Source of the DNA: Tyzzerella sp. An114 | Lineage (GTDB): Bacteria; Bacillota; Clostridia; Lachnospirales; Anaerotignaceae | Length of the DNA stretch: 64,000 nt | Direction: 5' to 3' | NCBI RefSeq assembly: GCF_002161055.1 | Contig: NZ_NFLT01000003.1 | Coordinates: 124,001 to 188,000, forward strand | Shown: positions 1-64,000 of the stretch, in pieces | Layout: each line of letters starts with the position of its first letter | Position numbering within the stretch: the first letter of the stretch is position 1 | Translations under genes and position numbers: made by a program | The notes under the pieces: model-generated | Seen by the model: the letters and a program-made list of their open reading frames with translations, nothing else | Databases searched by the model: none | Told to the model about the DNA's origin: nothing

Positions 1-1
1 T

Positions 2-73
2 TGTTGCTCCTGTGGATATTCTGAAGAATGGATTAATAAAGAAGATATTGAAACATTAAAAGATAGATTTTAA
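2..73 (+). CDS. C-terminal end of an unidentified protein (partial)
   Basis: One open frame enters from the left edge and stops at TAA 71-73. The visible 23 residues begin CCSCGY, a Cys-rich motif that could be part of a metal site, followed by a short charged tail ending KDRF. Too little is visible to assign a family. No clear terminator follows before the next gene. Confidence 0.5.
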   Translation, partial: CCSCGYSEEWINKEDIETLKDRF

Positions 74-178
74 AATAATTAAAATGTATTTATATATATT
101 GTTTATTATTATAATTATATGATAGGATATACAATAGAAATAATTTGATATAATTTGACATAAAAAGGAATGAGCATT

Positions 179-1297
179 TTGAAAGATTACAGATTGGAAA
201 AACTTGCAGATATACTTGTAAATTATTCAACAGAAGTAAAGAAGGGTGATAAAGTAGCTGTCTCTGGTGAGGAGGTCTCTTTACCTTTTATAAAAGCTGT
301 TGCAAAGGCTGCTATAAAAAAAGGTGGAATTGTAAAATATTTTGTTGATATTCCTGAGATTGATGAATGTATAATAAAAGAGGGAAATGATGAACAATTA
401 AAAGAGCCTAACTTTAGATTTGGTGAGTGTGCCAAAAGTGATGTTTGGATAAGTGCATGGGGTAGTGATAATTTAAAAACTTTTGTTTCTGCGTCTGGAG
501 AACGACTTAAAAAAAGACGTCTTGGAAATATTGAAAACAGAAAAATATATAATAAACGTTCAGCAACAGGAGAATTACGTTGGTGTGGAACACAGTTTCC
601 GGCAAATGGTGATGCTCAATGTGCTAATATGAGCCTTGATGAATATGAGGATTTTGTATATAAGGCAGGATTTATATATGAAGATGACCCAATTTCTAAA
701 TGGAGAGAGATTGAGAGTTTTCAAGAAAAATGGGTAAAATATCTTGATACAAAAAAAGAGCTTCATATTATAAGCGTTGATACAGATATAAAAGTTAATA
801 TTTCAGGTAGGAAATGGATAAACTGTTGTGGAAAAGAGAATTTCCCAGATGGTGAAATATTCACTTCACCTGTTGAGAATGATATAAACGGTTATATAAC
901 ATTCTCATATCCTGCTATATTAAACGGTGATGAATTTGAAAATGTTAAATTTACTGTTAAAAATGGAAAGATAGAGAATATTGACTGTAAAAATAGAGAA
1001 AGCCTTGATAAACTTATTTCTTATATAGATACAGATGAAGGCTCAAGATTTTTTGGAGAGGTTGCTATTGGTACAAATTACAGTATAGATAGATATACAA
1101 AGAATATACTCTTTGATGAAAAAATGGGCGGTACTATGCATATGGCTGTTGGTGCTGCTATGGAGGAAGCCGGAGGAAAAAATGACTCCGCTATACATTG
1201 GGATATGATTAACGATATGACAAAATGCGGAGAAATTTACGCAGACGGTCAGCTTTTTTATAAAAATGGTCATTTTTTGGATGAAGTCTTAAAATAA
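179..1297 (+). CDS. M29-family aminopeptidase (AmpS/PepS-like)
   Basis: A metal-dependent aminopeptidase that probably acts on peptides in the cytosol. The C-terminal half carries the acidic and histidine positions expected of M29 metal ligands: Glu in FTSPVE, Glu in FFGEVAIG, His in GTMHMAVG, and the IHWDM His/Asp pair. At about 372 residues it is slightly shorter than the usual 400-410. An ATG at 170 directly abuts the AAGGA at 165-169, so the in-frame TTG at 179, nine bases from that Shine-Dalgarno, is the better start. It stands alone before aspS. The family call is firm; the substrate is unknown. Confidence 0.85.
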   Translation: MKDYRLEKLADILVNYSTEVKKGDKVAVSGEEVSLPFIKAVAKAAIKKGGIVKYFVDIPEIDECIIKEGNDEQLKEPNFRFGECAKSDVWISAWGSDNLKTFVSASGERLKKRRLGNIENRKIYNKRSATGELRWCGTQFPANGDAQCANMSLDEYEDFVYKAGFIYEDDPISKWREIESFQEKWVKYLDTKKELHIISVDTDIKVNISGRKWINCCGKENFPDGEIFTSPVENDINGYITFSYPAILNGDEFENVKFTVKNGKIENIDCKNRESLDKLISYIDTDEGSRFFGEVAIGTNYSIDRYTKNILFDEKMGGTMHMAVGAAMEEAGGKNDSAIHWDMINDMTKCGEIYADGQLFYKNGHFLDEVLK

Positions 1298-1404
1298 TTT
1301 GATTTTAAGGAAAATTTATGTTATTGTTATAAAATAGGTTTTTTATGTAAAGACTAAAATACCTTTTAGGTATAAAAATAGAAATTTCAGAAGGAGCGAT
1401 ATTA

Positions 1405-2733
1405 ATGGAATATGTTACAGGAAGCTGTCAGCCAAAAGATATGGAAATATCCGATTTAATGCTTTTGGAAGACGGTGCTGAAGCAAAAACTCATGGTATG
1501 GTTTATTCTATAAAAGACATGGGTGATTTTGGTTTTGTTACTTTAAGAAAGAGAAACGGACTTGTTCAGTGTGTTTATGAGAAAGGTAATTCTCACTTTG
1601 AACTTTCCGATATAATGACAGAAGCGTCAATACAGGTTACAGGAAATGTTAAAAGAGATGACAGAGCTCCAAATGGCTTTGAAATCCACCTTGTAGACTT
1701 AAAAGTTCTCTCAACGCCTAAGGAACAGACTCCTGTAAATCTTTCAAAAAGAAAACTTGGAATGTCTCTTGAAACAAAAGTTTCAATGCGTCCTATAACT
1801 TTAAGAAACAACAGAGAAAGAGCTGTTTTCAAACTTCAGGAAGGTGTTGTAAGAGGATTTAGAGAATACTTTGAAAAAGAAGGATATACAGAAATCCGTT
1901 CACCTAAAATCGTTGCAAGTGGTGCTGAAGGTGGAGCTAATATATTTAAACTTGATTATTTTGGGAAAAAAGCATATCTTGCACAGAGCCCTCAGTTCTA
2001 CAAACAGACTCTTGTAGGTGTATATGAGAGAGTATTTGAAATTGGACCTGTTTTCAGAGCTGAAAAACATAACACAACAAGACATCTTAATGAGTATATT
2101 GGTGTTGACATGGAACTTGGTTTCATTGATAGCTTTGTTGATGTTATTGATGCTGAAACTGGTGCTTTAAAACATATGTTTGAAGTTCTTAAGAGAGACT
2201 ATGACAGAGAACTTAAAATATTAAATATTACACTTCCTGTTATAGATAAAATACCTATGGTTAAATTCAAAGATGCAAAAGAAATGGTTGCTGCTGAATA
2301 TAACAGAAAAATTAAAGACCCATATGACCTTGAGCCAGAAGAAGAACAGCTTATTTCAAAACTCTTTGCTGAAAAATATGGCAGTGAATTTGTATTCGTA
2401 ACACACTACCCTGTTAAAAAACGTCCTTTCTACGCTATGGACGACCCAGAAGACCCTAAATATACATTGAGTTTTGACCTTCTTTTCAGAGGTATGGAAA
2501 TTACAACAGGTGGACAGAGAATTCATGATTATGATACACAGGTTGCTAAAATGATTAGCAAAGGTCTTGACCCTAATGACTTTGAGTCTTATCTTATGAT
2601 ACACAAATATGGTATGCCACCTCATGGCGGTCTTGGAATGGGACTTGAAAGACTTTGTATGAAACTTATGGACGGTGTAAACGTTCGTGAAGCTTCAATG
2701 TTCCCAAGAGATATGACAAGACTCGTACCTTAA
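1405..2733 (+). CDS. aspS: Aspartyl-tRNA synthetase, archaeal type, probably non-discriminating
   Basis: Charges tRNA-Asp and, by inference, tRNA-Asn with aspartate. At 442 residues it matches the short archaeal-type AspRS (AspRS2) and not the roughly 590-residue bacterial enzyme. An N-terminal OB-fold anticodon domain (about 1-110) precedes the class II core, with motif 2 FRAEKHNTTRHLNEY and motif 3 GGLGMGLERL. A proline in the anticodon-binding region (RAPNG, P89) fits the residue reported as needed for tRNA-Asn recognition in Deinococcus AspRS2; that alignment is from memory. gatCAB follows at once, which supplies the Asp-to-Asn amidation. SD AGAAGGAG precedes the ATG. Confidence 0.93.
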   Translation: MEYVTGSCQPKDMEISDLMLLEDGAEAKTHGMVYSIKDMGDFGFVTLRKRNGLVQCVYEKGNSHFELSDIMTEASIQVTGNVKRDDRAPNGFEIHLVDLKVLSTPKEQTPVNLSKRKLGMSLETKVSMRPITLRNNRERAVFKLQEGVVRGFREYFEKEGYTEIRSPKIVASGAEGGANIFKLDYFGKKAYLAQSPQFYKQTLVGVYERVFEIGPVFRAEKHNTTRHLNEYIGVDMELGFIDSFVDVIDAETGALKHMFEVLKRDYDRELKILNITLPVIDKIPMVKFKDAKEMVAAEYNRKIKDPYDLEPEEEQLISKLFAEKYGSEFVFVTHYPVKKRPFYAMDDPEDPKYTLSFDLLFRGMEITTGGQRIHDYDTQVAKMISKGLDPNDFESYLMIHKYGMPPHGGLGMGLERLCMKLMDGVNVREASMFPRDMTRLVP

Positions 2734-2769
2734 TTTTTAAAAATTTTTTGTATAAGAAGGTGTAAGTAT

Positions 2770-3057
2770 ATGAAAATTACAGACGAAATGATAGATTACA
2801 TCAGCCAGCTTGCCCGTCTTGAACTTTCTGGAGAAGAAAGAGAAAAGGGTAAAGAGGAAATTGGAAAAATCATTGATTATATGGATACATTAAATACTCT
2901 CGATACAACTGATATTGAAGCTATGTCCCACGCTTTCCCTGTAAAAAATGTATTTAGGGAAGACGTTGTAAAACCTTCCGTTGACCGAGACATTATAACA
3001 CTTAATGCTCCTAATAAGAAGGAAGGCTGTTTCAAAGTACCTAAAACAGTTGAGTAA
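2770..3057 (+). CDS. gatC: Asp-tRNA(Asn)/Glu-tRNA(Gln) amidotransferase subunit C
   Basis: The small subunit that wraps around and stabilises GatA in the GatCAB amidotransferase. The 95 residues show the typical N-terminal helix MIDYISQLARLEL and the later HAFPVKNVFREDVV segment that contacts GatA. It sits 36 bp after aspS and 15 bp before gatA, so the four genes are read as one transcript. Confidence 0.95.
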   Translation: MKITDEMIDYISQLARLELSGEEREKGKEEIGKIIDYMDTLNTLDTTDIEAMSHAFPVKNVFREDVVKPSVDRDIITLNAPNKKEGCFKVPKTVE

Positions 3058-3072
3058 AGGAGGAATTTACAA

Positions 3073-4545
3073 ATGGAAATTACAGGTCTTTCAGCCCTTG
3101 AATTGGGTAAAAAGATTAAAGCTGGTGAAATCGGCGTTGTTGAAGCTACAAAAGCCAGCCTTGACAATATAGAAAAATACGATAGCACATATAACTGCTA
3201 CGTTACAGTATGTAAAGATGAAGCATTAAAGAGAGCTGAAGAAGTTCAGAAACTTATTTCTGACGGCACTCTTACATCACCTCTTGCAGGTGTTCCTATG
3301 GGTGTTAAAGATAATATGTGTACAAAAGGTATACAGACATCTTGTGGTTCAAGAATGCTTTCAAACTTTAAACCAACATATACATCAACAGCAGTTTCAA
3401 AACTTGAAAATGCTGGTGCCGTAATACTTGGTAAACTTAACATGGACGAATTTGCTATGGGTAGTACATCAGAGACATCATTCTTTGGTGCTACAAAAAA
3501 CCCTTGGAATACAGACAGAGTTCCTGGCGGAAGTAGTGGCGGTTCTGCTGCTGCTGTTGCTGCTGAGGAAGCATTCTGTACACTTGGTTCAGACACAGGT
3601 GGTTCTATAAGACAGCCTGCTGCTTTCTGTGGTGTTACAGGTCTTAAACCTACTTATGGCTCTGTTTCAAGATATGGTCTTGTTGCTTATGCTTCATCTC
3701 TTGACCAGATTGGACCTATTGGTAAAAACGTTGAGGACGTTGCTGAAGTATTCTCAACAATAATGGGACATGACCCTAAAGACAGTACATCTGTTAAACA
3801 GGAAGCAAAGAAATTTGTTCTTGATAACAATATTAAAGGTATGAAAATTGGTATACCTACAAACTATTTTGGAAAAGGTCTTGACCCTGAAGTTAAAGAA
3901 AGTATACTTGCATCAGCTAAAGTTCTTGAGGGAATGGGAGCTGTTGTTGAAGAATTTGAAATGCCTGCTCTTGACTATGCTATACCTGCATACTATATAA
4001 TAGCTTGTGCTGAGGCTAGCTCAAACCTTTCAAGATATGACGGTATCAAATATGGATACAGTGCTAAAGATTTTGATGGTCTTGTTGACCTTTACTATAA
4101 ATCAAGAAGCGAAGGTTTTGGAGAAGAAGTTAAGAGAAGATGCCTTATAGGTGCATTCGTTTTAAGTAGTGGATACTATGATGCATACTATAAAAAAGCA
4201 TTACAGGTAAAAGCTGTTATCAAAAAATCTTTTGATGATGCTTTTGAAAAATATGATGTTATATTAACACCTACTGCTCCTACAACAGCCCTTAAGATTG
4301 GTGAAAACTTAAGTGACCCTCTTAAGATGTACTTAGGAGATATTTATACAGTATCTGTAAATCTTGCAGGTCTTCCAGGACTTGTTGTTCCTTGTGGATT
4401 TGACAAAGAAGGTCTTCCAATAGGTATGCAGCTTATAGGAAAACCATTTGGTGAGGATACACTTTTAAATGCTGGTTTTGCTTTCCAGAGCACAACTGAC
4501 TATCATACAAAGAAACCTGTTCTTAAATCAGGAAAGGAGGCATAA
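3073..4545 (+). CDS. gatA: Glutamyl/aspartyl-tRNA amidotransferase subunit A (amidase)
   Basis: Releases ammonia from glutamine (or asparagine) and channels it to GatB. This is an amidase-signature enzyme of 490 residues. The catalytic Lys-Ser-Ser triad is visible as K79 (GVPMGVKDN), S154 (PGGSSGGSAA) and S178 (SDTGGSIRQPA), the same numbering I recall for the Staphylococcus aureus enzyme. SD AAAGGAGG lies before the ATG. It stops four bases before the gatB start, so the two are probably translationally coupled. Confidence 0.96.
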   Translation: MEITGLSALELGKKIKAGEIGVVEATKASLDNIEKYDSTYNCYVTVCKDEALKRAEEVQKLISDGTLTSPLAGVPMGVKDNMCTKGIQTSCGSRMLSNFKPTYTSTAVSKLENAGAVILGKLNMDEFAMGSTSETSFFGATKNPWNTDRVPGGSSGGSAAAVAAEEAFCTLGSDTGGSIRQPAAFCGVTGLKPTYGSVSRYGLVAYASSLDQIGPIGKNVEDVAEVFSTIMGHDPKDSTSVKQEAKKFVLDNNIKGMKIGIPTNYFGKGLDPEVKESILASAKVLEGMGAVVEEFEMPALDYAIPAYYIIACAEASSNLSRYDGIKYGYSAKDFDGLVDLYYKSRSEGFGEEVKRRCLIGAFVLSSGYYDAYYKKALQVKAVIKKSFDDAFEKYDVILTPTAPTTALKIGENLSDPLKMYLGDIYTVSVNLAGLPGLVVPCGFDKEGLPIGMQLIGKPFGEDTLLNAGFAFQSTTDYHTKKPVLKSGKEA

Positions 4546-4549
4546 AACA

Positions 4550-5986
4550 ATGGAATTTGAAACCGTCATGGGTTTGGAAGTCCATGTAGAACTTTCAACT
4601 AAAACAAAAATATTCTGCTCTTGTACAACAGAGTTCGGAGGCGAACCTAATACACACGTATGTGAAGTTTGTACAGGTATGCCTGGAACACTTCCTGTAC
4701 TTAATGAGCAGGTTGTAGAATATGCAATCCGTACAGGTCTTGCTACAAACTGTGAAATAACACAGTACAATAAATTCGACAGAAAAAATTATTTCTATCC
4801 TGACCTTCCAAAGGCTTATCAGGTGTCACAGCTTTATCTTCCAATATGCCGTAATGGACATATTGATATTGAGGTAAACGGTGTTAAAAAATCAATCGGT
4901 ATCCATGAAATACACATGGAGGAGGACGCAGGAAAACTTATCCATGACCCATGGGACGATTGTACACTTGTAGATTATAACCGTTGTGGTGTTCCACTTC
5001 TTGAGATTGTAAGTGAACCTGATTTCAGAAGCGGTGAAGAAGTTATAGCTTACCTTACAAAACTTAAACAGATTTTACAGTACATTGATGTATCTGACTG
5101 TAAAATGGAACAGGGCTCAATGCGTGCCGATGTTAACCTTTCTGTAAGACCTTTCGGACAGGATGAATACGGTACAAGAACAGAAATGAAAAACATCAAC
5201 TCTTTCAAAGCTATTGCAAGAGCTATTGAAGGAGAAAGAGCAAGACAGATTGAGCTTATTACAGAAGGTAAAAAAGTTGTTCAGGAAACAAGAAGATGGG
5301 ACGATAACAAAGGCTCATCCTTCGCTATGCGTTCAAAAGAGAATGCACAGGATTATAGATATTTCCCAGAACCAGACCTTGTTCCTATTGAGATAAGTGA
5401 TGAATGGATTGAAAGAGTAAGAGCTTCACTCCCAGAACTTCCAACAGAGAAAAAAGAAAGATATATGAAAGAGTATAAACTTCCTGAATATGACGTTGAT
5501 ATTATCACAGGAACAAAAGCTCTTGTTAAAATATTTGAAGAGGCTAACGCTGTATGCAATAATCCTAAAGAGGTTTCAAACTGGATTATGGTTGAAGTTT
5601 TAAGACTTGCTTCTGAAACAAACACAGACCCAGATGACATTAGCTTTGACCCTAAAAACCTTGGTGTACTTATAAACCTTGTTAAAAATGGTGTTGTAAA
5701 TAGAAATACAGCTAAAGAAGAAGTTCTTGCAAAAATGTTTAGTGACAATGTTGACCCTGAACAGTATATCAAAGACAATAACCTTCAGATGGTAAGTGAT
5801 GACAGCCTTGTTAGAGATATTGTTACAGCTGTTATTGCTGCAAATCCAAACTCTATTAAACAGTACAAAGAAGGTAATGAAAAAGTTGTTAAATTCCTTA
5901 TGGGACAGTCTATGAAACAGCTTAAAGGAAAAGCAAATCCTGCTGTTGTTACAAAAGTTCTTGAAGAAGAACTTGCAAAACTTTAA
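4550..5986 (+). CDS. gatB: Asp-tRNA(Asn)/Glu-tRNA(Gln) amidotransferase subunit B
   Basis: The tRNA-binding kinase subunit. It phosphorylates the misacylated Asp or Glu side chain, which is then amidated with ammonia from GatA. The 478 residues start MEFETVMGLEVHVEL, and the zinc cysteines appear as FCSC and CEVCTG. A DHPYY helical domain and the tail domain follow, ending GKANPAVVTKVLEEEL. The frame is open upstream to 4469 inside gatA, but ATG 4550 has AAAGGAGG at a good distance and matches the family N-terminus. A strong terminator follows. Confidence 0.96.
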   Translation: MEFETVMGLEVHVELSTKTKIFCSCTTEFGGEPNTHVCEVCTGMPGTLPVLNEQVVEYAIRTGLATNCEITQYNKFDRKNYFYPDLPKAYQVSQLYLPICRNGHIDIEVNGVKKSIGIHEIHMEEDAGKLIHDPWDDCTLVDYNRCGVPLLEIVSEPDFRSGEEVIAYLTKLKQILQYIDVSDCKMEQGSMRADVNLSVRPFGQDEYGTRTEMKNINSFKAIARAIEGERARQIELITEGKKVVQETRRWDDNKGSSFAMRSKENAQDYRYFPEPDLVPIEISDEWIERVRASLPELPTEKKERYMKEYKLPEYDVDIITGTKALVKIFEEANAVCNNPKEVSNWIMVEVLRLASETNTDPDDISFDPKNLGVLINLVKNGVVNRNTAKEEVLAKMFSDNVDPEQYIKDNNLQMVSDDSLVRDIVTAVIAANPNSIKQYKEGNEKVVKFLMGQSMKQLKGKANPAVVTKVLEEELAKL

Positions 5987-5995
5987 TATATAAAT

Positions 5996-6029
5996 AAAAA
6001 CAGTATCTCTTTTGAGATACTGTTTTTTT
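5996..6029. terminator. Bidirectional terminator between gatB and the AlbA-domain gene
   Basis: The stem ACAGTATCTC/GAGATACTGT with a TTTT loop is flanked by an A-run on the left and a T-run on the right, so it can end transcription from both convergent genes. Confidence 0.9.
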
Positions 6030-7170
6030 ATATTTCCTCTGTTCCTGGAAGAACAACTTTAAATATATTTTTCTTTGTAAGATTTACAAATTTTACTTCA
6101 TGTCCCTTTGTTTCAAGTGTATCCTGTACACATTTTAAACCTAAAGTTCCTGGAGTAAATCTCTGTTTTTTGTCAAATATAAGTAACCTTTGATAAAGCC
6201 AAGAGTTTCTTCGAGGAGGATTTATTTCAGAGTCTATATTTATTATACCTTCATTTCTCCAAACAGCTCCAGGATTTTCAATTTCAATCATTTTAGGCTC
6301 AATCCTAACAGTTATTTCTCTTGTATTATCCCAATAATCTCTATGAACAACAGCATTATATAAAGCTTCAAGAACAATATTGAGAGGATAGTTTTCATTT
6401 TTTATATAACTGTGTAGTATTTCTTCTGCTTTATCTAACATTGAAGGTATATTTCCCTCTATGTGTATTCTTTTTTTACAGTAGTCTATATTTATGCCTG
6501 TTGAAGGCAAAAAGTTTTGAGGATTTTTTCCAAAGAGTAACATTCCGCCAGCAGTAGGGTGGTATTCTGAACGCTCTGTATCTCTCCCTAAAATTCCTGT
6601 TGCCTCAAGAAGAAGTATTGTTTTTTTGTAGTCATCAGAAAAACTACTTGAAAAATATTTCTTTAAAAGTTCAAAATCAAGGTCTTTAAAATATGCATTT
6701 GGTAATATTGTAGTTTCGTAGGATAATATACCATTTTCCTGTAACATTGAAGCAACTTCATATCTTCTTGCAATGTCTGTTGTTGAGCCTCGTCTTACAT
6801 AAAATGTGCCTGTCTGTAAAATTTGGTGAGGTCTTTGATTGCTTTTAAATATTGTAAGAACGAAAAGTTTTTTGTTTTTATATATTATTTCTTCCATACG
6901 AATTGGAACAGGAGGGTCACACCTTCCGCATATAAGTTGTTGTATTCTTTCTTCTTCAATTTTTTTGGCTGTAACTCCAACAATTTCTTTTTTCTTATCT
7001 TCTACACCAAATATAATGTATCCTCTGCCACCTTTTGAATTGGCTATTGCTGTAACATCTTTTACAAATTCCCGTTTTGATGATTCTTTATCAATATTAA
7101 AATCCAGCTTAAAATCAAGTTTTTCATACTCTGAACGTGAAATCAATTCTTCTAATTTCTGTATGGTCAT
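6028..7170 (-). CDS. AlbA_2 (Schlafen AAA_4) domain putative transcriptional regulator
   Basis: The N-terminal 130 residues form an AlbA_2 domain: LDFKLDF start, GGRGYIIFGVED, then PHQILQTGTFYVRRGS. The C-terminal half resembles the GHKL/HATPase_c_4-like module of this family, with EALYNAVVHRDYW, the degenerate ATP-lid segment IEIENPG, and FTPGTLGLKCV. Such proteins are often labelled RecG-like ATP-binding regulators, and their targets are mostly unknown. It is a single gene convergent with gatB. No separate helix-turn-helix is obvious. Confidence 0.8.
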   Translation of the reverse strand: MTIQKLEELISRSEYEKLDFKLDFNIDKESSKREFVKDVTAIANSKGGRGYIIFGVEDKKKEIVGVTAKKIEEERIQQLICGRCDPPVPIRMEEIIYKNKKLFVLTIFKSNQRPHQILQTGTFYVRRGSTTDIARRYEVASMLQENGILSYETTILPNAYFKDLDFELLKKYFSSSFSDDYKKTILLLEATGILGRDTERSEYHPTAGGMLLFGKNPQNFLPSTGINIDYCKKRIHIEGNIPSMLDKAEEILHSYIKNENYPLNIVLEALYNAVVHRDYWDNTREITVRIEPKMIEIENPGAVWRNEGIINIDSEINPPRRNSWLYQRLLIFDKKQRFTPGTLGLKCVQDTLETKGHEVKFVNLTKKNIFKVVLPGTEEI

Positions 7171-7401
7171 AATATCACCTACCTATATTATTAATATAAT
7201 AAAAAAATATACTTGTGTCACTATATAATTTAGTAATAATTGTTAAAAAATTAAAATGTATAATTTTTTAAGTTTAATATTTAAACAGTTAAAAATTGTG
7301 AGCTTTTTACAAAAATATAGTCGTAAAATAATGCAATTTGTATTCTGTTAATATTTTCTTAATAAATATATAATAATTTCGTAGGTATTCCTTAAAATTC
7401 C
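7171..7401. other. AT-rich intergenic stretch without a gene
   Basis: Between the divergent AlbA-domain gene and the NlpC/P60 gene lie about 320 bases with no coding signal. Apart from the promoter at 7402-7430 I see only A/T tracts, which could be UP-element or bent DNA. Confidence 0.5.
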
Positions 7402-7430
7402 TTGACATATACTTGTAAATTAATTATAAT
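7402..7430 (+). promoter_or_regulatory. Sigma-A promoter of the NlpC/P60 gene
   Basis: Consensus TTGACA (7402-7407), a 17-bp spacer and consensus TATAAT (7425-7430), about 60 bp before the start codon. Confidence 0.85.
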
Positions 7431-7490
7431 AATACCTGTAATAAATATGTAATATTTATAGTGTTTTATTTAATTACGGAGGTTTTGCCG

Positions 7491-8621
7491 ATGGGTTTTT
7501 TTAAACTTGCAGGTAGAGTTGCTGTTATAGGCTCCCTCGTTTCTATTATGGGTGCATCAACAGTGTTCGCTGCTGCATTTGGAGTGGTTTCAGGTAATAA
7601 TGTTAATATACGTTCACAGGCTTCATCAACAGCTTCAGTTATAGGTAGTGCAAATGTTGGAACAGAGTTTAACGTTCTTGGAAAAGAAGGAGACTGGTAC
7701 AACGTTATGTATAACGGTACTTCTGGTTATGTTTCTTCACAGTATCTTACTGTTAATAAAGTTGAAGCTACTGTTGTGGGAAATGGTGTTAATATAAGAA
7801 GTGCTGCAAGTACAGAAAGCAATGTTGTTTCTACTGCAAATAGTGGACAGGCTGTAACTGTTACAGCTCAGAATGATGAATGGTACAAACTTAGTGATAA
7901 CTCTTTCATAAGTAAACAGTATGTTGAAGGTTCTCTTATTGAACTTGTTACAAACATGGAAAATACTACTGTTCAGGCTTCTGCTACAAAAGAGGAAACT
8001 TTAATGCAGAATACATATGGTATTGTTTTAGCAACATCAGGACTTAATCTTAGAAGCTCAGCATCAACAAATGGTGATATAATTGATGTTCTTCCTTATG
8101 GTGAGGTTGTAGATGTTTACAGCTACTCAAAATCATGGGTAAAAGTTAAAACTGCTGATGGACAGGAAGGATATTTAAGTGCTGATTATTGTTCAGTAAG
8201 AACAGGAGAAAAACCTTCAAGAAGTCTTTCTTCATCAAAAGGTGAACAGGTTGTTTCTTATGCAAAACAGTTTATGGGAACTCCTTATGTATGGGGTGGC
8301 ACTAATCTTAATAGAGGTGTTGACTGTTCAGGATTTGTATACTCTGTATACAAAAACTTTGGTATAACACTCAACAGAACTTCTGCTTCAATGGCATCAA
8401 ATGGTGTTGTTGTTTCTAAATCACAGCTTATACCTGGAGACCTTGTTTTCTTTGATACAACAGGTGTAAATAACGGTGGAATTTCACATGTTGGTATATA
8501 TATTGGAAACGGTCAGTACATACATGCTTCATCAGGAAAAGAATATTGTGTTACTATATCAGACTTAAATAATTCATATGGACTTAGTACATATGTAACA
8601 GCTAGACGAGTAATAAGATAA
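7491..8621 (+). CDS. Secreted SH3b x3 - NlpC/P60 peptidoglycan endopeptidase
   Basis: An exported cell-wall hydrolase expected to cut gamma-D-Glu-diaminopimelate bonds in stem peptides. It has a signal peptide of about 30 residues ending SIMGASTVFAAA. Three bacterial SH3 repeats follow, each with a VNIRS or LNLRS core: about 30-90, 93-150 and 175-240. The C-terminal NlpC/P60 domain shows the catalytic Cys in VDCSGFVYS and His in SHVGIYIG, with a further His in QYIHASS. The start at 7491 is set by ACGGAGG at 7478-7484; an upstream in-frame TTG lacks a ribosome site. Monocistronic, with a terminator. Confidence 0.92.
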   Translation: MGFFKLAGRVAVIGSLVSIMGASTVFAAAFGVVSGNNVNIRSQASSTASVIGSANVGTEFNVLGKEGDWYNVMYNGTSGYVSSQYLTVNKVEATVVGNGVNIRSAASTESNVVSTANSGQAVTVTAQNDEWYKLSDNSFISKQYVEGSLIELVTNMENTTVQASATKEETLMQNTYGIVLATSGLNLRSSASTNGDIIDVLPYGEVVDVYSYSKSWVKVKTADGQEGYLSADYCSVRTGEKPSRSLSSSKGEQVVSYAKQFMGTPYVWGGTNLNRGVDCSGFVYSVYKNFGITLNRTSASMASNGVVVSKSQLIPGDLVFFDTTGVNNGGISHVGIYIGNGQYIHASSGKEYCVTISDLNNSYGLSTYVTARRVIR

Positions 8622-8635
8622 TTTTTCTTTTAGGA

Positions 8636-8672
8636 AATAAGACATTTTAATATAAAATGTCTTATTTTTTTG
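8636..8672 (+). terminator. Terminator of the NlpC/P60 gene
   Basis: Long stem AATAAGACATTTTA with its complement, followed by a T7 run. Confidence 0.9.
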
Positions 8673-8743
8673 TCTAATATAAAATCCATATTTTTGTTAA
8701 ATAATTATTGAAGTTACAATAATTTTGTATTATACTCTATTCA

Positions 8744-8803
8744 TTGAGCATACAGAGTTTTTCGCTCAAAATAAAATAAAAAGCGTTGTATCTCTATTTT
8801 GAG
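8744..8803 (+). promoter_or_regulatory. Leader with two mutually exclusive hairpins before panT
   Basis: TTGAGC (8744-8749) can pair with GCTCAA (8764-8769). Alternatively CTCAAAATA (8765-8773) can pair with TATTTTGAG (8795-8803). The two hairpins share one strand, so only one can form. A TATACT-like -10 lies just upstream and the ribosome site AGGAGGT just downstream. A regulatory switch is inference only. Confidence 0.3.
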
Positions 8804-8823
8804 AACGATAGCAGGAGGTAAAA

Positions 8824-9450
8824 ATGAATACTAACAAAAAAACTCTTGAGCTTGTACAGCTCGCACTTTTTATTGCTATAATTGTTATTATGGCATTTAC
8901 ACCATTCTTGGGATATATCCCACTTTTTGTTACAAGAGCTACAATTATCCATGTTCCAGTTATAATAGGTGCTATACTTATGGGACCTAAAAAGGGAGCT
9001 ATACTTGGATTTGTTTTTGGACTTACTAGCTTTGTAAACAATACTATCAATCCAACAGCCACATCTTTTGTTTTCTCACCTTTTTACAGCATAGGAGATG
9101 TAAGTGGAAACTTTTACAGTATTATAATATGTTTTGTTCCTAGAATACTTGTAGGAGTTATTCCATATTTTGTTTATAAACTTTTATCAAGAAATAATAA
9201 ATCAAGCACTGCTGCATTAGCTGTTGCTGGTGTTTCAGGTGCTTTAACAAACACACTTCTTGTAATGAATTTTATATATTTATTCTTTACAGAAAGTTAT
9301 GCTGCTGCTAATAATGTTGCACCTACTGCTCTTTATACTTTTATTATAGGTATAATAGGCACAAATGGTGTGCCTGAGGCAATAGTTTCAGGTATTTTAA
9401 CTGCTGCAATATGTAAGGTGCTTATTAAATTAAACTTTGGAAATAGATGA
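8824..9450 (+). CDS. panT: ECF transporter S component, probably for pantothenate
   Basis: A 208-residue integral membrane protein with about six hydrophobic segments and the S-component features VTRATIIHVPVIIGAILMGPK and FGLTSFVNNT. S components bind a vitamin and plug into a shared EcfAA'T energy module, which is not encoded here. The very next gene is coaBC of coenzyme A synthesis, and this pairing is the classical basis for calling the S component PanT. The family is firm; the substrate rests on context. SD CAGGAGG precedes the ATG. Confidence 0.75.
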   Translation: MNTNKKTLELVQLALFIAIIVIMAFTPFLGYIPLFVTRATIIHVPVIIGAILMGPKKGAILGFVFGLTSFVNNTINPTATSFVFSPFYSIGDVSGNFYSIIICFVPRILVGVIPYFVYKLLSRNNKSSTAALAVAGVSGALTNTLLVMNFIYLFFTESYAAANNVAPTALYTFIIGIIGTNGVPEAIVSGILTAAICKVLIKLNFGNR

Positions 9451-9487
9451 TTTTACATATAACTATATTTAAAAAGAGGTAAATTTT

Positions 9488-10681
9488 ATGCTTAAGGATA
9501 AAACAGTTGTACTTGGAGTTACAGGAAGCATTGCGGCATATAAAATTGCAAATCTTGCCAGTATGCTTGTCAAAAAACACTGTGATGTACACGTTATAAT
9601 GACAAAAAATGCTACTAATTTTATAAATCCAATAACTTTTGAAACTCTTACAGGAAATAAATGTCTTGTTGAGACTTTTGACAGAAATTTTCAATTTCAT
9701 GTTGCCCATGTTTCTCTTGCCAAGAAGGCTGATGTTATGCTTATAGCTCCAGCCTCTGCAAATGTTATAGGAAAACTTGCCCATGGAATTGCTGATGATA
9801 TGCTTACAACAACAGCTCTTGCTTGTAAGTGTAAAATAATAGTTTCACCAGCTATGAACACAAATATGTATAACAATATTATTGTTCAGGATAATATCAA
9901 AAAACTTGAAAACTATGGTTTTGAGATAATAAAACCGGATAAAGGTTTTCTTGCCTGTCGTGATGAGGGAGACGGCAAAATGCCTTCAGAACAGGTTTTA
10001 TTTAGCTATATAGAAAAAGAAATCGCCTGTGAAAAAGATTTAAAAGGTAAAAAAATACTTGTGACAGCAGGAGCAACTCAGGAAAGTATAGACCCTGTAA
10101 GATATATAACAAACCATTCTACTGGGAAAATGGGTTATGAAATTGCAAGAGCTGCAATGCTTAGAGGAGCGGAAGTTATTCTTGTAAGCGGTCAAACAAA
10201 TATACCGGAAGTGCCTTTTGTAAAAACTATTAAAATAAAGAGTGCACAGGATATGTTTGAAGCTGTAAGAGATAATTTTGAACAGTGTGATATTGTGATA
10301 AAATCTGCCGCTGTTGCTGATTATAGACCTGCAACTGTAAGTGATGATAAGATAAAGAAAAAAGACGGCGACATGATTATAAATCTTGAGAGAACAACAG
10401 ATATTTTAAAATATATAGGTGAACACAGAAATAATAATCAGTATATATGCGGTTTTTCAATGGAAACAAGAGATATGATAGAAAACTCCAGGGCAAAACT
10501 TCATAAGAAAAATATTGATATGATTGTTGCTAATAATCTCAAAGAGAGTGGAGCTGGATTTGGTGTTGATACAAATAAAGTTACTCTCATTACAAAAGAT
10601 GAAGAAATATCTCTTGAGCTTATGAGTAAACAGGATGTTGCTTTTACACTTATAGATAAAATTATTGAGAGAATGAATTAA
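9488..10681 (+). CDS. coaBC: Bifunctional phosphopantothenoylcysteine decarboxylase / phosphopantothenate-cysteine ligase
   Basis: Carries out two consecutive steps of CoA synthesis: CTP-dependent ligation of cysteine to 4'-phosphopantothenate, then FMN-dependent decarboxylation. The N-terminal CoaC part (about 1-180) shows GVTGSIAAYKIA, the catalytic His region HVAHVSLA, SPAMNTNMY with the conserved Asn, and ACRDEGDGKMP. The CoaB part begins KILVTAGATQESIDPVRYI and includes AAVADYRP with the KIKKKDG segment. 397 residues, a normal length. It lies 37 bp after panT, probably in the same transcript. Confidence 0.96.
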   Translation: MLKDKTVVLGVTGSIAAYKIANLASMLVKKHCDVHVIMTKNATNFINPITFETLTGNKCLVETFDRNFQFHVAHVSLAKKADVMLIAPASANVIGKLAHGIADDMLTTTALACKCKIIVSPAMNTNMYNNIIVQDNIKKLENYGFEIIKPDKGFLACRDEGDGKMPSEQVLFSYIEKEIACEKDLKGKKILVTAGATQESIDPVRYITNHSTGKMGYEIARAAMLRGAEVILVSGQTNIPEVPFVKTIKIKSAQDMFEAVRDNFEQCDIVIKSAAVADYRPATVSDDKIKKKDGDMIINLERTTDILKYIGEHRNNNQYICGFSMETRDMIENSRAKLHKKNIDMIVANNLKESGAGFGVDTNKVTLITKDEEISLELMSKQDVAFTLIDKIIERMN

Positions 10682-10683
10682 AT

Positions 10684-10725
10684 AAAAAAGCAGTTTATAA
10701 ATTAATTTATAAACTGCTTTTTTAT
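10684..10725 (+). terminator. Terminator of panT-coaBC
   Basis: A perfect 40-base inverted repeat (10684-10723) whose arms start AAAAAAGCAG and end CTGCTTTTTT. Confidence 0.92.
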
Positions 10726-10750
10726 TGTTTATAATTGAAATTGACCTACA

Positions 10751-10779
10751 TTGACAAAATATAAAAAAACACGTATATT
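10751..10779 (+). promoter_or_regulatory. Sigma-A promoter of the DegV gene
   Basis: TTGACA (10751-10756), 17-bp spacer, TATATT (10774-10779). Confidence 0.75.
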
Positions 10780-10820
10780 ATTATCTAGATTAATATAAAA
10801 ATATACAAATGGAGGACTTT

Positions 10821-11678
10821 ATGGCTGAAAAAGTTGCAATTATAACAGACACAAACAGTGGAATTACAAATGAACTTGCTGATAAATTAGATATATTTAT
10901 ATTGCCTATGCCTTTTATAATAAATGGAGTTTCTTATTTTGAAGGTCTTAATTTTACAAAAGAACAATTTTATGAAGAAATGAGAAAAGACTCTGACATA
11001 TCAACTTCACAACCTTCTCCCGGTTCTGTAATTGAGCTTTGGGAAAATGTTCTTAAAGATTATGATACAATAGTGCATATACCTATGTCATCAGGTTTAA
11101 GTAGTTCTTGTGATGTTGCTAAAATGCTTTCAGATGATTTTGAGGGTAAAGTTCAAGTTGTTGATAATAAGCGTATATCTATAACACAGAAACAGTCTGT
11201 ATTTGATGCAATAAAACTTAGAGATATGGGACTTTCTGCTGTTGAAATTAAAAATAAACTTGAAGAAACTGCTTATGATGCTAGTATATATATAGCTGTT
11301 GATACATTAAAATATTTAAAAAAGGGTGGTAGAGTTACTCCAGCCGGTGCTGCCATAGGAAGTGTATTAAATTTAAAACCTGTACTCCAGATACAGGGAA
11401 GTAAACTTGACGCTTTTTCTAAAACAAGAGGAATGAAAATGGCTGAGAAAAAACTTATTGAGGCTATAAAAAAAGATTTAACTGAAAGATTTAAGGATTA
11501 TGACAACATGTGTGTTGCTGTTGCTTATTCCGGTGATGAAAGTATTGGAGAGTATTGGAAAGCAAAAGTTCAGGAAAATTTCCCAGATTTTGATATAGAT
11601 TGTGACCCACTTTCTCTTAGTGTTGTTTGTCATACTGGAGAGGGTGCTTTGGGTATTGGTTGTTATGTAAAATTGTAA
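10821..11678 (+). CDS. DegV family fatty-acid-binding protein
   Basis: DegV proteins bind a single fatty acid, and in Firmicutes several act as FakB partners that present fatty acids to the FakA kinase. Seen here: the N-terminal VAIITDTNSGI strand-loop, the SQPSPGSV segment, HIPMSSGLS, the conserved Arg loop DNKRIS, and LKYLKKGGR. 285 residues. An ATG at 10809 lacks a ribosome site, whereas ATG 10821 has GGAGG at 10811-10815. A neighbouring fakA is not visible. Single gene with its own promoter and terminator. Confidence 0.9.
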   Translation: MAEKVAIITDTNSGITNELADKLDIFILPMPFIINGVSYFEGLNFTKEQFYEEMRKDSDISTSQPSPGSVIELWENVLKDYDTIVHIPMSSGLSSSCDVAKMLSDDFEGKVQVVDNKRISITQKQSVFDAIKLRDMGLSAVEIKNKLEETAYDASIYIAVDTLKYLKKGGRVTPAGAAIGSVLNLKPVLQIQGSKLDAFSKTRGMKMAEKKLIEAIKKDLTERFKDYDNMCVAVAYSGDESIGEYWKAKVQENFPDFDIDCDPLSLSVVCHTGEGALGIGCYVKL

Positions 11679-11684
11679 TATTTA

Positions 11685-11727
11685 TAAAAAACAGCACTGT
11701 CTTTTTTGACAATGCTGTTTTGTTTTA
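11685..11727. terminator. Bidirectional terminator between degV and the ABC permease
   Basis: Stem AAAACAGCA.TGTC/GACA.TGCTGTTTT with a T6 loop; T-runs in both orientations serve the two convergent genes. Confidence 0.85.
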
Positions 11728-12552
11728 TTGAGGATTTATTTTTTTAAGAATAAGTTTTTCTATAATTGAAACAGCCTGATACATAAGTGCAGACAGTATT
11801 GCAAGTATTATTACAGAAAGCATAACAACATCAAGTTTAAATGTCTGGCTTGAATATGTTATGAGATATCCAAGTCCGGCTTTTGCCACAAGAAACTCTC
11901 CTACTATAACACCGACATATGAAAGACCTATATTAATTTTTAAAGCATTTACCATTGTAGGTATAGAGGCTGGAAGTATTACTTTAAACAAAATTTGTTT
12001 TTTAGTTCCTCCAAAGGTCTTAATTAGCTTTATTTTGTCTTCATCAATATGCATGAAACCATCATATACAGAAAGTAACGTTACAATAACACTTGTAAGG
12101 AGAGCTACAACTATTATTGATGACATATTATTTCCCATCCATACAATTATAATAGGTGCAAGTGCTGTTTTTGGTAGTGAGTTTAAGACAACTAAATAAG
12201 GCTCTAAGACATCAGATATAAATTTATTCCACCACATAATAATAGCTACACCGACACCTATAAATGTTCCTAAAAGAAAGCCTATAACTGTTTCAAAAAG
12301 TGTTATACCTATATGAAGCCATAGAGAACCGTCTTTAAGCATATTAATAAGTGCTTTGAACATTCTTGAAGGACTGCTAAATATAAAAGGGTCAATAATG
12401 CCTAAATTTGCAGTTATCTCCCATGCTGAGAATATTATAACGAGTATTAAAAATCTGCTTATTGTTATATTTATTTTTCGTCTCTTTAATTTTTGAAGAT
12501 ATATTTTTTGTGATTGTGATATTTCATTGCTATTTTTATCATACATGAACAT
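11725..12552 (-). CDS. ABC transporter permease, SsuC/TauC/ThiX type
   Basis: Membrane subunit of an importer of the nitrate/sulfonate/taurine/HMP-precursor class. About six membrane segments surround the EAA-like cytoplasmic loop LIKTFGGTKKQILFKVILPASIPTM-type (residues about 180-205). It overlaps the ATPase gene and is translationally coupled to it. An AAGGAG on the minus strand just upstream serves ATG 12552 or ATG 12546. No substrate-binding protein gene is adjacent, so the substrate cannot be named. Confidence 0.85.
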   Translation of the reverse strand: MFMYDKNSNEISQSQKIYLQKLKRRKINITISRFLILVIIFSAWEITANLGIIDPFIFSSPSRMFKALINMLKDGSLWLHIGITLFETVIGFLLGTFIGVGVAIIMWWNKFISDVLEPYLVVLNSLPKTALAPIIIVWMGNNMSSIIVVALLTSVIVTLLSVYDGFMHIDEDKIKLIKTFGGTKKQILFKVILPASIPTMVNALKINIGLSYVGVIVGEFLVAKAGLGYLITYSSQTFKLDVVMLSVIILAILSALMYQAVSIIEKLILKKINPQ

Positions 12553-13288
12553 CAAGCTCCTTCCATATATTATTAAAATAATCCTTAAATTCAGGAGCTT
12601 CCCTTGATTTCATAGGAGTTCTGTTTTCTGCTGTAAGATTTATTTCATATATTGATTTTAATTTTGCCGGTCGTTTTGTAAGGACAAAAACTTTGTCACT
12701 AAGAGATATTGCTTCTGAAATATCATGAGTTACAAGTATTGCTGTCTTTTTTTCTTTTTTTATAATTGTTCCTATTTCATCAGATACAGACAATCTTGTC
12801 TGATAATCAAGAGCAGAAAAAGGCTCATCTAAAAGAAGTATTTCAGGTTTAAGCATTAAAGTTCTTATCAAAGCGGCACGCTGTCTCATTCCGCCAGAAA
12901 GTTGTGATGGATATGATTTTTCAAAATCTGATAGACCATATTGTTCAAGAAGTTTATGGGCATAATTTTTTTCTTCTTCTGTAAGTTTCTTTTGAATTTC
13001 AAGTCCTAAGCATACATTATCAAATATATTTCTCCATTCAAATAGATAATCTTTTTGAAGCATATAGCCTATTATTGAATTTGTATTTACATTTACAATT
13101 CCTGTTGTAGGTTTTAAAAGACCAGCTATAACAGAGAGTATTGTAGATTTTCCGCAACCACTAGGGCCTACTATTGCTACAAATTCACCTTTTTTTATTG
13201 ACAATGAAAGATTATCAACAGCCAAAGTTTCACCTTCCGGTGTGTTATATATAAGGCTCATATCTTTTATTTCAACTATATTATTCAT
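12539..13288 (-). CDS. ABC transporter ATP-binding protein, SsuB/TauB/ThiZ type
   Basis: Nucleotide-binding subunit paired with the permease that follows it. Walker A GPSGCGKST (about 40-48), a Q-loop in YMLQKDYLFEW, signature LSGGMRQR, Walker B EILLLDEPFSALD and H-loop VTHDISEA are all intact, so it should be active. 249 residues. The 14-base overlap with the permease shows co-translation. A binding protein would have to come from elsewhere in the genome. Confidence 0.9.
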   Translation of the reverse strand: MNNIVEIKDMSLIYNTPEGETLAVDNLSLSIKKGEFVAIVGPSGCGKSTILSVIAGLLKPTTGIVNVNTNSIIGYMLQKDYLFEWRNIFDNVCLGLEIQKKLTEEEKNYAHKLLEQYGLSDFEKSYPSQLSGGMRQRAALIRTLMLKPEILLLDEPFSALDYQTRLSVSDEIGTIIKKEKKTAILVTHDISEAISLSDKVFVLTKRPAKLKSIYEINLTAENRTPMKSREAPEFKDYFNNIWKELDVHV

Positions 13289-13359
13289 TACTGCCTCCCA
13301 CAGTATCTTTATTTATATTATATTTAAAACAAATATACTTTGTGAAAAATATAGGCAAT

Positions 13360-13388
13360 AAAAAAAGAGGTGATAATCACCTCTATTA
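13360..13388 (-). terminator. Terminator of the cupin gene
   Basis: Inverted repeat AGAGGTGAT.ATCACCTCT (13366-13384), followed on the minus strand by a T7 run. Confidence 0.85.
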
Positions 13389-13395
13389 TATTTTT

Positions 13396-13746
13396 TTATT
13401 TAGCTTCTTCATTTACAACAAGAGCAATCATAACAAGGTCATTGTCAGTGTCGTTTTCCATACTGTGGAACTGACCAACCTCTATTGTACAAATATCTCC
13501 AGAAGAAACACGTATTTTAGAACCGTCATTGTCTGTGAATATACCTTCACCCTGAACTATGTAGTAAGGCTCTGTGTCGCCTACATGCTGATGCCAACCG
13601 ATACTGCTGTGAGGTTTAACTACAACCTTTGCATACATTTTTCCATGTCCCATAAGCTCATCAGCGGAGAGAATATGGAAAATTTCAACAGAACCTTTTC
13701 CACCACGTAAATTTTCTTTTACAATTCCCTGTTCTTTTTTTACCAA
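13396..13746 (-). CDS. Single-domain cupin protein
   Basis: A small metal-binding beta-barrel of about 116 residues. Cupin motif 1 is HQHVGDTEPYYIVQGEG, with two His and one Glu ligand, and motif 2 includes GQFHSMEN with the final His. Function is open: it could be a sugar isomerase, a dioxygenase-like enzyme or a ligand sensor. A TTG start at 13746 is chosen because AAGGAGG lies eight bases upstream on the minus strand; the longer frame adds a hydrophobic stretch with no ribosome site. It stands alone. Confidence 0.85.
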   Translation of the reverse strand: MVKKEQGIVKENLRGGKGSVEIFHILSADELMGHGKMYAKVVVKPHSSIGWHQHVGDTEPYYIVQGEGIFTDNDGSKIRVSSGDICTIEVGQFHSMENDTDNDLVMIALVVNEEAK

Positions 13747-13898
13747 AATAATAACCTCCTTAAATAAAATCAGTATACATATTATATAACATAATATTTT
13801 CATTTACAACAAAAATGATTATTATTTAACAATTTTATATATAAATATAGTATTATACACGAAATGAATTATAAAAATATGGTATATAATCGAAAGTA

Positions 13899-13926
13899 TT
13901 GCCGATTATTTATAATATGATATAAT
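13899..13926 (+). promoter_or_regulatory. Probable promoter of the SLH/CAP gene
   Basis: TTGCCG (13899-13904), 16-bp spacer, consensus TATAAT (13921-13926), 40 bp before the start codon. Confidence 0.5.
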
Positions 13927-13965
13927 ATATAGGATTTTTTTAATAATATCAGAAGGAGGATAAAT

Positions 13966-15369
13966 ATGAAAAGAATAGTTCAAACAGCAACAGTTTTATG
14001 TGTAACAGCGTCATTTTGTTTTAATACAGTTTTTGCTGCTGATGTAAAGACAAATGCTAATAGTTGGGCTGTTAAAAATGTCCAGAAAACAGTTGAGCTT
14101 GGAATTATGCCTCAGTCTTTGGCTTATGATGCCCTAGCTGATATTACAAAAGAGGAACTCTGTATACTGGCTATAAATTTTTATAATATGTATACAGATA
14201 AAAGTGCAAAACCAACTATAAATAATCCTTTTAGTGATACAGATTTTGAAATGAATATACTAGCTTATGAACTTGGAATTATGAGTGATGTATCTAATGG
14301 AAAATTTGAGCCTACAAAAAAAGTCACAAGAGAACAACTTGCTGTTGTAATATATAAAACAATGAGTGCTTGTGGTATAAATATTTCAGGAAGCTATGAC
14401 AGAAAATTTGCTGATGAGACTGATATTTCAGACAGTGCAAAGATAGGAGTTAATTTTGTTGTGTCAAATGGTATAATGAGTGGCTCTGGAAATTATTTTA
14501 ATCCTAAAGTAAATGTTACAAAAGAACAGGCAGCCACAGCATTTTTAAATGCCTATAATACAGTAACATCGCAGCCTATAAATATAAATGGTAAAAGTAT
14601 ATATATAGGTGATAGTGAAGATAAAGTTATATCAGTATTTGGAAAGCCTCAGAGAATTGATAATACTATGTATGGATATAATAGATATATTTATAATAGC
14701 GATTATAAAAATCTTGTTATGATAGGAATTAAAAATGGTAAAGTTGTAGATGTGTATACATCATCTGAAAATGGTCACTATGAAAATATAAAAATTGGCG
14801 AAAAATTTTCATCTGGTGGAAATAAGTATGATTATGATGAAGAAATAAATAAAGCTGTTATGTATGATAATTTTGTCAAAATGGAAATTTACTGTGATGT
14901 AAATACAGGTGAAGTTTATAGTATTAAAATATCCGATAAAAAAGAGAATTATTCAAGAGATGTTTCAAATTATACAGAAAGCCTTGAAAGTCATATAGGA
15001 AAAGAGATTTTTGATATTATAAACGGTGAGAGAGCAAAAAGAGATATAGAGTTATTATTATGGGATGATAAAGTTTCTCTGTCTGCGGAAAATCATTCTG
15101 AAGATATGGTTAAAAATAAATATTTGGAATACAACAATAAAGACGGAAAAACTCCTTTTGAGAGAATGAATGATACAGGTGTTACATTTAATTTTGCCGC
15201 AGAGACTATATCTAAAGTTTCTGGAGATGTTTTTGATGTTATGGGAGATATTATGTCAAATGTAGGTAAAAGAGGTAATATTTTAGGAACATCTATGGAC
15301 AAAGCAGGAGTTGGAGTAGGCTCTGAAAGTTTGAATATATATGTTACTATTGATATGTATAAATCATAA
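13966..15369 (+). CDS. Secreted SLH-domain protein with CAP_assoc_N and CAP (SCP-like) domains
   Basis: An exported surface protein of 467 residues. A signal peptide (1-25, ending TVFAA) precedes two to three SLH-like repeats (about 30-200; for example KFEPTKKVTREQLAVVIYK and YFNPKVNVTKEQAATAF) that would hold it to secondary wall polymers. Next comes a CAP-associated N domain (about 205-320; GKSIYIGDSEDKVISVFGKP), then a C-terminal CAP domain (NGERAKRDIELLLWDDKVSLSA, HSEDMVKNKY) as in YlbC-like proteins. Its activity is unknown. SD AGAAGGAGG is strong. Confidence 0.88.
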   Translation: MKRIVQTATVLCVTASFCFNTVFAADVKTNANSWAVKNVQKTVELGIMPQSLAYDALADITKEELCILAINFYNMYTDKSAKPTINNPFSDTDFEMNILAYELGIMSDVSNGKFEPTKKVTREQLAVVIYKTMSACGINISGSYDRKFADETDISDSAKIGVNFVVSNGIMSGSGNYFNPKVNVTKEQAATAFLNAYNTVTSQPININGKSIYIGDSEDKVISVFGKPQRIDNTMYGYNRYIYNSDYKNLVMIGIKNGKVVDVYTSSENGHYENIKIGEKFSSGGNKYDYDEEINKAVMYDNFVKMEIYCDVNTGEVYSIKISDKKENYSRDVSNYTESLESHIGKEIFDIINGERAKRDIELLLWDDKVSLSAENHSEDMVKNKYLEYNNKDGKTPFERMNDTGVTFNFAAETISKVSGDVFDVMGDIMSNVGKRGNILGTSMDKAGVGVGSESLNIYVTIDMYKS

Positions 15370-15381
15370 TTTAATTATATA

Positions 15382-15409
15382 TTGAAAATTTTTCTAAAAG
15401 TTATATAAT
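15382..15409 (+). promoter_or_regulatory. Promoter of the Mrp-family gene
   Basis: TTGAAA (15382-15387), 16-bp spacer, consensus TATAAT (15404-15409), about 65 bp before the ATG. Confidence 0.65.
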
Positions 15410-15474
15410 TAATAATTAGGTAATTTTTTTAATAATATTTTATCATTTTATCATATCATAAGAGGAGATGTATT

Positions 15475-16311
15475 ATGAGTAGTAGTTGTGACAAATCAAG
15501 CTGTGCTGGCTGTACTTCAAACTGTTCAGAAAGAAAAACTGATTTTCATGAACCATATAACAGTCTTAGCAATATTAAAAAAGTAATAAGCGTTGTAAGT
15601 GGAAAGGGTGGAGTTGGAAAATCTCTTGTAACTTCATCTTTAGCAGTTTCTCTTGCAAAAAGAGGATATAAAGTAGGTATACTTGACGCTGATATAACAG
15701 GCCCTTCAATACCAAAAGTTTTTGGTATAAAAGAGAAAGCTATGGCTTGTAAAGACGGAACTTTCCCAATAGAAACAGGAAAACTTGGCATAAAAGTTAT
15801 GAGTATAAATGTACTTCTTGATGATGATGAAAGTCCTGTTGTTTGGAGAGGTCCTATTATTGGTGGAGTTGTAAAACAGTTTTGGCAGGAAGTATTATGG
15901 GGAGATATAGATGTTCTTCTTATAGATATGCCTCCGGGAACAGGCGATGTTCCTTTAACTGTATTCCAGACAATAAAACTTGATGGTGCTGTTATAGTAA
16001 CTGCTCCTCAAGACCTTGTTTCTCTTATAGTTAAGAAATCATATCACATGGCTGAGAAAATGAATATAAACGTTCTTGGTATAGTTGAAAATATGAGTTA
16101 TATGGAATGTCCAGACTGTGGAAAAGTTCTCTATCCTTTTGGAAAGAGCAATATAGAAAATGTAGCAGGTGAAATGGGTATTGATGTTTTAGCGAAACTT
16201 CCTATAAGACCTGAAAATGCAGCTTTATGTGACGGCGGAAATGTTGAGGACATTGACACTTCATATATTGAAGCTATGACAGATACAATAATAAACAAAA
16301 TAAATCTTTAA
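15475..16311 (+). CDS. mrp: Mrp/NBP35-family iron-sulfur cluster carrier ATPase
   Basis: A P-loop ATPase that carries Fe-S clusters to target proteins. The N-terminal Cys-rich extension CDKSSCAGCTSNCSE is the NBP35-type cluster-binding tail. The deviant Walker A GKGGVGKS follows, then LIDMPPGTGD as Walker B/switch II. The conserved C-terminal CPDCGKVLYPFG supplies the CxxC that bridges a cluster in the dimer. 278 residues. Single gene with promoter and terminator. Confidence 0.93.
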   Translation: MSSSCDKSSCAGCTSNCSERKTDFHEPYNSLSNIKKVISVVSGKGGVGKSLVTSSLAVSLAKRGYKVGILDADITGPSIPKVFGIKEKAMACKDGTFPIETGKLGIKVMSINVLLDDDESPVVWRGPIIGGVVKQFWQEVLWGDIDVLLIDMPPGTGDVPLTVFQTIKLDGAVIVTAPQDLVSLIVKKSYHMAEKMNINVLGIVENMSYMECPDCGKVLYPFGKSNIENVAGEMGIDVLAKLPIRPENAALCDGGNVEDIDTSYIEAMTDTIINKINL

Positions 16312-16316
16312 TTAAT

Positions 16317-16343
16317 AAAATGTACTCCCTAAAGGGAGTACAT
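16317..16343 (+). terminator. Terminator of mrp
   Basis: Stem TGTACTCCCT/AGGGAGTACA followed by a T6 run. Confidence 0.9.
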
Positions 16344-16406
16344 TTTTTGATTTTTAAATTTTTAATAAAGGAGAGGTTTTATTTATTATTGTTTTAAATT
16401 ATTATT

Positions 16407-17315
16407 TCATTTACAACCGCAACCACAGTTACAGTTTCCATTATCTGATGAATTGTTTGAAACTTTTCCTGTAAATCCCGGCTCAAAAAGACTCATTGGG
16501 AATTCAAGGTTATTAAAGAAATCACATGGGTCTTCTGTTGTTGAAGGACCTTTACATTCGTCAGGTATACAGAAACCTTCTGTTTTTACTACAATATTAA
16601 CAGGTCTGAAAAGTTTTATTACTGCAAAAAGTCCTATTGTAACACAGACTGCAACAGGATATGAACCACTAAGGGTAATATTGCAATTATTGTTACAACC
16701 ATTACAATTATTACAGCCACAATCACATCCACAGTCACAGTTACAATCACATCCACAACCGCAGTTACAATCACAGCAAGAAGAACGGTTTGTATATTTG
16801 AGTTCTGCAAGAAGTCCTATTGCTTTTCCCTCAACAGAAACAAAAGGTCCTGAAGAAAGAAGGTCATTACTGCAATATAAGTCTGATGCAACAACAACAT
16901 CTCCGGCATCAGAGCCATATAATGTTACTTTAGTGTTGTATGATGATGTTGCTCTTACAGAACAAATCTCACATCCTTCTGAAGATTTAAACATAAGTGT
17001 ATACACAAATGTAAATCTTACTTCAACGTCCCAATAACAGTTTTTGAAAGGATTTTTTTTCTTACTTACAATAGAAATTTTTGAAAGTACAAGGTCTCTA
17101 ACTGAAACTGAAGAAGCGTTACTTGGTGGAGTTACTGGCTCGCTATCTTTGCAGCAATCATCACAACCACAGCTATAAGTTCTTGCAACTCCTAAAATTC
17201 CCGGTGTTAAACATTTTTGAATTCTACACTGGTCAAATATTTTCTGAGCTATTATACATTCTTCTTTTGAGCATTTTGAATCGATACAGTTTGCTTTGAG
17301 TTCAAATGTTGACAT
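16407..17315 (-). CDS. Very cysteine-rich protein, possible spore-surface protein
   Basis: A 302-residue protein with 36 Cys. Residues 180-211 alternate Cys with Asp, Asn or Gly (CDCNCGCGCDC style), and the tail CNCGCGCK repeats the pattern. An N-terminal module (about 1-60) carries FDQCRIQKCL and CGCDDCC. A central beta-rich part (70-178) resembles no domain I can name. No signal peptide and no membrane segment. The composition is reminiscent of cross-linked spore coat or exosporium proteins, and the upstream sequence fits a late mother-cell (sigma-K) promoter. Function is inference only. SD GAGGAGG is strong. Confidence 0.8.
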   Translation of the reverse strand: MSTFELKANCIDSKCSKEECIIAQKIFDQCRIQKCLTPGILGVARTYSCGCDDCCKDSEPVTPPSNASSVSVRDLVLSKISIVSKKKNPFKNCYWDVEVRFTFVYTLMFKSSEGCEICSVRATSSYNTKVTLYGSDAGDVVVASDLYCSNDLLSSGPFVSVEGKAIGLLAELKYTNRSSCCDCNCGCGCDCNCDCGCDCGCNNCNGCNNNCNITLSGSYPVAVCVTIGLFAVIKLFRPVNIVVKTEGFCIPDECKGPSTTEDPCDFFNNLEFPMSLFEPGFTGKVSNNSSDNGNCNCGCGCK

Positions 17316-17347
17316 TTTAAAACCTCCTCAAGGTTTTGTTTTTAATA

Positions 17348-17374
17348 TATACTATGCAGAGGTTAAAAATCGGT
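17348..17374 (-). promoter_or_regulatory. Sigma-K-like promoter of the Cys-rich gene
   Basis: On the minus strand AC (17374-17373), a 16-bp spacer and CATAGTATA (17356-17348) match the Bacillus sigma-K pattern AC-N16/17-CATANNNTA. It ends about 33 bp before the start codon. No sigma-A promoter of similar quality is seen. Confidence 0.5.
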
Positions 17375-17400
17375 GAAAAAAAAGACCGTATTTTTACGGT

Positions 17401-17886
17401 CTAATTTTTAATACTGTTGTTTTCTTCTTTTTCAACTATATTAAATCTTGATACTCCTGTTATAATATCAAAAATTTCATCTGGTATTGAAAATATTATA
17501 AGAAGTGCTATTACACACAATCCTGAAAGTTTAAAGGCTCTAACACCATTTGCAACAGCATAAGGAATGTTTTCCATAATAACACCATAGGCAGCATAAT
17601 ATATATTTGCTCCCGGAACAAGAGGGAATATAGGTGGTAGGACATATAGCATTACAGGAAGTTTTCTTGATGAAGCATAAAGTTTTGCTATAAATGCAAC
17701 AGTTACAGCTCCTATAAATGTGGCAAACATAGGCTCATTTGTATTTACATAGTATGTATAATAAGCTCCATATCCAAAAGCTCCTGTTATACCACAAGCA
17801 ACAAGTTCGCTTTTTGGTGTTTTATATATTATTGCAAAAAATAGACAAGCAAAAAATGAAAATGTACTTTGTGCTATTATACTCAT
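17401..17886 (-). CDS. Threonine/serine exporter, small subunit (ThrE_2/DUF3815)
   Basis: C-terminal half of a split ThrE-type exporter: 161 residues with about four to five membrane segments and the family segment PPIFPLVPGANIYYA. The start ATG overlaps the stop of the larger subunit in an ATGA arrangement and follows AGGAGG, so ATG 17886 is preferred over the longer frame. The two subunits should form one transporter. The real substrate is inferred from the family. Confidence 0.85.
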   Translation of the reverse strand: MSIIAQSTFSFFACLFFAIIYKTPKSELVACGITGAFGYGAYYTYYVNTNEPMFATFIGAVTVAFIAKLYASSRKLPVMLYVLPPIFPLVPGANIYYAAYGVIMENIPYAVANGVRAFKLSGLCVIALLIIFSIPDEIFDIITGVSRFNIVEKEENNSIKN

Positions 17887-18665
17887 AAAACGCCTCCTTT
17901 TGTAAGGAAAAGCCATAATTTTACAGAAAATGCTATACCTGTTGCTATGGCTACACCTGTTATAAGTGCCTCAAGGGCACGTATTCCTCCGGAAATGTGT
18001 TCGCCTTTTAAAATATCATTTACAGCATGGAGAAATGGAACTCCGGGAGCTATGGCTATAAGAGAGCCTATTATTATTTTATCAAGACTTGTTCCAAAAC
18101 CATATCTCATAAAAAGTACTGTTGAAAAACCAACTATAAATCCTCCAAATATATTTACAAGAAATGTTATTACACCCTTTGAATTTAATGTTTGAACAAA
18201 AATTCCCAAACATATTCCTACAAAAAACGATGTAAAAGCATCCCAGTAATTACCGTTAAACATAAGAGTTCTAAATGTGGCAGCTCCTCCAAAAGCTAGA
18301 GTTGTTATTAAAAATCTATAACCTGTATTTGTATTTATTGTATCAAGTCTTGATAAGGCTTCGTCTGCCGTTATTCTGCCATTTCTAAAACTGTCTATTA
18401 TCTCTTCAATCATTGTTATTCTTTCCATGTGCATTGATTTTTTTTGAACATGTTTTACCATAGTCAATACACCTGTTGATTGACTTTCTATTGTTACGAC
18501 TATTCCTGAAGTTGTAACAAAAACTTCATTTTTAATAAAGTTCTTTGTGGAAAGAATACTTTTAATAACTCCTTCAATGCGAGACGTGCCACAACCGTTT
18601 ACCAACATAAGTTGACCTGTGTTTATTGCCAGCTCCAAAACTGCTTTGCTATCCATTTTTACCAA
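17883..18665 (-). CDS. Threonine/serine exporter, large subunit (ThrE/DUF1212)
   Basis: N-terminal part of the split exporter, 257-260 residues. The soluble N-terminal domain shows LMLVNGCGTSRIE and EVFVTTSGIVVTIES, and about five membrane segments follow, including GSLIAIAPGVPFLHAVND. The start is uncertain: TTG 18665 lies close behind AGAGGAG, while ATG 18656 is 12 bases away. It is cotranslated with the small subunit. Confidence 0.87.
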   Translation of the reverse strand: MVKMDSKAVLELAINTGQLMLVNGCGTSRIEGVIKSILSTKNFIKNEVFVTTSGIVVTIESQSTGVLTMVKHVQKKSMHMERITMIEEIIDSFRNGRITADEALSRLDTINTNTGYRFLITTLAFGGAATFRTLMFNGNYWDAFTSFFVGICLGIFVQTLNSKGVITFLVNIFGGFIVGFSTVLFMRYGFGTSLDKIIIGSLIAIAPGVPFLHAVNDILKGEHISGGIRALEALITGVAIATGIAFSVKLWLFLTKGGVL

Positions 18666-18860
18666 AAACTCCTCTTTTTCATTAGTATATAAAATAATAT
18701 CAATATAATTATTATCTTTTTTTAATAAAATGTCAATATTTATACTGTGATAAGTATATATATTTCGTCAATTTATATAAATGTTACCGTTTTTAATTTA
18801 ATTATATACAGCATATATATAAGAAAATTGTTGATAAAGCCTATTTTATTGAAAAATCAT

Positions 18861-18889
18861 TTGTATTAAAAATTGAATTGTGCTATACT
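18861..18889 (+). promoter_or_regulatory. Promoter of glyA
   Basis: TTGTAT (18861-18866), 17-bp spacer, TATACT (18884-18889), about 65 bp before the GTG start. The rest of the 289-bp gap between the divergent genes shows nothing else clear. Confidence 0.6.
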
Positions 18890-18954
18890 TGTTTACATCA
18901 CAGAGACATTTGATTTTCTGTATTGGATATTTATACAAATTGGAGGTAATAGAA

Positions 18955-20193
18955 GTGAGTGAATTTGATTTTAGTGAAATTAGAAAAGTTGACCCTGAAA
19001 TTGTTGACTGTATAGAAGCTGAACTTAAGAGACAGAGAGATAATATTGAGCTTATAGCTTCAGAAAACTTTGTTTCAAAAGCTGTTATGCTTGCTATGGG
19101 AACACCTCTTACAAACAAATATGCAGAAGGCTATCCTTCAAAGAGATATTATGGAGGTTGTGAAAAAGTTGATATAGCAGAAAATCTTGCTATCGCTCGT
19201 GCAAAAGAGCTTTTTGGTGCAGACCATGTTAATGTACAGCCTCATTCAGGTTCACAGGCAAATATTGCTGTATACTTTGCAATGCTTAAACCTGGAGATA
19301 CAATTCTTGGTATGAACCTTGACCAAGGTGGTCATCTTACTCATGGTAGCCCTGTAAACATTTCCGGTAAATATTTCAATGTTATACCTTACGGTGTAAA
19401 CTCTGATGGATTTATAGATTATGATGAACTTGAAAAAATTGCAAAAGAAAACAATCCTAAAATGATTGTTGCTGGTGCAAGTGCTTATGCAAGAACTATT
19501 GATTTTGAGAGAATAAGCAATATTGCAAAGAGTGTTGGTGCATATCTCATGGTTGATATTGCTCATATTGCAGGTCTTGTTGCTGCTGGACTTCACCCAT
19601 CACCAGTTCCTTATGCTGATTTTGTTACAACAACAACACATAAAACATTAAGAGGCCCTAGAGGCGGTATGATTATGTGTAAAGAGGAATATGCAAAGGC
19701 TATTGATAAAGCTATTTTCCCTGGAATACAGGGTGGACCTCTTATGCACGTTATAGCTGCAAAAGCTGTATGTTTCAAAGAAGCATTACAGCCAGAGTAT
19801 AAAGAGTATATGGAAAACGTTGTTAAAAATGCAAAAGCTCTTGCAAGTGCTCTTATTGAAAATGGTGTTGACATTGTTTCTGGTGGTACAGACAATCACC
19901 TTATGCTTGTTGACCTTAGAAAACTTAACCTTACAGGTAAAGAAGCAGAAAAAATGCTTGATGCAGTAGGTGTTACATGTAACAAAAATACAATTCCTTT
20001 TGACCCACAGTCTCCATTTATAACAAGTGGTGTTAGACTTGGTACTCCTGCTGTTACAACAAGAGGAATGAAAGAAGAAGACATGAAAGAGATTGCAGAA
20101 ATAATTGCAATAACTCTTAAAGACTTTGAAGCTAATAAAGCAGAGGCTAAGGCAAGAGTTAAAGCTCTTACTCTCAAATATCCTTTATATTAA
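18955..20193 (+). CDS. glyA: Serine hydroxymethyltransferase
   Basis: PLP enzyme that interconverts serine and glycine while charging tetrahydrofolate with a one-carbon unit. The PLP lysine sits in [15 protein letters not shown]. Other family segments are [36 protein letters not shown] and [13 protein letters not shown]. 412 residues with a GTG start at 18955, set by GGAGG at 18942-18946; the frame is open further upstream without a ribosome site and beyond the family N-terminus. Monocistronic. Confidence 0.96.
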
Positions 20194-20214
20194 TAATTAA
20201 TAATATGTATTTTT

Positions 20215-20250
20215 ACAGGCTCTTTTCTTATAGAAAGGAGCCTGTTTGTT
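20215..20250 (+). terminator. Terminator of glyA
   Basis: Stem ACAGGCTC.TTTCT/AGAAA.GAGCCTGT with a short T-rich tail; weaker than its neighbours. Confidence 0.7.
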
Positions 20251-20331
20251 ATACTTGACATATATTTGTAATAGTAATAAACTATATTTGTAGTTTATCA
20301 TACTGTATACAATTTGGAGGACTGATTTCTA

Positions 20332-21630
20332 TTGCATTATTTGGTCATATTTATAATTACACTGGTTCTGACTACATATTTTTCTGTACTTGAGACAGCT
20401 TTAATATCTGTCAATGAAGGAAAAATAAAATCATTTGCAGAAACAGGAGATAATAAATACAGAATATTTTATGAAGGCATAAAAAATAAAACAGATAAAA
20501 TATCATCACTTAGACTTTTAATTGTAACTGGTGTTGTAATAGGAAGTTTTCTTTTTACAAGATTTTCTGCTCTTACAATATTTAACTGGATTTTATCTTT
20601 AAATATAACAGTTATAAGTGATTTTGAAGTCTATGTTGCTTATATAATAGGCTTTATATTATCTATATTCTTTTTTTATACTTTTGAATATCTTGCAGCA
20701 AGACGTTTTGGTTTAAAAGACCCTGACAATACAGCTTTTAATAATTATGGAAAAATAGTTTTTATAACTTCAATAATGAAACCTTTTGTTACAATAAACA
20801 CATTTATTGCAAATACATTTGTAAAACTGTTCGGTGTTGACCCTTCAAAACTTGATGTTAATATAACAGAAGAAGAAATTAGGATGATGGTTGATGCTGG
20901 AGGTGGAATGGGTTCAATTGATGAAAATGAAATGGAAATGATAAATAATATATTTGAGTTTGACAATACATCAGTTGAAGATATTGCAACCCATAGAACT
21001 GATATTGTTGCTGTTCCTGTTGAGGCCACTATTGAAGATATAAAGAAAGTTATAAATGAAGAAAAATACTCAAGAATACCTGTATATGAAGATAATATAG
21101 ACGATATTGTAGGTATATTTCATATAAAAGATTTTGTCAAATATATATTAAATGATAATAATAAAGAGTTTAATATTAAAAACATTATTATGGAACCTTA
21201 TTTTGTTCCAATATCAAAAAAGACTGATGAACTTTTTGAAGAAATGCAAGTTAAAAAAGTTCATATGGCAATAGTAATTGACGAATATGGTGGTACAGCC
21301 GGTATAGTTACTATGGAAGACCTTCTTGAAGAAATTGTTGGAAATATATTTGATGAATATGATGTTGAAGAAAAAGAAGATATTGAGACTATTGAAAATG
21401 GTGTCTATATTATGAATGGAAGTACAGACATTTATGATGTTGAGGAATTCCTTGGTGTAAAATTTGAAGATATAGAGGATTATGATACATTGGGAGGATA
21501 CCTTATAGGTGAACTTGGAAGAGTTCCTAATGATGATGAACGACCTGAAATAGAAATATGTGGTTACAATTTTAAAATAGTTGAATTTGATGACAAGAGA
21601 ATTAATCTTGTTAAAGTTACTAAGATATAA
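20332..21630 (+). CDS. CNNM/CorC (HlyC-type) membrane protein with CBS domains
   Basis: A DUF21/CNNM transmembrane domain (about 1-180, four hydrophobic segments) is followed by a CBS pair (about 205-330; ARIPVYEDNI-like SRIPVYEDNIDDIVG and VIDEYGGTAGIVTMEDLLEEIVG) and a C-terminal CorC_HlyC domain (YDTLGGYLIGELGRVP). The family is linked to Mg2+ or Co2+ transport and is often misnamed hemolysin. The start is TTG 20332, 11 bases after GGAGG at 20316-20320. 432 residues. Single gene. Confidence 0.9.
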   Translation: MHYLVIFIITLVLTTYFSVLETALISVNEGKIKSFAETGDNKYRIFYEGIKNKTDKISSLRLLIVTGVVIGSFLFTRFSALTIFNWILSLNITVISDFEVYVAYIIGFILSIFFFYTFEYLAARRFGLKDPDNTAFNNYGKIVFITSIMKPFVTINTFIANTFVKLFGVDPSKLDVNITEEEIRMMVDAGGGMGSIDENEMEMINNIFEFDNTSVEDIATHRTDIVAVPVEATIEDIKKVINEEKYSRIPVYEDNIDDIVGIFHIKDFVKYILNDNNKEFNIKNIIMEPYFVPISKKTDELFEEMQVKKVHMAIVIDEYGGTAGIVTMEDLLEEIVGNIFDEYDVEEKEDIETIENGVYIMNGSTDIYDVEEFLGVKFEDIEDYDTLGGYLIGELGRVPNDDERPEIEICGYNFKIVEFDDKRINLVKVTKI

Positions 21631-21660
21631 ATAAAAACACTCATTGTTTAATTTTAATAT

Positions 21661-21701
21661 ATAAGTGTACTCAATTTTATTGAGTACACTTATTTTTTTG
21701 T
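21661..21701 (+). terminator. Terminator of the CNNM gene
   Basis: A 15-bp stem, ATAAGTGTACTCAAT and its complement, followed by a T run. Confidence 0.92.
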
Positions 21702-21762
21702 TTGAATTTATAAGCTATTTTGTTAAAATTAGTATAAGATTAAAAATAAGAGGAGGAATAAT

Positions 21763-22899
21763 ATGAGATTTATTCATCTTTCAGACCTTCATATTGGAAA
21801 ACGTGTCAATGAATTTTCTATGTTGGAGGAACAAGAATATATACTGGGAAAAATACTTAATATAATTGATGATGAAAATGTTGATTGTGTCATTATAGCT
21901 GGTGATGTATATGACAAATCTGTTCCATCAGCAGAAGCAGTTCAAGTTTTTGATAAGTTTTTATACAATATTTCAAAAAGAGATATAAAAGTTTTTGTAA
22001 TAAGTGGAAACCATGACTCGGCGGAAAGAATAGCTTTCGGCTCAAATATTATGGATAAAAGCGGAGTTTATATGTCTCCGGTATATGACGGAAATATAAA
22101 GTCTGTAAAATTACAAGATAAATACGGCAATATAAATGTATTTATGATACCTTTTATAAAACCAGCCCATGTTAGAAGATATTTTGAAAATAAAAATATA
22201 GAAACTTATACTGATATGATGAGGGCAGTTATAGGTACAATAGATACTTATTTTAAAGAGAGAAATATAATAATAACTCATCAGTTTGTAACTGGTGCAA
22301 CAAGGTGTGAATCTGAAGAAATAAGTGTTGGAGGATCTGACAATATAGATGCTGATGTTTTTGAAAATTTTGATTATGTAGCTTTGGGACACATTCATGG
22401 ACCTCAATATATATCAAGGGAAACTATAAGATACTGTGGTACACCTTTAAAATATTCATTTTCGGAGATAAGACATAATAAGTCTGTAACTGTTGTTGAT
22501 ATGAATGAAAAAGGAAATATAAGTATAAAGAAAGTTCCTCTTACACCTAAAAGAGATATGAGAGAGATAAGAGGTAATTTTGAGGATATTACTAGAAAAG
22601 AATACTATGAAAAAATAAACAGAAATGATTATATGCATATAATATTGACTGATGAAAATGATGTAAATGACGCCATAGGAAAACTTAGAGTAATATATCC
22701 TAATATTATGAAACTTGATTATGACAATAAAAGAACAAGAAGTGAGTTTACCCTTGAAGCCTTGGAAGATGTAAAAGATAGAAATCCTGTTGACCTTTTT
22801 TCTGAATTTTATGAAAGTCAAAATGGTCAAACAATGTCAGATGAACAGAGGGAATTTATTTTAAAACTTACAGAAGAAATATGGGGTGATATATTATGA
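21763..22899 (+). CDS. sbcD: Exonuclease subunit SbcD (Mre11-like nuclease)
   Basis: Metallophosphatase subunit of the SbcCD complex, which cuts hairpins and blocked DNA ends. The phosphoesterase motifs are in order: HLSDLHIGKR, AGDVYDKS, GNHDSAE, ITHQFV and GHIHGPQ, all with their metal ligands. 378 residues. The stop overlaps the sbcC start by four bases (ATGA). Confidence 0.96.
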   Translation: MRFIHLSDLHIGKRVNEFSMLEEQEYILGKILNIIDDENVDCVIIAGDVYDKSVPSAEAVQVFDKFLYNISKRDIKVFVISGNHDSAERIAFGSNIMDKSGVYMSPVYDGNIKSVKLQDKYGNINVFMIPFIKPAHVRRYFENKNIETYTDMMRAVIGTIDTYFKERNIIITHQFVTGATRCESEEISVGGSDNIDADVFENFDYVALGHIHGPQYISRETIRYCGTPLKYSFSEIRHNKSVTVVDMNEKGNISIKKVPLTPKRDMREIRGNFEDITRKEYYEKINRNDYMHIILTDENDVNDAIGKLRVIYPNIMKLDYDNKRTRSEFTLEALEDVKDRNPVDLFSEFYESQNGQTMSDEQREFILKLTEEIWGDIL

Positions 22900-25655
22900 G
22901 ACCTTTAAAACTTACAGTTTCAGCCTTTGGACCTTATGCCGGTAAAACTTATATAGATATGGAAAAATTGGGAGACAAAGGATTGTATCTTATTACAGGT
23001 GATACGGGAGCAGGAAAAACAACTGTTTTTGATGCTATAACATATGCTCTTTACGGTGAAACTAGTGGAGACAATAGAAAGCCAGATATGTTAAGAAGTA
23101 AATATGCTGATAAAGATACACCTACATTTGTTGAGCTTGATTTTGAATATAGAGGAAAAACTTATAAAATAAAGAGAAATCCAAAGTATGAGAGAGCCTC
23201 AAAAAGAGGTACAGGAACAACAACAGAGAGTGCAAAGGCTGAACTTACATATCCTGACGGTAGAGTTATAACAAAAGATGTCACAGATGCAGTGAGAGAC
23301 ATTATAGGAATAGACAGAAACCAATTTATACAGATTGCAATGATAGCTCAAGGTGACTTTTTGAAACTTCTTTTGGCTACAACAGAGGAAAGAAAAGAAA
23401 TATTTAGAAGAATATTTAAAACTGATAACTATGAAAAACTTCAAGACAGACTTTTTCAAGAAAAGAGCAGTTTATCAAATGAATATGATAGCCTTGTAAA
23501 AATGAGAAACAGTGACATAAAAGGGGCTTTGTGTGACAGTGATAATGTTGATACTATTGACCTCGGAAAGGCTAAAGAGGGAAATTTAACTGTTGAAGAT
23601 ACTTTAAACCTTATTGAAAGAATAATATCAAGAGATACAGAATTAAAATCAAAATCAGAAAATTCTATTAAGGATATAAGTGATAATATTGAGAAAATAA
23701 ATATACAGCTCAAAGAGGCTGAAACAATAGAAAATTTAAAAAGAGAACTTTATTTGACAGAGAAAAATTTTGAAAAATCAAAAGAAGATTTTGAAATTTT
23801 ATCAAATCAATATGAAATTGCCAGCAAAAAAAGAGAAAACACTCCTAAGTTGGAGGCATCAAAAGCAATAATAGAACAAAAACTTGAAAAATATGATAAT
23901 GTTGAAAAAGTAGAAAGTTTAATAAAAGATGATGAAAAAAATCTTGAAAATAATGAAATAAAACTTAAAAAATATAATGAAAAACTTGATAATACTAAAA
24001 ATTTAATCGAAAAATATAAAAAAGACCTTGAAACAGTTAAAGACTGTGAAGTTAAAATGGCTGAAATTAAAAAAGAAGGCTCTGAAAATAAAACAAAACG
24101 TGATGATATAAAAATATTAAAAAATAATATTTTAGAGTATGAAAATTTATGTTTAGAACTTTCAAAGGCACAAGATGAATATATTAAATCTTCTGAAAAA
24201 TCAAAAATTTTAAAAGAAAAGTATGAAATAATGAACAGAGCTTTTCTTGATGAACAAGCTGGAATATTGGCTATAAGTCTTGAGGAGGGCAAAAAATGTC
24301 CTGTATGTGGTTCTACACATCACCCACAACCGGCTATACTAAAAGAAAATGCACCAAAAGAGGAAGACGTAAAAAAGGCAAAAAATGAAATGGAAAAGGC
24401 TGAAAAAAATGAGTCAGATAAAAGCCGTATTGCTGGTGAAAAAGGTGTTGAAACATCTAAAAAGAAATCAGATATTATTGATATAAGTAGAAAACTTTCT
24501 ATAAGCTGTGATTTTGAAGAAATAAAAAATATAAGTGAAAAAATGCTCTATGATGTTACAAAAAAATTAAAAGAGCTTAAAGATGAGTATACAAAAGAAC
24601 AGCAAAACCAAAATTTAAAAATAAAAATAGAGGAGTTAATTCCTAATTTAGAAAATGACAGAGATTTTATAAACAATGAAATAAAAGAAATAGAAAAAAT
24701 AATTTCCTCTCTTGAAAGAGGTATAAAAGAAAATATTTCAAAACTTTCAGAAATGAAAAAAGAGCTTTCTGAATTCAGCTCAAAATCTGAGGCAGAAAAA
24801 CAAATACAGGTATATAAAAATGAAATTGATAGTATAAACAGAGAATTTTCAAATTCTGAGAAAAAATTAAATGAAAGTCGTACAAATATAGATACTCTTT
24901 CTGGAAAAATACAGTCTTATAAAAAACAGCTTGAAAATTCAAAGGATATAGATACAGAAAAACTTAACTATGAGAAAATGAAACTTGAAAGTCAAAAAAT
25001 AGAATTCTCAAAACAATCTGATGAGGCATTTTCAAGACTCACAATAAATAAACGTATTGTGAATAATATAAATAATTACAGTGAAAAATTAAATAAATTG
25101 GAGAAAAAACTATCATGGGTTAAAGCTCTTTCAGACACAGCTAATGGTACTATAACAGGAAAAGAAAAAGTAAAACTTGAAACATTTATACAGATGACAT
25201 ATTTTGATAGAATAGTTTCAAGAGCAAATTTAAGATTTTTGAAAATGACAGGAAATCAATATGAACTTGTGAGAAAGAAAACTGCTGAAAATAACAGAGT
25301 TCAAACAGGTTTAGACCTTGACATTATTGACCATTATAATGGAACAGAAAGAAGTGTAAGAACATTATCAGGAGGAGAGTCTTTCAAAGCTTCATTATCC
25401 CTTGCCTTAGGTCTTTCTGATGAGATACAGTCATCATCTGCTGTAAAATTAGATACAATGTTTGTTGATGAGGGATTTGGTTCTCTTGATGAGGAGTCAT
25501 TAAATCAGGCTGTACAGGTTCTTGCAGGTTTAAGTGAGGGAAATAGACTTGTAGGTATAATATCTCATGTCTCAGAACTTAAAGACAAAATAGACCGTCA
25601 AATTGTTGTTAAAAAAGACAAAACTGGTGGAAGTCATATAAACATAATTATATAA
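22896..25655 (+). CDS. sbcC: Exonuclease subunit SbcC (Rad50-like ATPase)
   Basis: SMC-like ATPase partner of SbcD. Walker A GDTGAGKTT lies near the N-terminus. Long coiled coils (about 180-460 and 500-760) flank the zinc hook CPVC (GKKCPVCGSTHH, about 470). The C-terminal signature LSGGESFKASLSLALG and Walker B DTMFVDEGFGSLDEE complete the ATPase. 919 residues, shorter than the E. coli protein but usual for Firmicutes. Confidence 0.96.
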   Translation: MRPLKLTVSAFGPYAGKTYIDMEKLGDKGLYLITGDTGAGKTTVFDAITYALYGETSGDNRKPDMLRSKYADKDTPTFVELDFEYRGKTYKIKRNPKYERASKRGTGTTTESAKAELTYPDGRVITKDVTDAVRDIIGIDRNQFIQIAMIAQGDFLKLLLATTEERKEIFRRIFKTDNYEKLQDRLFQEKSSLSNEYDSLVKMRNSDIKGALCDSDNVDTIDLGKAKEGNLTVEDTLNLIERIISRDTELKSKSENSIKDISDNIEKINIQLKEAETIENLKRELYLTEKNFEKSKEDFEILSNQYEIASKKRENTPKLEASKAIIEQKLEKYDNVEKVESLIKDDEKNLENNEIKLKKYNEKLDNTKNLIEKYKKDLETVKDCEVKMAEIKKEGSENKTKRDDIKILKNNILEYENLCLELSKAQDEYIKSSEKSKILKEKYEIMNRAFLDEQAGILAISLEEGKKCPVCGSTHHPQPAILKENAPKEEDVKKAKNEMEKAEKNESDKSRIAGEKGVETSKKKSDIIDISRKLSISCDFEEIKNISEKMLYDVTKKLKELKDEYTKEQQNQNLKIKIEELIPNLENDRDFINNEIKEIEKIISSLERGIKENISKLSEMKKELSEFSSKSEAEKQIQVYKNEIDSINREFSNSEKKLNESRTNIDTLSGKIQSYKKQLENSKDIDTEKLNYEKMKLESQKIEFSKQSDEAFSRLTINKRIVNNINNYSEKLNKLEKKLSWVKALSDTANGTITGKEKVKLETFIQMTYFDRIVSRANLRFLKMTGNQYELVRKKTAENNRVQTGLDLDIIDHYNGTERSVRTLSGGESFKASLSLALGLSDEIQSSSAVKLDTMFVDEGFGSLDEESLNQAVQVLAGLSEGNRLVGIISHVSELKDKIDRQIVVKKDKTGGSHINIII

Positions 25656-25666
25656 AGTTTATTTAT

Positions 25667-25699
25667 AAAAAAGTATGCATTTTTGTGCATACTTTTTTT
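25667..25699 (+). terminator. Terminator of sbcDC
   Basis: Stem AAAAAAGTATGCA/TGCATACTTTTTT with a T run. Confidence 0.92.
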
Positions 25700-25708
25700 A
25701 TATTTCTA

Positions 25709-25737
25709 TTGAAAATATTATTTAGATATATTATAAT
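25709..25737 (+). promoter_or_regulatory. Promoter of the oligo-1,6-glucosidase gene
   Basis: TTGAAA (25709-25714), 17-bp spacer, consensus TATAAT (25732-25737). Confidence 0.75.
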
Positions 25738-25744
25738 CCAATTA

Positions 25745-25760
25745 AGTTAAACGATTAACT
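25745..25760 (+). promoter_or_regulatory. LacI-family-type operator at the transcription start
   Basis: AGTTAAACGATTAACT is a near-perfect dyad with the central CG typical of LacI/GalR-family operators. It lies just after the -10, over the expected +1, where a repressor would block initiation. No such repressor is encoded in the window. Confidence 0.55.
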
Positions 25761-25784
25761 AAATTCTAAGGGGGAATTTTTAAA

Positions 25785-27464
25785 ATGAAAAGAGTATGGT
25801 GGAAAGAAGCAGTTGTATATCAGATTTATCCAAGAAGTTTTATGGACTCAAATGGTGACGGCGTAGGAGATTTAAGAGGTATTATTTCAAAGTTAGATTA
25901 TTTAAAAGAACTTGGAATTGATGCTGTTTGGCTTTCACCTTGTTATAAATCACCTAATGATGACAATGGATATGATATTTCAGATTACAGAGATATTATG
26001 GACGAGTTTGGAACTCTTGATGATTTTAAAGAACTTCTTTCTGGAATGCATGAAAGAGGTATAAAACTTGTAATGGATTTAGTTGTAAACCATTCATCAG
26101 ACGAACATAAATGGTTTATAGAGTCAAGAAGTTCAAAAGACAATCCAAAGAGAGATTATTATATATGGAGAGACGGAAAAGACGGTAAAGCTCCAAACAA
26201 CTGGACATCATGTTTCGGTGGAAGTGCATGGGAGTATGACAAAGAAACAGACCAGTATTATTTACATCTTTTTACAAAGAAACAGCCTGACTTAAATTGG
26301 GAAAATGAAACTTTGAGAAAAGAAGTTTATGATATGATGAAATATTGGTTTGATATGGGTATAGATGGTTTTAGAATGGACGTTGTAAGTATGTACTCAA
26401 AAGTTCCGGGACTTCCAGATGGAAAAGTATATGGTTCCGAGACAGACTGTGCAATAGGTGCTGAACACTTTACAAATGGTCCAAGAATACATGAATTTAT
26501 GAAAGAAATAAACAAAGAAGTTCTTTCTAAATATAAAGATGTTATGACAGTTGGAGAGGCTTCTGGAGTAACAATAGAGGAAGCAAAAAAATATGCAAAC
26601 TCTGACGGTAGTGAACTTAGTATGGTATTCCATTTTGAACATATGGGAGTTGACGCTGGAGAAGGCGGAAAATGGGATATAAAGAAATGGAAACTTACAG
26701 ACCTTAAAAAAATACTTTCAAAATGGGAAACAGAACTTGAAGGAAAAGCATGGAACAGTATATATCTTTCAAACCATGACCAGCCACGTATGGTTTCAAG
26801 ATTTGGAAGTGAAAAGTTTAGAGAAGAAAGCAGTAAAATGCTTTTTACAATGCTTTTAACAATGCAGGGAACACCTTATATATATCAGGGTGAAGAAATT
26901 GGAATGACAAATGTTCATTTCCCTTCAATAGATGATTATAGGGATGTTGAAGTTAAAAATATGTGGAAAGAGTATGTTGGAAATAGAGGTTATAAACCTG
27001 AAGATTTTATGAAAGCTGTTCACTATATAGCTAGAGATAACAATCGTACTCCTATACAGTGGGACGACAGTGAAAATGCAGGTTTCACAACAGGAACACC
27101 TTGGATTGGTGTAAATCCTAATTATAAAGAAATAAATGTTAAAAATGCATTAGCTGATAAAAATTCTATATTCTATTATGTAAAAGAACTTATAAAATTA
27201 AGACATGAAAATCCTATTGCTGTATATGGTGATTTTAAAGAATATATGGAAGACAGCGAAAGCCTTTATGTATATGAGAGAAATTTTGAAGGCAAAACAA
27301 TGCTTGTAATATTAAATTTTACAGGTGAAGAACAAAACTTTGAACTTTCTGAAAAATTCAAAGATATGAATTCAAAACTTTATATTTCAAATTATGATAA
27401 TACAGATAAATTTGAAAATAATACATTGAGACCATATGAGGCTATTGTATATATTTATGAATAA
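25785..27464 (+). CDS. Alpha-glucosidase GH13, probably oligo-1,6-glucosidase
   Basis: Cytosolic glycoside hydrolase of 559 residues that frees glucose from short alpha-glucans. The GH13 catalytic triad is D199 (GFRMDVV), E258 (TVGEAS) and D332 (SNHDQPR), nearly the numbering of Bacillus cereus oligo-1,6-glucosidase. V200 directly after the nucleophile is the residue linked to alpha-1,6 specificity; Thr would point to alpha-1,4. QPDLNWEN is the usual conserved region. Trehalose-6-phosphate hydrolase is an alternative, less supported without a PTS neighbour. Regulated by the LacI-like site upstream. Confidence 0.88.
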   Translation: MKRVWWKEAVVYQIYPRSFMDSNGDGVGDLRGIISKLDYLKELGIDAVWLSPCYKSPNDDNGYDISDYRDIMDEFGTLDDFKELLSGMHERGIKLVMDLVVNHSSDEHKWFIESRSSKDNPKRDYYIWRDGKDGKAPNNWTSCFGGSAWEYDKETDQYYLHLFTKKQPDLNWENETLRKEVYDMMKYWFDMGIDGFRMDVVSMYSKVPGLPDGKVYGSETDCAIGAEHFTNGPRIHEFMKEINKEVLSKYKDVMTVGEASGVTIEEAKKYANSDGSELSMVFHFEHMGVDAGEGGKWDIKKWKLTDLKKILSKWETELEGKAWNSIYLSNHDQPRMVSRFGSEKFREESSKMLFTMLLTMQGTPYIYQGEEIGMTNVHFPSIDDYRDVEVKNMWKEYVGNRGYKPEDFMKAVHYIARDNNRTPIQWDDSENAGFTTGTPWIGVNPNYKEINVKNALADKNSIFYYVKELIKLRHENPIAVYGDFKEYMEDSESLYVYERNFEGKTMLVILNFTGEEQNFELSEKFKDMNSKLYISNYDNTDKFENNTLRPYEAIVYIYE

Positions 27465-27474
27465 AAATTATATT

Positions 27475-27507
27475 AAAAATTCCTGAAATAAATTCAGGAA
27501 TTTTTTT
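27475..27507 (+). terminator. Terminator of the glucosidase gene
   Basis: AAAAATTCCTGAA, short loop, TTCAGGAATTTTTTT. Confidence 0.92.
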
Positions 27508-27510
27508 AAG

Positions 27511-27774
27511 TCTGAAGAAAAACTTGCTGATATAATTTGGGAAAAAGAACGTGTATCATCAAAATATATTGTAATATTGTGTGAAGAAAATGTGGGTTGG
27601 AAAAAATAAACAACATATACAGTACTTAAAAGACTTGAGGGAGAAGGATTTTTTAAAAATGAAAAAAGTATAGTTTCCTCTGTTATGTCAAAAAATGAAT
27701 ACCTTTCACAACAAAGTTGTAAATTTATAGATAATGCTTTTGGAAGTTTCCTTCCAGCTTTTATATCTGCTTGA
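27511..27774 (+). pseudogene. Broken BlaI/MecI-family repressor gene
   Basis: Translating 27511-27774 gives a recognisable BlaI-like protein: ADIIWEKERVSSKYIV, CEENVGWKK, then TTYTVLKRLEGEGFFKNEK and FGSFLPAFISA. A TAA at 27607-27609 sits where the family has Ser (KKSTTYTVLKRL), so one C-to-A change explains it. The N-terminus and start are missing: the fragment begins right after the glucosidase terminator. There is no ribosome site. It is a decayed paralogue, distinct in sequence from the intact blaI at 44032. Confidence 0.8.
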
Positions 27775-27922
27775 TAACAGTTTTTCTCATAACAAATATA
27801 TAGGATTTATGGGTATTCATGATATGGTTTTTGAAAAAGGAACAGAAGAAGCAAATCTTGTAGCAAAATATCATTCAGATATTACAAATATACTTAAAAC
27901 AGTAGAATTTAATTTAAAATAA
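27775..27922 (+). pseudogene. Remnant coding fragment, family not recognised
   Basis: After the dead blaI, one frame reads a protein-like C-terminus (GIHDMVFEKGTEEANLVAKY region, ending EFNLK and TAA). It has no start codon with a ribosome site of its own; an upstream ATG at 27734 would read through the blaI fragment out of frame. It looks like the tail of another gene joined by deletion. A terminator follows. Confidence 0.4.
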
Positions 27923-27932
27923 ATTATTTTAT

Positions 27933-27962
27933 ATAGAGGCTTTTAAAGCCTCTATTTTTTTG
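27933..27962 (+). terminator. Terminator after the pseudogene remnants
   Basis: TAGAGGCTTT/AAAGCCTCTA stem with a T7 run. Confidence 0.88.
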
Positions 27963-28010
27963 TATAATAATATATTATAATTATAAAAAATGTTATGAAA
28001 GGATTTTGTT

Positions 28011-28391
28011 ATGGAAAAGAAAAAAGTAGCTTTTGTTTGTGTTCATAATTCATGTAGAAGTCAGATTGCAGAGGCTTTAGGAAAACATTTTGCAGGTGAT
28101 AAATATGATTTTTATTCAGCGGGAACAGAGACAAAACCAGCTATAAATCAAGATGCTGTAAGACTTGTAAAAGAAATTTATGGTATAGATATGGAAAAAA
28201 CACAGTATTCAAAACTTATATCTGATATACCTTCTGTTGATATTGTAATAACAATGGGTTGTAATGTTCAATGTCCATATCTTCCTTGTGAACATAGAGA
28301 AGATTGGGGACTTGATGACCCAACAGGAAAAAGTGATGATGAATTTATAAAAGTTATTAAAATTATAGAGTCAAAAGTAAAAGAATTATAA
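28011..28391 (+). CDS. arsC: Arsenate reductase-like low-molecular-weight phosphatase
   Basis: A 126-residue member of the thioredoxin-coupled ArsC / LMW tyrosine phosphatase fold. The P-loop C10-x5-R16 (CVHNSCRS) and the Asp region WGLDDPTGKSDDEF are intact. Further cysteines at 84, 88 and 93 (MGCNVQCPYLPC) could form the redox relay that sets ArsC apart from phosphatases. There is no arsR or arsB next door, so arsenate reduction is inferred from family only. Own terminator at 28401. Confidence 0.8.
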   Translation: MEKKKVAFVCVHNSCRSQIAEALGKHFAGDKYDFYSAGTETKPAINQDAVRLVKEIYGIDMEKTQYSKLISDIPSVDIVITMGCNVQCPYLPCEHREDWGLDDPTGKSDDEFIKVIKIIESKVKEL

Positions 28392-28400
28392 TAAATTTTG

Positions 28401-28430
28401 AAAAGAGTAGATTTTGTCTACTCTTTTTTT
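28401..28430 (+). terminator. Terminator of arsC
   Basis: AAAAGAGTAGA/TCTACTCTTTTTTT. Confidence 0.92.
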
Positions 28431-28451
28431 ATGAAATTAAATTTAATTTTG

Positions 28452-28488
28452 TTAAGTGTTTTTTAAAGGCTGTTAACAGTCAGTAAAG
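28452..28488 (+). promoter_or_regulatory. Pho box (PhoP/PhoB direct repeats) before the alkaline phosphatase
   Basis: Four hexamers, TTAAGT (28452), TTAAAG (28463), TTAACA (28473) and GTAAAG (28483), recur every 10-11 bp and match the TTAACA-type PhoP repeat. They end 22 bp before a TATGAT -10 (28511-28516) with no good -35, as expected of an activator-dependent promoter. Confidence 0.7.
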
Positions 28489-28564
28489 TCTATTGAATGT
28501 GATTTTTTTGTATGATATTTTATTTCTGCAATAATAAATTTGCAGATTTGAAAGGAGTATAGAA

Positions 28565-30109
28565 ATGAAATTCAATTTAAAGAAATCAATATTATCATTA
28601 CTCATTTGTGCTTCTGTTGTTTCAACAGCAGTTATATATGGTGGAAACAATAACACAGCAGATGCTGAAAGTACACGTGTTACTTTAAGCGAAAAACTTA
28701 AAAGTGTAACAAAAACACCAAAATATATATTCTTATTTATCGGTGATGGTATGAGTTATCCACAGTTCCAGTCAGCTTCTGACTATCTTGGAGCTTTAGA
28801 GCAGGGAAACTCACCAGAAATCCTTAAAGGTGGAAAATATTTAAGCTTTATGAATTTCCCTGTTGCTGGTTCTGCAACTACATATGACTCAAGTTCATTC
28901 TGCCCAGACTCAGCTTCAACAGCAACTTCAATATCAACAGGTCATAAAACATATAGTGGCGTAATCAATATGAATGAAGCTAAAACAGAAAAATTCGAGA
29001 CTGTTGCTGAAAAACTTAAAAATCAGCTTGGATATGAAATTGGTGTTGTAACAAGTGTAAATCTTAACCATGCTACACCTGCTGCATTCTATGCACATCA
29101 GCCAAGTAGAAATAATTATTATGAAATCGGTCGTGAAATGGTAGAAAGTGATTTTGATTATTTTGCTGGTGGTGGACTCTTAGACCCAGAAGGTAAAGAT
29201 GGAAATAGCGAAAGTATTTATACACTTGCTGAAAAAGCAGGATATACTGTTGCTGATACAAAAGCTGAAGCTGAAAAAGTAAATGCTAACACAGATAAAG
29301 CTGTTATTATAGGAGAAACTCTTGCAGATAGCGACTCTCTTTCATATGAAAATGACAGAACAGATTCTGAATGGGCTCTTGCAGACTATGTTAAAAAAGG
29401 AATTGAAGTTCTTGATAATGATAAAGGTTTCTTTATGATGGTAGAAGGCGGAAAAATTGACTGGGCTTGTCATGCTAATGATGCTGGTTCAACAGTTAAT
29501 GACACAATAGCATTAAGTAATGCTGTTGATGAAGCAATTAAATTCTACAATGAACACCCAGATGAAACACTTATACTTGTAACTGGTGACCATGAAACTG
29601 GTGGTCTTACAATAGGATATGCAGGAACAGACTATGACACATATCTTGCAAATCTTGAAAATCAGAAAATTTCTTATGCTAAATTTGATAGCGATTATGT
29701 AGCTAAATATAAAGAAAACAAAACACCTTTTGAAACAGTTCTTAAAGACATTGAAGCAAACTTCGGTCTTGTAGCAAAAGAAAATGCTAAAGAAGATACA
29801 AACGAAAAACTTATACTTACAGATTATGAGTATAACAAATTAAAAGCAGCTTATGACAAAACAATGAGCGGAGAAGAAGTTGACAAATCAAATCAGGAAG
29901 AATATGTACTTTATGGAACATACGAACCACTTTCAGTAACAATAACACATATTTTAAATAATAAATCAGGTATCAACTTTGCTTCATATTCACATACAGG
30001 ACTTCCAGTTGCAGTATTTGCAAAAGGTGCTGGACAGTCACTTTTTGAAGGATTTTATGACAACACAGATATATATAACAACATTGCAGGCTTAATGGGT
30101 CTTAAATAA
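28565..30109 (+). CDS. phoA: Secreted alkaline phosphatase
   Basis: A 514-residue exported phosphomonoesterase that frees phosphate outside the membrane. The signal peptide spans about 1-33 (LLICASVVSTAVIYGG). Metal Asp 61 lies in FIGDGMS, the nucleophile is S116 in PDSASTAT, and later ligands appear in EGGKIDWACHAND, VTGDHETGG and YSHTGLPV. No lipobox and no anchor, so it is probably released or cell-wall associated. SD GAAAGGAG. The upstream Pho box suggests induction by phosphate starvation. The symbol phoA is used in the generic sense. Confidence 0.93.
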   Translation: MKFNLKKSILSLLICASVVSTAVIYGGNNNTADAESTRVTLSEKLKSVTKTPKYIFLFIGDGMSYPQFQSASDYLGALEQGNSPEILKGGKYLSFMNFPVAGSATTYDSSSFCPDSASTATSISTGHKTYSGVINMNEAKTEKFETVAEKLKNQLGYEIGVVTSVNLNHATPAAFYAHQPSRNNYYEIGREMVESDFDYFAGGGLLDPEGKDGNSESIYTLAEKAGYTVADTKAEAEKVNANTDKAVIIGETLADSDSLSYENDRTDSEWALADYVKKGIEVLDNDKGFFMMVEGGKIDWACHANDAGSTVNDTIALSNAVDEAIKFYNEHPDETLILVTGDHETGGLTIGYAGTDYDTYLANLENQKISYAKFDSDYVAKYKENKTPFETVLKDIEANFGLVAKENAKEDTNEKLILTDYEYNKLKAAYDKTMSGEEVDKSNQEEYVLYGTYEPLSVTITHILNNKSGINFASYSHTGLPVAVFAKGAGQSLFEGFYDNTDIYNNIAGLMGLK

Positions 30110-30181
30110 TAGATGTAAAATAAAGTTTGAAACCAACATAAAAATATCCCTGAAACTTAAAAATACCCTAGATTTAAAAAA

Positions 30182-30216
30182 GAAATAAACGGTCATTTTA
30201 TGGCCGTTTATTTTTG
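30182..30216 (+). terminator. Terminator of the alkaline phosphatase gene
   Basis: AAATAAACGG/CCGTTTATTT stem with a T-rich tail. Confidence 0.85.
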
Positions 30217-30235
30217 ATGAAAGGAAGAATATGAC

Positions 30236-31360
30236 TTGAAAATAAAAAACTTAAATTACAGTATGCCTCTAATAATAAGTATAATTTTGTTTTTTATACT
30301 TATTTTTATACCAACAGGATTTGAGGACGCTTTGACATATAAAGAATCTGAAAAATGTAAAGCTGAGGTTATATCTGTAAATAATGACAGAATTATAGAT
30401 ACAGGATTAGTGCGTTCGGGAGAACAGACTTGTGAACTTGTTATGCTTAATGGAAAATTTGAGGGAAGAACTGCTGAAGGATATAATCTTTTAAATGGTT
30501 CTCTTGAAAATGATAAAATATTTGCTGTTGGAGATAAAGCCCTTGTTCTTGTAAACTATTCAGGTGATGAAATATTATCAGTTAGTATGGTTGACCATTA
30601 CAGAATAAATTATGAGGCACTTTTGGCTCTTATATTTGTTGTTTTTCTTGTGCTTTTTGCGGGAAAAACAGGAGTTAGATCTATTGTATCTTTTGCGGTA
30701 ACGGTTTTAACAATATGGAAAGTATTGATACCTATGTGCTTAAAAGGATATGAGCCTGTAATAATAGGACTTCTCATAACAGGTCTTTTGACAGTTATTA
30801 TAATATCCCTTGTATATGGTTTTGACAGAAGATTTATTTCTGCTGTAACAGGAGCTTTCGCAGGACTTATTGTAACTTGTGTATTAGGTATAATATTTAC
30901 AAAGTCATTAAAAATACATGGGGCTGTTATGGCATACTCCGAAAGTCTTTTATATTCAGGTTATTCAGACCTTAATTTAACTAAAATATTTATGGCAGGA
31001 ATATTTATAAGTTCATCAGGAGCTGTTATGGATTTAGCTGTTGATATTACTTCCGCTGTCCATGAAGTTGTTGGAAAGAAGCCGGATATTTCTTGGAAAG
31101 AGGCTTCAATATCAGGAATGAATGTAGGTAAAGCAGCTATGGGAACAATGACAACAACACTTCTTTTGGCTTATTCCGGTGGATATATAGCCATGCTTAT
31201 GGTTTTTATGGCTCAGGGAACACCTATATATAATATACTAAACTATAAATATGTATCAGCTGAAATTATAGATACAATAGTTGGTAGTTTTGGACTTGTC
31301 AGTGTTGCACCTTTGACAGCTTTGACAAGTGGATTTTTCTTAACAAAACATAATAAATAA
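30236..31360 (+). CDS. YibE/F family membrane protein
   Basis: A 374-residue membrane protein: one N-terminal segment, an extracytoplasmic beta-rich region (about 30-120) that includes a QTCELVMLNGKFEG segment, then about seven membrane segments with the YibE/F features LFAGKTGVRSI and SSGAVMDLAVDI. The role of the family is not settled; transport has been proposed. TTG start at 30236, ten bases after AAGGA. Single gene with a terminator. Confidence 0.85.
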   Translation: MKIKNLNYSMPLIISIILFFILIFIPTGFEDALTYKESEKCKAEVISVNNDRIIDTGLVRSGEQTCELVMLNGKFEGRTAEGYNLLNGSLENDKIFAVGDKALVLVNYSGDEILSVSMVDHYRINYEALLALIFVVFLVLFAGKTGVRSIVSFAVTVLTIWKVLIPMCLKGYEPVIIGLLITGLLTVIIISLVYGFDRRFISAVTGAFAGLIVTCVLGIIFTKSLKIHGAVMAYSESLLYSGYSDLNLTKIFMAGIFISSSGAVMDLAVDITSAVHEVVGKKPDISWKEASISGMNVGKAAMGTMTTTLLLAYSGGYIAMLMVFMAQGTPIYNILNYKYVSAEIIDTIVGSFGLVSVAPLTALTSGFFLTKHNK

Positions 31361-31363
31361 TAT

Positions 31364-31389
31364 AAAGCACCTAAAAGGTGCTTTTTTTA
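31364..31389 (+). terminator. Terminator of the YibE/F gene
   Basis: AAAGCACCT/AGGTGCTTT stem and a T7 run. Confidence 0.92.
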
Positions 31390-31403
31390 TTTTCAATTAT
31401 TAA

Positions 31404-31560
31404 AAAAAACCATACAGTAGGGGGAGACTTTTTAAAATTTAAAAATTTTTTGATTTTTTGGCTTTTTAAAAGACTTTTTAATATATTAAAAATTTAAAAT
31501 TTAAGTTTAAATCTCATTCAGTCACTGGAGGGTTTTTATTTTATTTTCAAAAAAATTTTT
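31404..31560. repeat. Possible MITE-like AT-rich element with imperfect terminal inverted repeats
   Basis: The left end AAAAACCATACAGTAGGGG and the reverse complement of the right end, AAAAACCCTCCAGTGACTG, share AAAAACC and CAGT in register. Between them are almost only A/T tracts. The gap 31390-31690 holds no gene. Only one copy is in the window, so a mobile origin is a guess. Confidence 0.3.
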
Positions 31561-31581
31561 TAAAAATTTTTAAAAAACCTA

Positions 31582-31612
31582 TTTACAATCCATTAAATGT
31601 ATAACTTATTAT
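31582..31612 (+). promoter_or_regulatory. Candidate promoter of the ammonia-lyase pair, MerR-like spacing
   Basis: TTTACA (31582-31587) and TATTAT (31607-31612) are 19 bp apart, the stretched spacing used by MerR-family activators, and a MerR gene lies in the same island. The spacer dyad (TACA/TGTA) is weak. Confidence 0.35.
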
Positions 31613-31690
31613 AAAGACAGCTGATAGATAACAGCAATATAAAGGCTTTAAGATATAGAGCAACAATTATTATTTAAAGGAGGAATTTAT

Positions 31691-32143
31691 ATGATAGGCG
31701 AGAAAGTAGTTCTTCATGCTATGATGAAAGGTAGCGATGGACATTATGTAGGTGGACTTGTAAATGGTGCTAGAATTGTTCATTATTGGGGCGATGTTGG
31801 AACAGAGCTTATGGTTCGTGTAGATGGAGATATAAGTCTTTTCCTTGGATATGAAGAAATTAACTTTACAGCTCCTGTATATGTAGGCGATTTTATGGAG
31901 TATGTAGGCTGGATTGAAAAGGTTGGAAATACATCTTATAGATGCCGTTTTGAAGCATACAAAGTTGCTACAATGTGTGATAGAACAGATATGGACATGA
32001 ATGGTGTTGAACATACAGCAGCAACAGCTTGCGTTCCTCCAATTCTTTGTGGTACAGGTATAGGAAGTCTTTACATTGCAAAGAAAGACCAGAGAGGGGA
32101 AACAGACCCAGCTTTCGTTCATGAACATACTACAAAAAAATAA
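31691..32143 (+). CDS. Beta-alanyl-CoA ammonia-lyase, hotdog fold (copy 1)
   Basis: Eliminates ammonia from beta-alanyl-CoA to give acryloyl-CoA (reversible). The 150-residue sequence closely follows what I recall of Acl1/Acl2 of Clostridium propionicum: LVNGARIV, WGDVGTELMV, VDGDISLFLGY, FTAPVYVGDFMEYVGWIEKVGN and SLYIAKKDQRG. The related 3-aminobutyryl-CoA lyase (Kal) of lysine fermentation is the main alternative. SD AAAGGAGG. It is about 70% identical by eye to the gene that follows, with most change in the last 25 residues. Confidence 0.82.
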   Translation: MIGEKVVLHAMMKGSDGHYVGGLVNGARIVHYWGDVGTELMVRVDGDISLFLGYEEINFTAPVYVGDFMEYVGWIEKVGNTSYRCRFEAYKVATMCDRTDMDMNGVEHTAATACVPPILCGTGIGSLYIAKKDQRGETDPAFVHEHTTKK

Positions 32144-32193
32144 TAGATTATAATACATAAAATTATTGATATATATTGAAGGAGGAATTAACT

Positions 32194-32646
32194 ATGGTAG
32201 GCAAAAAAGTAGTACATCATATAATGATGAAAGGTAGCGACGGACATTATGTAGGCGGACTTGTAAATGGTGCTAGAATTGTTGATATGTGGGGCGACGT
32301 TGGAACAGAACTTATGGTTTATGTAGACGGAGATATAAGCCTTTTCCTTGGATATAAAGATGTACAGTTTACAGCTCCTGTATATGTAGGTGACTTTATG
32401 GAGTATGTAGGCTGGATTGAAAAAGTTGGAAATCAGTCATATACATGTCATTTTGAAGCATACAAAGTTGCTACAATGCTTGACAGAACAGACGCAGACA
32501 TGACAGGTATTGAACATACAGCAGCAACAGCTTGTGTTCCTCCAATACTTTGTGGAAAAGCAACAGGAAGTCTTTACATTGCAAAGAAAGACCAGAGAGG
32601 ACCACAGCATCCAGATTTTAAAGACGCAGTTCATCCAGAAAAATAA
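32194..32646 (+). CDS. Beta-alanyl-CoA ammonia-lyase, hotdog fold (copy 2)
   Basis: Tandem paralogue of the preceding gene, 150 residues, with MVGKKVVHH, NGARIVDMWGDVGTELMVYV and KKDQRGPQHP; this copy is the nearer one to remembered C. propionicum Acl. The frame is open to a TTG at 32176, but AAGGAGG at 32179-32185 marks ATG 32194 as the start. The gap between the copies is 50 bp, so they should be co-transcribed and might form a hetero-oligomer or serve two substrates. A hairpin follows at 32658. Confidence 0.83.
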   Translation: MVGKKVVHHIMMKGSDGHYVGGLVNGARIVDMWGDVGTELMVYVDGDISLFLGYKDVQFTAPVYVGDFMEYVGWIEKVGNQSYTCHFEAYKVATMLDRTDADMTGIEHTAATACVPPILCGKATGSLYIAKKDQRGPQHPDFKDAVHPEK

Positions 32647-32657
32647 TTTTTTGAAAA

Positions 32658-32696
32658 ATCAAAAAGGATAAATATTTTTGTTTATCCTTTTTGATA
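32658..32696 (+). terminator. Hairpin after the ammonia-lyase pair
   Basis: ATCAAAAAGGATAAA pairs with TTTATCCTTTTTGAT around a short loop; the T-run lies inside the 3' arm, so ending may be partial and allow some read-through to the CoA-transferase. Confidence 0.7.
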
Positions 32697-32746
32697 TAAA
32701 TATATTATAAATTTTATTATATAGTTATATAGAAAGTAGGGGTTAT

Positions 32747-33925
32747 ATGAAAGCATTACAGGGATTAAAAGTATTGGATTTAACACAGGCATATAACGGC
32801 CCCTTTTGTACAACAATGCTTGCGGATAATGGTGCGGAAGTAATAAAAATAGAGCCTGTGGAAGGTGACCAGTGTCGTACATGGGGACCAATTGATGAAA
32901 AAAGTGGTGAAAGTGGATTTTATGCCTTTTTAAATAGAAATAAAAAAGGCTGTACATTAAATCTTAAAAATGATAAAGCAAGAGAAATGTTTTACAAACT
33001 TGTAAAAGATGCTGATGTTGTTGTAGAAAACTTTAAGGGTGGTGTAACAAAAAGACTTAAAGTTGACTATGAAACATTAAAAGAAATAAATCCAAAAATA
33101 ATATATGCATCAGGTTCAGGTTTTGGTCAGTATGGTCCTATAACATATCGTCCTTGTTATGATATAGTTGCTCAATCTATGGGTGGACTTGTAAATCTTA
33201 CGGGCTTTCCAGATACTCCTCCTACAAAGGTAGGTCCTTCAATAGCAGATAACACAACAGGACTTTATCTCTGTATAGGTGTTCTTCTTGCCCTCTACAA
33301 CAGAGAGAGAACAGGAATGGGACAACAGGTTGATGTATCAATGTTTGATACTATATTCAGTCTTTTAGAGAATGCCATTGTAAATTATACTATGACAGGA
33401 GAAATTCCACAGAGACAGGGTAATATTGACCCTTCAATAGCACCTTTCGATATATTTAAAGCAAATGATGGATATATTGCAATAGGTGTTGGAAATGACC
33501 GTCTTTTCAGAGAATTTTGTGCAATCATAGAGCGTGAAGACTTACTTTCAGACCCAAGATATGAGACAAATGACCTTCGCTGTAAATATTATAAAGACGG
33601 ATTACAGCAGACAATACAGGAATGGGTTGGAAAGAGAAGTAAAAAAGAGATTGAAGAAATATTTGACAAGGGCGGTATACCATGTGGCCCAGTTCTTGAC
33701 ATGAAAGAAGCAATAGAACACCCTCATATACAAGCTAGAGAAATGATGGTTCACTGTGAGCACCCTACAATAGGAGATATGTATTTCCAAGGTTGCCCTG
33801 TAAAACTTTCAGAAACTCCTCCGGAAGTTTATGCACCAGCTCCTCTTTTAGGACAGCATAACAAAGAAGTATTTGGTCTTAGTGAAGAGGAATATGATAT
33901 ATTAAGAACAGAAGGCGTAATTTAA
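32747..33925 (+). CDS. Class III (CaiB/BaiF/Frc) CoA-transferase
   Basis: Moves CoA between carboxylic acids through an enzyme-bound anhydride on Asp. A 392-residue single-gene family III transferase: N-terminal LKVLDLTQAYNGPFCTTMLADNGAEVIKIE, the catalytic Asp in RPCYDIVAQSMGGLVNLTG (about residue 143), and GPSIADNTTGLY. Its place right after two beta-alanyl-CoA ammonia-lyases suggests it makes beta-alanyl-CoA; in C. propionicum an unrelated class I propionate CoA-transferase does that. The acceptor role is inference. A weak SD (AGTAGGGG) precedes the ATG. Confidence 0.88.
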   Translation: MKALQGLKVLDLTQAYNGPFCTTMLADNGAEVIKIEPVEGDQCRTWGPIDEKSGESGFYAFLNRNKKGCTLNLKNDKAREMFYKLVKDADVVVENFKGGVTKRLKVDYETLKEINPKIIYASGSGFGQYGPITYRPCYDIVAQSMGGLVNLTGFPDTPPTKVGPSIADNTTGLYLCIGVLLALYNRERTGMGQQVDVSMFDTIFSLLENAIVNYTMTGEIPQRQGNIDPSIAPFDIFKANDGYIAIGVGNDRLFREFCAIIEREDLLSDPRYETNDLRCKYYKDGLQQTIQEWVGKRSKKEIEEIFDKGGIPCGPVLDMKEAIEHPHIQAREMMVHCEHPTIGDMYFQGCPVKLSETPPEVYAPAPLLGQHNKEVFGLSEEEYDILRTEGVI

Positions 33926-33935
33926 TTGCCATTAT

Positions 33936-34013
33936 AACCGCTGTGTAAAAATATATTATCTTTTGAATAGAATTACTATTCTTTGATGATAAATTTTTTG
34001 CAGCGGTTTTTTT
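33936..34013 (+). terminator. Unusually long stacked terminator hairpin
   Basis: AACCGCTG (33936-33944 region) pairs with CAGCGGTT (34001-34008), followed by a T run. The 56-base interior folds further: a middle arm TAAAAATATATTATC/GATGATAAATTTTTT and a tip GAATAG/CTATTC. The whole 78 bases form one imperfect stem. Confidence 0.7.
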
Positions 34014-34094
34014 GTTAAATATATTTTAATATTGTAGTATTATAATATATAATATTAAAATAGAATAAATTATGCTGGAAGGTGAGATGATAAA

Positions 34095-34979
34095 ATGAGC
34101 GACAAAAAATTATATCTTATAGGAGAAGTTTCATCCATATGTAATGTACCAATAAAGACTTTAAGATACTATGACGACATTGAACTCATTGTTCCAAAGG
34201 AGAGGCGAAAGGGCTGTAATTATAGATATTACACAAAAGAACAAATGGTTACGTTGTTTTTTGTGAGAAAACTTAGGAGTATAGGTATATCATTAAAAGA
34301 CATAAAAAGTGTTCTTAAAGATAATTCTGTTGCATCTTTATCAAAACTTGTTGAAAAGAGAATGGAAGAAATAAAAAGCGAAATAGAAAGATTAGAAGAT
34401 TGTTATAATGAAGGTGAAATGTTAGTTCATAGATTTGAAAACAGTAAAAGTCTTGTGGAAGGTTACAGCAATAGTATTGCACAGGATTTGACTGATGGTA
34501 TTGATGGAATACATATTGAAGAAATCAAAAAAATGAACTGTGTTTATACTATAAAAAATATGGAGACATACAAAAATGCCGATGTTTCATTGGAACGTTG
34601 GATTGAGATTATGGAAATGCCAGCGAAAAAAGGCGTAAAAGCAACAGGACCTGTTTTAATATCATATCATGGAGACCTTTTGTGTCAATTTTTAATGAAA
34701 GATTGTGAAGTTGAGTTTATGATACCTGTAAATGAGCTTAAAAACGAGGAAGGATTTAAAGAGTATGGTGGATTTAAAGCTGTAACCTGTATACATTTAG
34801 GTCCATGGTCAAATATGATTAATACATATATAAGAATTATACAGTGGGTTAATCTTAGAGGTGATAAATATAAAATATCAGGCTCTCCTTGTGATTTTTG
34901 CCTTATATCACAAGTTGATGTTGAGAATGAGGAGGAGCATATCACAAAAATTGTTATACCAGTAGAAAAAATAAAATAA
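34095..34979 (+). CDS. MerR-family regulator with GyrI-like ligand domain
   Basis: Transcription factor of 294 residues. N-terminal MerR winged helix (IGEVSSICNVPIKTLRYYDDIELIVP, RYYTKEQMVTLFFVRKL), a dimer coiled coil (about 85-125), then a GyrI/BmrR-type effector domain (about 140-294; VLISYHGD, PGPWSNM-like LGPWSNMINTY). It probably senses a small organic ligand and twists a promoter with long spacing. The best candidate target is the promoter at 31582. Neighbours on both sides belong to the same catabolic island. Confidence 0.87.
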   Translation: MSDKKLYLIGEVSSICNVPIKTLRYYDDIELIVPKERRKGCNYRYYTKEQMVTLFFVRKLRSIGISLKDIKSVLKDNSVASLSKLVEKRMEEIKSEIERLEDCYNEGEMLVHRFENSKSLVEGYSNSIAQDLTDGIDGIHIEEIKKMNCVYTIKNMETYKNADVSLERWIEIMEMPAKKGVKATGPVLISYHGDLLCQFLMKDCEVEFMIPVNELKNEEGFKEYGGFKAVTCIHLGPWSNMINTYIRIIQWVNLRGDKYKISGSPCDFCLISQVDVENEEEHITKIVIPVEKIK

Positions 34980-35098
34980 TATAAATATATTTCAGACATA
35001 ATATAAAAAAATTATGTATTATATATTATAAATTAAATTTTATTGCATATATAAAAAATTTAGTAACTGTTTCACTGGCATACAAAGGGAGTGATAAT

Positions 35099-36535
35099 AT
35101 GCAGGAAAAATTCAAAAATAAATTACCCGATGAACTTCAAGGTATAGTTATGGAGGAGCTTTTACAAAATCCTTTTATGGGTATAAATATAACAGACGGT
35201 GAAGGGCGAGTTTTATTTCTAAACGAAGCCCATCACCGAATTACAGGACATAATCCTGAACAATATCTTGGACATACAATGCAAGAGATAAAAGATAAAG
35301 GAATGATTTCCGAGTCTGCCACAATGATTGCACTTGAATTAAAAAAGGCAGTTTTGATAAACCAAATTGCTTCAAAAGATAATACATTTCAAGTTAAAGC
35401 TATACCAATATACAATGACAATGGAGAAATAATATTTGTCATAAATTATCTTATAGACGTTTCAGACCTTGTGAATTTAAGAGAGACACTTCAACAAATA
35501 CAAAGTTCCCACGAACAGCTTAAAGATGAATTTGAAATTCTCAGAAAAGAATTAAACAATAAAGGACTTCTTGTTTTTTGCAGTGAAGCAATGAAAAATG
35601 TTGTAGAATGTGCATATAAAGTTGCTGAAAGTGATGTAACAGTTCTTATAACAGGACCTTCTGGCTCAGGAAAAGAACATATTGCAAATATGATACAGGC
35701 AAGAAGCAAAAGAAAAGATGCCCCATTTATACGCATAAACTGTGCTGCGATACCTGAAAGTCTTTTGGAGTCAGAGCTTTTTGGATATGAAGCCGGAGCT
35801 TTCACAGGCGGTCTTGCAAAGGGCAGAAAAGGGCTTATAGAAAGTGCTGATGGTGGAACACTTCTTCTTGATGAAATTGGCGAACTTCCTATGACACTTC
35901 AATCAAAACTTCTTAGAGTTCTTCAAGACCATAAAGTTCGTAGAGTTGGCGGAAACAAAGATATAAAAGTTGATTTTAGACTTATAGCCTCAACAAATGC
36001 TAATATAAAAGAAATGATTGCAGAAAAACAATTCAGAGAAGACCTTTATTATAGACTTAATGTTATAGAAATAAGAATACCCGGTCTTGAACACAGACGA
36101 GATGACATTCCTTTACTTATTAATTATTTTCTGAAAATTTTTAATTTACAACATGGTATGAATAAATACATGTCTGATGAAGCTATGACCTATCTTTCAA
36201 AATCTGATTATCCCGGAAATGTAAGAGAACTTAGAAATATAGTTGAACGTACAATGATATTAAGCAGAGATGATGAAATTCAATTAAGTGATGCCTATGA
36301 GGCTTTTGGAATGTACATAGATAAAACAAATAAAAATAATTTTAATTTTAATAGTAATTTATTGCCAAATGTATCATTAAAAGATATGATTGAAGAATAT
36401 GAAAAACACATACTTTCAGAGTATATGAATATATATGGTTCTGGGACAAAGATAGCTAAAAAACTAAAAACTGACCAATCTACTATTTCAAGAAAATTGA
36501 CTAAATACAATATAAAACCTAAAAATCACAATTAA
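35099..36535 (+). CDS. PAS-domain sigma-54-dependent transcriptional activator
   Basis: A 478-residue bacterial enhancer-binding protein. A PAS sensor (about 20-130; PFMGINITDGEGRVLFLNEAH) and a short coiled coil precede the AAA+ domain with Walker A GPSGSGKEH, the sigma-54-contacting GAFTGG loop, Walker B GGTLLLDEIGEL and a GNVRELRN sensor II. The C-terminal Fis-type helix-turn-helix is TKIAKKLKTDQSTISRKL. No response-regulator domain, so the PAS domain senses the signal. It lies upstream of a sigma-54 promoter at 36884 and is the obvious activator of the amidohydrolase operon. Confidence 0.93.
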   Translation: MQEKFKNKLPDELQGIVMEELLQNPFMGINITDGEGRVLFLNEAHHRITGHNPEQYLGHTMQEIKDKGMISESATMIALELKKAVLINQIASKDNTFQVKAIPIYNDNGEIIFVINYLIDVSDLVNLRETLQQIQSSHEQLKDEFEILRKELNNKGLLVFCSEAMKNVVECAYKVAESDVTVLITGPSGSGKEHIANMIQARSKRKDAPFIRINCAAIPESLLESELFGYEAGAFTGGLAKGRKGLIESADGGTLLLDEIGELPMTLQSKLLRVLQDHKVRRVGGNKDIKVDFRLIASTNANIKEMIAEKQFREDLYYRLNVIEIRIPGLEHRRDDIPLLINYFLKIFNLQHGMNKYMSDEAMTYLSKSDYPGNVRELRNIVERTMILSRDDEIQLSDAYEAFGMYIDKTNKNNFNFNSNLLPNVSLKDMIEEYEKHILSEYMNIYGSGTKIAKKLKTDQSTISRKLTKYNIKPKNHN

Positions 36536-36540
36536 AAATA

Positions 36541-36576
36541 AAAACTGAATGCTATTATAGTATTCAGTTTTTTTGT
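36541..36576 (+). terminator. Terminator of the sigma-54 activator gene
   Basis: AAAACTGAATGCTA and its complement with one G-T pair, followed by a T7 run. Confidence 0.88.
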
Positions 36577-36630
36577 TTTGTTACATATTTAATAAAGTTA
36601 TTGAATTAGCAAACTAAATATAATATGTAA

Positions 36631-36723
36631 AAATGCATATCATGTAATTTTGCATATTTTAAAAAATGACAAAATAATAGGGTTTTTTATATAATACAAA
36701 CTTTTTTATGCAAAAACGCATAA
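36631..36723 (+). promoter_or_regulatory. Candidate upstream activator sites for the sigma-54 regulator
   Basis: TTATGC-AAAAAC-GCATAA (36706-36723) is a perfect dyad. Two further GCATA half-sites, at 36635 and 36652 in an imperfect inverted pattern, lie 50-70 bp upstream. All are 160-250 bp before the -24/-12 promoter, the usual enhancer distance. Confidence 0.6.
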
Positions 36724-36883
36724 TATGTTTGTTATGTAAACTTTAATGGTTATGTTTTATATTTTTAATAAAATAAATTAAGGTACTATTTTTTATGTAT
36801 TTATTATAAAACATAGTTTGTTTATTTGTATATTATAACGATTATTGTTACAAAATTATTTTATAATAGAATTATTTGATTTA

Positions 36884-36899
36884 TGGCACGAGAGTTGCT
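36884..36899 (+). promoter_or_regulatory. Sigma-54 (-24/-12) promoter of the amidohydrolase-dihydropyrimidinase operon
   Basis: TGGCACGAGAGTTGCT matches the consensus TGGCAC-N5-TTGCW exactly. Transcription would start near 36911, about 40 bp before the start codon. The remainder of the 416-bp gap (36536-36951) holds only the upstream terminator and the enhancer-like sites. Confidence 0.85.
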
Positions 36900-36951
36900 C
36901 TTAATATAGACATAAATAAAAAATAATGTACCGGGAAAGGTGGAATGAAGT

Positions 36952-38217
36952 ATGTATAAATGTGACGTAGAAAGAATGAGAGACAAAATTGAAACATTTT
37001 CAAAATTTGGAGACGCAGGACATGGTGGTATAACAAGATATTCTCTTTCTCCAGAGGCAATTCAAGCAAGAGATGAGTTTGTAAAGAGAATGAAAGCGAT
37101 AGGAGCAGTTATTGAAACCGATGACCTTGCAAATATGTACGCTACCATTCCAGGTTCAGACCCAAATGCAAAAAGAATAGTTATGGGTTCTCACTGTGAC
37201 TCAGTTAAAAACGGCGGAAACTATGATGGAATACTTGGTGTTATGGGCGCTATGGAAGTTCTTGAGACAGTTGTAAAAGAAAACATTCCTCATAAACATC
37301 CTTTAACAGCTATGATATGGACTAATGAAGAAGGTTCAGAGTTCCCTCCATGTATGATGTGTTCAGGAATAGTAAGCCATGATTATATGCCAGAAAGATT
37401 TAGAGATAATTTTGAATATAATAAAATGATGGCATCAGTATCAATACTTGATAGAACAACAACTTTTGGAGAAAAACTTTCAACATTCAAATATAAAGGT
37501 GATGTTGCAAATAGAATTAATCCAGAACAGTATAAAGCTATGTTTGAACTTCATATTGAACAGGGTCCTATACTTGAGGATGATGGAAAAGATGTTGGAA
37601 TTGTAACTTGTGTTCTTGGACAGATGCTTTATAGAGTAAAATTCTATGGACAGGCAGCCCATGCAGGAACATTCCCAATGAAAAAGAGACTTGATGCATT
37701 CCATGCAGCAGCAGAAGCTCTCTGTTACTTACATGATGAAATAGATAAACTTGGACATGATGACCTTGTATATACAACAGGTGAAGTTGTAATACATCCT
37801 TGTGTAAACACTGTAATACCTGATTTCTTTGATTTCTCAATAGATGTAAGACATGAAAATCCTGATGTATTAAACGAAGTAAGAAAAATACTTATGAGTC
37901 TTCAGGAAAGAACATGGAAAGGCTGTAAATGTGAAGTTGTTCTTGGTTGGAACAGAGACACAGTATATTGGGATAAAAAACTTGTTGGATATGTTAGAGA
38001 AGCAGCAGAAGAACTTGAAACAAAACATATGGATATACATTCTGGAGCAGGACATGATGCTCAGTACATATCATATATGCTTCCTACAACAATGATTTTT
38101 GTAGCTTCACAGAAGGGACTTTCCCATTGTGAGGAAGAATATACAACTCCTGAACAGTGCACAGAAGGTGCTAGCGTGCTTTTAAATGCAGTGTTAAAAT
38201 GTGATAAAGAAGATTGA
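36952..38217 (+). CDS. M20-family N-carbamoyl-amino-acid / ureidopropionate / allantoate amidohydrolase
   Basis: Zinc enzyme that hydrolyses N-carbamoyl (ureido) acids to amino acid, CO2 and ammonia. Metal ligands visible: H81 (GSHCDSV), D92 (GGNYDGILG), E126/E127 (TNEEGSEF), His in FELHIEQGP, and the C-terminal His in SGAGHDAQY. 421 residues. Paired with a dihydropyrimidinase downstream, the best guess is beta-ureidopropionase (N-carbamoyl-beta-alanine to beta-alanine); an L-carbamoylase for hydantoins or allantoate amidohydrolase is possible. First gene after the sigma-54 promoter. Confidence 0.87.
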   Translation: MYKCDVERMRDKIETFSKFGDAGHGGITRYSLSPEAIQARDEFVKRMKAIGAVIETDDLANMYATIPGSDPNAKRIVMGSHCDSVKNGGNYDGILGVMGAMEVLETVVKENIPHKHPLTAMIWTNEEGSEFPPCMMCSGIVSHDYMPERFRDNFEYNKMMASVSILDRTTTFGEKLSTFKYKGDVANRINPEQYKAMFELHIEQGPILEDDGKDVGIVTCVLGQMLYRVKFYGQAAHAGTFPMKKRLDAFHAAAEALCYLHDEIDKLGHDDLVYTTGEVVIHPCVNTVIPDFFDFSIDVRHENPDVLNEVRKILMSLQERTWKGCKCEVVLGWNRDTVYWDKKLVGYVREAAEELETKHMDIHSGAGHDAQYISYMLPTTMIFVASQKGLSHCEEEYTTPEQCTEGASVLLNAVLKCDKED

Positions 38218-38269
38218 TTATAGTTTATTAATTAGAAGTTAAAGGACAAAATGAAAGGAGCAATGCATT

Positions 38270-39679
38270 ATGAAAACTTTAATAAAAAATGGTATTATAC
38301 TCACAACTGAAAACGAATTTAAAAGTGATGTATTAATTATAGATGAAAAAATAGCAGCAATAGGAGAAAATCTTCCAGCTGATGGCGTTGATAGAGTTAT
38401 AGATGCAGAAGGCAAATATGTTATGCCTGGAGGCATAGACCAGCATGTGCATTACTCTTTTGTATACAAAGGAAGTAGAGTTCGTGGATTTGAAACAACA
38501 AACGCTGCCGCAGTAGGTGGAACAACAACAGTTATTGAGTTTGTAAATCAGGAAAAAGACAGAGGACTTATTGAGTCTATTGAAGACTATAAAGAAAAAG
38601 ATGTTGACGGAATAGCTATGGTTGACTATGCTTTCCATATTGTTATGACAGACCCAAGACCAGAAGTTATAAAAGAAATTCCTAAACTTGCAGAAGCTGG
38701 ATATCCAACACTTAAATTATTCCTTGCATATAAAGGTCAGTTCTTCCATGCTGATGATGAAGCTGTTATAAATGCTCTTACAGCTGGAAAAGAAGCAGGA
38801 ATAACAATTATGGTTCATGCTGAAAATGCTGATATGGTTGACTATTTGACAAAGAAACTTATCGCAGAAGGAAAAACAGGAACATATTATCATGCAGTTT
38901 CAAGACCTCCTATTGTTGAGGCTGAGGCAACTCGTAGAGTTATATATTTAGCAGAAATGGTAAATGCACCTATTTATATTGTTCATGTAACTTGTAAAGA
39001 AGCTCTTGAAGAAATAAAAGCAGCATATCAGAAAGGACAGTCTGTATATGGTGAAACTTGTGCTCATTATCTTCTCTTTGATGAGTCAGTTCTCGATTTA
39101 CCAAACTTTGAAGGTGCAAAATATGTATGTTCACCAGCTTTAAGAACAAAAGACCATCAAGAACCATTATGGGAAGCTATAAATAAAGGTTGGCTTAATG
39201 CAGTAAGTTCAGACCATTGTGGATTTGACTTTGAATATCAGAAACATCTTGGATTTGGAGAAGGAAAATCCTTTGCAGATGTTCCAAACGGTGCTCCTTC
39301 TGTTCAAAATAGATTAAATGCATTATGGACATATGGTGTATGTACAGGAAAACTTTCAAAACAAAGATTTGTAGACGTAATGTCAACATCACCTGCTAAA
39401 GTAAACGGACTTACAGAAAAAGGTCATATCGCAGTTGGATATGATGCAGATATAGTTGTATTCGACCCTGATTATAGAGGAGTTATGGGTGTAGAAAGCT
39501 GCCTTGAGGGCGTTGATTACAGTATATATGAAGGAATGGAACAGAAAGGCAGACCAGAAACTGTACTTTTAAGAGGTCAGGTTATTGTTGAAAATGGTCA
39601 GTATGTAGGAAAACAGGGACAAGGAAAACTTATAAAAGGAAAACCTTTCGGTTCTGCTTATGATAAATTTAAAGGATAA
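38270..39679 (+). CDS. hydA: Dihydropyrimidinase / hydantoinase
   Basis: Opens the ring of dihydrouracil, dihydrothymine or hydantoins to the N-carbamoyl acid. A cyclic amidohydrolase of 469 residues with a binuclear zinc site: H59 and H61 (QHVHYS), the carboxylated lysine K149 (TLKLFLAYKG), H183 (MVHAEN), H239 (VHVTC) and D315 (SSDHCGF). AAAGGAG precedes the ATG. It is 52 bp after the amidohydrolase, the next enzyme of the pathway, so both are under sigma-54 control. No dihydropyrimidine dehydrogenase is present in the window. Confidence 0.92.
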   Translation: MKTLIKNGIILTTENEFKSDVLIIDEKIAAIGENLPADGVDRVIDAEGKYVMPGGIDQHVHYSFVYKGSRVRGFETTNAAAVGGTTTVIEFVNQEKDRGLIESIEDYKEKDVDGIAMVDYAFHIVMTDPRPEVIKEIPKLAEAGYPTLKLFLAYKGQFFHADDEAVINALTAGKEAGITIMVHAENADMVDYLTKKLIAEGKTGTYYHAVSRPPIVEAEATRRVIYLAEMVNAPIYIVHVTCKEALEEIKAAYQKGQSVYGETCAHYLLFDESVLDLPNFEGAKYVCSPALRTKDHQEPLWEAINKGWLNAVSSDHCGFDFEYQKHLGFGEGKSFADVPNGAPSVQNRLNALWTYGVCTGKLSKQRFVDVMSTSPAKVNGLTEKGHIAVGYDADIVVFDPDYRGVMGVESCLEGVDYSIYEGMEQKGRPETVLLRGQVIVENGQYVGKQGQGKLIKGKPFGSAYDKFKG

Positions 39680-39720
39680 TAATATTTAATATTTTGGCGA
39701 TTTAAAAAGGAGGTACAGCC

Positions 39721-40191
39721 ATGTTTACTTATATAACTTGTTTAGGACTTTCGACAACTATTCTTTGTGCTATATGGTCTAATGTAGCTCCTCTTATAGG
39801 GCTGGGAGCTATAAGCTGGGCCGGATTTTCAGGTTGTACATCCTATTTTGCCTGTCCAGATAAAGGTTGGAAAGGTGTAAAATCCTGTGTAATATGTCTT
39901 ATGAGTGGTGTTGCTTATGCTATGCTAACAATATATCTTGGCAAAGTTCTAACATTCCCGGGAGCTGGAATATTTGTTGCTCTTGTAACAGTACATCTTA
40001 TGTGTATACAGAGTAAAATAAGTGTATTTTCATATATTCCAGGAACATTCTTTGGTTCTTTCTCAACATTTGCCGCAGGCGGAGACCCTATTGTTATACC
40101 TTGTCTCCTTCTTGGAATACTTTTAGGACTTGGGTGTGACAAGTTTGGTGGTGTCATATTTAAGTTTATAGGTAAAAAAGAAGATGCATAA
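39721..40191 (+). CDS. DUF1097 (YcdZ-like) membrane protein
   Basis: A 156-residue integral membrane protein with about five hydrophobic segments and the DUF1097 pattern WAGFSGCTSYFAC and GTFFGSFSTFAAGGD. The family has no firm function. Its place as third gene of the operon, 41 bp after the dihydropyrimidinase and before the terminator, suggests uptake of the substrate or release of a product. SD AAAGGAGG. Confidence 0.78.
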   Translation: MFTYITCLGLSTTILCAIWSNVAPLIGLGAISWAGFSGCTSYFACPDKGWKGVKSCVICLMSGVAYAMLTIYLGKVLTFPGAGIFVALVTVHLMCIQSKISVFSYIPGTFFGSFSTFAAGGDPIVIPCLLLGILLGLGCDKFGGVIFKFIGKKEDA

Positions 40192-40215
40192 ATTTATATA
40201 AAAATCCCTAACTAT

Positions 40216-40249
40216 AAAAACAGAGAGTTATTTTAACTCTCTGTTTTTA
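40216..40249 (+). terminator. Terminator of the sigma-54 operon
   Basis: AAAAACAGAGAGTTA/TAACTCTCTGTTTTT. Confidence 0.92.
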
Positions 40250-40380
40250 TTTTCTCCATATATGGAGAATTTAATTTTTTAAATAAAAATATTTTGTTTA
40301 AATTTATAAATCTAGTTTTAATATTAATAAAATTTTTTTGAAATTATAGTTATAAAAGACTAATGTGTTAAATAAAAATT

Positions 40381-40411
40381 AAAACGACAGATTTTATCTG
40401 TCGTTTTTTTA
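40381..40411. terminator. Terminator of the lysR gene, both directions possible
   Basis: AAAACGACAGA/TCTGTCGTTTT stem with T-runs on both sides. Confidence 0.8.
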
Positions 40412-41284
40412 TATATTTAAAGAATTAAAAAACTCTCCAATTTTATAATAATCATCATTAAAAATACTGTTTTTTCTCCATACAAAGTTTATTTCATGAA
40501 ATAAAGGAAATCCTTCAACTTTTATTTCTTTTAAAATACCCTTTGAAATTTCATCTTTAACAACAGCCTCAAATAAAAATGCTATTCCACAGCCTTTTTC
40601 AACAAGAGCTTTTTGAACATTTATATTGTTTATTTCTATTTTATTTTTAAAGTCTGATACTGATATATTATGACGTTTAAGGCTATGTTCAAGTATTTCA
40701 CGATTTCCAGAACCTGTTTCACGAAGTATCAAAGTTAAATCAGTTAAACATTCTATTGTTTTTATTTCTATATCAAAGTTTGATGAACACACAGGAAAAT
40801 ATTTTTGTGTTGAAAATTTCATATATTCATAATCTTTTTTTGGAAAATTTCCCTCCACAATGGCAAAATCAATTTCTCCATTATCAAGTTTTGAAAGTAA
40901 AGAAACTGTATTATTTATAATCATATTTACTTCAGAAAAAGGATATTTTTTAAGATATTTTGATAATATTTGAGGAAGCATAAATTCTCCAGGGGTAGGA
41001 GTTGAACCGAAACAAAGTTTTATATTATCTGTGTTTCTCATTTCATTAATAAGACGGATTTCATCAGCCTTAGCTGTTTTTGCAGAGCGACAGAGTTTTT
41101 TTCCTGCCTCTGTTAAATACATTTTTTTACCCTCGTATCTAAAAAGATTTACACCATAATATTCCTCAAGACTTTTCATTTGTCTTGACACTGCTGGTTG
41201 TGTCATATTTAGATATTCAGCAGCATGAGTGAAATTCATGTGGTCACATACTGCTATAAAAGTTTCCATTCTTATATCTTGCAT
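40409..41284 (-). CDS. LysR-family transcriptional regulator
   Basis: A 291-residue regulator with an N-terminal winged helix (METFIAVCDHMNFTHAAEYLNMTQPAVSRQMKSLEE) and a C-terminal periplasmic-binding-like effector domain (from about 90). ATG 41284 is chosen because GAGGTG lies seven bases upstream; a TTG two codons earlier is less well placed. Divergent from a ChrA-type pair across a gap with two dyads, so it most likely controls that transporter and itself. Confidence 0.9.
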   Translation of the reverse strand: MQDIRMETFIAVCDHMNFTHAAEYLNMTQPAVSRQMKSLEEYYGVNLFRYEGKKMYLTEAGKKLCRSAKTAKADEIRLINEMRNTDNIKLCFGSTPTPGEFMLPQILSKYLKKYPFSEVNMIINNTVSLLSKLDNGEIDFAIVEGNFPKKDYEYMKFSTQKYFPVCSSNFDIEIKTIECLTDLTLILRETGSGNREILEHSLKRHNISVSDFKNKIEINNINVQKALVEKGCGIAFLFEAVVKDEISKGILKEIKVEGFPLFHEINFVWRKNSIFNDDYYKIGEFFNSLNI

Positions 41285-41307
41285 ATACAATCACCTCTTA
41301 TTAATCA

Positions 41308-41326
41308 TAACATAAATGCATGGTTA
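41308..41326 (-). promoter_or_regulatory. LysR-type box (T-N11-A dyad)
   Basis: TAAC-N11-GTTA (41308-41311 and 41323-41326) fits the LysR recognition pattern and lies 24 bp upstream of the lysR start codon. Confidence 0.45.
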
Positions 41327-41342
41327 AATAAAGTATAATTAT

Positions 41343-41371
41343 TTTACATTATGGTTTGTAAATGATATACT
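41343..41371 (+). promoter_or_regulatory. Promoter of the ChrA pair embedded in a dyad
   Basis: TTTACA (41343-41348), 17-bp spacer, TATACT (41366-41371). The -35 is one arm of a perfect inverted repeat TTTACA-N8-TGTAAA (41343-41362), a likely operator. Confidence 0.6.
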
Positions 41372-41401
41372 TATTTCAACAAAAAAACAGGAGGAAAAAT
41401 A

Positions 41402-41998
41402 ATGAAAACAAAAGATAATAAAATCAAAATTTTATGGCAATTATTTAAAGCTACATTCACACTTAGTGCCTTTACATTTGGTGGAGGATTTGTAATAGTA
41501 TCACTTATGAAAAAGAAATTTGTAGAGGAGCTTGGCTGGCTTGATGAAAATGAAATGCTTGATATTACAGCGATAGCTCAATCTTCACCGGGACCTATAC
41601 CAATAAATGCATCTGTAATACTTGGTTATAGGATGGCAGGAATAGCAGGAACAATAGTTGCAATACTTGGAACAGCAATTCCTCCTATGATAGTAATTTC
41701 TTTGATATCAATATTTTATACACAGTTTAGAGAGAATAAAGTTATAGCAACAGCTTTACAGGTTATGAGAGCAGGAGTTGCAGCAGTAATATTTGATGTT
41801 GTTATAAATCTTGCAAAAAATGTTGTAAAAACAAAAAGATTTTTATATATAGGTCTTATGACAGCAGCCTTTGTTGGAACAGTATTTTTTGATATAAGTG
41901 CAATGTTAATAATATTAATATGTCTTGGAATAGGTATTGCTGATGTTATTATACCAATTTTAGTAAAGAAACCAGTAAAGGAGAGAGTTAAAATATGA
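41402..41998 (+). CDS. Chromate transporter family protein, N-terminal half protein
   Basis: One CHR domain of about 198 residues with the family start FTFGGGFVIVSLMKKKFVEELGWL and the PGPIPINASVILGYR motif; about five membrane segments. Short-chain ChrA proteins act as a pair encoded by overlapping genes, as here. Real substrate uncertain: chromate export is the known role, but anaerobes may use it for another anion. SD GGAGG-like AGGAGG. Confidence 0.88.
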   Translation: MKTKDNKIKILWQLFKATFTLSAFTFGGGFVIVSLMKKKFVEELGWLDENEMLDITAIAQSSPGPIPINASVILGYRMAGIAGTIVAILGTAIPPMIVISLISIFYTQFRENKVIATALQVMRAGVAAVIFDVVINLAKNVVKTKRFLYIGLMTAAFVGTVFFDISAMLIILICLGIGIADVIIPILVKKPVKERVKI

Positions 41999-42549
41999 TA
42001 TTACAGCTTTTCTTAAGTTTTATAAAAGTAGGAATGTTCAGTGTAGGAGGAGGATATGCAGCCATACCTCTCATACAAAATCAAATAGTAGATGTTCATA
42101 AACTTATGACATTACAAGAATTTACCGACCTTATTACAATAGCAGAAATGACACCGGGACCAATATCAATAAATTCTGCAACATTTGTAGGAACACGACT
42201 TGCAGGACCTTTTGGAGCCATAATCTGTACATTAGGCTGTATACTTCCGTCATTCTTTATATGTCTTGCACTGGCATTCTTTTACTATAAATATCGTCAG
42301 CTTGGAGGAGTACAGAAAGTTTTAGCAGCATTAAGACCAGCAGTTGTAGCTCTCATAGCATCAGCAGGTCTTTCAATACTTGTTCTTGGGCTTTTTGGTG
42401 GAAATGCAGCAGTTTTTGCCAATATAAGAATTGTTGAACTGGGACTTTTTGCAGTAGCTCTCTTTTTACTTAGAAAATATCACTTAAGTGCAATACAGAT
42501 TATATTTGGAACAGGTGTTGCAGGAACATTAATATATTCATTTATATAA
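41995..42549 (+). CDS. Chromate transporter family protein, partner
   Basis: Second CHR-domain protein of 184 residues: SVGGGYAAIPLIQ and TPGPISINSATFVGTRLAG. It overlaps the preceding gene by four bases (ATGA), so the two are translated together and should form an antiparallel heterodimer. A strong terminator follows. Confidence 0.88.
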   Translation: MILQLFLSFIKVGMFSVGGGYAAIPLIQNQIVDVHKLMTLQEFTDLITIAEMTPGPISINSATFVGTRLAGPFGAIICTLGCILPSFFICLALAFFYYKYRQLGGVQKVLAALRPAVVALIASAGLSILVLGLFGGNAAVFANIRIVELGLFAVALFLLRKYHLSAIQIIFGTGVAGTLIYSFI

Positions 42550-42550
42550 T

Positions 42551-42579
42551 AAAAAAGCCGTTTTTAAACGGCTTTTTTT
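42551..42579 (+). terminator. Terminator of the ChrA pair
   Basis: AAAAAAGCCGTTT/AAACGGCTTTTTT. Confidence 0.94.
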
Positions 42580-42726
42580 ATTTTTATAAAATATATAAAT
42601 TATAAATCATTTTATATAGATAGAGTTTTTTTGTTAAAAAATTTATTGTAATAGTGTATAATGTATTAAAGTTCTTTTATATATTGAACCATATAGTGTA
42701 ATTATTATATAAGGAGTAAAAATTTT

Positions 42727-43557
42727 ATGAATAAAAAATGCAATAGAGAAAAAGAAGGTTTGCCTAATAACAAGCGTATAAGGCTTACTGTAAGGGGAGT
42801 TCTATCGTTTTTAATACTTTTAACATTAGCTCGTTCGGCTTTTATGGGAAGATATGAAAATGTTTTTGTATGTATACTTTCTTTAATACTTTTCTGTGTA
42901 CCTATAATACTTGAAAAACGTCTTGCAATAGATATACCATCTGTAATGGAAGGATTTATATATTGTTTTATATTTGCAGCAGAAATTTTAGGAGAAATAA
43001 ATTCTTTTTACACAGTTATACATGGTTGGGATACTATGCTTCATACAATAAATGGTTTTCTTGTGGCAGCAGTAGGTTTTTCATTGGTAGATTTATTTAA
43101 TAGAAGTGAGAGAATGACATTTAAACTTTCACCTCTTTTTCTTGCAATAGTAGCTTTTTGTTTTTCTATGACAGTAGGTGTTCTTTGGGAGTTCTTTGAA
43201 TTTTCAATGGACCAAATATTCCATACAGATATGCAAAAAGATTTTATTATTCATAGCATAAATTCTGTAACATTAAATCCAAGTGGTCTTAATAATGTTG
43301 TTCATGAACCTATAAAAAGCCTTGTTGTAAACGGTAAAGACTGGATGGAATTTCCGGGAGGTTATATTGACATAGGAATAATTGATACTATGAAAGATTT
43401 AATGGTAAACTTTATTGGTGCTGTTGTATTCTCTATAATAGGATTTATATATGTAAAAACTAGGGGAAAAGGCAGAGTTGCATCATCATTTATACCTGTT
43501 GTATTAAGTGATGAAGAAATTAAAGAGCGTGAAGATAAAGAAAAATCAACAAAATAA
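42727..43557 (+). CDS. DUF2238/YjdF-like membrane protein
   Basis: A 276-residue integral membrane protein with a basic N-terminus and about six membrane segments. Conserved-looking sites are HGWDTMLHTINGFL, GVLWEFFEFSMDQ and DTMKDLMVNFIGAV, which match the DUF2238 pattern of His and acidic residues next to the membrane. Function unknown. SD AAGGAG. Single gene; a shared terminator with the convergent PASTA gene follows. Confidence 0.72.
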   Translation: MNKKCNREKEGLPNNKRIRLTVRGVLSFLILLTLARSAFMGRYENVFVCILSLILFCVPIILEKRLAIDIPSVMEGFIYCFIFAAEILGEINSFYTVIHGWDTMLHTINGFLVAAVGFSLVDLFNRSERMTFKLSPLFLAIVAFCFSMTVGVLWEFFEFSMDQIFHTDMQKDFIIHSINSVTLNPSGLNNVVHEPIKSLVVNGKDWMEFPGGYIDIGIIDTMKDLMVNFIGAVVFSIIGFIYVKTRGKGRVASSFIPVVLSDEEIKEREDKEKSTK

Positions 43558-43579
43558 TTTAAAATTTGGTTCAATATAA

Positions 43580-43620
43580 AAAATAAAAGCCTGAAATAAA
43601 ATATTTTCAGGCTTTATTTT
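43580..43620. terminator. Bidirectional terminator between the DUF2238-like and PASTA genes
   Basis: AATAAA.GCCTGAAA pairs with TTTCAGGCTTTATT, with T-rich tracts on both sides. Confidence 0.85.
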
Positions 43621-43895
43621 TATTCTGTATATAATATTACTTCAGAATTTTCATATAAAACACTGCCATATTTAGGGTATTGATTTTTTATAATTTTTCC
43701 TCCACCGACAACAGTATAATTTATATTATTTTGATTGAGTATTGAAATTGAATATCCTGTATCTTTATTTGTAAAATCAGGAATTTTAAAACCCTTATAT
43801 TCATTAAAATCTTCTGTTAAATATCCTGTTTGACATAACAATAAATTCATAAAAATGACAAATATAACTCTTATAAATTTAAGTTTTTTAATCAT
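43620..43895 (-). CDS. Orphan exported PASTA-domain protein
   Basis: A 91-residue protein: an N-terminal signal or anchor segment (about 7-25, IRVIFVIFMNLLLCQTG) followed by a single PASTA domain (about 33-91), with IPDFTNKDTGYSISILNQNN and the closing PKYGSVLYENSEVILYTE. PASTA domains bind muropeptides or beta-lactams and normally end PBPs or Ser/Thr kinases. Here one stands alone, divergent from blaI and behind two BlaI-type operators, so it should be co-induced with the PBP downstream. A Cys at the end of the hydrophobic stretch might make it a lipoprotein, but the lipobox is poor. Confidence 0.75.
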   Translation of the reverse strand: MIKKLKFIRVIFVIFMNLLLCQTGYLTEDFNEYKGFKIPDFTNKDTGYSISILNQNNINYTVVGGGKIIKNQYPKYGSVLYENSEVILYTE

Positions 43896-43916
43896 TTAAT
43901 ATCACTCCTATTTTAA

Positions 43917-43932
43917 TATTACAGCTGTAATA
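43917..43932 (-). promoter_or_regulatory. BlaI operator 1
   Basis: Perfect dyad TATTACAGCTGTAATA, matching the BlaI/MecI core TACA-N2-TGTA, just downstream of the PASTA-gene promoter. Confidence 0.85.
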
Positions 43933-43938
43933 TTTTTA

Positions 43939-43967
43939 ATTATTACATACGTAATAATTAATGTCAA
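43939..43967 (-). promoter_or_regulatory. Promoter of the PASTA gene
   Basis: Minus-strand TTGACA (43967-43962) with TAATAA or AATAAT 16-17 bp downstream; operator 2 fills the spacer. Confidence 0.65.
43941..43956. promoter_or_regulatory. BlaI operator 2
   Basis: TATTACATACGTAATA, one mismatch from a perfect BlaI dyad, 24 bp from operator 1 and between the divergent -35 elements. Confidence 0.78.
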
Positions 43968-43972
43968 CAGGT

Positions 43973-44000
43973 TTGACAAAATTTTTATATGTGATAAAAT
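43973..44000 (+). promoter_or_regulatory. Promoter of blaI-blaR1
   Basis: TTGACA (43973-43978), 16-bp spacer, TAAAAT (43995-44000). Confidence 0.7.
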
Positions 44001-44005
44001 AAAAA

Positions 44006-44019
44006 TATTACAAATGTAG
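44006..44019 (+). promoter_or_regulatory. BlaI operator 3 (imperfect)
   Basis: TATTACAAATGTAG keeps the TACA-N2-TGTA core and one full half-site; it covers the expected start of blaI transcription. Confidence 0.65.
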
Positions 44020-44031
44020 GGGTTGAAATGT

Positions 44032-44418
44032 ATGAAAAATATACCTAAGATTTCTGAGGCAGAATATGAGATAATGAAAGTTATATGGGAGTGTGCTCCT
44101 ATAAGTACAAATGATGTTATAGAAAAATTTCAAGGTAAAAGTGAGTGGAGTCCTAAGACAATACAGACGCTTTTATCAAGACTTGTAAAAAAAGGTGCTA
44201 TTGGATATGAGAAAAAGAGTAGAGTTTTTATATATACTCCTCTTGTGGAAGAAAAAGAGTATGTAAATGAGGAGAGTGACTCTTTTCTTAAAAGATTTTA
44301 CAATGGTGCTTTAAATTCAATGGTTTTAAATTTTATTGAGCAAGATAGACTTTCAAAGGATGATATTGATGAATTAAAACAGATACTTGAGAGTAGAAAA
44401 AAGAAAGGTGAAAAATAA
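44032..44418 (+). CDS. blaI: BlaI/MecI-family repressor
   Basis: Winged-helix repressor of the beta-lactam response, 128 residues: ISEAEYEIMKVIWECAPIS, the recognition helix region WSPKTIQTLLSRLVKKGAI, and the dimer domain. The N100-F101 bond in SMVLNFIE matches the Asn-Phe site cut in BlaI/MecI when BlaR1 is triggered. ATG 44032 is preferred over TTG 44023 because AGGGG lies about nine bases before it. One base separates it from blaR1. Operators at its own promoter imply autorepression. Confidence 0.93.
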   Translation: MKNIPKISEAEYEIMKVIWECAPISTNDVIEKFQGKSEWSPKTIQTLLSRLVKKGAIGYEKKSRVFIYTPLVEEKEYVNEESDSFLKRFYNGALNSMVLNFIEQDRLSKDDIDELKQILESRKKKGEK

Positions 44419-44419
44419 T

Positions 44420-46165
44420 ATGGATTTTTTTACGAAAGACTTTTTTGCAAGTTTTTTCGCAGTTTCCGCTGTCATAGTTTTTATAATTATGATAAAAAGA
44501 ATTCTTAAAAATCATATATCTGAAAAATGGCAATATAGAATATATTATCTTGTTTTTTTACTTCTTACATTGCCTTTTGTGCCTTTAAAATATATTAATT
44601 TTATTGATTTTTCACCAAACAATGAAAATATTTTAAAGACTATATCACAAAATACTAATGTTGCAAACTTTGAAAATACAATAAATAGTGGAGATTTTGC
44701 TGTTTCTGTAAAGTCTCATTTTGATTTTTTTAAAATATTTTTTGTTATATGGCTTATAGGTGCAATTATATTAACTGTTGTTATGGTTATAGGATTTGTT
44801 GCTATGAGACAAAAAAGAAAAAACATATCAATGGTTGATTGTAAAATTAAAAATATTTTATATGAATGTAAAAATATTTCAGGTATCAAAAAAAATATAG
44901 ATATAGCTTTGTCTGATGTTAAATCTCCTGTAATATTTGGTATGTTAAAACCTATTATACTTGTTCCTTATAACTGTGTTGAAAAAATGAGTGATAGTGA
45001 AATAAAATATATAATTCTCCATGAGTTAAGCCATTATAAAAACAAAGATATATTAATGAATTATTTAATGTGCCTTTTTCAAATACTTTATTGGTTTAAT
45101 CCTCTTGTATGGATAATATTTAAACAAATGAAAATTGAAAGAGAAATTGTATGCGATAGTTCTGTTTTAAATATGCTTGATGAAGATAATTATACTGATT
45201 ATGGTATGACAATAATACGTTTTGTTGAGACTGTTCCTCAAAAAAGAATTTTTGCTCTTTCAGCAGATATGGGAGGAAGTAAAAAGCATATAAAAATGCG
45301 TATTGAGAAAATAGCTTCATTTACAAAAGAAACTTTATGGTCAAAACTTAAAGGAATAGCTATATTTACAATGGTTTTTGCTGTGATATTGTCACAGGCT
45401 TCTGTAATATCAATTGCAGGAGGATATAATTATTTTAATGATAAAAAAGATAATATAAATATTATAAATCTTGATAAATACTTTGAAGGGTATAATGGAA
45501 GTTTTGTTCTCTATGACATGAATAATGATGAATATACTGTATATAATGAGGAAAAAAGTAGGGAGAGAGTATCTCCAAACTCAACATATAAAATATATAG
45601 TGCTCTTTCAGCCCTTGAAAATGGTGTTATAACAGAGGAAAACTCTCTTATGAATTGGGACGGAGTTTTAAGATACTATGATGAGTGGAATAGAGACTTA
45701 GACCTTTATGGTGCTATGAAATATTCTGCAAACTGGTATTTTGATAAAATAAACAGTATAAATGGTATTGAAAATGTACAAAATGATTTGATAAAAATAG
45801 GCTATGGAAATTGTGATTTTAGTGGTGGAAATGATTGTTGGTTAGAGTCATCTTTAAAAATATCACCATTAGAGCAAGTTGATATATTAAAAGACTTTTA
45901 TACAAATAATTTTGGTTTTTCTCAAAGCAATATTGATACTGTAAAAAATTCAATAAAAATTTTATCAGAGAATGACACTGTTCTTTATGGAAAAACAGGT
46001 ACAGGCAGAATTGATGATAAAGACATAAATGGTTGGTTTGTTGGATTTGTTGAAAAGGGTGATAATGTTTATATATTTGCAACAAATATTGAAGCTGATG
46101 AAAATGCAACAGGTTCGGTTTCAATGGAAAAAACTATTGATATTTTAAATAATGAAATATATTGA
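44420..46165 (+). CDS. blaR1: BlaR1/MecR1-type beta-lactam sensor-transducer
   Basis: A 581-residue membrane sensor. Four N-terminal membrane segments surround a cytoplasmic M56 metalloprotease domain with HELSH (H201-H205), which on signalling leads to BlaI cleavage. After the last segment (about 310-330) comes an extracellular penicillin-binding sensor domain with S388-x-x-K391 (STYK), SAN (436-438) and KTGT (525-528). All catalytic motifs are intact. The start is ATG 44420, one base after blaI. Terminator after the gene. Confidence 0.94.
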   Translation: MDFFTKDFFASFFAVSAVIVFIIMIKRILKNHISEKWQYRIYYLVFLLLTLPFVPLKYINFIDFSPNNENILKTISQNTNVANFENTINSGDFAVSVKSHFDFFKIFFVIWLIGAIILTVVMVIGFVAMRQKRKNISMVDCKIKNILYECKNISGIKKNIDIALSDVKSPVIFGMLKPIILVPYNCVEKMSDSEIKYIILHELSHYKNKDILMNYLMCLFQILYWFNPLVWIIFKQMKIEREIVCDSSVLNMLDEDNYTDYGMTIIRFVETVPQKRIFALSADMGGSKKHIKMRIEKIASFTKETLWSKLKGIAIFTMVFAVILSQASVISIAGGYNYFNDKKDNINIINLDKYFEGYNGSFVLYDMNNDEYTVYNEEKSRERVSPNSTYKIYSALSALENGVITEENSLMNWDGVLRYYDEWNRDLDLYGAMKYSANWYFDKINSINGIENVQNDLIKIGYGNCDFSGGNDCWLESSLKISPLEQVDILKDFYTNNFGFSQSNIDTVKNSIKILSENDTVLYGKTGTGRIDDKDINGWFVGFVEKGDNVYIFATNIEADENATGSVSMEKTIDILNNEIY

Positions 46166-46167
46166 TT

Positions 46168-46203
46168 TAAAAAAAGACAGTTTATTTTAACTGTCTTTTT
46201 TTA
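46168..46203 (+). terminator. Terminator of blaI-blaR1
   Basis: AAAAAAAGACAGTT/AACTGTCTTTTTTT. Confidence 0.92.
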
Positions 46204-46232
46204 TTGACAATTAATTATTACAGATGTAATAT
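46204..46232 (+). promoter_or_regulatory. Promoter of the inducible PBP
   Basis: Consensus TTGACA (46204-46209), 17-bp spacer, TAATAT (46227-46232); operators 4 and 5 overlap it. Confidence 0.8.
46216..46231 (+). promoter_or_regulatory. BlaI operator 4
   Basis: TATTACAGATGTAATA, a full dyad lying between -35 and -10 of the PBP promoter. Confidence 0.87.
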
Positions 46233-46238
46233 ATAAAT

Positions 46239-46254
46239 TATTACAAGTGTAATA
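46239..46254 (+). promoter_or_regulatory. BlaI operator 5
   Basis: TATTACAAGTGTAATA, a full dyad 23 bp from operator 4 and over the expected start site. Confidence 0.87.
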
Positions 46255-46272
46255 TTAATTGGAGGATACCAC

Positions 46273-48561
46273 ATGACAAATGAAAAATATAATAAACCCA
46301 CATATAGAATAATAGTTGTAATGGCTGTTGTTGTGTTTATGTTCATAGTTCTTACAATAAGACTTTATATTTTGCAAATTAAAAATGGAGAAGAACATCT
46401 TAATGAGGCGAAAGCCACATCTTTAAGAACAATACCCATAGAGTCTCAAAGGGGAACAATATATGATAAATGGGGAGTTCCCTTGGCAGAAAATAAAGTT
46501 GTATATGAAATAAAAATGGATTTAAGTATGGAGTATGATAATGTAAACGATATTATTATAAACCTTATAAGACTTTTAAATTCAAAGGGAGAAAATATAA
46601 AATACAATTTGCCTATAACAGAAACAGAGCCTTTTCAATATACTTTTACATCTGAAAATGCAGAAAAACGCTGGAAAACAGATATGGGAATTGAAAGTGA
46701 AAATATGAATATGATAGCCTCTGAACTTTATGATTATTTGAAAAATAAATTTGATATAACAAAAATAGAAGGTTTATCAAAAGAGGAAGAAAGACAGCTT
46801 ATATCCCTTCGTTCTGAAATGTATATGCAGAGATATAAAAAATATAATGATATAACAATATCAGAAGATGTAAGTTATGAAACAATATCAGAAATAGAGG
46901 AGGACTCTGACAAATATAGAGGAATATATATTGAGACAGGTTCAAAGCGTGTTTATAATTTTGGAGAAGCTTTTTCTCATATATTGGGATATACAGGTTC
47001 AATAAATGATACAGAGTTGGAAGATTATAAAGATTATGGATACAGTATGAATGATAAAATAGGAAAGATAGGAATTGAAAAATATTGTGAATTGACTTTA
47101 AGAGGAGATGACGGACAAAAATTAATAGAAGTTGATTCATTAGGAAGACGTGTAACAGAAAGAGAAATAACACCACCACAGAAGGGGGGAGATGTTTTTT
47201 TATCAATAGATAGTAGATTGCAACAGAAAACATTTGAGATACTTGAAAACAATCTTAAAGCTGTTTTAATTCAAAGTATAAATTCAGGTAGCACAACAAA
47301 ATCTGAAATTATAGAAAATATGAGAAATAGTCAAATTGTGTCTGATGAAAAAATAAAAGAAATAGAAAGTCTATCATTAAATGAAATAGTAGATAAAATA
47401 AATAAAAATGAAATAAGACTTAATGAAATAAATATTGAACCATGTACAGGTTCAGTTGCTGTTATTGATATAAATACAGGAAAACCACTGTCTCTTGTGA
47501 CCTATCCTTCCTATGATAATAATAGACTTGTAAATGACTTTGATAGTGATTACTATAATATGCTTTTAAATGATAAGACAACTCCTCTTATAAATCGTCC
47601 ACTAATGGAGAGAAAAGCTCCCGGTTCAGTGTTTAAAATGCTTAGCTCTGTTGTAGGTTTAGAGGAGGGAGTTATAAGTGAAAATACAATAATATATGAT
47701 AAAGGTGAATATAAGGAGGCGGGAAAACCCTATGCAAAATGTCTTGTATATTCAAGATATGGAATAACCCATGGTGCGACAGATGTTAAAAAAGCCTTGG
47801 AGGTTTCTTGTAACTATTTCTTTTATGAAGTGGCTTATAGATTGGGAAATGCCAAAGAGGGTAACACTTTAAACTCAATAGAAACATTTAATAAATATAT
47901 GAAAATGTTTGGTCTTGATGACTATACAGGAATAGAGATTGAGGAGTCAAAACCAGTTATAGCCTCACCTGAAGTTAAAAGAAAATCTATTGAAAATTAT
48001 TATGAAAATCCAACAGAGTCCCAGAAAAAATGGATGGACGGAGACTCTATAAGATGTGCCATAGGTCAATCATATAATAGTTATTCTGTTATGAATATAG
48101 CTAAATATATAACGACTATTGCCAATGGTGGAACAAGATACAAAACATCAATAATTGAAGGAACAAGAGAAAAGGAATTTGAGAGTATAAATTATAATTT
48201 ACCTGAAGTTGAAGAAGTTTTAAATATTAGTAGTGATACAATAAGAATTGTAAAAGAGGGAATGTATAGTGTAACTCATGGAAGTCAAGGAAGTTTAAGA
48301 AATTATTTTAGAGATTTTTCTGTTGAAGTTGCAGCAAAAACAGGAACAGCAGAGGAGGCAAAAGATAAACCTTCTCATTCATGGTTTGCAGGATTTGCAC
48401 CTTATGACAATCCACAAATAGCTGTTGTTGTTATGGTTCCATATGGAGAATTACCTCAAAGTCCTGCTGTAAAAACTGCTCAGGATATATTTGAATTTTA
48501 TTTTTCTTTAAATGAAAATAAAGAGTATACAGATTATTATAGAAATATTCTTGCAGAGTAA
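46273..48561 (+). CDS. Class B penicillin-binding protein (PBP2-like), beta-lactam-inducible
   Basis: A 762-residue membrane-anchored peptidoglycan transpeptidase. One N-terminal membrane segment (about 12-33), a PBP dimerisation domain that starts RGTIYDKWGVPLAENK, and a transpeptidase domain with S452-x-x-K455 (APGSVFKM), S512-C-N514 and K689-TGT. It has no C-terminal PASTA domain and no MecA-type N-terminal domain. Two BlaI operators on its promoter, with BlaI/BlaR1 just upstream, indicate induction by beta-lactams. It may be a low-affinity replacement PBP comparable in logic, not in ancestry, to MecA. SD TGGAGG. Confidence 0.9.
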   Translation: MTNEKYNKPTYRIIVVMAVVVFMFIVLTIRLYILQIKNGEEHLNEAKATSLRTIPIESQRGTIYDKWGVPLAENKVVYEIKMDLSMEYDNVNDIIINLIRLLNSKGENIKYNLPITETEPFQYTFTSENAEKRWKTDMGIESENMNMIASELYDYLKNKFDITKIEGLSKEEERQLISLRSEMYMQRYKKYNDITISEDVSYETISEIEEDSDKYRGIYIETGSKRVYNFGEAFSHILGYTGSINDTELEDYKDYGYSMNDKIGKIGIEKYCELTLRGDDGQKLIEVDSLGRRVTEREITPPQKGGDVFLSIDSRLQQKTFEILENNLKAVLIQSINSGSTTKSEIIENMRNSQIVSDEKIKEIESLSLNEIVDKINKNEIRLNEINIEPCTGSVAVIDINTGKPLSLVTYPSYDNNRLVNDFDSDYYNMLLNDKTTPLINRPLMERKAPGSVFKMLSSVVGLEEGVISENTIIYDKGEYKEAGKPYAKCLVYSRYGITHGATDVKKALEVSCNYFFYEVAYRLGNAKEGNTLNSIETFNKYMKMFGLDDYTGIEIEESKPVIASPEVKRKSIENYYENPTESQKKWMDGDSIRCAIGQSYNSYSVMNIAKYITTIANGGTRYKTSIIEGTREKEFESINYNLPEVEEVLNISSDTIRIVKEGMYSVTHGSQGSLRNYFRDFSVEVAAKTGTAEEAKDKPSHSWFAGFAPYDNPQIAVVVMVPYGELPQSPAVKTAQDIFEFYFSLNENKEYTDYYRNILAE

Positions 48562-48571
48562 GGAGAATTTT

Positions 48572-49234
48572 ATGAAAAAAATATATATTATAACAGCTGT
48601 TTTTGTGTTTATATTTTCGGCTGTTTATGGATATATTTCAACGTGTGAATTTGAAGATGTTAAAGAAAATGTTCAAATAGAAGAACTTAAAACTTATGAC
48701 ACTGAAAATGTTCTTGAAACCAGTTATAATATAAATAAAAAAACAAAAGATTATATTTTAAATTTATATAACACATGGATTGATTTTAAAGAAAATATAA
48801 ATCAAAATAAAAATCCTGAAAATGATTTTAAAAATTCTGAATTTATCAAAACTCTTAAAGAGTATTTTTCAAGTAGAGAAAGCCTTGAGGTAAGTATAGA
48901 AGAACTTTGTTTTTTAATAAATCAAAGAGGATTTGATTATATTGAAAAAAATTGCACTGTTAATAACAAAAATTATACAGTAAGAGTTATATGTTATTCG
49001 GCAAATTTAGATGTACAGGCTGTAACAGACTTACCAGTAAAAAATAAGTGGGTATTTGTTCAAATTTGGAATGATGAATATTTTAAAGGATATACAGTTT
49101 CAGAAAGTGGATATAATATTTTAAATGGTTTTAATATTAATGTTGTGGGAGATAAAATAAATTTAGATATAGAACTAATTGACATTGTAACGAAAAATAA
49201 AGAAATAATTAATTATACACTTAACATTAATTGA
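48572..49234 (+). CDS. Unrecognised membrane-anchored protein of the BlaI-controlled operon
   Basis: 220 residues: a single N-terminal membrane segment (about 3-22, IYIITAVFVFIFSAVYGYIST) and an Asn/Lys/Glu-rich extracytoplasmic part with no domain I can name. ATG 48572 follows AAGGAG, ten bases after the PBP stop, so it is cotranscribed with the PBP; an upstream in-frame start lies inside the PBP gene without a ribosome site. The outside location and co-induction suggest a PBP partner or a wall-stress protein. Confidence 0.75.
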   Translation: MKKIYIITAVFVFIFSAVYGYISTCEFEDVKENVQIEELKTYDTENVLETSYNINKKTKDYILNLYNTWIDFKENINQNKNPENDFKNSEFIKTLKEYFSSRESLEVSIEELCFLINQRGFDYIEKNCTVNNKNYTVRVICYSANLDVQAVTDLPVKNKWVFVQIWNDEYFKGYTVSESGYNILNGFNINVVGDKINLDIELIDIVTKNKEIINYTLNIN

Positions 49235-49264
49235 AAACTGCCTCTTTTAAGAGGCAGTTTTTTA
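49233..49264. terminator. Bidirectional terminator after the PBP operon
   Basis: AAAACTGCCTCTT/AAGAGGCAGTTTT with T-runs in both directions, shared with the convergent VWA gene. Confidence 0.9.
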
Positions 49265-49266
49265 TA

Positions 49267-50628
49267 TTAGCATTTAAAATCTGAATCAATATAGTTTGCA
49301 ATAAAACTTGCTTTGAAATTTCTTTCACTACAAATAGAATTAGAATTTGTAGAGTTAACATTAAGGTCTTCTGGAAGAACAAATCTAATATTTTTAACTA
49401 TAACATCTTTACACATAGGATAATTATGAGCTGGTATTGTAATAGTTTTTAAACCTCTCTGATATTCATTTCCCAATTTATCAATTTCCTTTAATATTAC
49501 AGCTAGGGCAATACGTTTTTTAGGACAAACATTTTTTATTTTTAAATTTAATTCAACTATTCTTCCCAGTGATTCCATAATAACATTATCCATATTAACA
49601 GAAACAAAGTCCTTACATTCATTAATTTTAATATTATTAGCCACTGGACAAGGTTCAGGATTAACTATTACATCGCAGTTTACTAATACTGAAGGATTTG
49701 GAAAAATTACTTTGTTTCCTTCTTTATCGTAATATTTTGTTGATTGACTAACTTGTTTTAAACCAGAATTATAATTGTTATGTTTTATAAAATATTCAAG
49801 AAAAGCACTTTCGTTTTCTGTTACACCAAGGTTACCTATTTGCCATTTTATTTTGTTATCTCCACTAATTATAGCAGTTCCCTTTGTTGTAGTTGGAATA
49901 CCTGTTATAATAAAATTAGGATTTATTGTCTCTTCAATAAAAATATTTGTTGCACCTGTTTTTGAAATATTTGATGCTAACTCTGCAAACAATTCTTCAA
50001 GATCTTCTGAATTAGGTGTTACTACAACATGAGAAATGTCTGGGTCCGTTGCCCATTGATTTAAAATATTAATATCAATTCCATTAGAACCCATTAAACC
50101 AATACAATATATAGTTATTCCCATAGATTTTGCATTTTCTGCAATGGGAGTAGGGTCTATTCCTACTGTTGTTTTTCCGTCAGTGAACATTATTATAATT
50201 TTTTTGTTTTGAGATAATGGATTAAAAATTTCCATAGCTTTTTCAAAAGCATCTCCATGATTTGTAAAACCTCCAGAGTTTAGAGAGTTTACAGCAGGTT
50301 TTAAATCTGATACAGAAGTTGTCAGTTGAGAATTAATTTCTGCCACATCTGAAAAACTTACAATTCCAATATGACTTCCAGAACCTATATTTCCATCTTG
50401 ATTGCTATCTGTGGATTTATCAATTATATCAATAAATGTGTTTGCACCGTTTTTCATGTTTTCAAAAGGAATTCCTGCCATACTTCCCGACTTGTCCAAA
50501 ATAAGAACAATATCTGTTGGATTTGATAAGATATCAGGAGCGGCAGAAAGAGCCATTGTCACTTTGATACTTCCATCACAATTTATTTGATTTACATTTA
50601 TTTGTCTGTTTGAACTTGTAATACCCAT
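49267..50628 (-). CDS. Von Willebrand factor A domain protein, non-secreted
   Basis: 453 residues. The VWA domain (about 35-215) has a complete MIDAS: DKSGS, Thr in GGFTNHGD and Asp in FTDGKT. A beta-sandwich part (about 220-320) resembles DUF11-like repeats, and the C-terminal part (about 330-453) is Cys-containing (NVCPKKRIAL, YPMCKDV, CSERNF, ending DFKC). There is no signal peptide or membrane segment, which is odd for a VWA adhesin but fits a protein assembled on the spore from the mother cell. The upstream sigma-K-like promoter supports that; function remains inference. Confidence 0.82.
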   Translation of the reverse strand: MGITSSNRQINVNQINCDGSIKVTMALSAAPDILSNPTDIVLILDKSGSMAGIPFENMKNGANTFIDIIDKSTDSNQDGNIGSGSHIGIVSFSDVAEINSQLTTSVSDLKPAVNSLNSGGFTNHGDAFEKAMEIFNPLSQNKKIIIMFTDGKTTVGIDPTPIAENAKSMGITIYCIGLMGSNGIDINILNQWATDPDISHVVVTPNSEDLEELFAELASNISKTGATNIFIEETINPNFIITGIPTTTKGTAIISGDNKIKWQIGNLGVTENESAFLEYFIKHNNYNSGLKQVSQSTKYYDKEGNKVIFPNPSVLVNCDVIVNPEPCPVANNIKINECKDFVSVNMDNVIMESLGRIVELNLKIKNVCPKKRIALAVILKEIDKLGNEYQRGLKTITIPAHNYPMCKDVIVKNIRFVLPEDLNVNSTNSNSICSERNFKASFIANYIDSDFKC

Positions 50629-50674
50629 AGTATTATTTCCCCCTTTAAAAGTTTATAGGCGTTGTTTATTAATA

Positions 50675-50702
50675 TATATTATGTAAAAGGGGACAACTGT
50701 GT
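50675..50702 (-). promoter_or_regulatory. Sigma-K-like promoter of the VWA gene
   Basis: Minus-strand AC (50702-50701), 17-bp spacer and CATAATATA (50683-50675) fit AC-N16/17-CATANNNTA, about 46 bp before the start codon. Confidence 0.45.
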
Positions 50703-50751
50703 TATTGAAAAATAAAAAACAGCTTATAAATTTTTATAAGCTGTTGTTGTA

Positions 50752-51696
50752 TTAAAATAATTTTGTGCCACAGTTTGAACAGAATTTTCCGCCTTCACAC
50801 TTTGTGCCACATTCTGGACAAAACTTAGGTCTACTTGATTGATTTTGTTGAATATTATTGATATTATTTTGCATTTGGTTTACCATCTGCTGACCCATAG
50901 CCATTCCCATAGCCATTCCAGCCATATCAGAAGCTGTATTTTGAGAACCTTTTGACATAACATCTGCCATTGCAACTTGTTGATATGTATTAATATTTCC
51001 TATCATACTTTGAGCAGCAACTTTTTCTGCCATTTTTTGAACTTCTTCAGGATAATTAAAATTAGATATAGAAAAAGATGTTATGCCTATGCCTATTTTT
51101 TGCATTTCCATATCAAGGTCTTCCATAATTCCTTGACCTATTTCATTTGCATTAATTTGAAGATTAAATATATCTTTTCCTTCTCTTGTAATCCATTTCA
51201 TAAGAAGTTGGTCAAGCATTGATATTATTCTTTCTTTTACATCTTCTATTGTGTATTGCCTTTTTATACCAGCAATTTTTTCTATTAATATGTCATAATC
51301 ATCAATTTTACAATTAAATGTACCAAAAGCACGAATAGGCATACCACCTGGAAGACCTAAAGAAGGTATTAAAACAGGTGATTTTGTTCCCCATTTAACA
51401 AGAACTTCTTTTGTATTAATAAATAAAACTTCGGCACGTATACCACTGTTAAAACCAAATTTAAAGCCTTTTAATGTAGAGAGAAAAGGAATTATTTCTG
51501 TTTCAACATCAAAACTTCCCTCATCTTTGAATATTCCTTCGATTTTTCCATTATAAAGAAATATAGCGTCCTGTCCTGGTTTTATTATAAGACGACTTCC
51601 TTTTTTAATTTCTTTGTTTGACCATTTCCAAAAAAGTACATCATCTCTAAATTCTTCCCATTCAATAACATTTGCAAATTGGTCAAAAAATCCCAT
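50752..51696 (-). CDS. ydjI: YdjI-like SPFH-domain protein with C-terminal zinc ribbon
   Basis: 314 residues. An SPFH/virion-core-like domain (about 1-230; KPGQDAIFLYNGKIEGIFKDEG), a Met/Gln-rich linker (MAGMAMGMAMGQQM) and a C-terminal double CxxC zinc ribbon (FCPECGTKCEGGKFCSNCG). Matches B. subtilis YdjI, which works with PspA and YdjG/YdjH in membrane-stress defence. Last gene of a three-gene operon, 14 bp after ydjG. Confidence 0.85.
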   Translation of the reverse strand: MGFFDQFANVIEWEEFRDDVLFWKWSNKEIKKGSRLIIKPGQDAIFLYNGKIEGIFKDEGSFDVETEIIPFLSTLKGFKFGFNSGIRAEVLFINTKEVLVKWGTKSPVLIPSLGLPGGMPIRAFGTFNCKIDDYDILIEKIAGIKRQYTIEDVKERIISMLDQLLMKWITREGKDIFNLQINANEIGQGIMEDLDMEMQKIGIGITSFSISNFNYPEEVQKMAEKVAAQSMIGNINTYQQVAMADVMSKGSQNTASDMAGMAMGMAMGQQMVNQMQNNINNIQQNQSSRPKFCPECGTKCEGGKFCSNCGTKLF

Positions 51697-51710
51697 TTGT
51701 ATAACCCCCT

Positions 51711-52766
51711 TTAACCTTTAAAGTATAAATAAATAATGAATATTAATATTAAAATGGTTATTACTATTGCAGTAATTTTAACTGCACTTAGAGGGTATTC
51801 ACCATCTATTGCACCATTTTGACCATTTATTACGACATTATAAAGTTTATTACTATACATATAAGCAAGACTATATACAGGCAATACAATATGTTTATAT
51901 GTTTCATTATTATATATAGGTGATAATGATATGCTGTCTACTTTATCATATTTTCTTAAAATTTCATTTCTAACCATATCTTTCATATATTCAAACATTT
52001 CATTACAAGCATTTTTATGAGCCGAGTCAAGATTTATATTGAAACATTCAGCATTATATCCCGACATATATTCTGGAGAGTATGACACAAGTTCTTTTGT
52101 GTTAAATTGGTCAACATCGTCAAGAATTTTAGTATTAATTTTTGTGGAAGCAGGAATAAGAACATCATCAAACCAATTTTGAACTGTGCCTGATACAGGA
52201 TACCAATTTGTAACGGTTTTTGTTCTTGTTTTTCCTTCGCTATCCCTGTATGTATGGGTTCTTGTAATTCCACCTCTAGCTCTGTATGGACCTGTTACAA
52301 AAGCGTCAAATGTCCAATAAGGTATATATATCCCTTGAAGTTCACCTATTTGATATAAATGTTTAAGCTTTATTGGAGCTAACCATCTACCTTTAATCCA
52401 ACTTTTAAAAATTTCATTACATTTGTGTTTATCAATTTTAAAAGGCACTATTCCATCAGGAATTATAGCGTCCTCTTGTTTATCAGCAAGAACATATTTT
52501 GAACCACAATATGGACATTGTGATGTTGTTGAATTTCCATCAACTTCTATTTTTGCACCACAACCATTACATTCCATTGTATGAGATTTTTTTTCAGTAG
52601 CTTTTATAGTTGCAAGTTCATGTTTTGTAAGTCTGTGTTCAATTATTTTTTCTTCAAAGTTTTCAATTTTTATTGAATTATTACAGTTTGGGCACTGGAG
52701 AGTTTGAGTATTTGGATTGAACTCCATAATACCACCACAATTTTCGCAATTATATATATTTGCCAT
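51711..52766 (-). CDS. ydjG: YdjG-like zinc-ribbon membrane protein
   Basis: 351 residues. Two N-terminal zinc ribbons (CENCGG/CPNCNN at about 7-30 and CNGCGA/CPYCGS at about 67-90) lead to a soluble domain with YIPYWTFDAFVTGPYRARGG, and one C-terminal membrane segment (about 328-348). In B. subtilis YdjG and YdjH recruit PspA to the membrane. Only the YdjG part exists here. Four bases separate it from pspA. Confidence 0.83.
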   Translation of the reverse strand: MANIYNCENCGGIMEFNPNTQTLQCPNCNNSIKIENFEEKIIEHRLTKHELATIKATEKKSHTMECNGCGAKIEVDGNSTTSQCPYCGSKYVLADKQEDAIIPDGIVPFKIDKHKCNEIFKSWIKGRWLAPIKLKHLYQIGELQGIYIPYWTFDAFVTGPYRARGGITRTHTYRDSEGKTRTKTVTNWYPVSGTVQNWFDDVLIPASTKINTKILDDVDQFNTKELVSYSPEYMSGYNAECFNINLDSAHKNACNEMFEYMKDMVRNEILRKYDKVDSISLSPIYNNETYKHIVLPVYSLAYMYSNKLYNVVINGQNGAIDGEYPLSAVKITAIVITILILIFIIYLYFKG

Positions 52767-52770
52767 TGTC

Positions 52771-53454
52771 TCACAATCCCATCTTTGCTTTTAAAGCACT
52801 AAGCTCATCATCAATTTTTGAGTTTGTAGATGAATTGTCATCATATTTTGCCATAAGTTCATCTATTCCATCAGAAACAGGCTTATTAAGTTCAGACATT
52901 GCAACAGCTTCATCATACATACGATTTGCTTTTTCTTCCATTTTATCAAAATTTGACATTGAATTAGATATACCTGATATACTTGAGCCCATTTTGTTCA
53001 TTTTTTCTTGTGCCTTTGCCATAGCCATTTTAGCTTTTATAGTATCACGTCTATCTTTAAGGCTTGCCATATCTTTTACAAGTTTATCATGCATTTCTTT
53101 CATTTTTTCAGAATTAGCCACAGCTATGTCATAGTTTTGTTTTAATGAATTATATTCATTTTCAAGAGAATTTTTTTTCTGAAGAAAAAGTCTTGCATCA
53201 TTTTCATTTCCGGCAAGTAGAGCTTTTTCTGCGTATTTTTGCATTTTTTCAATTTCTTCACTACATTCATCAAGTTCACGTTTAGCCTTTTTCTCATTAG
53301 CCATAATTGAAGCTGTCTCTGCCTTTACTTTTCCAAGGTCGCTTTCAATATCTCTTATATATTGGTCAATCATTTTTTCAGGATTTTCAGCCTTATCAAG
53401 TAAAGCATTAATATTTGCTGACATTATATCTTTAAATCTTTTTAATATATCCAT
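52771..53454 (-). CDS. pspA: PspA/IM30 family membrane-stress protein
   Basis: A 227-residue, almost fully alpha-helical protein that would form oligomers on the inner face of the membrane. The N-terminal amphipathic start MDILKRFKDIMSANINALLDKAENPEKMIDQYIRDIE is typical of PspA/LiaH/Vipp1, and coiled coils run to about 160. First gene of pspA-ydjG-ydjI. The promoter looks like sigma-A and not the ECF type used in B. subtilis. Confidence 0.92.
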   Translation of the reverse strand: MDILKRFKDIMSANINALLDKAENPEKMIDQYIRDIESDLGKVKAETASIMANEKKAKRELDECSEEIEKMQKYAEKALLAGNENDARLFLQKKNSLENEYNSLKQNYDIAVANSEKMKEMHDKLVKDMASLKDRRDTIKAKMAMAKAQEKMNKMGSSISGISNSMSNFDKMEEKANRMYDEAVAMSELNKPVSDGIDELMAKYDDNSSTNSKIDDELSALKAKMGL

Positions 53455-53494
53455 AAAATTTTCACCATCCTATTTTATATTTTTATTACCATAT

Positions 53495-53523
53495 ATTATA
53501 TAATAATATAAAAATATTGTCAT
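53495..53523 (-). promoter_or_regulatory. Promoter of the pspA operon
   Basis: Minus-strand ATGACA (53523-53518), 17-bp spacer, consensus TATAAT (53500-53495). Confidence 0.65.
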
Positions 53524-53654
53524 CTTTTTGTTTATATGTGTCTATTTTTGTCCAATATATAAATTTATAAAAATTTTAAAAAATTTTAAGATTTTTGAAA
53601 CGAAAAACCTCTTTGTGTCGTCTTATATGTATAAGGATAAAAAAGAAGGTGAGA

Positions 53655-53921
53655 ATGTTGGATTCCTATTTGATTAATGAGTATGTGAATGCAGTCTGCT
53701 GTAATATTAAAAATAAAAAGATAAGAACGGAAATAGGGGAAAAACTCAAAAAAGATATAGTTGAACTGGCACAAAAATATATACCATATGTTGGAAATGA
53801 AGATATTGCTATTAAAAAGGCTATTCGACATTTCGGTGACCCTGTAATGTACGCTGATTTAATAAATAAAAATTACAGACAGAATAGTATATTCAATATA
53901 TTCAATCTTTGCTTTTTCTAA
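53655..53921 (+). CDS. Short HAAS/permease-prefix-like protein
   Basis: 88 residues that resemble the HAAS (DUF1700/permease prefix) helical domain: LINEYVNAVCCNIKNKKIRTEIGEKLKKDI, then AIKKAIRHFGDPVMYADLINK. In other proteins this domain is followed by membrane segments; here it ends after FNIFNLCFF, so it may be a truncated gene or a stand-alone adaptor. ATG 53655 follows AAGGTGAG, while an earlier in-frame start has no ribosome site. No PadR regulator gene is next to it. Confidence 0.65.
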   Translation: MLDSYLINEYVNAVCCNIKNKKIRTEIGEKLKKDIVELAQKYIPYVGNEDIAIKKAIRHFGDPVMYADLINKNYRQNSIFNIFNLCFF

Positions 53922-53929
53922 AAAAATAA

Positions 53930-53972
53930 AAATAAGGTCGTCTTAAATATTAAGGCGACCTTATTTTTTTAG
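53930..53972 (+). terminator. Terminator of the HAAS-like gene
   Basis: AAATAAGGTCG/CGACCTTATTT with an inner CTTAA/TTAAG stem and a T7 run. Confidence 0.92.
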
Positions 53973-54027
53973 GAGTTAGACATAAATTAAATTAAGTATA
54001 TTTGAAATATGAAAAAATCATATAGAG

Positions 54028-54150
54028 TGTCGGGTCCTTCCCATAAAGGGAAGGGTTATGGTTGGAGTATATTATGAAATTTCTGCAATATCAATTGCAT
54101 GTCTATAATATACAGCATAATTATGAAGATGTTATGTAGAAATTATGAAT
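54028..54150 (+). ncRNA. Putative structured RNA element, class unknown
   Basis: A GC-richer patch in AT-rich surroundings. Hairpin 1 is CCTTCCC/GGGAAGG (54036-54054). Hairpin 2 is GTATATTAT/ATAATATAC (54067-54113) with an inner GCAAT/ATTGC stem. AATTTCT (54078-54084) can also pair with AGAAATT near 54138. It matches no riboswitch class I can recall and lies upstream of, not inside, the cysK transcript. The 350-bp gap 53922-54271 otherwise holds one terminator and the cysK promoter. Confidence 0.4.
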
Positions 54151-54184
54151 AAACTGTAAATATTTTATTTTTTATAAAAAACTA

Positions 54185-54216
54185 TTGACAACAAACAACA
54201 TAAAACATATAATTCC
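54185..54216 (+). promoter_or_regulatory. Promoter of cysK-metY with possible CymR-like site
   Basis: Consensus TTGACA (54185-54190), 17-bp spacer, consensus TATAAT (54208-54213). AATTCC (54211-54216; GGAATT on the other strand) overlaps the -10 and resembles the core of CymR cysteine-repressor sites, a tentative reading. Confidence 0.7.
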
Positions 54217-54271
54217 TATATACTTAGTATGAATTAAAGATAATAAAAAAATGAAATAAAGGAGAATTTTT

Positions 54272-55201
54272 ATGGGAATATATAAAGGAATAAAAGAACT
54301 TGTTGGTAAAACACCTCTCGTTGAAGTTGTTAATATAGAAAAAATAATGAACCTTAAAGCAAAAGTAGTTGTAAAACTGGAATATATGAACCCTGCTGGA
54401 AGTGTTAAAGATAGAATTGCTCTTGCTATGATAGAGGACGCAGAAGAAAGAGGAATTTTAAAACAAAATTCTGTAATAATAGAGCCTACAAGCGGAAATA
54501 CAGGAATAGGACTTGCTTCTGTAGCATCATCAAAGGGATATAGAGTAATTTTAACAATGCCTGAAACTATGAGCGTTGAAAGAAGAAATATTTTAAAGGC
54601 TTATGGTGCTGAAATAGTATTGACAGAAGGCAGTAAGGGTATGAAGGGAGCTATTGAAAAAGCTGAAGAAATTGCAAAAAACACTGAAAATAGCTTTATA
54701 CCGGGACAGTTTAAAAATCCTGTAAATCCAGAAATACACAGAAAAACAACAGGACCTGAAATATGGAATGACACAGAAGGAAAAGTTGACATTTTTGTTG
54801 CAGGTATAGGAACAGGTGGAACAATCACAGGAACAGGAGAATATTTAAAATCTAAAAATAAAGATATAAAAATTATAGGTGTTGAGCCTTTCGACTCACC
54901 TGTATTATCAAAAGGTGTAAGTGGTCCTCACAAAATACAGGGTATAGGAGCCGGATTTGTTCCTGATATTCTTAATAGAAATATTATTGATGAAATAGTG
55001 GCTGTTAAAAATGATGACGCTTTTAAAACAGCAAAGGAACTTGCAAAATATGAAGGAGTTTTGACAGGAATATCATCAGGAGCAGCTCTTTTTGCAGCTA
55101 TTAATGAGGCTAAAAAAGAAGAAAATGAAGGAAAAACAATAGCTGTAATACTTCCAGATTCAGGAGATAGATATTATTCAACACCTTTATTTACAGAATA
55201 A
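54272..55201 (+). CDS. cysK: Cysteine synthase (O-acetylserine sulfhydrylase)
   Basis: PLP enzyme that makes cysteine from O-acetylserine and sulfide. 309 residues, PLP lysine K46 (PAGSVKDRIA), the substrate loop TSGNTGIGLA and the phosphate-binding loop GTGGTITGTGEYLK. Forms a two-gene sulfur operon with metY 47 bp downstream. SD AAAGGAG. Confidence 0.95.
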   Translation: MGIYKGIKELVGKTPLVEVVNIEKIMNLKAKVVVKLEYMNPAGSVKDRIALAMIEDAEERGILKQNSVIIEPTSGNTGIGLASVASSKGYRVILTMPETMSVERRNILKAYGAEIVLTEGSKGMKGAIEKAEEIAKNTENSFIPGQFKNPVNPEIHRKTTGPEIWNDTEGKVDIFVAGIGTGGTITGTGEYLKSKNKDIKIIGVEPFDSPVLSKGVSGPHKIQGIGAGFVPDILNRNIIDEIVAVKNDDAFKTAKELAKYEGVLTGISSGAALFAAINEAKKEENEGKTIAVILPDSGDRYYSTPLFTE

Positions 55202-55248
55202 TAAATTTGAAACACATAAAATATAAAATATGAAAAGAGGTAATGCTA

Positions 55249-56556
55249 ATGGGTGAAAAAATATCAAGAGATAAAAGAAATTTAAAATTTGAGACATTAC
55301 AGCTTCATGCAGGTCAGGAAAAACCGGACTCAGCCACAGACGCAAGAGCTGTTCCTATATATCAGACAGCATCATATGTTTTTGAAAATTGTGATGACGC
55401 ACAGGAAAGATTTGATTTAAAAAAATCAGGTAATATATATGGAAGACTTACAAATCCAACAGAGGCAGTTTTTGAGGAGAGAATAGCCGCCCTTGAAGGT
55501 GGAAAAGGAGCTCTTGCCCTTGCTTCCGGTGCTGCTGCTATATACTATACTTTTAGAAATATAGCCGTACAGGGTGACCATATTGTTTCTGCAAATAATA
55601 TTTATGGTGGAACATATAACCTTCTTGCTCATACTTTGCCTGATTGCGGAATAACTGCTACATTTGTTGATATATCAAATTTTGAAGCTGTTGAAAAATC
55701 AATACAGGAAAATACAAAAGCTATATTTGTTGAGACAATGGGAAATCCAAACTCTGATATTACAGATATTGAAAAAATAGCTGATATTGCCCATAGAAAT
55801 AGTATACCTCTTATTATAGACAATACTTTTGGCACTCCTTATTTAATAAGACCAATAGAACATGGTGCTGATATTGTAATATATTCTGCTACAAAATTTA
55901 TAGGTGGTCATGGAACATCTTTGGGAGGGGTTGTAGTTGACAGTGGAAATTTTGATTGGAAAAAATCAGGGAAATTCCCTTCAATAACAGAACCTAATCC
56001 AAGTTATCATGGCATAAGTTTTACTGAGGCTGTTGGAGATTTAGCCTTTATAACAAAAATGAGAGCTGTTCTTTTAAGAGACACAGGAGCTTGTATATCA
56101 CCATTTAATGCTTTTATGCTTCTTCAAGGACTTGAAACACTTTCATTGAGAGTTGAACGCCATGTTGAAAATGCTTTAAAAGTTGCAAAGTATCTTTCTG
56201 AACATGAAAAAGTTGAAAAAGTAAATCACCCTTCAATTACAAACGACCCAATACAGAAAGAGCTTTACAAAAAATATTTCCCTAAGGGAGCAGGCTCAAT
56301 ATTTACATTCCAGATAAAAGGCGGAATTGATGAGGCTAAAAGATTTATTGATAATCTTGAAATATTCTCACTTCTTGCCAATGTGGCAGATATGAAATCA
56401 TTAGTTATACACCCAGCCACAACAACTCATTCACAGCTTAATGAAAAGGAAATGGAAGAACAGGGAATATATAAAAATACAATACGACTTTCAATAGGTA
56501 CAGAAAATATTGACGATATAATACAGGATATGGAAGAAGCCTTTAAAATGATATAA
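55249..56556 (+). CDS. metY: O-acetylhomoserine sulfhydrylase
   Basis: Cys/Met-metabolism PLP enzyme that makes homocysteine from O-acetylhomoserine and sulfide. 435 residues: [36 protein letters not shown], the PLP lysine in [16 protein letters not shown], and [10 protein letters not shown] near the end. ATG 55249 has GAGGT seven to eight bases upstream; the ATG two codons earlier is too close. Cotranscribed with cysK. Confidence 0.94.
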
Positions 56557-56575
56557 ATATAATGATTGAAAAAGT

Positions 56576-56610
56576 AACCTCTGCATTTTAATATTTGCAG
56601 AGGTTTATTA
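56576..56610 (+). terminator. Terminator of cysK-metY
   Basis: AACCTCTGCA/TGCAGAGGTT stem with a mixed T-rich tail. Confidence 0.75.
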
Positions 56611-56652
56611 TTTGTATTAAAATATTATCCAGTAAATAAAAAGGGTGATAAT

Positions 56653-58593
56653 ATGATAAATTCTGAAAATATAACATTAGGTATATTGGCTCATGTAGAC
56701 GCAGGAAAGACAACATTGACAGAAGCTATATTATATAAAACAGGAGCTATAAGAAAAAAAGGTCGTGTTGACCATAAAGACACATTTCTTGACACTCATA
56801 ATATAGAAAGGTCAAGAGGAATTACTGTATTTTCAAAACAAGCTGAATTTTATATTGATGAGAAGAAATTTACACTTATAGACACTCCCGGTCATGTGGA
56901 TTTTTCGCCAGAAATGGAGAGAAGTATAAGAGTTCTTGATTATGCTGTCGTTGTAATAAGTGGTGTTGAAGGGATACAATCCCACAGTGAAACTGTTTGG
57001 AGACTTTTGGAGAAATATAATATCCCAACATTTATATTTGTAAATAAAATGGATAGAGAGGGAGCATACAGAGAAAATATAATAAATTCTATAAAAGAAA
57101 AGTTTTCAGATAAATCTATTGAAGTTTGTTACAATGAAAATACATTATCAGATGATTTTATTGAAAATTTTGCATCATTAGATGAAGAACTCCTTGAAAA
57201 ATATTTTGAGGGTGATACAGATTATAATGAATGGATAGAAATATTCTGTAATTACTTAAAAGAAAGAAAAGTATTTCCTGTATTTTTTGGTTCAGCTTTA
57301 AATGATATAGGTATTGATTTGTTTATAAAAGGATTGGGAAGTTTTACTTTAAATAAATTATATGATGATGAGAAATCAGCAAGAATATTTAAGATATTAC
57401 ATGATGAACAGGGAAACAGACTTACATTTTTAAAAATAACAGGTGGAATTTGGAATGTAAAAGATACAGTTTGCTATGATGATAATATTGAAAAAATAAA
57501 TCAAATAAGAATTTATAATGGTGATAAGTTTGTAACAGTGCAAAGTGTAAAAGCTGGAGATATATGTGCTTTTACAGGTTTGACAGAAACAAAAGCGGGA
57601 AAATCTATTGGAAACGATGTTGAGTTTAAATCCCTTCTTTCTCCTGTATTGTCTGTAAAAGTTATTGTAAAAGATGATACAGATATTGTTACGGCCTTAA
57701 GAAATATGAAAATTATTGAGGAGGAAGAACCGGAATTATCTGTTGTTTTTAGAAAAGAAAATAGCAGTATAGAGATACATATAATGGGAACTATACAGCT
57801 TGAAATTTTAAAAGATATTGTTAAAAATAGATTTAATATGGATATAGATTTTGGACCATGTGAGATAATATATAAAGAAACAATTCGTGGAAGTGTTATG
57901 GGATATGGTCATTTTGAACCTTTAAGACACTATGCCGAAACACAGCTGAGAATTGATGAGGGAGAAAGAGGAAGTGGAATAAAAGTAAATGATGAGTGTA
58001 GCGAAGATTTACTTGATAAAAATTATCACAGACTTATAATATCTCATATTCTTGAAAAAGAGCATAAAGGAATACTTACTGGTTCACCATTGACAGATGT
58101 TTCAATAACTCTTATAGCTGGTAAAGCTCATTTAAAACATACAGAAGGTGGAGATTTTAGAGAGGCAACATATAGAGCTATTAGACAAGGTCTTGAGAAG
58201 GCTGAAAATGTACTTTTAGAGCCTTTTTATAATTTTAGAATAGAAGTTCCAACAGAATATTTAGGAAGGGTTATATCTGACATGACAAGGCTTAAAGGTG
58301 AGTTTAATCCGCCTGTAATGACAGAGACAACAGCTATTGTTACAGGAAAAGGACCTGTTGTATTATTTATGGATTATCCTTTAGAGGCAGCAGCTTATTC
58401 TAAAGGTAAAGCCTCCGTGCAGTTCTATTCAGGAGGTTATTTTGAATGTCATAACACAGATGAAGTTATAGAAAAAATAGGATATGACAAAGAAAGAGAC
58501 ATTGAAAATACATCAAGTTCAGTTTTTTGTTCCCATGGGGCAGGATATGAAGTTAAATGGTTTGATGTTGATGAGGCAAGACATATAAAATAA
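56653..58593 (+). CDS. Tet(M)/EF-G-related translational GTPase, role unassigned
   Basis: 646 residues of the ribosomal-protection GTPase fold. G1 AHVDAGKTT, G2 RGITVF, G3 DTPGHVDF, G4 NKMDR and G5 GSA are intact, then EF-G-like domains II-V. The C-terminus (GYDKERD...SVFCSHGAGYEVKW) differs from Tet(M)/Tet(O), whose domain IV loop has the drug-displacing prolines. Chromosomal proteins of this kind are common in Clostridia and are often annotated as tetracycline resistance without proof. No leader peptide or attenuator of the tet(M) kind is upstream. Confidence 0.85.
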   Translation: MINSENITLGILAHVDAGKTTLTEAILYKTGAIRKKGRVDHKDTFLDTHNIERSRGITVFSKQAEFYIDEKKFTLIDTPGHVDFSPEMERSIRVLDYAVVVISGVEGIQSHSETVWRLLEKYNIPTFIFVNKMDREGAYRENIINSIKEKFSDKSIEVCYNENTLSDDFIENFASLDEELLEKYFEGDTDYNEWIEIFCNYLKERKVFPVFFGSALNDIGIDLFIKGLGSFTLNKLYDDEKSARIFKILHDEQGNRLTFLKITGGIWNVKDTVCYDDNIEKINQIRIYNGDKFVTVQSVKAGDICAFTGLTETKAGKSIGNDVEFKSLLSPVLSVKVIVKDDTDIVTALRNMKIIEEEEPELSVVFRKENSSIEIHIMGTIQLEILKDIVKNRFNMDIDFGPCEIIYKETIRGSVMGYGHFEPLRHYAETQLRIDEGERGSGIKVNDECSEDLLDKNYHRLIISHILEKEHKGILTGSPLTDVSITLIAGKAHLKHTEGGDFREATYRAIRQGLEKAENVLLEPFYNFRIEVPTEYLGRVISDMTRLKGEFNPPVMTETTAIVTGKGPVVLFMDYPLEAAAYSKGKASVQFYSGGYFECHNTDEVIEKIGYDKERDIENTSSSVFCSHGAGYEVKWFDVDEARHIK

Positions 58594-58744
58594 ATGATTT
58601 ATTTATGCATGATGTACAAGGGTATTTTTTGTATTATATAACTATAAAAGCTTTATTTTTTGAGCACTAAAATTTAAAAATTTATAATTATTATATAAAA
58701 ACATACTGTATACTTATGCTAAAGATAGAAAATCATAAAAACTA

Positions 58745-58773
58745 TTGTAATAATTGACCAAAAGTGATATTTT
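58745..58773 (+). promoter_or_regulatory. Possible promoter of the 47-residue gene
   Basis: TTGTAA (58745-58750), 17-bp spacer, TATTTT (58768-58773); modest match, about 45 bp before the start. Confidence 0.35.
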
Positions 58774-58818
58774 ATAAATGTAATAAAGGTTTATTATTAT
58801 ATAAGAGAGGTAATTATT

Positions 58819-58962
58819 ATGGTAGCAGTTAAACATATAAATACAAATAGTTCAAAAAGTAATTTTGCAGAAATGTTTCATAAGTTTTCAAAATTCTTTA
58901 TGGAAGATATTGCTCCAGGAAGATTTATTGTTGAAGAAATTTGCTGTAAAAAAGAAAAATAA
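58819..58962 (+). CDS. Small protein of 47 residues, not recognised
   Basis: ATG 58819 with AGAGAGG eight bases upstream opens a 47-residue frame that ends at TAA 58960-58962, and a strong terminator starts 18 bases later. The protein starts MVAVKHINTNSSKSNFAEMF, is amphipathic in the middle (FHKFSKFFMEDIAPGRF) and ends EEICCKKEK with a Cys pair. It could be a peptide precursor, a toxin-like peptide or a small regulator. No processing or transport gene is next to it. Confidence 0.65.
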   Translation: MVAVKHINTNSSKSNFAEMFHKFSKFFMEDIAPGRFIVEEICCKKEK

Positions 58963-58980
58963 TAAAATATAACATTTTCA

Positions 58981-59013
58981 AAATATCCTGAATTTATTTC
59001 AGGATATTTTTTT
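58981..59013 (+). terminator. Terminator of the 47-residue gene
   Basis: AAATATCCTGAA/TTCAGGATATTT and a T7 run. Confidence 0.92.
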
Positions 59014-59328
59014 GCCTTTTAAACATAATTAAATCTGAAAGACACCTATTGTGGTATACTTTATATAAAAAATAATTACAAAAATTATGATGAAAAGAAA
59101 GAATTACTAAAAATATAATTTTTCTTAAAAATCCCTAGACTTATTTAGAATAAAGTGTTAATATAATTTTAGTAATAAAAATCAAATAAAAAATATATAA
59201 AATAATTAAATGTAACATTAATTAGTAAATAGCTTAAATTTTTATAATAAAAATAGATTATAGAAAAATATTTAAAAGCTAGATAGTATTCTTCTGAATT
59301 TTAATATAAACCCAAACCCAAAAAGGAG
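59014..59328. other. AT-rich stretch without a gene, ended by a terminator
   Basis: No frame with a ribosome site is seen. A TATACT at 59055-59060 could be a -10 but has no matching -35. Because a strong terminator follows at 59329, a short non-coding transcript is possible; otherwise the stretch is featureless A/T. Confidence 0.35.
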
Positions 59329-59357
59329 AAAGCGGATAATTTTATCCGCTTTTTTCT
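59329..59357 (+). terminator. Orphan terminator upstream of ilvB
   Basis: GCGGATAA/TTATCCGC (59332-59349) with flanking A and T runs. No gene precedes it for about 370 bp. Confidence 0.85.
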
Positions 59358-59465
59358 TTTTACTAAACTTATAAAAAAATTATAAATTTAGTCTTAATTG
59401 TATAACATTTTATATATAAATTACAATAAATGAGTTTTAATAAAGTTAAAATACTACAAATTATA

Positions 59466-59494
59466 TTGACAATATATTTTAAAACCTATAAAAT
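59466..59494 (+). promoter_or_regulatory. Promoter of ilvBN
   Basis: Consensus TTGACA (59466-59471), 17-bp spacer, TAAAAT (59489-59494), giving a leader of about 125 bases. Confidence 0.7.
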
Positions 59495-59504
59495 TAACAA
59501 TATT

Positions 59505-59596
59505 AAATACTTCTTTAGTTGGGTAAATCGAAAAAGGGTAGAGAAGTGTTTTTATAGTATGTTTATATATTACAGAGTACCGTACTTCGCTCTGTA
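59505..59596 (+). promoter_or_regulatory. Structured ilvB leader, class unknown
   Basis: Stem 1 pairs AAATACTTCTTT (59505-59516) with AGAGAAGTGTTT (59540-59551), around a 23-base loop with two GGGTA copies, which runs at the edge of the 3' arm. Stem 2 pairs TACAGAG (59571-59577) with CTCTGTA (59590-59596); its loop has TACC, able to pair with GGTA of loop 1. No T-box sequence and no terminator lie between the leader and the ribosome site AAGGGGGGAG. Confidence 0.45.
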
Positions 59597-59625
59597 TGTT
59601 ATTTAATTTAAGGGGGGAGCATCAT

Positions 59626-61359
59626 ATGGATATAACAGGTGCAGAATTATTTGTTAAGGCTTTAAAAGCCGAAGATGTGGATATGATTTTTGCATATCCC
59701 GGTGGAAATGTTACAGATATTTTCAATGAACTTTATAAACAGAATGATATTGAGGTTATACTTCCTCGACATGAGCAGGCTCTTTCTCATGCAGCAGATG
59801 GCTATGCTCGTTCAACAGGTAAAGTAGGTGTCTGTCTTGTAACAAGTGGACCTGGTGCAACAAACCTTGTAACAGGAATTGCAACAGCAAACTTTGACAG
59901 TGTGCCTATGGTATGTTTTACAGGTCAGGTTCCAACACATCTTATAGGAAATGACGCTTTTCAGGAAGTTGATATTGTGGGAATAACAAGACATATTTGT
60001 AAATATGCTGTTACTGTAAGAAGTAGAGATGAACTTGCAACAGTTATAAAGAAAGCTTTCTTTATTGCAAGAAGTGGAAAGCCAGGAGTTGTTTTGGTAG
60101 ACCTTCCAAAAGATATTCAAATGGCTTATGGAAGTGATGAATATCCTGAAACAATAGAGATTAGAAGTTATAAACCTAATAAATCAGTACATATAGGACA
60201 GGTTAAAAAGGCTGTTGAAGTATTAAAAAAATCAAAAAGACCTGTATTCCTTGTAGGTGGTGGTGTAAATATTGCCAGAGCCAATGAGGATATGAGAAAA
60301 CTTGCTGAAAAAACAGGAATACCTGTTATAACTACAATAATGGGAAAAGGTGCAATACCAACAGACCATGAACTTTATGTAGGTAATATAGGTATACATG
60401 GAAGTTATGCGGCAAATACAGCTATAAGTCGTGCTGATGTTCTTTTTTCAATAGGAACAAGATTTAATGACCGTATAACAGGTAAAATAAGTGAATTTGC
60501 AAAAAATGCTACAATAATCCATGTAGACATTGACCCAGCTTCAATATCAAGAAATATTGTTGTTAATATTCCTATTGTTGCTGATGCAAAATTAGCAATA
60601 CAGGCTATAACAGAAAAAGTAGGTAAAATAGATACTGAGGAATGGCTTAAAGATATAAGAAGTTGGAAAGAGGAACACCCTCTTAAAATGAAAGCAGAGG
60701 GAATGACACCTCAGAAAATAATTGAAACTATAAACAAAAAATTTGATAATTTGATTGTAACAACAGATGTAGGACAAAACCAACTTTGGACTACACAGTA
60801 TATAGAACTTAGTGAAAATAAACAGCTTATAACATCTGGTGGTCTTGGAACAATGGGCTTTGGTTTCCCTTCCGCCATAGGTGCAAAATTAGGAAATCCT
60901 GATAAAGATGTAATTGCAATTGCTGGAGATGGTGGTGCACAGATGAATATACAGGAAATGGCAACAGCTGTTGTATATGAAACTCCTGTAATATTCTGTA
61001 TATTTAATAATGGATATTTGGGAAATGTTCGTCAGCTTCAAGAATTTTTCTGTGACAAACACTATTCTGGTGTATGTTTAAAATATAGAAGAAGTTGTGA
61101 TTGTACAGTTGCAAGAAATATTCCTAAGGGTGAAAAATGCTGTCCTGAATACATTCCGGATTTTGTTAAATTAGCTGAAAGCTATGGAGCTAAAGGTATA
61201 AGAGTAACAAAAGAGGAAGAAATAGAAGCTGCCTTTGATGAGGCTAAGAAAAACACAAAAACTCCTACAATAATAGAATTTATAATTGAGCGTGAACAGG
61301 ACGTTATGCCTATGGTTCTTTTAGGAAATCCGCTCAGTGAAATGATTTTGGAATGTTAA
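59626..61359 (+). CDS. ilvB: Acetolactate synthase, large (catalytic) subunit
   Basis: ThDP enzyme of branched-chain amino acid synthesis: two pyruvate give acetolactate, or pyruvate plus 2-oxobutyrate give acetohydroxybutyrate. 577 residues. Catalytic Glu in PRHEQALSHAADGYAR, FAD/central domain, and ThDP-binding GDGGAQMN to NNGYLGNVRQLQEFF. A Cys-rich insert (YRRSCDCTV to KCCPEYIPDF) interrupts the C-terminal domain, a form I recall from other Clostridia. ATG 59626 is set by AAGGGGGGAG; the longer frame reads through the leader. ilvN follows after 12 bp. Confidence 0.95.
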   Translation: MDITGAELFVKALKAEDVDMIFAYPGGNVTDIFNELYKQNDIEVILPRHEQALSHAADGYARSTGKVGVCLVTSGPGATNLVTGIATANFDSVPMVCFTGQVPTHLIGNDAFQEVDIVGITRHICKYAVTVRSRDELATVIKKAFFIARSGKPGVVLVDLPKDIQMAYGSDEYPETIEIRSYKPNKSVHIGQVKKAVEVLKKSKRPVFLVGGGVNIARANEDMRKLAEKTGIPVITTIMGKGAIPTDHELYVGNIGIHGSYAANTAISRADVLFSIGTRFNDRITGKISEFAKNATIIHVDIDPASISRNIVVNIPIVADAKLAIQAITEKVGKIDTEEWLKDIRSWKEEHPLKMKAEGMTPQKIIETINKKFDNLIVTTDVGQNQLWTTQYIELSENKQLITSGGLGTMGFGFPSAIGAKLGNPDKDVIAIAGDGGAQMNIQEMATAVVYETPVIFCIFNNGYLGNVRQLQEFFCDKHYSGVCLKYRRSCDCTVARNIPKGEKCCPEYIPDFVKLAESYGAKGIRVTKEEEIEAAFDEAKKNTKTPTIIEFIIEREQDVMPMVLLGNPLSEMILEC

Positions 61360-61371
61360 GGGGGTTTTTAT

Positions 61372-61863
61372 ATGAAAAAAAGATGGATAAGTTTATATGT
61401 TGAAAATGATGTAGGTGTACTTGCGAAAATTTCAGGACTTTTTTCAGGAAAGTCCTACAACCTTGACAGTCTTACTGTTGGAACAACAGAGGATGAAACT
61501 GTTTCAAGGATGACAATATGCCTTATAAGTGATGATAAAACTTTTGAACAGATTAAAAAACAGCTTAATAGAAGTGTTGAGGTTATAAAAGTTGTTGACC
61601 TTACAGACATAGTCCTTCATATGAAAGAGCTTATGTTTGTAAAAGTTTCAAACTGTTCAAAAAGTGATAAAACAGATATTTTCAGAATTGCACAGGTTTA
61701 TGACCTTAAAATTATAGATTATGATATGTCTGCTGTTATAATGGAAAGCATAAAGAGTGCTGACGAAAACAATACAATACTTAGACTTTTAAGTAAAAAT
61801 TATTGTAATCGTGTTGAAGTTGTAAGAGGCGGAAGTGTTGCAATGGAAGCCTTAAGAATTTAA
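61372..61863 (+). CDS. ilvN: Acetolactate synthase, regulatory subunit
   Basis: 163 residues: an N-terminal ACT domain (ISLYVENDVGVLAKISGLFSGKSYNLDSLTVG) that binds valine for feedback control, and a C-terminal domain ending NYCNRVEVVRGGSVAMEALRI. It activates IlvB. Same operon, with a terminator after it. Confidence 0.94.
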   Translation: MKKRWISLYVENDVGVLAKISGLFSGKSYNLDSLTVGTTEDETVSRMTICLISDDKTFEQIKKQLNRSVEVIKVVDLTDIVLHMKELMFVKVSNCSKSDKTDIFRIAQVYDLKIIDYDMSAVIMESIKSADENNTILRLLSKNYCNRVEVVRGGSVAMEALRI

Positions 61864-61869
61864 TAAATT

Positions 61870-61902
61870 AAAAAAGAGGATAGTTTTCTGTCCTCTTTTT
61901 TG
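61870..61902 (+). terminator. Terminator of ilvBN
   Basis: AAAAAAGAGGA/TCCTCTTTTTT. Confidence 0.9.
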
Positions 61903-61932
61903 TTATTGATTTTATAGAAAGGATTTGTTTTT

Positions 61933-62742
61933 ATGATAAAATCAGATTTTCATACTCATACAAATTTTTGTGACGGAAAAAATACACCAACAGAAATGGT
62001 TAAGTCTGCTTATAATATGGGGCTTAAAGATTATGGAGTTTCAGGTCATGCCTATATTACAGCTGGTGGCGAATTTGGAATGAACGATGATATACTCTTA
62101 AAATATAAAAATGAATTGTATGATTTGAGAGAAAAGTATAAGGGGAAAATGAATATATACATAGGTATAGAACTTGATGCTTTAGGTCCTATACAGGAAG
62201 CTGAATATTCAATAGGTTCATGTCATTGTTTAGAAAAAAACGGTAAATATGTAGTTATTGATAATACAGAAGAAATATTGTGTAATGCTGTAAAAAAACT
62301 CTGGAATGGAGATTGGTACAGTTTAACAGATGATTATTATAATCTTGTTTCAAAAGTTTATGATATAACGAAGTGTGATTTTGTGGGACATTTTGACCTT
62401 ATAACAAAATTTAATCAGGATTATAAACATTTTGATGAAAGTGATGACAGATATTTAGATAGTGCTTATAAAGCTATGAAAAAATTAAATTCCTTTGATT
62501 TGCCTTTTGAAATAAATACAGGTGCAATATCAAGAGGATACAGAGAAGAGCCTTATCCAAATGAAATACTTTTAAGAGAGCTTAAAAATATGGGTGGAAG
62601 AATTATTATAAATTCTGATAGTCATAGTGTTGATAATATATGTTATAAATTTGATGAAGCTGTTGAAATTGCAAAAAGATGCGGATTTAAAACATCATGG
62701 ATATTAAAACCTGAAGGTGGTTTTAGAGAGATACCTTTATAA
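61933..62742 (+). CDS. hisK: PHP-domain histidinol-phosphatase (HisJ/HisK type)
   Basis: Removes phosphate from histidinol phosphate, the penultimate step of histidine synthesis. 269 residues with the PHP metal sites: DFHTHTNFCDG, SGHAYITA, GIELD, GSCHCLEK, GHFDLITKF and INSDSHS. No other his gene is near, which is common for this type. Another PHP phosphoesterase role cannot be excluded. SD AAAGGA. Confidence 0.87.
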   Translation: MIKSDFHTHTNFCDGKNTPTEMVKSAYNMGLKDYGVSGHAYITAGGEFGMNDDILLKYKNELYDLREKYKGKMNIYIGIELDALGPIQEAEYSIGSCHCLEKNGKYVVIDNTEEILCNAVKKLWNGDWYSLTDDYYNLVSKVYDITKCDFVGHFDLITKFNQDYKHFDESDDRYLDSAYKAMKKLNSFDLPFEINTGAISRGYREEPYPNEILLRELKNMGGRIIINSDSHSVDNICYKFDEAVEIAKRCGFKTSWILKPEGGFREIPL

Positions 62743-62747
62743 AAAAC

Positions 62748-62783
62748 AAAAGTACCGGAAAAAATTCCGGTGCTTTTTTATTT
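62748..62783. terminator. Bidirectional terminator between hisK and lysR
   Basis: AAAAGTACCGG/CCGGTGCTTTT (one G-T pair) with A and T runs on its sides. Confidence 0.85.
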
Positions 62784-63650
62784 TTTAAAAAATACTTCTT
62801 TTGTACATTTTATAAACTCTTTAAGATTTTTATTTCCCTTAGGGTCTTTATAATACATTCCAAACGATACACTTTGAGGATTTTCAATAGGTATATAATA
62901 TAGAGAAGGGTCTCTTGAAAGAGGAATATCAGGAATTAATGTAAAAGCATTTAACCCACGTATCATAGATAATGTAGACTCTATATTTTCACATATATAA
63001 ACATCATTTGGTGAGCGATTTCCCATTATATGCTGATTAAAATGTGAAATTATTGGGTAATTTCTTCTAGGGTCACAGAGAACTATTTTTCCATATTTAA
63101 AGTCATCGTTTGTTATTACTTTTTTGTTTGCAAAAATATGATTTTTTGGACAAACGCATAATATTTCAGACTGTATAAGTTCTTTATATATTCCAAAATC
63201 TCCCGATTTAAAACCAAACATAACATCAAGAGACTCATTCTCAAACATATTTCTAAGAGTTTGAGGTATTGCTGTTTTTATTATAGGGTGTATTCCTTGA
63301 ATATTTTGGGTAAATTTTTCTATTATAGGGGGAAGAAATTGAAGCTCCAAAAAACTTTGACAGCCTATTATAAAGGGTATCATCTCATTTTTTGAGTTTG
63401 TTGTAAGACGTAATTTTGCCATTTTTGTAAGTCCTATTATATTTTTTGCATCTTCAATAAAATTCCAACCAGCATGAGTTAATTCCACAGTTCTTGTTGT
63501 TCTTTTAAAAAGTTTTACTTCCAATTCTTTCTCAAGAGAGTTAATTTGATGAGTAACAGCCGGCTGTGTAATATGAAGTATCTCTGAGGCTCGTGCAAAA
63601 TTAAGGTTCTCTGCAACAGCTATAAAGCATTCAAGTTGTACAGTATTCAT
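62778..63650 (-). CDS. LysR-family transcriptional regulator
   Basis: 290 residues: N-terminal winged helix (LECFIAVAENLNFARASEILHITQPAVTHQINSLEKEL) and a substrate-binding-like effector domain. AAAGGG lies before ATG 63650. It is divergent from the MarR gene at 63810, which is a possible target. The second LysR protein of the window (40409) is only a distant relative. Confidence 0.9.
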   Translation of the reverse strand: MNTVQLECFIAVAENLNFARASEILHITQPAVTHQINSLEKELEVKLFKRTTRTVELTHAGWNFIEDAKNIIGLTKMAKLRLTTNSKNEMIPFIIGCQSFLELQFLPPIIEKFTQNIQGIHPIIKTAIPQTLRNMFENESLDVMFGFKSGDFGIYKELIQSEILCVCPKNHIFANKKVITNDDFKYGKIVLCDPRRNYPIISHFNQHIMGNRSPNDVYICENIESTLSMIRGLNAFTLIPDIPLSRDPSLYYIPIENPQSVSFGMYYKDPKGNKNLKEFIKCTKEVFFKK

Positions 63651-63809
63651 AAAATCACCCTTTCATTTTAGTATGGTTCTAACATATAAATTAATATTAA
63701 TAACAATATTTTATTAATAATAACATTTTTGAATTTCACTTTCAAGTAAAAATGTTGTAAATTGTTAGTGTAAAAACAATTTATAAACTAATTAAAAAGG
63801 GGTGAGATT

Positions 63810-64000
63810 ATGACAGATGAGTATACTATACTGAAATCTATTAAAAAACTTAATATGGACATTGATAATGCTTTAAATGAAAGCATAAATATGTATAATC
63901 TTACTGCTTCTCAATGTGACATATTAAGATATCTTATTATACATAAAGATGAAAAAGTATGCTCAACAGATATTCATTTAAAATTAGGTATTTCAAGAGC
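63810..64000 (+). CDS. MarR-family regulator, N-terminal part (cut by the window)
   Basis: ATG 63810 after AAAAAGGGGTGAG opens a frame that runs off the right edge. The 63 visible residues (LNESINMYNLTASQCDILRYLIIHKDEKVCSTDIHLKLGISR) match the first helices of a MarR winged-helix domain, with the recognition helix beginning at the edge. Its targets are out of view. Confidence 0.75.
   Translation, partial: MTDEYTILKSIKKLNMDIDNALNESINMYNLTASQCDILRYLIIHKDEKVCSTDIHLKLGISR

Follow-up and report, generated by a model that had tools for sequence, protein, structure and literature searches.

MecA is a class B penicillin-binding protein (PBP) under the control of regulators homologous to BlaI and BlaR1, and inducible target substitution is textbook knowledge for this one enzyme. 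The known role of PBPs with a MecA_N domain, or of PBP4(5)-like type, is drug insensitivity, and the effectors of the bla divergon are class A or class D beta-lactamases encoded by genes with names such as blaZ, blaP and blaCDD. The locus described here occupies positions 43620-49234 of a window of 64,000 nucleotides (the whole stretch of DNA analysed) from Tyzzerella sp. An114, and its five genes, listed in a first-pass annotation, are all real. It resembles the mec divergon (mecI-mecR1-mecA/mecB/mecD) of staphylococci and macrococci in its homologous repressor and sensor, in its divergent promoters with dyad operators and in an extra class B PBP, which is inducible in mec and putatively so here. 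According to an excerpt of PMC5341023, mecD islands likewise contain no beta-lactamase. The locus differs from mec in that its effector candidate is of the PBP2/MrdA type and has no MecA_N domain, in that two dyads stand at the effector promoter and a locus-specific surface protein is encoded, and in that a second PBP is found in relatives. With the bla divergon it shares BlaI and a generic BlaR1, and it differs from it in having no beta-lactamase in the locus, nor a serine one in the genome by the searches performed. The first-pass annotation had set the locus apart from mec. The contrast was overstated, since MecA, too, belongs to the class B PBPs and has homologous regulators, and several relatives have MecA_N PBPs at their BlaI/BlaR1 loci. 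No report of a PBP2/MrdA controlled by BlaI/BlaR1 was found in the open-licence literature, which is weak evidence of absence.

Regulators and predicted operators

The repressor gene blaI (44032-44418, forward strand, 128 aa) encodes a Penicillinase_R protein (PF03965, 2.9e-38) whose residues 6-121 match MecI at 3.3e-30. The Asn-Phe of its VLNF motif aligns with MecI at the cleavage site of BlaI/MecI-type repressors, as given in an excerpt of PMC9834060. The adjoining blaR1 (44420-46165, forward strand, 581 aa) encodes a sensor-transducer composed of an M56 protease and a class D-like sensor (NCBIfam blaR1_generic NF000326, 5e-196); the solved BlaR1 structure 8exs is matched over residues 15-559 at 4.9e-81, and HELSH, NSTYK, SANW and KTGTG, the motifs of the protease and of the penicillin-binding sensor, are all present in the translation. 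Judged from these matches both regulators, which lie upstream of the class B PBP, appear intact, as first proposed.

The sequence layout points to a blaI-blaR1 promoter (TTGACA-N16-TAAAAT, 43973-44000, forward strand), a PBP-gene promoter (TTGACA-N17-TAATAT, 46204-46232, forward strand) and a promoter of the PASTA reading frame on the reverse strand (-35 TTGACA at 43962-43967, N16, then TAATAA). Five TACA-N2-TGTA dyads had been placed here, of which four are exact while the fifth carries one mismatch. The latter, TACATACGTA (43944-43953), lies over the spacer and -10 of the PASTA-frame promoter, 3' of which stands the exact dyad TACAGCTGTA (43920-43929; repeat family D1). A further exact dyad, TACAAATGTA (44009-44018), is found immediately 5' of blaI. 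At the PBP promoter, TACAGATGTA (46219-46228) lies at a distance of 15 nt from where the -35 starts, extends into the -10 and is followed 23 nt further on by a second exact dyad, TACAAGTGTA (46242-46251). The bare core was rejected as evidence on its own, being too common in the genome (162 sites versus 68 for the control; 7 in the window versus 2.2 expected). With at most two mismatches the published bla/mec consensus gives 15 sites in the window versus 8.6 expected, a total little above chance that four of 100 shuffles reach, and with at most one mismatch just the four exact dyads are left. Of the longer form TTACA-N2-TGTAA the genome has 26 copies (control 8). Three belong to the locus, 22 of the other 23 fall within open frames (selected by length), and the last lies between genes. 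The paired exact dyad has three occurrences genome-wide and none in the control. The spacing recurs in relatives: among the 22 effector promoters examined, 18, belonging to four family codes, have TTGAC followed by a dyad (at most one mismatch) at 14 nt (two promoters) or 15 nt (16 promoters), and four are without this layout. In six of a further eight MecA_N promoters at BlaR1 loci TTGAC is followed by a dyad at 15 nt; the remaining two contain dyads but no TTGAC. This layout is consistent with operators of the bla/mec type at the controlled promoters, where they had been predicted.

A second PBP2 beside BlaI and BlaR1

The class B transpeptidase, here called PBP2i (46273-48561, forward strand, 762 aa; Pfam PBP_dimer and Transpeptidase), scores 466.7 bits against pbp2_mrdA (TIGR03423), above the curated equivalog cut-off of 455, and has the motifs SVFK, SCN and KTG. 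It contains no MecA_N domain and reaches 110.9 bits against MECA_PBP2A (cut-off 750), which places it outside the MecA/PBP2a family. Its best solved relative is 7rcw (8.7e-72), which we take to be Clostridioides difficile PBP2. PBP2i is the second copy of PBP2 in the genome, away from the housekeeping place: a different gene, in the mreB cluster elsewhere (locus L074), encodes a housekeeping PBP2 of 941 aa. This rules out PBP2i as the sole PBP2 of the organism, a circumstance that would have spoken against an inducible effector. Near the active-site motifs the two proteins are similar (11 diagnostic columns in all, including 446, 447, 458, 491 and 700), and because these surroundings differ so little a low drug affinity of PBP2i is not visible in the sequence.

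PBP2i also has a predicted Zn-type tetrad, D476, C490, H500 and C513 (the Cys of SCN), as in Zn2+-binding class B PBPs, and its four positions are invariant across six BlaI-linked PBP2 copies. They correspond to the positions (Asp/Cys, Asp/Cys, His, Cys of SXN) given for the Zn2+-binding PBP2 of C. difficile in an excerpt of PMC9334274. The C. difficile enzyme is described in an excerpt of PMC12713402 as the sole essential class B PBP, whereas PBP2i is a second, BlaI-linked copy. Some C. difficile strains carry an additional class B PBP which may back up the essential ones and which is likened to B. subtilis PBP3 (excerpts of PMC9334274 and PMC12713402). A candidate counterpart among the present loci is the MecA_N PBP that faces BlaR1 in L251 (genome G392), where TTGAC is followed by a dyad at 15 nt; the extra C. 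difficile PBP, being likened to PBP3, differs from PBP2i, which is of the PBP2 type.

Phylogenetically, PBP2i falls in a clade of nine PBP2s from three families, all BlaR1-linked (SH-aLRT 98), that is separate from the PBP2 of the mre cluster in the same genome. A tree in which 14 BlaR1-linked PBP2s share one origin is rejected (p-AU 4.5e-9), and those of L222 and L223, encoded on the opposite strand after BlaR1, group with PBP2s not linked to BlaR1. Spread of PBP2i by plasmids was likewise discarded: all 141 matching plasmid records are below 60% identity, and the best placed, at 31%, is an mreC-linked PBP.

The locus contains no beta-lactamase gene, as had been claimed. Genome-wide PF00905 gives ten hits; leaving aside one weak, sub-threshold hit on C12, their open frames measure 410 aa or more and none has the size of a class D enzyme. 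The two PF13354 hits are D-Ala-D-Ala carboxypeptidases. A hidden serine beta-lactamase is therefore not apparent by these two profiles, which cover serine enzymes.

Related loci, the PASTA reading frame and LipoX

The survey comprised 61 genomes of the order with BlaR1, the study genome included (G000 was entered by hand). At least 17 have a class B PBP within the BlaI/BlaR1 unit, a lower bound as the tally omitted PBPs convergent with BlaR1, and seven such or nearby PBPs, all MecA_N, have BlaI-type dyads. A class D beta-lactamase stands beside BlaR1 in 12 genomes, and no genome has both this enzyme and an in-unit class B PBP. The seven MecA_N PBPs just mentioned come from seven of the other 32 genomes, and each stands near BlaR1 with an exact dyad at most 170 nt upstream. 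The remaining 25 of the 61 have no candidate of either kind, class D enzyme or PBP, near BlaR1 by the rules used, which suggests that BlaI and BlaR1 also serve other ends. A gene order similar to that of the study locus was found in other genomes, and several loci of relatives pair PBP2 with a PASTA-type or a MecA/PBP4(5)-like PBP. The latter partners, in L200, L208 and L251, match at 8.5e-155 to 5.1e-177, yet with 517-590 bits against a cut-off of 700; MecA_N PBPs are present in L201, L221 and L222, and the class A PBP that follows PBP2 in L224 was not retained among the partners.

The 91-aa reading frame (43620-43895, reverse strand) encodes an N-terminal hydrophobic anchor, equalled or exceeded in score by four of 205 other hydrophobic N-termini, and one PASTA domain (PF03793, 6.4e-08). 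Its best NCBIfam matches, both weak, are to the C-terminal ends of the models for PBP2X and SpoVD (1.7e-4 and 0.0066); PASTA alone was found, and not the dimerisation and transpeptidase domains of a SpoVD/FtsI-type PASTA PBP. At the same place a full class B PBP with C-terminal PASTA is encoded in four members of the family, G016, G034, G026 and G040 (loci L069, L071, L072 and L075); in a fifth, G018 (L079), the frame is interrupted, and G014 and G029 have no such gene. The promoter of the PASTA frame shares a -35-to-dyad offset of 14 with the PASTA-PBP promoter of L069, the nearest relative. Since relatives have the full PASTA-PBP here, the frame is best read as the remainder of a class B PBP with PASTA, probably after an in-frame deletion inside the gene, and the earlier suggestion of a module designed as a detached unit is not supported. 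Retention by selection as a stand-alone protein, binding muropeptides or lactams or regulating PBP2i or the divisome, seems unlikely. It would account for an open frame and a BlaI-type promoter that are both kept, and for a PASTA domain whose similarity to its counterparts in relatives (29-39%) is about the same as that among the counterparts (22-42%), with second codon positions least changed. This codon pattern is equally expected after a recent deletion, however; the short form is seen in one genome only, its proximal dyad carries the mismatch, and the distribution of full, interrupted and absent genes is one of repeated loss.

The fifth gene encodes LipoX (name coined here; 48572-49234, forward strand), an anchored protein of 220 aa. 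As first noted, it is unrecognised: it has no Pfam or NCBIfam match above cut-off and no clear relative in Pfam, NCBIfam or the PDB, and the mean pLDDT of a single-sequence structure model is 56. A search that scored the top three or five candidates of each genome detected the family in 11 of 392, in all 11 at BlaI/BlaR1 loci, which, if the function proposed below holds, gives this unnamed family a first context. The present copy is the shortest of eight aligned, and the G029 locus retains BlaI, BlaR1 and LipoX without any PBP.

Proposed function and alternatives

The view of the locus as a BlaI/BlaR1 system without a beta-lactamase, with a class B PBP as its likely effector, is supported by the operators and by the similar gene order elsewhere. 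We consider it probable that this is a mec-like divergon, with an inducible substitute PBP2 as effector and with the partner PBP lost here. A beta-lactam would acylate BlaR1, whose M56 protease domain would then cleave BlaI; BlaI would depart from the paired dyads, which extend into the effector promoter's -10 region, and PBP2i would be made together with LipoX and assume the cross-linking for elongation as long as the housekeeping PBP2 stays blocked. In relatives the fuller locus encodes an extra class B PBP, of PASTA (SpoVD/FtsI) or MecA type, which this lineage probably lost by the in-frame deletion, leaving anchor and PASTA domain behind a still recognisable BlaI-type promoter. Against this reading speak the likeness of PBP2i to the housekeeping PBP2 around the active site, the 25 BlaR1 genomes with no effector candidate nearby, the four effector promoters of other layout, the G029 locus with LipoX but no PBP, and the lack of BlaR1 matches and of an empty site in the genus.

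The closeness of PBP2i to the housekeeping PBP2 around the active site would also suit a role in wall repair rather than resistance, in which BlaR1/BlaI senses wall damage or muropeptides and a PBP2i of ordinary affinity tops up PBP2 for elongation after stress. An excerpt of PMC3305447 reports a peptidoglycan fragment as a trigger of beta-lactam resistance in Bacillus licheniformis, and in six loci (L070-L073, L077 and L079) LipoX is followed by a protein similar to the SLH and GH18 protein of L072. We nevertheless regard this role as rather doubtful, given that the sensor belongs to the class D-like type that binds beta-lactams and that many related loci carry a MecA_N or PBP4(5)-like gene, a kind known for drug insensitivity. 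That regulators and PBP adjoin by chance, or as a decayed relic without a functional link, is highly improbable: core dyads abound in the genome and the local copies of LipoX and of the PASTA gene are shortened, but a similar arrangement occurs in several families with a conserved promoter phase, paired dyads are almost unique in the genome, and the frames of the regulators and PBP2i are intact.

In the substitution reading, regulators of the bla/mec kind are wired, in Clostridia related to Anaerotignum, to a spare elongation enzyme, PBP2, to which relatives add a division-type or MecA-type partner. If this function holds, it would help to explain beta-lactam tolerance in Clostridia without beta-lactamases and would indicate that PBP genes were repeatedly recruited to the BlaI/BlaR1 switch; it also offers a plain account of the odd PASTA mini-protein. 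More tentatively, and with somewhat less than even confidence, we suggest an inducible 'change of machine', in which BlaI/BlaR1 of Lachnospirales would command replacement class B transpeptidases for elongation and division, together with the hitherto undescribed LipoX, specific to part of these systems; the set would have arisen repeatedly by drawing on different stocks of PBPs, and would be undergoing reduction to the elongation arm in this lineage.

Within the genus, neither of two genomes sampled has a BlaR1 match at 1e-60 among the top three or five candidates scored in each, and no empty site is seen from the locus flanks. G002 has the upstream gene in common with the study genome (87% protein identity), but its opposite flank is a different one. 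A second profile search of contigs revealed BlaI and BlaR1 matches in the DNA examined at one of 80 loci (L123).

Regulators and probable effector of the locus

The five open reading frames reported by the first-pass annotation are all present where it placed them. The alignment of BlaI (44032-44418) with MecI takes in the Asn-Phe cleavage site, given for S. aureus BlaI as Asn101-Phe102 (PMC9834060). For BlaR1 (44420-46165), the generic BlaR1 model gives 5e-196; the protein carries the motifs HELSH, NSTYK, SANW and KTGTG, and aligns through residues 15-559 to a solved full-length BlaR1 structure. By every sequence test made, the locus qualifies as a BlaI/BlaR1 system. The linked class B PBP, PBP2i (46273-48561), has dimerisation and transpeptidase domains and scores 466.7 with the pbp2_mrdA model, above the curated cut-off of 455. 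The tetrad of Zn2+-PBPs, as described for C. difficile PBP2 (PMC9334274), is also found in it. PBP2i is not a MecA family member. Its score makes it a PBP2/MrdA, yet it is not the housekeeping copy. Nor is it the organism's only PBP2, a case that the first-pass annotation had named as refuting its reading, as a 941-aa PBP2 is clustered with mreB (Pfam) and two ORFs that resemble mreC and mreD. The window locus would work like a mec divergon whose effector is PBP2-type, and we infer induction, binding, cleavage and affinity in this system.

The convergent neighbour of LipoX, the 220-aa anchored protein of the locus, is a VWA-domain protein (49267-50628; 2e-25), and beyond it lie ORFs that by eye resemble an SPFH/zinc-ribbon and a PspA-like protein. 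Elsewhere in the window a BlaI-family match is broken by a stop codon (about 27511-27771; C23:151511-151771). Contigs C14, C16 and C34 of the genome hold more BlaI-family repressors, together with M56-type proteins whose match to BlaR1 is mainly to the protease part.

Operators and a conserved promoter layout

Four of the five dyads (TACA-N2-TGTA) assigned to three promoters by the first-pass annotation are exact, while the fifth has a mismatch. The core dyad is common genome-wide (162 sites versus 68 for the control). The longer TTACA-N2-TGTAA occurs 26 times, 23 of them outside the locus; all 23 were inspected: one is intergenic, and the other 22 fall within open frames, which were chosen by length. 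The intergenic site (L262, near 270641 of contig C1) precedes a DUF362-ferredoxin gene by 28 nt, and proteins resembling the product of this gene, by eye only, are encoded near the locus of G014 (L073) and that of G040 (L075). Exact dyads paired 8-20 nt apart are found three times in the genome versus zero for the control: in the window locus, on C34 directly upstream of another BlaI-family gene, and on C45. Two BlaI proteins of C. thermocellum are reported to require inverted-repeat pairs, a parallel to the pairs in the window, although the motif differs (PMC8457756).

A TTGAC followed by a dyad (at most one mismatch in the dyad) is present in 18 of 22 effector promoters of the window and related loci, the offset from first base to first base being 15 nt in 16 promoters and 14 nt in two. 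These two belong to the window's PASTA remnant and to the PASTA-PBP of G016; the PBP2i that stands nearest to the window's in the tree is also from G016. Four promoters lack the layout: those of the MecA_N genes in L201 and L222, and those of the PBP2 genes in L226 and in L208, the last having two dyads without TTGAC. Kept outside the 22 were the interrupted G018 gene and three operon-internal genes (the L214 PASTA-PBP and the MecA_N genes of L208 and L221), the latter three having no dyad on inspection. Eight MecA_N promoters, examined later and not among the 22, have the 15-nt layout in six cases and dyads without TTGAC in two (L217, L246).

The probable PASTA-PBP remnant and LipoX

The 91-aa ORF divergent from blaI (43620-43895, minus strand) holds one PASTA domain, and its top NCBIfam matches, at weak scores, are to the C-terminal ends of PBP2X and SpoVD. 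A class B PBP with PASTA at its end is encoded divergently from blaI in G016, G034, G026 and G040; in G018 such a gene is interrupted, in G014 and G029 it is absent from this place, and the G052 contig stops too early to be informative. The PASTA-PBPs scored (L069, L071 and L214, of another family) are nearest to SpoVD, yet below its cut-off. The simplest account of the 91-aa ORF, which keeps position, promoter layout, N-terminus and C-terminal PASTA, is an in-frame internal deletion of this partner PBP; the N-terminal likeness is suggestive only, as 4 of 205 other hydrophobic N-termini score equally or better. Its PASTA domain diverges no more than those of its relatives do among themselves, which would fit either a recent deletion or a remnant that still has a use. 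Other loci have a MecA_N PBP, codirectional with BlaR1 in L200, L201, L208, L221 and L222, and after BlaR1 on the opposite strand in L251; those of L200, L208 and L251 match PBP4(5) at 8.5e-155 to 5.1e-177, under the cut-off.

LipoX could be assigned to no family, and an attempted fold assignment gave none. Of 392 genomes of the order, 11 have a member of its family by a profile built from eight copies, with at most five candidates scored per genome. All 11 matches lie at BlaI/BlaR1 loci, and eight of them are the profile's own source sequences, picked at such loci. The informative evidence is the three further genomes (G527, G558 and G606) and the zero matches elsewhere. Among the aligned copies that of the window, with 220 aa, is the shortest, and it matches positions 1-213 of the 296 in the profile. 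In six loci (L070, L071, L072, L073, L077 and L079) another protein follows LipoX: in L072 it has SLH and GH18 domains by Pfam, and in the other five it is similar to the L072 protein; the window locus is without it.

Origins and distribution

A quick tree, made from 49 PBP2-like proteins, groups PBP2i with eight others, all BlaR1-linked and from three families (SH-aLRT 98), and LipoX is present in all nine loci of this clade. The 941-aa PBP2 of the same genome is placed apart. Four BlaR1-linked PBP2s of family f5, whose loci are without LipoX, nest among Defluviitaleaceae PBP2s, and that of L202 pairs with a Cellulosilyticum PBP2. As a single group for all 14 BlaR1-linked PBP2s is rejected (p-AU 4.5e-9), and those of f5 and L202 are placed elsewhere, the tree indicates at least two separate couplings of PBP2 to BlaI.

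BlaR1 (E 1e-60 or better) was detected in 61 genomes out of a sample of 392 from the order, and in 5 out of 391 from the class; both counts include the window genome. A class B PBP lies in the BlaI/BlaR1 unit (at most three codirectional genes from BlaR1, or divergent from blaI) in 17 of the 61, including the window genome and G018, whose PBP gene is interrupted, and a class D beta-lactamase lies beside the unit, in any orientation, in 12; none of the 61 combines the two. In seven of the remaining 32 (G717, G740, G661, G712, G586, G716 and G010) a MecA_N PBP that faces BlaR1 or lies near it is preceded, at most 170 nt upstream, by an exact dyad, and 25 of the 61 have neither PBP nor class D beta-lactamase by these rules.

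The MecA_N class B PBPs facing or near BlaR1 in L213, L215, L216, L217, L218, L227 and L246 each have such a dyad within 170 nt, five of them in the 15-nt TTGAC layout, and these would be mec-like loci of other Lachnospirales genomes. DUF6070 genes (PF19546) are found on the strand opposite BlaR1 in L215, L216, L218, L220, L227, L230 and L231 (families f6 and f2), adjoining BlaR1 in six of the seven, while the L215 copy tested is one gene off. They come after the MecA_N PBP in L215, L216, L218 and L227; in L215, L216 and L218 two genes come after the PBP, and the first of them has exact dyads upstream, as does the L231 DUF6070 gene. In L224 (G612), a class A PBP with transglycosylase and transpeptidase domains (12075-14894) follows the BlaI-divergent PBP2.
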